Shown here: in pieces, positions 1 to 12,556 of the stretch | How positions within the stretch are numbered: position 1 is the stretch's first letter | How the letters are laid out: the number at the start of each line of letters is the position of its first letter | NCBI GenBank assembly: GCA_025936205.1 | Contig: JAICTU010000263.1 | Span: 1 to 12,556 of the forward strand | Reading direction: 5' to 3' | Source of the DNA: Polyangiaceae bacterium | GTDB taxonomy: Bacteria; Myxococcota; Polyangia; Polyangiales; Polyangiaceae | Length of the DNA: 12,556 nucleotides | The notes under the pieces: model-generated | What the model was told of the DNA's origin: nothing | Seen by the model: the letters and a program-made list of their open reading frames with translations, nothing else | Database searches by the model: none | Position numbers and translations under genes: made by a program

Positions 1-149
<149 letters not shown>

Positions 150-206
150 GAGTGAAAACCTCCAGCCCACAGCCTGCGCCGCGCCCGCCCGTATACTGGC
201 GATCGC

Positions 207-231
207 GCCAATCCATTGGCAGAATGCCAAT
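207..231. promoter_or_regulatory. Triple GCCAAT half-site, candidate operator for the XRE-cupin regulator
   Basis: Three copies of one hexamer sit in alternating orientation in the divergent gap: GCCAAT at 207-212, ATTGGC at 215-220 and GCCAAT at 226-231. The first two form an inverted pair with a 2-bp spacer. The second and third form a 7-bp inverted repeat (ATTGGCA at 215-221, TGCCAAT at 225-231) with a 3-bp spacer. The array ends 3 bp before the regulator's start codon and lies between two divergent starts, which fits repression of both genes or autoregulation. No good -35/-10 pair was recognised; the palindromic GTATAC at 191-196 could supply a -10 for either direction. The repeats are seen directly; the operator role is inferred. 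Confidence 0.55.
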
Positions 232-234
232 CTG

Positions 235-804
235 ATGAGCACACCCTCCAGCGACGACCTGGCCGATCGTTTGGCTCGGAACATCCGCGCCCTGCGCGAA
301 GCCAGGAATGCCACCCAGGCCGAGCTGGCGAAGCTCGCCGGCTTGCCGCGCGCCACCTGGGGCAACCTGGAGTCGGGCGCGGGCAACCCGACGCTCCAGG
401 TGCTGTACAGCGTCGCCCAGGCGCTGCAGGTCTCGCTCGAAGAATTGCTGGCGGCCCCGCGCGCGAGCGCCCGCCACTACCCGGCGGCCGCGCTCACCAC
501 CAAACAGCGCGGCTCGGTCAGCGTGCGCAAGCTGCTGCCGGATCCGTTGCCCGGCATGGAGTTCGACCGCCTGGAGCTGCCGCCCGGCTCGCGCATGATC
601 GGCATCCCGCACACGCCGGGCACGCGCGAATACCTGGTCTGCGAATCGGGCGCGCTGGTGCTGGTCGCCAGCGGGGAGCGCTACGAGTTAGAGCCCGGTG
701 ACGTGGTCGTGTTCCGTGGCGACCAGCGTCACTCTTACGAGAACCTGGGCAAGAAGCCCGCCGTCGGCTACTCGGCGGTGCTGCTCACCCCGGCGCTCGG
801 ATGA
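235..804 (+). CDS. XRE-family transcriptional regulator with C-terminal cupin domain
   Basis: A 189-residue DNA-binding regulator. Residues about 13-68 form an XRE/Cro-C1 helix-turn-helix (LARNIRALREARNATQAELA, then the recognition segment LPRATWGNLESG and NPTLQVLYSVAQAL). Residues about 110-185 form a small cupin barrel with the typical GDVVVFRGDQRHSYEN stretch, where a bound ligand or metal would modulate DNA binding. Proteins of this build commonly control a divergent metabolic or efflux gene. The frame is open upstream to 118, but the ATG at 235 puts the HTH at the usual distance from the N-terminus, and an earlier start would overlap the divergent dehydrogenase. No clear Shine-Dalgarno precedes 235; its place is taken by the inverted repeats at 207-231. 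The ligand is unknown. Confidence 0.88.
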   Translation: MSTPSSDDLADRLARNIRALREARNATQAELAKLAGLPRATWGNLESGAGNPTLQVLYSVAQALQVSLEELLAAPRASARHYPAAALTTKQRGSVSVRKLLPDPLPGMEFDRLELPPGSRMIGIPHTPGTREYLVCESGALVLVASGERYELEPGDVVVFRGDQRHSYENLGKKPAVGYSAVLLTPALG

Positions 805-1317
805 AACAGGATCTCAGCGGGCACACCTCTCCCGTGCGGCGTGTGATCGCCACTCATTCCGGTCCGCGCTGAGCTCACCGCGCTGATCTATCGGCGGCGA
901 GCACAGTCGCTTCTCTGCCGCTTCCGGCGGCGCGCTTCACTGGGCGGCCCCCTCGGGCCACCGGCAGAACGGTACAACTTCAAACGTGAATCCCGGCGCG
1001 TGCGGGGCGCCGGCGAGAACGAGCGTGAAAACATGGATCTCAGAGAGGGAAACGCGCGGAGACCCCAATTCGGACTCCGCGAGCGCTCGCCGATGCGAAG
1101 CGCCGAAGGTGAATGGAAAGGCGACACGCGCTGCGCATCACCGGTGAGAGCGGGCGCTGCGCGCGCACGTTCGGTGTCGGAGCAACGGAGCCCACGGACC
1201 GCTCGTCAGCGCGTGCGAAGCACGACGCTGGAACGGTCCAGAGGCTCGTCACCACCGGTGGGCGAACCACATCCCTCGCGCCGCCGAGCCTGAAGGCTCC
1301 GCCCGCGCTAGCCGCTA

Positions 1318-1377
1318 TGCTGCACTGTCGTGATGCACCGTTTTATGATGCAGCGTTTTATGAAGCACCGTGCAGCA
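1318..1377. repeat. Inverted repeat enclosing a 15-bp tandem repeat
   Basis: A perfect 8-bp inverted repeat, TGCTGCAC at 1318-1325 and GTGCAGCA at 1370-1377, encloses about 2.6 copies of a 15-bp tandem unit: TGATGCACCGTTTTA (1331-1345), TGATGCAGCGTTTTA (1346-1360) and TGAAGCACCG (1361-1370). Copies one and two differ at a single base. The unit is markedly more AT-rich than the surrounding DNA. The function is unknown. It could be a protein-binding site, part of a structured RNA, or debris of a small mobile element. Confidence 0.6.
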
Positions 1378-1379
1378 CT

Positions 1380-1430
1380 CTCCGGACGAACCGGAGGGCT
1401 ACCGCCGCGAAAACAGCCGCAAACCGGCTG
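1380..1430. repeat. Two adjacent compact hairpins
   Basis: Two perfect 6-bp stems, each with a 5-nt loop, lie 17 bp apart: CTCCGG-ACGAA-CCGGAG (1380-1396) and CAGCCG-CAAAC-CGGCTG (1414-1430). Read on the minus strand, the second is followed by TTTTC, so it resembles a weak intrinsic terminator for leftward transcription. No minus-strand gene ends nearby. Confidence 0.45.
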
Positions 1431-1467
1431 CTACGGAATCAATGCTCGCGTCGACCAATAGCGCGTC

Positions 1468-1530
1468 GGGAAGGGGTACAGCCACCGTGGTGCAAAGTTG
1501 CGTTTTTCATTGGCGTACAACCTCCTTCCC
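1468..1530. repeat. 63-bp imperfect inverted repeat
   Basis: GGGAAGG (1468-1474) pairs with CCTTCCC (1524-1530), GTAC (1476-1479) with GTAC (1515-1518), and GCCA (1481-1484) with TGGC (1511-1514). This gives a bulged stem of 15 pairs around a 26-nt centre that contains GTTTTTC. The same two flanks also contain a direct repeat, GTACAGCCACC against GTACAACCTCC. It could be an RNA hairpin or a very small inverted-repeat element. No target-site duplication was identified. Confidence 0.4.
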
Positions 1531-1657
1531 TTGATTTGGGCTCACTCTGAACGACGAGGCGGGTTCCGTCAAGTCGCGAAGTGAAACCACGCGTTGGATC
1601 ATCGTGCTGTCACGGACCCTGTCACCAGGAGCCTGCGTCGCGCGTTGATCTCTCTGC

Positions 1658-2056
1658 ATGCAGAATCACAACGAGGGTGAGAACCAGAGCTGCGGCGCGG
1701 AGCTCGCGCAGTCGGCGGTTGTTCCGGAATTGATTGGCGCGCTGATGTTGCACGTCACACAAAACCTGGAGGCCCACGCGCAGTGGGTCGGTGCCTCGTC
1801 CGAGGCCGCGCGCCTCGAGCAAGCGGCGCTGCGCGAGGTGGCGGCCGACTACCGAGCCCTGGCCCAAGCGGCCGCCCGTGCCGTGGAACACATGCGCGCC
1901 GCCGCCGGCCTCGCGTCCTCGCCGCACGACCCGGCGACGTGGGACCGCGGCGCCTTCGTGAGCTGGATGCAGCGCAAGATCGAGCTGCAGCGCGCCCTCG
2001 GCGAGTTGCTGCTGGAACACGCCCGGCTCTCCCAGCGCGGCCTCGAGCAGATCTGA
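1658..2056 (+). CDS. Small alpha-helical protein of unknown function
   Basis: A 132-residue protein that I do not recognise. Third-position G/C use is strong throughout, especially from codon 40 on, and this favours the plus-strand frame over the antisense ORF in the same place. It has no signal peptide and no membrane segment. Almost the whole chain is predicted helical (for example LEQAALREVAADYRALAQAA, and later MQRKIELQRALGELLLEHAR), with heptad-like leucine and alanine spacing, which suggests a helical bundle or short coiled coil. An in-frame TGA at 1646 limits the start to 1658 or later. No convincing Shine-Dalgarno precedes the ATG at 1658, and the ATG at 1745 is an alternative. It is followed after 144 bp by the YciI gene in the same orientation, but nothing in the sequence shows that the two are linked in function. 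Confidence 0.65.
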   Translation: MQNHNEGENQSCGAELAQSAVVPELIGALMLHVTQNLEAHAQWVGASSEAARLEQAALREVAADYRALAQAAARAVEHMRAAAGLASSPHDPATWDRGAFVSWMQRKIELQRALGELLLEHARLSQRGLEQI

Positions 2057-2200
2057 CCCGCCAGCCTAAGGCCCATCATTTCGCGGATTTGCTAGTTCGT
2101 CGAAGAAAGTTGAGGCGCGCTGTCGATCGCCACCCCGCTGATTCGTCGACCCGGTAGAGGCTGGAAGAAACAACCCCCGGCCGAACCAGAGGAGACGGAC

Positions 2201-2641
2201 ATGCGAGTGATTGTGTTGGTGAAGGCGACGAAGAACTCCGAAGCGGGCCTGATGCAGGGCGAGGCGACGGAAGAGATGTTCCGCCAGATGGGCAAGTTCA
2301 ACGAAGAGCTCGTCAACGCAGGCGTCATGAAGGCGGGCGAAGGCTTGCACCCGAGCTCGCGCGGCAAGCGCGTCACGTTCAACGGCAGCAAGCGCACCGT
2401 GATCGACGGCCCCTTCAGCGAGACCAAGGAGCTGGTGGCGGGCTTCTGGATCTGGGAGGTCAAGTCGATGGACGACGCGGTGGAATGGGCCAAGCGCTGC
2501 CCCAATCCGATGCCGAACGAAGAGGGCGTGCTCGAGATCCGCCCGATCCACGAGGCCGAAGACTTCGCTCACCTCGACCCGACGGGCGAGATCCGCCAGC
2601 AAGAGGAAGAGCTGCGCAACCGCCTCGAGAAGAAGAGCTGA
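2201..2641 (+). CDS. YciI/DGPF-domain protein
   Basis: A 146-residue protein of the YCII-related (DGPF) family, with a dimeric alpha-beta ferredoxin-like fold. It opens MRVIVLVKATKN with no signal peptide, so it is presumably cytoplasmic. The family's hallmark DGPF lies at residues 69-72 within VIDGPFSETKELVAGFWIWE, followed by the usual DAVEWAKRCP helix (about 92-101) and the final strand VLEIRPIHE. The tail from about 119 is acidic and helical (QQEEELRNRLEKK) and longer than in minimal members. The start is well supported by AGAGGAG at 2188-2194, six bases before the ATG. Family members are often found near sigma factors or used as small accessory domains; their reaction is mostly unknown, so none is proposed. 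The gene stands alone and a large hairpin follows its stop. Confidence 0.9.
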   Translation: MRVIVLVKATKNSEAGLMQGEATEEMFRQMGKFNEELVNAGVMKAGEGLHPSSRGKRVTFNGSKRTVIDGPFSETKELVAGFWIWEVKSMDDAVEWAKRCPNPMPNEEGVLEIRPIHEAEDFAHLDPTGEIRQQEEELRNRLEKKS

Positions 2642-2668
2642 TCGATCCCGAGCGTGCCGGACGCACGC

Positions 2669-2726
2669 CGGGCACTCCTGGAGTTGGGCTCGAGCCGCGC
2701 GGCACCGAGCCCTCCAGGAGTGCCCG
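2669..2726 (+). terminator. Large hairpin after the YciI gene, possible terminator
   Basis: CGGGCACTCCTGGA (2669-2682) pairs perfectly with TCCAGGAGTGCCCG (2713-2726). After a 3-nt bulge (GTT), GGGCTCG (2686-2692) pairs with CGAGCCC (2706-2712). The 13-nt loop contains the self-complementary GCCGCGCGGC. That is 21 base pairs beginning 27 bp after the stop codon. There is no T-tract, so it is not a classical intrinsic terminator. It may stop transcription by stem strength, protect the 3' end of the mRNA, or be a member of a dispersed palindromic repeat family. Confidence 0.5.
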
Positions 2727-2882
2727 CTGCACGCCACCCTCGCGCTGCGCGGGCTTTGCGCGGACCGATACGGAGACCGTCTGCGCCGCCCCAGCGCACC
2801 CGGCGCTCCGAGGCTTCGCCCATTGCCGTGCAGATGAGGTCCAGCCCAGGTCCGGCCCTGAGGAACTCCGCGAACCGTGCGA

Positions 2883-2909
2883 GAGAGCCCGTGATTTCCA
2901 AGGGCTCTC
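2883..2909. repeat. Inverted repeat, 8-bp arms
   Basis: GAGAGCCC (2883-2890) pairs with GGGCTCTC (2902-2909) around an 11-nt loop, and the stem can extend past a 2-nt bulge by two further pairs. It lies in the gap between convergent genes, downstream of the minus-strand hydrolase remnant. It could be a terminator for leftward transcription, but no T-tract follows on either strand. Confidence 0.35.
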
Positions 2910-2955
2910 GCCCCCCTTTGACGTTCCCGCTCGCGGCTGTGCCTTTTTCTTGAAA

Positions 2956-3147
2956 ACGTCATGTTCCTCGAGGAACTTCACTTCGCGCAAGAAAAGGAGC
3001 ACCTCGCGCTGCGAGGTTTCGTCGAGCACCCGACGGGCCCGCAAAAAACTCGATCAACGCCGCATTCACCTGGTGGGGCCGCTCCTGTTGCGTCCAGCGG
3101 CCGCAACCGGGCAAGATCAGCGATGTCCGGCGCGACGGCGAAAACCA
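2956..3147 (-). pseudogene. C-terminal remnant of an alpha/beta hydrolase
   Basis: Reading leftwards from about 3147, one frame gives RRTSLILPGCGRWTQQERP and then HQVNAALIEF. This matches the C-terminal end of epoxide-hydrolase-like alpha/beta hydrolases, where the general-base histidine lies in a G-H-W-x-Q-x-E-x-P segment followed by an N-x-x-L-x-x-F-L helix. Here the histidine position reads arginine (GRW instead of GHW). After GAG at 3049-3051 the frame runs into a six-base homopolymer (3043-3048). Dropping one base there restores the expected FLRARR ending and continues into a helical stretch (VLDETSQREVLLFLREVKF) before similarity is lost. No N-terminal part of the hydrolase exists upstream, because the FAD gene ends at 3190. 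It is therefore a truncated, probably frameshifted remnant. The recognition is from motif memory, not alignment. Confidence 0.55.
2963..2976. repeat. Perfect 14-bp palindrome
   Basis: GTTCCTCGAGGAAC is fully self-complementary. It lies inside the frameshifted part of the hydrolase remnant, so it may be chance or a binding site. No neighbouring gene start supports a regulatory role. Confidence 0.3.
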
Positions 3148-3189
3148 GCGCGGGAGCTCATCCTCACTGCCTCCCAGCGAACACCCCGC

Positions 3190-4530
3190 TCAGAGTCTTG
3201 CCATGATCTCGGAGACGCGCGCTACCAGCTCCGGTGAGCGCAGCGCACCGCGCGGCCGGAGCAAATGCTGCACCTCCATGCTCAGCCTGTGCACACCAGC
3301 ATCTTCGGCAGCAAGCCGGGTCAACGCGGCGCTGAAGCGGAGACTCTGCACAAAATCCGCGGGCCGCTCGCCCTGTGTATCTGGATAAATCAGATCGGGC
3401 AGCGCCGCCAGGGCCCACGGCGAGTCGAGCAAGGGCGGCACCTGCGCGAGGAATTCAGCGCCCAATCGCTCCAGCCCCTCACCGGACGCCGCCGCACTGT
3501 GCAACAGGCGCCGCAACAAGCAGCCCTCCTGCGCGGCGACGGCCATGCCCTGGCCATAAATGGGATTGAAGCGGCAGATGGCGTCGCCGAAGGGCAACAA
3601 GCCGCGCGGCAGCCGGGGCAGACGATCAAAGTGGCGGCACACGCTCTCGGCGAAGCCGAAGCGGTGCACCTCGCCGATACGCCGCGCGGGCGCGAGCGCG
3701 CGCTGCAGCGTGGGCGTGCGCAGATTCCGCACGAAATCGAGGAAGCCGGCTTCGTCGCCCGGCGGCTTTTCGCGATGGCGACCGGCGAGGCCCACGATCC
3801 AGCGCCGGCCCTCCAACGGCAGCAGGATCGCCCCGCGGCTCGACTCCGGCGCGCTGGGAAAGACCATCAGCGCTTTCCACTCCGGTAGCTCATCGGGCAC
3901 CTCGAACAGCGACGTCGCATAGCCCATATCGACGCCGATCCGCGTCTCCTCCGGCAGCGGGCAACCGCAGGCCTGCAGCGCCGCCAGGCTCAGCGCGCCG
4001 CGTCCCGAAGCGTCGATCACCAGCTCGCCCGTCAGGCGGTGCCGGCCGCCCGCGTCGGCGTATTCGACTCCGCTCACGTGACTGCCGTCCTCCGAGGTCA
4101 CGATGCGCTCGACGCGGCACCCCACTCGAGCCGACACGTTGCCCAGCACACAGCGCCGACGCACGGTGTGCTCGAGCAGCGGTCGCGTCAGCGAATACAC
4201 CACCCAACCCAGGTCGCGGGCGGGAAACGGATCATAGTGCTGGCGCTCCACTCGCATGTCGAGCCCGGCCCGGTACGCGACCGCCCCGGCCGCGATCAGG
4301 TCTGAAGCGAAGCCCGGGCAGAGCTCGGACAGTGCCCGCTCACCCGCGGCCAGCAGCACGTGCGGATGACGCCCCTGCGGCACGCCGGGCCGACCCGCGT
4401 CGGGCTCGGGAGCGGCATCGCGCTCCAGAAGAATGACTTCCTCGAAGTACGGCGCGGTTGCCAGCGCAGCGCTGAGCCCGCCCATACCGGCTCCGATGAT
4501 CAGCACGCGACGGCCCAAGCTTTGCGACAT
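3190..4530 (-). CDS. FAD-dependent monooxygenase-like oxidoreductase
   Basis: A 446-residue flavoprotein of the p-hydroxybenzoate hydroxylase/UbiH-like class. The N-terminal Rossmann motif VLIIGAGMGGLSAALA (residues 9-24, GxGxxG at 13-18) binds the ADP part of FAD, and the acidic end of strand two is LLERD (34-38). DASGRGA (173-179) is the mid-protein segment seen in many members. LLPFGDAICRFNPIYGQGM (311-329) holds the second FAD-binding GD motif and the flavin-contacting loop. It has no signal peptide or membrane helix, so it is a cytoplasmic or peripheral enzyme. Length is normal for the class. The C-terminal 100 residues are helical and may form the substrate lid. The ATG at 4530 follows AGGAGAGG (complement of 4540-4547). 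It lies 83 bp downstream of the membrane-protein gene and could be read with it. The substrate is unknown; tailoring of a secondary metabolite or aromatic hydroxylation are both possible. Confidence 0.85.
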   Translation of the reverse strand: MSQSLGRRVLIIGAGMGGLSAALATAPYFEEVILLERDAAPEPDAGRPGVPQGRHPHVLLAAGERALSELCPGFASDLIAAGAVAYRAGLDMRVERQHYDPFPARDLGWVVYSLTRPLLEHTVRRRCVLGNVSARVGCRVERIVTSEDGSHVSGVEYADAGGRHRLTGELVIDASGRGALSLAALQACGCPLPEETRIGVDMGYATSLFEVPDELPEWKALMVFPSAPESSRGAILLPLEGRRWIVGLAGRHREKPPGDEAGFLDFVRNLRTPTLQRALAPARRIGEVHRFGFAESVCRHFDRLPRLPRGLLPFGDAICRFNPIYGQGMAVAAQEGCLLRRLLHSAAASGEGLERLGAEFLAQVPPLLDSPWALAALPDLIYPDTQGERPADFVQSLRFSAALTRLAAEDAGVHRLSMEVQHLLRPRGALRSPELVARVSEIMARL

Positions 4531-4577
4531 CCGATAGGTCCTCTCCTTTCAGGACTCCGTGCCAACGCCGATGTCGC

Positions 4578-4592
4578 CTGCAAAGATTGCAG
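4578..4592. promoter_or_regulatory. Inverted repeat upstream of the FAD gene
   Basis: CTGCAA (4578-4583) and TTGCAG (4587-4592) form a perfect 6-bp inverted repeat with a 3-bp spacer, about 48 bp upstream of the FAD enzyme's start and 22 bp past the stop of the preceding gene. Its size and spacing suit a dimeric repressor site. A small hairpin in the intercistronic RNA is the alternative. No -35/-10 pair was recognised nearby. Confidence 0.35.
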
Positions 4593-4613
4593 CGAGTAGG
4601 TCGTATTTCCGGC

Positions 4614-5345
4614 TCAGCGCCCCAGCTCGCGGATGCGCGCGACGTGCGGATCGCGAGGATGCTGCCGGAGGAAGCGGCTCGCGGCGCGCTTCATCGCCGC
4701 GCTGTCGCCTTGCGCAGCCAGAGCTTCGATCGCCACCACGTCGGCGTCCGCGGCGAGCTCACCCTGCGGGAACTCGCGGTGATACTGCTCGATCTGGCGC
4801 AGAGCGCTGGCGTTGGCACCCACCGCGAGCGCCGTGCGCGCAGCGTCGAGGGCCGCGACTTCGCGCGCCAGCGACGACTCGGCGGAACGCGTGCTCGCGA
4901 GCGAGCTCGGCGAAGGTGTGGGCGGCTTGCGTGGGCGAGCGACGTTGCTCGCAGCCGCAGCACTGGCGGGCGTAGGTTCCACGGGTCGTTCAGCGAGCGA
5001 CGGCACGGCGCTATCCGTCGGAGTCACCACGACAGGAACCTCGCGCGCTGCCGGCACAGCAGCGGGTACAGCAGGCGACTCCGGCGGACGCAGCCAGACC
5101 GCCACCAGACTGCCGCCGCCGATGGCGCCGATCAGCGTCCATTTTGCGGCACGCACCGTCGCGCTTTCGAACCAGCCGCGCGGCTCGCTCGCCGAGGCGA
5201 GCGGCGCCAGCAAGGCGGCGTCCGCCGCAAAGCGCCGCCATGCGCCCTCGGTCGCGCCCGGGGGCGGCGCATCGCCGCGCGCGGATTCGAACAGGCTCCG
5301 TTCGAAGTCGGCCTGTGCGAGCTGCTCTGATTCGTGTCCGGTCAT
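4614..5345 (-). CDS. Single-pass membrane protein with periplasmic helical repeat, putative anti-sigma partner
   Basis: A 243-residue protein overlapping the sigma factor gene by 4 bp (ATGA), so the two are translationally coupled. Residues 1-65 are cytoplasmic, acidic and helical, and would be the part that contacts the sigma factor. A membrane helix lies at about 69-86 (WTLIGAIGGGSLVAVWL). A proline-, alanine- and serine-rich linker runs from about 87 to 155. A C-terminal domain (about 158-243) has TPR-like helical pairs (LAREVAALDAARTALAVGAN, then NASALRQIEQYHREFPQGEL) and ends LRQHPRDPHVARIRELGR. The zinc-binding HxxxCxxC motif of classical anti-sigma factors is absent. The anti-sigma role rests on position, topology and coupling alone; a periplasmic scaffold or sensor that merely shares the operon is possible. 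Confidence 0.75.
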   Translation of the reverse strand: MTGHESEQLAQADFERSLFESARGDAPPPGATEGAWRRFAADAALLAPLASASEPRGWFESATVRAAKWTLIGAIGGGSLVAVWLRPPESPAVPAAVPAAREVPVVVTPTDSAVPSLAERPVEPTPASAAAASNVARPRKPPTPSPSSLASTRSAESSLAREVAALDAARTALAVGANASALRQIEQYHREFPQGELAADADVVAIEALAAQGDSAAMKRAASRFLRQHPRDPHVARIRELGR

Positions 5346-5920
5346 GGCTTCCTCTGCGCGAAGGAGCGGGCGCGCAGCCGCCCGGCGATGGCGCTGAACT
5401 CCTCGCGCGCGCGGCGCAGCCGCGAGCCCACCGTGCCGATCGGGATGCCTTCGATCTCGGCGATGCTGCGCACATCGAGCCCCTCGAGCTCGAACAGCAC
5501 CAGCACCGCCCGCAGCTCGAGCGGCAGGCGCTCGAGCACGGCGTCGAGCAGCTGGCGGGCGCGCGCTTGCTCCAGTCGCTCTTCGGGCGTGGGTGCGCCG
5601 TCCACCAGGCTCTCCAGATCGTCGACGGCGCAGCGCGCAGGCGCGCTCGCCTGGCGGCGCAGCTCGTTGGCGGCAACGCGCAGAGCGACGCCGTACAGGA
5701 AGGCGTGTTGCTTGCCCGGCTCGATCTGCTCGAGCTTGCGCGCGGCCACCCAGAACACCTCTTGGGCAGCGTCATCGAGCTGCGCGATCGGCACACCCAG
5801 CCGGCGCAAGAGACGCCAGATGGACGCGTGGTACGCCTGGAACAGCGCGCGCAGATCGAGCGCCGCGCTTTCCGCGGCGTCGGTCGCGCTCGGAGCGTCC
5901 TGTGTCGCAGCACGCGACAT
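5342..5920 (-). CDS. ECF-type RNA polymerase sigma factor
   Basis: A 192-residue sigma-70 family protein of the extracytoplasmic-function type, with regions 2 and 4 only. Region 2 is residues about 24-90: LFQAYHASIWRLLRRLGV, then the polymerase-contacting LDDAAQEVFWVAARKL and the promoter-melting segment AFLYGVALRVAANELRR. Region 4 is about 123-176: LLDAVLERLPLELRAVLVL, then the helix-turn-helix DVRSIAEIEGIPIGTVGSRL for the -35 element. The ATG at 5920 is chosen because the conserved part then begins at the usual distance. A GTG at 5944 that shares one base with the upstream gene's TAG is the alternative. Neither has a clear Shine-Dalgarno, which suggests coupled translation from the upstream gene. 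The stop overlaps the start of the membrane protein. Confidence 0.9.
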   Translation of the reverse strand: MSRAATQDAPSATDAAESAALDLRALFQAYHASIWRLLRRLGVPIAQLDDAAQEVFWVAARKLEQIEPGKQHAFLYGVALRVAANELRRQASAPARCAVDDLESLVDGAPTPEERLEQARARQLLDAVLERLPLELRAVLVLFELEGLDVRSIAEIEGIPIGTVGSRLRRAREEFSAIAGRLRARSFAQRKP

Positions 5921-5943
5921 GCCGGGCAGGGAGTAGCTGCTCA

Positions 5944-7035
5944 CTAGAAGCGCAACCCGAGCCCCGCGAGCGCGAAGGCGTTGAACATGTTGGAGTGAAA
6001 CAGCTGGCTGCCGTCGGGGCGCTCGGCGCTGAGCTTGCTCACCCACAGCTCGCCGCCCAGGTTCAGGTCCAGATACAGCGCAGAGCCGAGGCTATATTGC
6101 GTGTGCGCCTCGAGGCTCACGGTGCCGAGACCCACCGTCTTGCTCTGCGTCTTGTTCCCAGCAACATCGCGCGTATCCAGGCCCATGACGCCCACCGCGA
6201 ACTCCGAGCACAGCTCCAGCACCAGGCCGTCGCGATTGTACGTCAGCGGCGCGCAAGAGCCGACGCCTGCTTTCAGCCCCCAGATCTCCGTGTCGAAGCC
6301 GGACGCGTGAAACTTTGCCGGCCCCAGAAAGCTCCAGCGCACGCGGAACAAGGCGCCGAGCAGGAAGTCCTGATCGCCGGGGGCAGACACCAGATTGGCA
6401 CGCGAGATCGAGAGGTCCAGTCGCGGCAAGGTCAGCCCCGGAATCACGCCGAAAGCGGCGCCGGCCGACAAAGTGTAACGCGCCATGTAGCCGAGGCTCA
6501 GCTGCCCCGCGGGGATCTCGACCTGGTCCTTGTACATCACCGTCTTCAGCGTGGGCGCGGGCGGCTCGACGGGGGCCGTCGAGAGCGCGGTGGCCGTGAC
6601 GATGGCCGCCGGTGCGACGCTCACCGTCACGGGAGCGGCCACCGACTGAATACCATTGGGCGAAGCCGCCGGGCTCGGTTCCGAGCCACCTTCGAGCGCG
6701 ATCGCCGCGACCACCGCGAGCGCGTCGCTCACCTCGGCGCAGGTGCTGCCATGCACGCGCCGCGCTCCGGAAGCCTCGCTGCCCTCTCCAACCTGAAAGC
6801 TGCCGGAGAAGCCGCCCGAACCGCGTTCGATGCGCACCCCGAAGAGCGTCGCCTCAGCGGCGCGCTCCAATGACGCCCCGCGCGCTTCCACCGCCGAAAC
6901 GAACGCCGCTTCCGTGGGGCAGCCCTCGGGGGCCACGTAAGAGAGCCGAGCGCTCGCGGCCTGCGCCGCCGAACTGGAGAGCACGATGGAACCCGCCCAG
7001 AGGACGCTGCCGAGGAGAGCTTTGCTCGCTGTCAC
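5944..7035 (-). CDS. Secreted protein with N-terminal cysteine-bearing domain and C-terminal barrel-like region
   Basis: A 363-residue exported protein. A signal peptide spans about 1-27 (ALLGSVLWAGSIVLS, ending SAAQA-A). Residues about 30-115 form a small domain with two cysteines, APEGCPTEAAF (Cys39) and GSTCAEVSDALAVVAAIAL (Cys99), which could form a disulfide. A proline/alanine/valine-rich linker follows (about 117-165). From about 170 on, amphipathic strands with aromatic residues alternate with turns (QLSLGYMARYTLS, ALYLDLNLGGELWVSKL), and the chain ends AGLGLRF. A terminal phenylalanine is typical of outer-membrane beta-barrels. The start is GTG at 7035, since an in-frame TAG lies just upstream; the nearest purine-rich stretch (GGAGGGGG) is unusually far, over 20 bases away. 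It comes first in the operon before the sigma gene. It may be the envelope component sensed by the sigma system, which is inference. Confidence 0.75.
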   Translation of the reverse strand: MTASKALLGSVLWAGSIVLSSSAAQAASARLSYVAPEGCPTEAAFVSAVEARGASLERAAEATLFGVRIERGSGGFSGSFQVGEGSEASGARRVHGSTCAEVSDALAVVAAIALEGGSEPSPAASPNGIQSVAAPVTVSVAPAAIVTATALSTAPVEPPAPTLKTVMYKDQVEIPAGQLSLGYMARYTLSAGAAFGVIPGLTLPRLDLSISRANLVSAPGDQDFLLGALFRVRWSFLGPAKFHASGFDTEIWGLKAGVGSCAPLTYNRDGLVLELCSEFAVGVMGLDTRDVAGNKTQSKTVGLGTVSLEAHTQYSLGSALYLDLNLGGELWVSKLSAERPDGSQLFHSNMFNAFALAGLGLRF

Positions 7036-7074
7036 GTCCGACTAATGGCAAGGCAGCCCCCTCCGTGATCACAG

Positions 7075-7099
7075 AAAATGAGCGTACCAAACCGGTACG
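7075..7099 (-). terminator. Hairpin with short T-run after the sigma-54 activator gene
   Basis: Read on the minus strand, CGTACC-GGTTT-GGTACG (complement of 7083-7099) forms a 6-bp stem with a 5-nt loop, six bases after the activator's TGA, and is followed by CTCATTTT. It resembles a short intrinsic terminator. It also lies 48 bp upstream of the secreted-protein start, so it could instead be an operator for that operon. Confidence 0.4.
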
Positions 7100-7104
7100 A
7101 GCGT

Positions 7105-10056
7105 TCAGGTTCCGAAGCGCAGGTGCCGTGCCTGGAGCACGTCCGGCGCCGGCGAAAAGGCCAGCGCGCGCTCGATCACGTTGCGCAGCTCGCGTACGTT
7201 ACCGCGCCAGGGGTGGGCGAGCAGCGCGGCCAGGGCGTCGGGGCCGAGCACCGGGGGCTCGCCCTCGTGCGTCAGCTGGCGGATGAAGTGCCGCGCCAGC
7301 ACCGGGATGTCTTCGGGGCGCTCGCGCAAGGGGGGCACGACGATGGGCACGACCTGCAGCCGGTAGTAGAGATCCTCGCGAAAGCGGCCCTCGCGCACCA
7401 GCTCCATCAGATCGCGGTGAGTGGCCGCCAGCACGCGCACGTCGACCTTGACCGGGCGCTGCCCGCCCAGCGGAAACACCTCGGCGTTCTCCAGGAAGCG
7501 CAGCAGCTTCGGCTGCAGATCGAGCGGCAGCTCGGCGATTTCATCGAGAAACAGCGTGCCCCCGTCGGCGGCGCGGATCACGCCCGGATGGTCCGAGTGA
7601 GCGCCGGTGAACGCGCCGCGCCGGTAGCCGAACAGCTGCCCCTCGAACAGGTCGCGCGGCACGCTGGCGCAGTTGAACGGCACGTAGCTGCCGTTGGAAC
7701 GCTGCGAGAGCGTGTGGATGGCGCGCGCCACCACCTCCTTACCGGAACCAGATTCGCCGCTGATGATCACGGTGGCGCGCGACGGCGCCAGCCGGACCAG
7801 CTCCGCGCGCAGCTTGCGCATCGCGGGCGAGGCCGCGATGAAGCCGGGGATCTCGGGTGCCTTGTCCTCGTTCAAGGGCGCCTCGAAGGGGTCGTTCACG
7901 GCGCGCAAGGTCGCGGCTTCGAGCGCCAGCGACGCGGTCATGGTCAGCACCGCGAGGACGGAGCGCTGGTGCTCGGCGAGCTCACCGCTCACTCCGATGC
8001 GCAGCAGCCGCCCGGCGCCGTCGCTGAACTCGACCCAGTCGTAGCCGGCGTCGCTCGCGCCGCCGACGCGCCGCGCTTCCGGCTCGCCCGAGCCGGCGAC
8101 GCCGCGCGCGTTGCCACCCGAATCGATCTCCTCCAGCCGCACTCCACGATCCGGGAACACGGCGCTCGCGATCGAGCTCAGCTCGCGTAACACCAGCCCG
8201 GGCCCGACCCCTCGCGCCGAGAGCCTCCGGATCGGCACCACCAGATCCTCGACCGCCAGCCGCTGTCCATCGCTCTTGGCATGGGTCGCCAACCTGCGGC
8301 TCTCGCGCAGGCGCTCGATGCCCACCGCGATCGAGCGCGGCGAGGTCACGCCCAGCCGGCTCAAAGCTTCGCGCGTCGCCTCCACGTCGGCGCGCGTGCC
8401 GTCGCCATATTCCTCCGCGATCACGGCCAGAACGTGCCGGCACAGCGCTGCGTCGCAGAGATCATGCGCCAGATCGAAGGTGGCGATCGCCGACTCGAGC
8501 AGCTGCCGCCCCGAGCTCCACTGGCCCTGGGCGCCGAGCAAGATGCCCTCCAGCCGGCGCAGATGGGCGCTGACCCAGGCAGACGGGAACATGTCGACGT
8601 GACGCTGAGCGCGCCGCAGCGCGAGCCGCGCCGGGCCGCCCTCCCCGGCCACGACGTGAGCGAGCACGCGGTGCATGAGCACGAAGCGCAGCAGCAACGG
8701 CCAGCGCTGCGCCTCGGCCTCGGCGCGCTCGAACGCGGCCACGGTGGCGGCCATGTCCTCGGCTGTCGCAATGCAAGCAGCCGCATCGGCCATCGCCGCG
8801 TACGCGCGCGAGACGGGCTTGAGCGCCGAGATCTCGCACTCCCGGAGCCGCGCGGCGAGGCGACCGAGCTGCTCGTGCCGTGCGCCCAGAAACATCAGCC
8901 GCGCCATGAACGGCACCGCCGAGAGCGGCACCAGCCCGGTCTCCGTGCTCCAGGCCTCGAGCTCGCCCAGCGCGACGAAGGCCTCGTCCATGCGACCCAG
9001 CCGCGCCAGCGCCTCCATCTCCGCGCGCAGCGCGAAGACCGCGTGAATGCCGGGCCCGATGCGCGAGCCCCGCGCGACCTGGCGCGAGCGCCGCGCCAGC
9101 TCCAGCGCGCGCAGCGGATCGGCCAGGTTCTCCAGCAACCCGAGCGCGATGTGGCCGAGCGCGCGCGCCTGCGCGACCTGGCAGCCGAGTTGCTCGGCGC
9201 GCTCTGCGATGCTCTCGAAGCCGCGCAGGGAGAGGGTCGTCTTGCCCGAGAACACGGGCCGCAACGCCTTGAACTCGTCCACGTGCAGCTCGAGCAGCGG
9301 CACCAGATTGACGAAGCCCGCGTCATCGAGCTTGGCGTAGGCTCGATCGATCAGCTCCCGATCGCCGACCACGGTGGCCGCGCACAGCTGCGCCAGGCAC
9401 GCCAGCCCCAGCGCCTCGAGGCCCGCGCGCACGGAGAGCGCCTCGACCCGCGCGGCATGAGCGTGCACACGCCCCAGATCGTACAGAGCGCCGTCCGGCA
9501 GCGAGTGCAACACGGCCGCGGCTGCATACACACGCCCCTGCACCTCTTCCGCCAGCTCGCCCGCCTCCGCTTGCTGCAGCGCCGGCGCCAGCACCAAGAG
9601 CGCGGCGCGCGGATCGGAACGCTGCAAGAGCTCCAGCACGGCCACACCGAAGCGCGCCAGCGCCAGCGCATCGGTCGAGAGGCTCGGACGCCGCATCGTC
9701 AGCTGCACCAGCTCGGCGTGGCCGCGCTGCAGATCCGAGCTGAACGCGCGCTGCAATACGGGCAGCACCAGCGCGATGTCCTCGGCGGCGGGCCGCGCGC
9801 GCTGGGGCAACGCCGGCGTTCGGGCAAGCGCTGGCTCCGAGGCGCCCGCCAGCTCACCGCGCGCCAGCGCCAGCAGCTTCTCCAGCTCGGCGCCGCGAGG
9901 CCGCCGCGATTCGCTCGCGTCCGCAGGCAGCTCCCAGCGGTAAATGGTGTGCGGGGTCACGCCGAGCCGGCGCGCGAAGGCGGCGCGGCTCGCCGCCCCG
10001 CGCAGATCGCGGATGCGTTCGGGGGACAGCTGCTCCATGGAGCTGGAGTATGCCAT
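7105..10056 (-). CDS. Sigma-54-dependent activator with N-terminal HTH, helical-repeat and GAF-like regions, no C-terminal Fis domain
   Basis: A 983-residue activator. Residues about 12-42 form a helix-turn-helix ([19 protein letters not shown]). About 90-590 is an all-helical repeat region of TPR character, a likely ligand or protein sensor. About 600-720 is GAF-like ([34 protein letters not shown]). About 735-965 is a complete AAA+ sigma-54 interaction domain with Walker A GESGSGKE (767-774), the sigma-54 contact loop GAFTGA (814-819), Walker [10 protein letters not shown] (832-840), REDLYYRL (893-900) and sensor [12 protein letters not shown] (950-959). Only 18 residues follow the last helix, so the usual C-terminal Fis-type DNA-binding domain is missing and DNA contact must come from the N-terminus. 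The start is ATG 10056; ATG 10038 is an alternative, and neither has a good Shine-Dalgarno. The gene is divergent from the efflux operon, its probable target. Confidence 0.92.
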
Positions 10057-10058
10057 GG
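10032..10058. repeat. CCATGG-centred repeats at the activator's start
   Basis: CCATGG occurs at 10035-10040 and 10053-10058, and a third time at the centre of the palindrome at 10066-10089 (10075-10080). The copy at 10035 is the core of a perfect 12-bp palindrome, GCTCCATGGAGC (10032-10043). The first two overlap the activator's two possible ATG codons, which accounts for part of the repetition. The cluster could also be a set of weaker sites for the same protein, giving autoregulation. Confidence 0.35.
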
Positions 10059-10065
10059 ACTAACC

Positions 10066-10089
10066 GGATGACATCCATGGATATCATCC
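10066..10089. promoter_or_regulatory. 24-bp near-perfect palindrome, candidate upstream activator site
   Basis: GGATGACATCCA (10066-10077) and TGGATATCATCC (10078-10089) are inverted copies with one mismatched pair out of twelve. The palindrome starts 10 bp upstream of the activator's ATG. Its centre is about 131 bp upstream of the transcription start predicted from the sigma-54 element at 10183-10198, which is within the usual distance for enhancer-like sites of sigma-54 activators. A binding site for the divergent activator's N-terminal HTH is the natural inference, with autorepression a second possible role. A further half-like copy, ACCGGATG, occurs at both 10063-10070 and 10170-10177. 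Confidence 0.55.
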
Positions 10090-10141
10090 AGCGCGCCCGG
10101 TTGGGGCCATCCACGGCTTGCCGAGCCCTGCCAGGAATCTT

Positions 10142-10154
10142 CAACTCATTGATT
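10142..10154 (-). promoter_or_regulatory. IHF-consensus site
   Basis: On the minus strand this reads AATCAATGAGTTG, which fits the IHF consensus WATCAANNNNTTR at every defined position. It lies in a short AT-rich patch (about 10138-10170) in otherwise very GC-rich DNA, between the palindrome and the -24/-12 element. That is where a bend is needed to loop a sigma-54 activator onto the promoter. The match is seen; occupancy by IHF or HU is inferred. Confidence 0.5.
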
Positions 10155-10182
10155 TCACATCAAACTAGCACCGGATGGCGCC

Positions 10183-10198
10183 CGGCACGCTTCCTGCT
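10183..10198 (+). promoter_or_regulatory. Sigma-54 (-24/-12) promoter-like element for the efflux operon
   Basis: CGGCACGCTTCCTGCT matches the consensus TGGCACGNNNNTTGCW at 10 of 12 defined positions. The invariant GG (10184-10185) and GC (10196-10197) are at the required 12-bp spacing. The predicted start of transcription is about 10209. This is compatible with translation from the ATG at 10211 (nearly leaderless) or 10220, but not with the ATG at 10175. Strong support comes from the divergent sigma-54 activator and the IHF site upstream; the short leader is the main objection. Confidence 0.5.
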
Positions 10199-10210
10199 GA
10201 AGCGAGCACC

Positions 10211-11524
10211 ATGACCGCAATGAGCAATGTGTCCGTGCTTCCCGGCCTAAAGGCCTCGCCCTCCGCTCCTACCGTTTCCCAGCGCGTCGCTGCCGAGCCC
10301 GAGACCGGCGCCACTCCCGCTCCCGACTCAGACACCGCCGCGGTCCCTGCCCCCAAGAGCGCCCGCCGCACACCGCGCGCGCTGATCGCCCTGCCCCTGC
10401 TCGCCGCCATCGGTCTGAGCGTGGGCGGCGGGGCGTACTTTCTAGGCCGCGGTCACGAGACCACCAACGACGCGCAGGTGGAAGGCCACGTGGCGAGCGT
10501 CGCCGCGCGCGTCGCGGGCCAGGTCGAGCAGGTGCTCGTGAACGACAACCAGCTGGTGAAGGCCGGCGACGTGCTGGTGGTGCTCGACGATCGCGACCTC
10601 GCGGCCAAGGTCGCCGCGGCCCGCGCCGATCTCTCGGCCATGCAAGCGCAGGCCCGCGCCGCCGAGACGCAGCTCGCGGTGACGGAGAAGTCCTCTCACT
10701 CCAACCTGGTGATCGCGCGCGGCGGCCTCGCGCAAGCGGCCGCCGTGGAAGGCACGACCAAGGCCGGTATCGATCGCGCCCGCGCCGACATCGTGGCGGC
10801 CGAGTCGCGGCGCAAGCTCGCCGAGATCGAGCTCTCGCGCACCCAGCAGCTGGTCGAAGGCGGCGCGCTCTCGCAGGCCGAGCTGGACGCCAAGCGCTCC
10901 GCGTTCGAACAGGCCGATGCAGCGCTGGGCCAGGCGCGCGCGCAGTACGCCAGCGCGCAGGCCAACATCGGCAACTCCTCGGGCACCATCGACTCCGCGC
11001 GCGGCCGCCTGATCGCGGCTGAATCCGGGCCTGCACAGATCGAGGCCGCGCGAGCCCAGCTGGAGCTGAGCCGCGCCCGAGTGGCACAAGCTCAGGCCGC
11101 GCTGGAGCAGGCGGAGCTGAACCTCTCGCACACCAAGGTGCTGGCCAGCGTCTCGGGCGTCGTCTCGCGCCGATCGGTGGAAGTCGGCCAGATGGCGTCG
11201 CCGGATCGCCCGCTGATGGCGCTGGTGCCGCTCGATGACACCTGGGTCGTCGCCAACTTCAAGGAAGACCAGATCGCCCAGATGCACCCGGGCCAGACCG
11301 CCCGCGTGCACATCGACACCTACGGTCAGGAGCTGATCGGACACGTCGACAGCCTCGCCAGCGGCACGGGCTCGCGCTTCTCGCTGCTGCCGCCGGACAA
11401 TGCCTCCGGCAATTTCACCAAGGTGGTGCAGCGCGTGCCCGTGTTGATCCGCCTGGATGCGCATCCTGACCTGACGCTGCGCCCGGGCATGAGCGCGACC
11501 GCGACGGTCGAGACCAAGGGCTGA
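10211..11524 (+). CDS. emrA: EmrA/HlyD-family membrane fusion protein of a multidrug efflux pump
   Basis: A periplasmic adaptor of about 437 residues that links an inner-membrane MFS pump to an outer-membrane channel. A proline/alanine-rich cytoplasmic N-terminus (1-55) precedes a single membrane anchor at about 57-78 (ALIALPLLAAIGLSVGGGAY). Next is the family signature TNDAQVEGHV (85-94), then the first half of the lipoyl-like domain (GQVEQVLVNDNQLVKAGDVL). A long coiled-coil hairpin is rich in alanine, glutamine and arginine. The second lipoyl half (LNLSHTKVLASVSGVVSRRS) is followed by the beta-barrel domain WVVANFKEDQIAQMHPGQ. The ATG at 10211 is preferred because GAAGCGAG precedes it and because of the promoter at 10183; ATG 10175 (449 residues) and ATG 10220 are alternatives. 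emrB follows after 5 bp. No TolC-like gene is in the window. Confidence 0.9.
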   Translation: MTAMSNVSVLPGLKASPSAPTVSQRVAAEPETGATPAPDSDTAAVPAPKSARRTPRALIALPLLAAIGLSVGGGAYFLGRGHETTNDAQVEGHVASVAARVAGQVEQVLVNDNQLVKAGDVLVVLDDRDLAAKVAAARADLSAMQAQARAAETQLAVTEKSSHSNLVIARGGLAQAAAVEGTTKAGIDRARADIVAAESRRKLAEIELSRTQQLVEGGALSQAELDAKRSAFEQADAALGQARAQYASAQANIGNSSGTIDSARGRLIAAESGPAQIEAARAQLELSRARVAQAQAALEQAELNLSHTKVLASVSGVVSRRSVEVGQMASPDRPLMALVPLDDTWVVANFKEDQIAQMHPGQTARVHIDTYGQELIGHVDSLASGTGSRFSLLPPDNASGNFTKVVQRVPVLIRLDAHPDLTLRPGMSATATVETKG

Positions 11525-11529
11525 GCGTC

Positions 11530-12556
11530 ATGAGCCGCGAGGAAGTCTCTGGGTCCAAGCTGGGCGTCACCGTGGTGGTGATGACCGCGGCGCTGATGGC
11601 GATGATCGACATCACCATCGTCAACGTGGCGCTGAACGATATCCGTGCCAGCTTCGGCACACCGATCGACCAGATCGGCTGGGTGTCGACCGGCTACATG
11701 ATGGCCAACATCGTGATCATCCCGATGACGGGCTGGTTCCAGCGCCGCTTCGGCTATCGCCGCTACTTCGCCGGCTCGGTCGCCCTGTTCACGCTGGCCA
11801 GCGCCCTGTGCAGCCTGGCCTGGAACCTACCGTCCCTGGTCCTGTTCCGCGCGCTGCAAGGCCTCGGCGGCGGCGCCATCATCCCCACTGCGCAGAGCAT
11901 CCTGTTCGCGCGCTATCCACAGAAAGAACACGGCATGGCCGCGGCGCTCTTCGGCCTCGGCGCGATCACGGGCCCCCTGCTCGGGCCGACCATCGGCGGC
12001 TACCTGATCGACTGGTCCAGCTGGCACTGGATCTTCACGGTCAACGTGCCCATCGGCCTCGCGGTGGCGCTGCTCGCCCTGCGCTTCATCGATCAACCCG
12101 GCTTCGTCCCGCCCTCCGGCAAAGAAGCAAAGATCGACGCCTTCGGCATCGCCCTACTGGCGGTGGGCATGGCCTCCCTGCAATACGTGCTGGAAGAAGG
12201 CAACCGCGAAGGCTGGTTCGACAGCACACTGATCGCCGTGCTCACGGGCGTCGCCGCGACCACCCTGATCACCTTCATCATCCACGAGCTCGAGACCGAG
12301 CAACCGATCGTCGACCTGCGCGTCTTTTTGAAGCGCAGCTACGCCGCCGGCACCGGCCTCAACTTCCTCACCGGCTTCGCCCTGTTCAGCGGCTCCTTCA
12401 TGTTCTCCCTCTATGCGGGCTCGGTGCTGCACTACAGCGCGCTCGACATCGGCAAAGTCTTCCTGGCTGCCGGCTCCATCTCGATCGTCATGATGCCCCT
12501 GATCGGGCGCCTCGGACCCAAAGTGGACGGCCGCCTCTTGCTCGCCATCGGCGTCA
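11530..12556 (+). CDS. emrB: EmrB/QacA-type DHA2 family MFS drug transporter (runs off right edge)
   Basis: The first 342 codons of an inner-membrane proton-driven drug exporter; the 3' end is beyond the window. The protein opens MSREEVSGSKLGVTVVVMTA. The DHA2-type helix-1 motif MIDITIVNVALNDI (about 25-38) carries the membrane-buried aspartate. GWVSTGYMMANIVIIPMTGW starts helix 2, and the loop motif A appears as GWFQRRFGYRR. LFRALQGLGGGAIIP is helix 4. Motif C, the antiporter signature, is GAITGPLLGPTIGG, followed by the typical WHWIFTVNVPIGLAV. About ten hydrophobic segments are visible before the edge. It starts 5 bp after emrA's stop, with only a weak AAGGG upstream, so translation is probably coupled. 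With EmrA it would export hydrophobic or uncoupler-like compounds; the actual substrate is unknown. Confidence 0.93.
   Translation, partial: MSREEVSGSKLGVTVVVMTAALMAMIDITIVNVALNDIRASFGTPIDQIGWVSTGYMMANIVIIPMTGWFQRRFGYRRYFAGSVALFTLASALCSLAWNLPSLVLFRALQGLGGGAIIPTAQSILFARYPQKEHGMAAALFGLGAITGPLLGPTIGGYLIDWSSWHWIFTVNVPIGLAVALLALRFIDQPGFVPPSGKEAKIDAFGIALLAVGMASLQYVLEEGNREGWFDSTLIAVLTGVAATTLITFIIHELETEQPIVDLRVFLKRSYAAGTGLNFLTGFALFSGSFMFSLYAGSVLHYSALDIGKVFLAAGSISIVMMPLIGRLGPKVDGRLLLAIGV

What the first reader, a model, noticed from the sequence alone, without database searches (positions are those of the whole stretch)
10057..10210. Complete sigma-54 switch (activator site, IHF bend site, -24/-12 promoter) between an activator gene and an efflux operon
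Seen in sequence: a 24-bp near-perfect palindrome (10066-10089), an exact IHF consensus match (10142-10154) and a 10-of-12 sigma-54 promoter match with correct GG/GC spacing (10183-10198), in the canonical order and at canonical distances. The divergent gene encodes a GAFTGA-bearing sigma-54 activator. Known: sigma-54 activators bind 80-200 bp upstream and often need IHF looping. Inferred: this activator controls the emrAB-type operon. Local sigma-54 control of an EmrAB efflux pump is not a standard arrangement.
Basis: partly seen in the sequence, partly recalled or inferred. Interest (0 to 1): 0.72.

Follow-up and report, generated by a model that had tools for sequence, protein, structure and literature searches.

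The report
Sigma-54 switch for an efflux pump

Summary
Alone, the sigma-54 match is at chance level for the window (3 found, 2.39 expected). Comparison decides the case: in 9 other loci from myxobacteria-type genomes the same activator stands divergent to the same EmrA gene, and in all 10 the best sigma-54 site on the pump strand lies beside the pump gene's start (GG-N10-GC in 9, GG-N10-GT in 1; combined P 1e-11 to 2e-13). The promoter and its link to the activator are well supported. The '24-bp palindrome' is better read as two adjacent 13-bp operators, TGGA-N5-TCCA, a motif in 7 of 10 loci and about 21-fold enriched there. The IHF site is only partly supported (exact in 2 of 10 loci). The activator has an unusual order: HTH, TPR-like solenoid, GAF-like domain, C-terminal sigma-54 AAA+, no C-terminal HTH. 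New here: in 9 of 10 loci the start codon lies 13-19 nt after the -12 C, predicting an mRNA leader of 1-7 nt. The same spacing is over-represented at sigma-54 consensus sites in 106 family genomes. No expression data exist.

The parts
7105..10038 (-). Sigma-54 activator gene (977 aa; a longer 983-aa start at 10056 is possible): HTH, TPR-like solenoid, small GAF-like domain, C-terminal AAA+ with GAFTGA, no C-terminal HTH
   Evidence: the 977-aa form is entry P0001
10065..10090 (.). Two tandem operators 13 bp apart: CGGATGACATCCA (10065-10077) and TGGATATCATCCA (10078-10090); motif TGGA-N5-TCCA; 27-52 bp upstream of the activator start at 10038 and 119-144 bp upstream of the predicted pump transcription start
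10142..10154 (-). IHF-consensus match AATCAATGAGTTG in an AT-rich tract between operator and promoter
10183..10198 (+). Sigma-54 promoter CGGCACGCTTCCTGCT (GG 10184-10185, GC 10196-10197)
10209..10209 (+). Predicted transcription start (12 nt after the C of the -12 GC), 2 nt before the start codon: near-leaderless mRNA
   Evidence: inferred; spacing trend
10211..11524 (+). EmrA/HlyD-type periplasmic adaptor (437 aa); a second in-frame ATG is at 10220
11530..12556 (+). EmrB-type DHA2 MFS permease, cut off by the window end
   Evidence: TIGR00711, 333.9 bits, cut-off 230.2

Best explanation
This is a local, dedicated sigma-54 switch. The divergent gene encodes a sigma-54 activator whose N-terminal HTH binds tandem TGGA-N5-TCCA operators just upstream of its own gene. 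When its TPR-like/GAF-like middle part receives a signal (unknown; possibly a small molecule or peptide that the pump exports), the C-terminal AAA+ ring contacts RNA polymerase-sigma54 at the -24/-12 promoter about 120-145 bp away, across an AT-rich tract bent by IHF/HU or by its own sequence, and opens it. The emrA-emrB operon (with a TolC-type gene in some relatives) is then transcribed from a start that nearly coincides with the AUG, giving a near-leaderless mRNA. Binding next to its own start codon probably also limits the activator's own expression. Shown by comparison: gene pairing, promoter, operator motif, activator motifs, RpoN in relatives. Inferred: binding, direction of regulation, signal, looping, transcription start, autoregulation.
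For: Gene pairing: 9 of the 10 genomes with a strong homologue (E<=1e-60) among 108 family genomes have the activator's start divergent to EmrA. Promoter: the best plus-strand sigma-54 site of each segment is the one at the pump start in 10 of 10 loci (9-11 of 12 positions); GG in 10 of 10, GC in 9 and GT in 1; combined P 2.4e-13, or 1.4e-11 without the near-duplicate L007. Real-sequence control: 5 of 71 neighbouring genes reach 9 or more in the 50 bases upstream, against 10 of 10 (Fisher 1.6e-9). Operator: 14 sites in 1,672 intergenic bases against 43 in about 110 kb elsewhere in the loci. Activator: GAFTGA exact in 45 of 52 aligned homologues, the rest GSFTGA (4), GAYTGA (2), GAYAGA (1); Walker A and B kept. 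AAA+ part of the model matches FlrC, NtrC1 and PspF. RpoN DNA-binding domain in 11 of 11 genomes searched. No E. coli-type sigma-70 site in 10000-10260.
Against: No expression, binding or transcription-start data. The window's own genome is not held, so its RpoN and IHF were not seen. Over the whole intergenic stretch three loci are not individually significant (L002 0.10, L006 0.17, L020 0.11), and L018 and L020 have a 9-of-12 site on the other strand too. The operator motif at 7 of 8 positions is absent from 3 of 10 loci (L006, L007, L020) and was derived from these same loci. Exact operator-like sequences occur elsewhere in the genomes, and in 3 of 5 genomes the exact pattern searched is not at this locus. 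One genome (G023) keeps activator and an 11-of-12 promoter with a different gene in front. In G005 the activator is in two pieces on separate contigs, taken by me as one gene.
Confidence: 0.82

Rival explanations
1. The promoter match is a chance hit and the pump is transcribed from another type of promoter, with the divergent protein acting as repressor or having another target.
For: The match alone is at chance level in the window. A TTGATT hexamer stands in the AT-rich tract. Some distant homologues (L025, L026, L027) have no EmrAB neighbour, and their adjacent intergenic stretches gave at best 8 or 9 of 12.
Against: Conservation in 10 of 10 loci; no sigma-70-type site passed the scan, though that scan knows only the E. 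coli consensus; GAFTGA, the sigma-54 contact loop, is conserved.
Confidence: 0.07
2. The promoter is real but is driven by another sigma-54 activator; the palindrome serves only autorepression of the divergent gene.
For: The operators lie next to the activator's own start, and in L001 and L002 they touch or overlap its predicted start codon. Myxobacteria have many sigma-54 activators (53 reported for M. xanthus, PMC3162934, passages).
Against: The pairing is kept in 9 of 10 genomes, the operator lies at a usual enhancer distance, and L002 has a copy reaching to 50 bp from the -12 element.
Confidence: 0.11
3. The start codon is further downstream than 10211, so the mRNA has an ordinary leader and the near-leaderless reading is wrong.
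For: In the window a second in-frame ATG lies at 10220 and GTGs follow. In L018 the in-frame ATG is 43 nt after the -12 C, behind GAGGAG, an ordinary leader.
Against: In 9 of 10 loci an in-frame ATG lies 13-19 nt after the -12 C, followed by an Ala, Thr or Val codon; in 5 of them (L001, L004, L005, L006, L007) it is the only in-frame ATG/GTG/TTG of the stretch checked, and in 3 (L002, L003, L020) the only other is a GTG 42-66 nt further on. The same spacing is enriched at sigma-54 consensus sites in 106 genomes. Odds lowered from my draft.
Confidence: 0.15

Closest known systems
Bacterial sigma-54 enhancer-binding proteins (NtrC/NorR/FlrC/PspF type)
   Same: AAA+ domain with GAFTGA, Walker A/B and lid; conserved -24/-12 promoter with upstream operator at a usual enhancer distance
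   Different: DNA-binding HTH at the N-terminus; long TPR-like sensor; the AAA+ domain is the C-terminal end. The four architectures given in PMC3162934 (Ia, Ib, Ic, II; passages) do not include this order; type II has an N-terminal DNA-binding domain but PTS-related domains after the central one. That paper also speaks of about 136 Pfam domain compositions, which I did not see listed
RRNPP-type peptide receptors (Rap, PlcR, Rgg; family name and features recalled)
EmrAB-TolC efflux operon with MarR-family repressor EmrR (E. coli; recalled)
   Same: EmrA-like adaptor and EmrB-type DHA2 permease side by side; a TolC-type gene follows in L002 and L005
   Different: Apparently controlled by a sigma-54 activator instead of a MarR repressor
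Nla28 regulon of Myxococcus xanthus (PMC9765219, passages)
   Same: Sigma-54 activator with efflux operons (RND, CusAB) among its targets
   Different: A starvation regulator with many targets, not a local divergent one; other pump families

Membership tests
Sigma-54 enhancer-binding proteins | Sigma54_activat AAA+ domain with GAFTGA, Walker A and Walker B | tested here: met
Sigma-54 enhancer-binding proteins | Own DNA-binding domain (Fis-type and C-terminal in most members; some members lack it) | tested here: inconclusive
   No C-terminal HTH: 12-32 residues follow the lid in 52 homologues. An N-terminal HTH is indicated instead: four helices in the model, Pfam HTH models at E 1e-3 to 1e-4, below the HTH_31 cut-off
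Sigma-54 enhancer-binding proteins | Activates transcription by RNA polymerase-sigma54 | not testable with these tools
   Needs a transcription assay
Sigma-54-dependent promoter | GG and GC dinucleotides 10 bp apart in TGGCACGN4TTGCW context, conserved in orthologous loci | tested here: met
   GG 10 of 10, GC 9 of 10 loci
IHF-assisted sigma-54 promoter | IHF consensus between operator and promoter | tested here: inconclusive
   Exact in 2 of 10, 8 of 9 positions in 3 more (each not significant alone, P 0.10-0.25), all starting 46-56 nt before the -12 C; five loci nothing beyond chance; himA-like genes in 11 of 11 genomes, none over the cut-off
EmrAB multidrug efflux pump | EmrB-type DHA2 permease | tested here: met
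   TIGR00711 333.9 bits for the truncated window copy, 438.7 for L003, 431.4 for L002; cut-off 230.2
EmrAB multidrug efflux pump | EmrA-type adaptor | tested here: inconclusive
   TIGR00998 (EmrA/EmrK) is the best hit but 250.2 bits is under its cut-off 390.8; the protein passes the cut-off of the broader TIGR01730 RND adaptor model (136.5 over 94.9)
EmrAB multidrug efflux pump | Exports drugs or other toxic compounds | not testable with these tools
   Substrate unknown
RRNPP peptide receptors | HTH plus TPR receptor that binds a secreted peptide | tested here: inconclusive
   Architecture and fold resemble; no peptide gene was looked for; a profile of residues 1-236 found no relative in the PDB by sequence

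The most novel reading that the evidence does not exclude
In this myxobacterial family sigma-54 commonly makes leaderless or near-leaderless mRNAs: the -12 element is set so that transcription starts at the AUG. This efflux switch belongs to that class and is run by a new activator architecture, an HTH-TPR receptor of the peptide-sensing type fused to a sigma-54 AAA+ motor, which senses the exported compound or a peptide and turns on its own pump.
Probability: 0.35. Interest if true: 0.7.

Novelty: new variant of a known kind. Interest (0 to 1): 0.52.

Why it matters
It would link a pump family known (as I recall) under MarR repressors to an ATP-driven sigma-54 switch, show a sigma-54 activator with its domains in an unusual order, and point to a class of sigma-54 promoters that abut the start codon. 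The last point is directly testable by transcription-start mapping in a cultured relative and bears on how translation starts on sigma-54 transcripts without a Shine-Dalgarno site.

Tried and rejected
Judging the promoter from the window alone: rejected, as the match count equals chance. IHF conservation: tested, inconclusive. Genome-wide uniqueness of the operator: one exact pattern in 5 genomes, 33 rows, only 2 genomes with it at this locus; not shown. One other identical site (L042) was read and not analysed further. A solved relative of the HTH part by sequence: only two hits at E 0.39, taken as chance. Homologues without EmrAB beside them (L024, L025, L026, L027) were scanned separately and kept out of the 10-locus counts. 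Loci L009-L014 and L017 repeat places already held; L015/L029 is the second piece of the G005 activator. Genome tallies are lower bounds, since only 2 to 10 first-look candidates per genome were scored. Papers: searches gave listings; passages were read from PMC3616915, PMC12316311, PMC6615313, PMC3162934, PMC7910581 and PMC9765219, and a term search of PMC4641369 returned no passage. None of these passages reports sigma-54 control of an EmrAB pump or leaderless sigma-54 mRNA in myxobacteria; the eight papers were not opened, and the mentions of 'major facilitator superfamily' in PMC12316311 and PMC4641369 (listing) were not read.

Mended on re-check: distances first written as from the -13 G are from the -12 C (one search shows the one-base difference); the predicted leader is 1-7 nt, not 0-6; the in-frame ATG of L018 is at 43 nt, not 35.

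Full report
What was checked. The palindrome, the IHF match and the sigma-54 match are at the stated coordinates. In the window alone the sigma-54 match is no more than chance (3 found with up to 2 mismatches, 2.39 expected). The IHF match is unique in the window but 14 of 200 shuffles also had one. The 24-bp palindrome with 11 of 12 pairs is unique, and 11 of 100 shuffles had one or more. So the finding could not be settled from one sequence.

Relatives. A protein search found 103 homologues of the activator's N-terminal part among 7,996 candidates scored; by my comparison of the two lists, at least 23 of them have the same longest-contig length as one of the 120 EmrA homologues listed, besides the window's own pair. 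In whole genomes the activator is rare: 10 of 108 genomes of one family, the same 10 among 183 of the order, and 5 of 377 sampled from the phylum at a looser threshold; these are lower bounds. In 9 of the 10 family genomes the activator's start is divergent to EmrA. In G005 that start and the rest of the activator lie on different contigs, and the second piece stands in a frame that begins with other sequence. In the tenth genome, G023, the promoter (11 of 12) is present but the gene in front encodes a CoA-binding-domain protein. A TolC-type gene lies behind the permease in L002 and L005.

Promoter. I scanned the ten intergenic segments (window plus nine loci) for TGGCACGN4TTGCW. In all ten the top plus-strand site of the segment was the one beside the EmrA start, with 9, 10 or 11 of 12 positions; L018 and L020 also have a 9 on the other strand. 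GG is kept in 10 of 10 and GC in 9 of 10, with GT in L002, while bases around them vary. Against dinucleotide shuffles, taking the last 50 bases before the ATG, the combined P is 2.4e-13, and 1.4e-11 without L007, which is nearly the same as L006; over whole intergenic stretches single-locus P runs from 0.001 to 0.17. As a control from real sequence, 5 of 71 neighbouring genes (mechanical ORF starts with 50 bases upstream) have a site of 9 or more, against 10 of 10 here. RpoN is encoded in 11 of 11 genomes tested.

Operator. The window's palindrome is two 13-bp units, CGGATGACATCCA and TGGATATCATCCA, head to tail. The motif TGGA-N5-TCCA with at most one mismatch occurs 14 times in 1,672 intergenic bases and 43 times in the other 110 kb of the same loci, a 21-fold enrichment. 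It is present in 7 of 10 loci, four times in L002, and missing in this form from L006, L007 and L020. The motif was read from these same loci, so the enrichment is optimistic. With the longer 15-bp consensus the best site is individually unlikely (P under 0.05) in 6 of 10 loci. In L001 and L002 an operator touches or overlaps the activator's predicted start codon, hence the proposal of autoregulation.

IHF. An exact IHF match lies between operator and promoter in the window and in L006; L001, L003 and L004 have one mismatch, each not significant alone (P 0.10-0.25); all five start 46-56 bases before the -12 C, mostly in an AT-rich tract. The remaining five show nothing beyond chance. A DNA bend is plausible; IHF itself is not established. 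IHF/HU-type genes are in 11 of 11 genomes but none passed the himA cut-off.

Leader. The distance from the C of the -12 GC to the A of the ATG is 14 (window), 18, 15, 17, 19, 17, 13, 13 and 13 nt in nine loci. In L018 the in-frame ATG is 43 nt away behind GAGGAG (one search had counted an out-of-frame ATG at 35). In five loci this ATG is the only in-frame start codon of the stretch checked, in three more the only other is a distant GTG, and the window has a further ATG at 10220. With a start 12 nt after the C, the leader would be 1-7 nt. To ask whether this is special, I searched 106 family genomes for exact TGGCACGN4TTGCW followed by ATG in three equal 8-nt windows: 93 matches at gap 10-17 (44 genomes), 38 at gap 18-25 (27 genomes) and 29 at gap 30-37 (20 genomes); P 1e-10 against equal thirds. 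The P is optimistic, because related genomes share promoters and three sites count twice; gaps 26-29 were not searched. Within the first window, gaps 11-13 (predicted leader 1-3 nt) hold 59 of 93 rows (my count). Of 21 near cases in the 20 loci fetched, 15 open a frame of 100 codons or more and 2 have an AGGA/GGAG/GAGG-type site; of 10 far cases 9 and 6. Six of the 21 near cases open only shorter frames, so part of the set is probably chance. Start-codon-abutting sigma-54 promoters nevertheless look common in this family. Leaderless mRNAs as such are known, for example 171 in Sinorhizobium meliloti (PMC3616915, passages).

Literature. PMC3162934 (passages) describes four basic architectures of sigma-54 activators; none has an N-terminal HTH with the AAA+ domain at the C-terminal end. 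PMC9765219 (passages) lists efflux operons with sigma-54 promoters under Nla28 in M. xanthus. The passages of PMC12316311 that I saw do not mention EmrAB-type genes; its mentions of major facilitators were not read (one search failed). PMC4641369 and PMC6615313 hold no mention of efflux.

Verdict. The switch is real with high probability and its wiring is of a known kind; the activator architecture and the near-leaderless promoter geometry are the new parts.

Noticed in passing
Family genomes, e.g. L053-L072: Sigma-54 consensus sites followed by ATG at a gap of 10-17 nt are about three times as frequent as at 30-37 nt (93 against 29 rows), mostly without a Shine-Dalgarno site in the loci checked: a likely class of near-leaderless sigma-54 mRNAs.
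   Followed up: partly
L024 (G023:C339), around 4600-5000: Activator homologue with an 11-of-12 sigma-54 site that by eye resembles the window's promoter region, but the gene in front encodes a CoA-binding-domain protein and no EmrA was found there; in L019, the same place, the activator match falls in two frames near residue 844.
   Followed up: partly
L025, L026, L027: Distant homologues of the activator without EmrAB neighbours; L025's is divergent to a gene whose start looks like 2-oxoglutarate dehydrogenase E1 (recalled, not searched).
   Followed up: no
L023 11110-11517 and L025 11344-12492: Two neighbouring genes with 11-of-12 sigma-54 sites in the 50 bases upstream, possibly further sigma-54 targets.
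   Followed up: no
L029 1-2580 (G005:C157): An open frame that starts with sequence unlike the activator and continues as activator residues 309 onward; either a contig misjoin or a real fusion.
   Followed up: no
window 5342-6046 (-) and 4614-5345 (-): A gene with sigma-70 region 2 and region 4 matches, followed by a gene with a YfiO/TPR-like match, overlapping by 4 bases; looks like a separate signalling unit.
   Followed up: no
window 10167-10182 (-): A small hairpin with a T-rich tail on the minus strand just ahead of the sigma-54 site.
   Followed up: no
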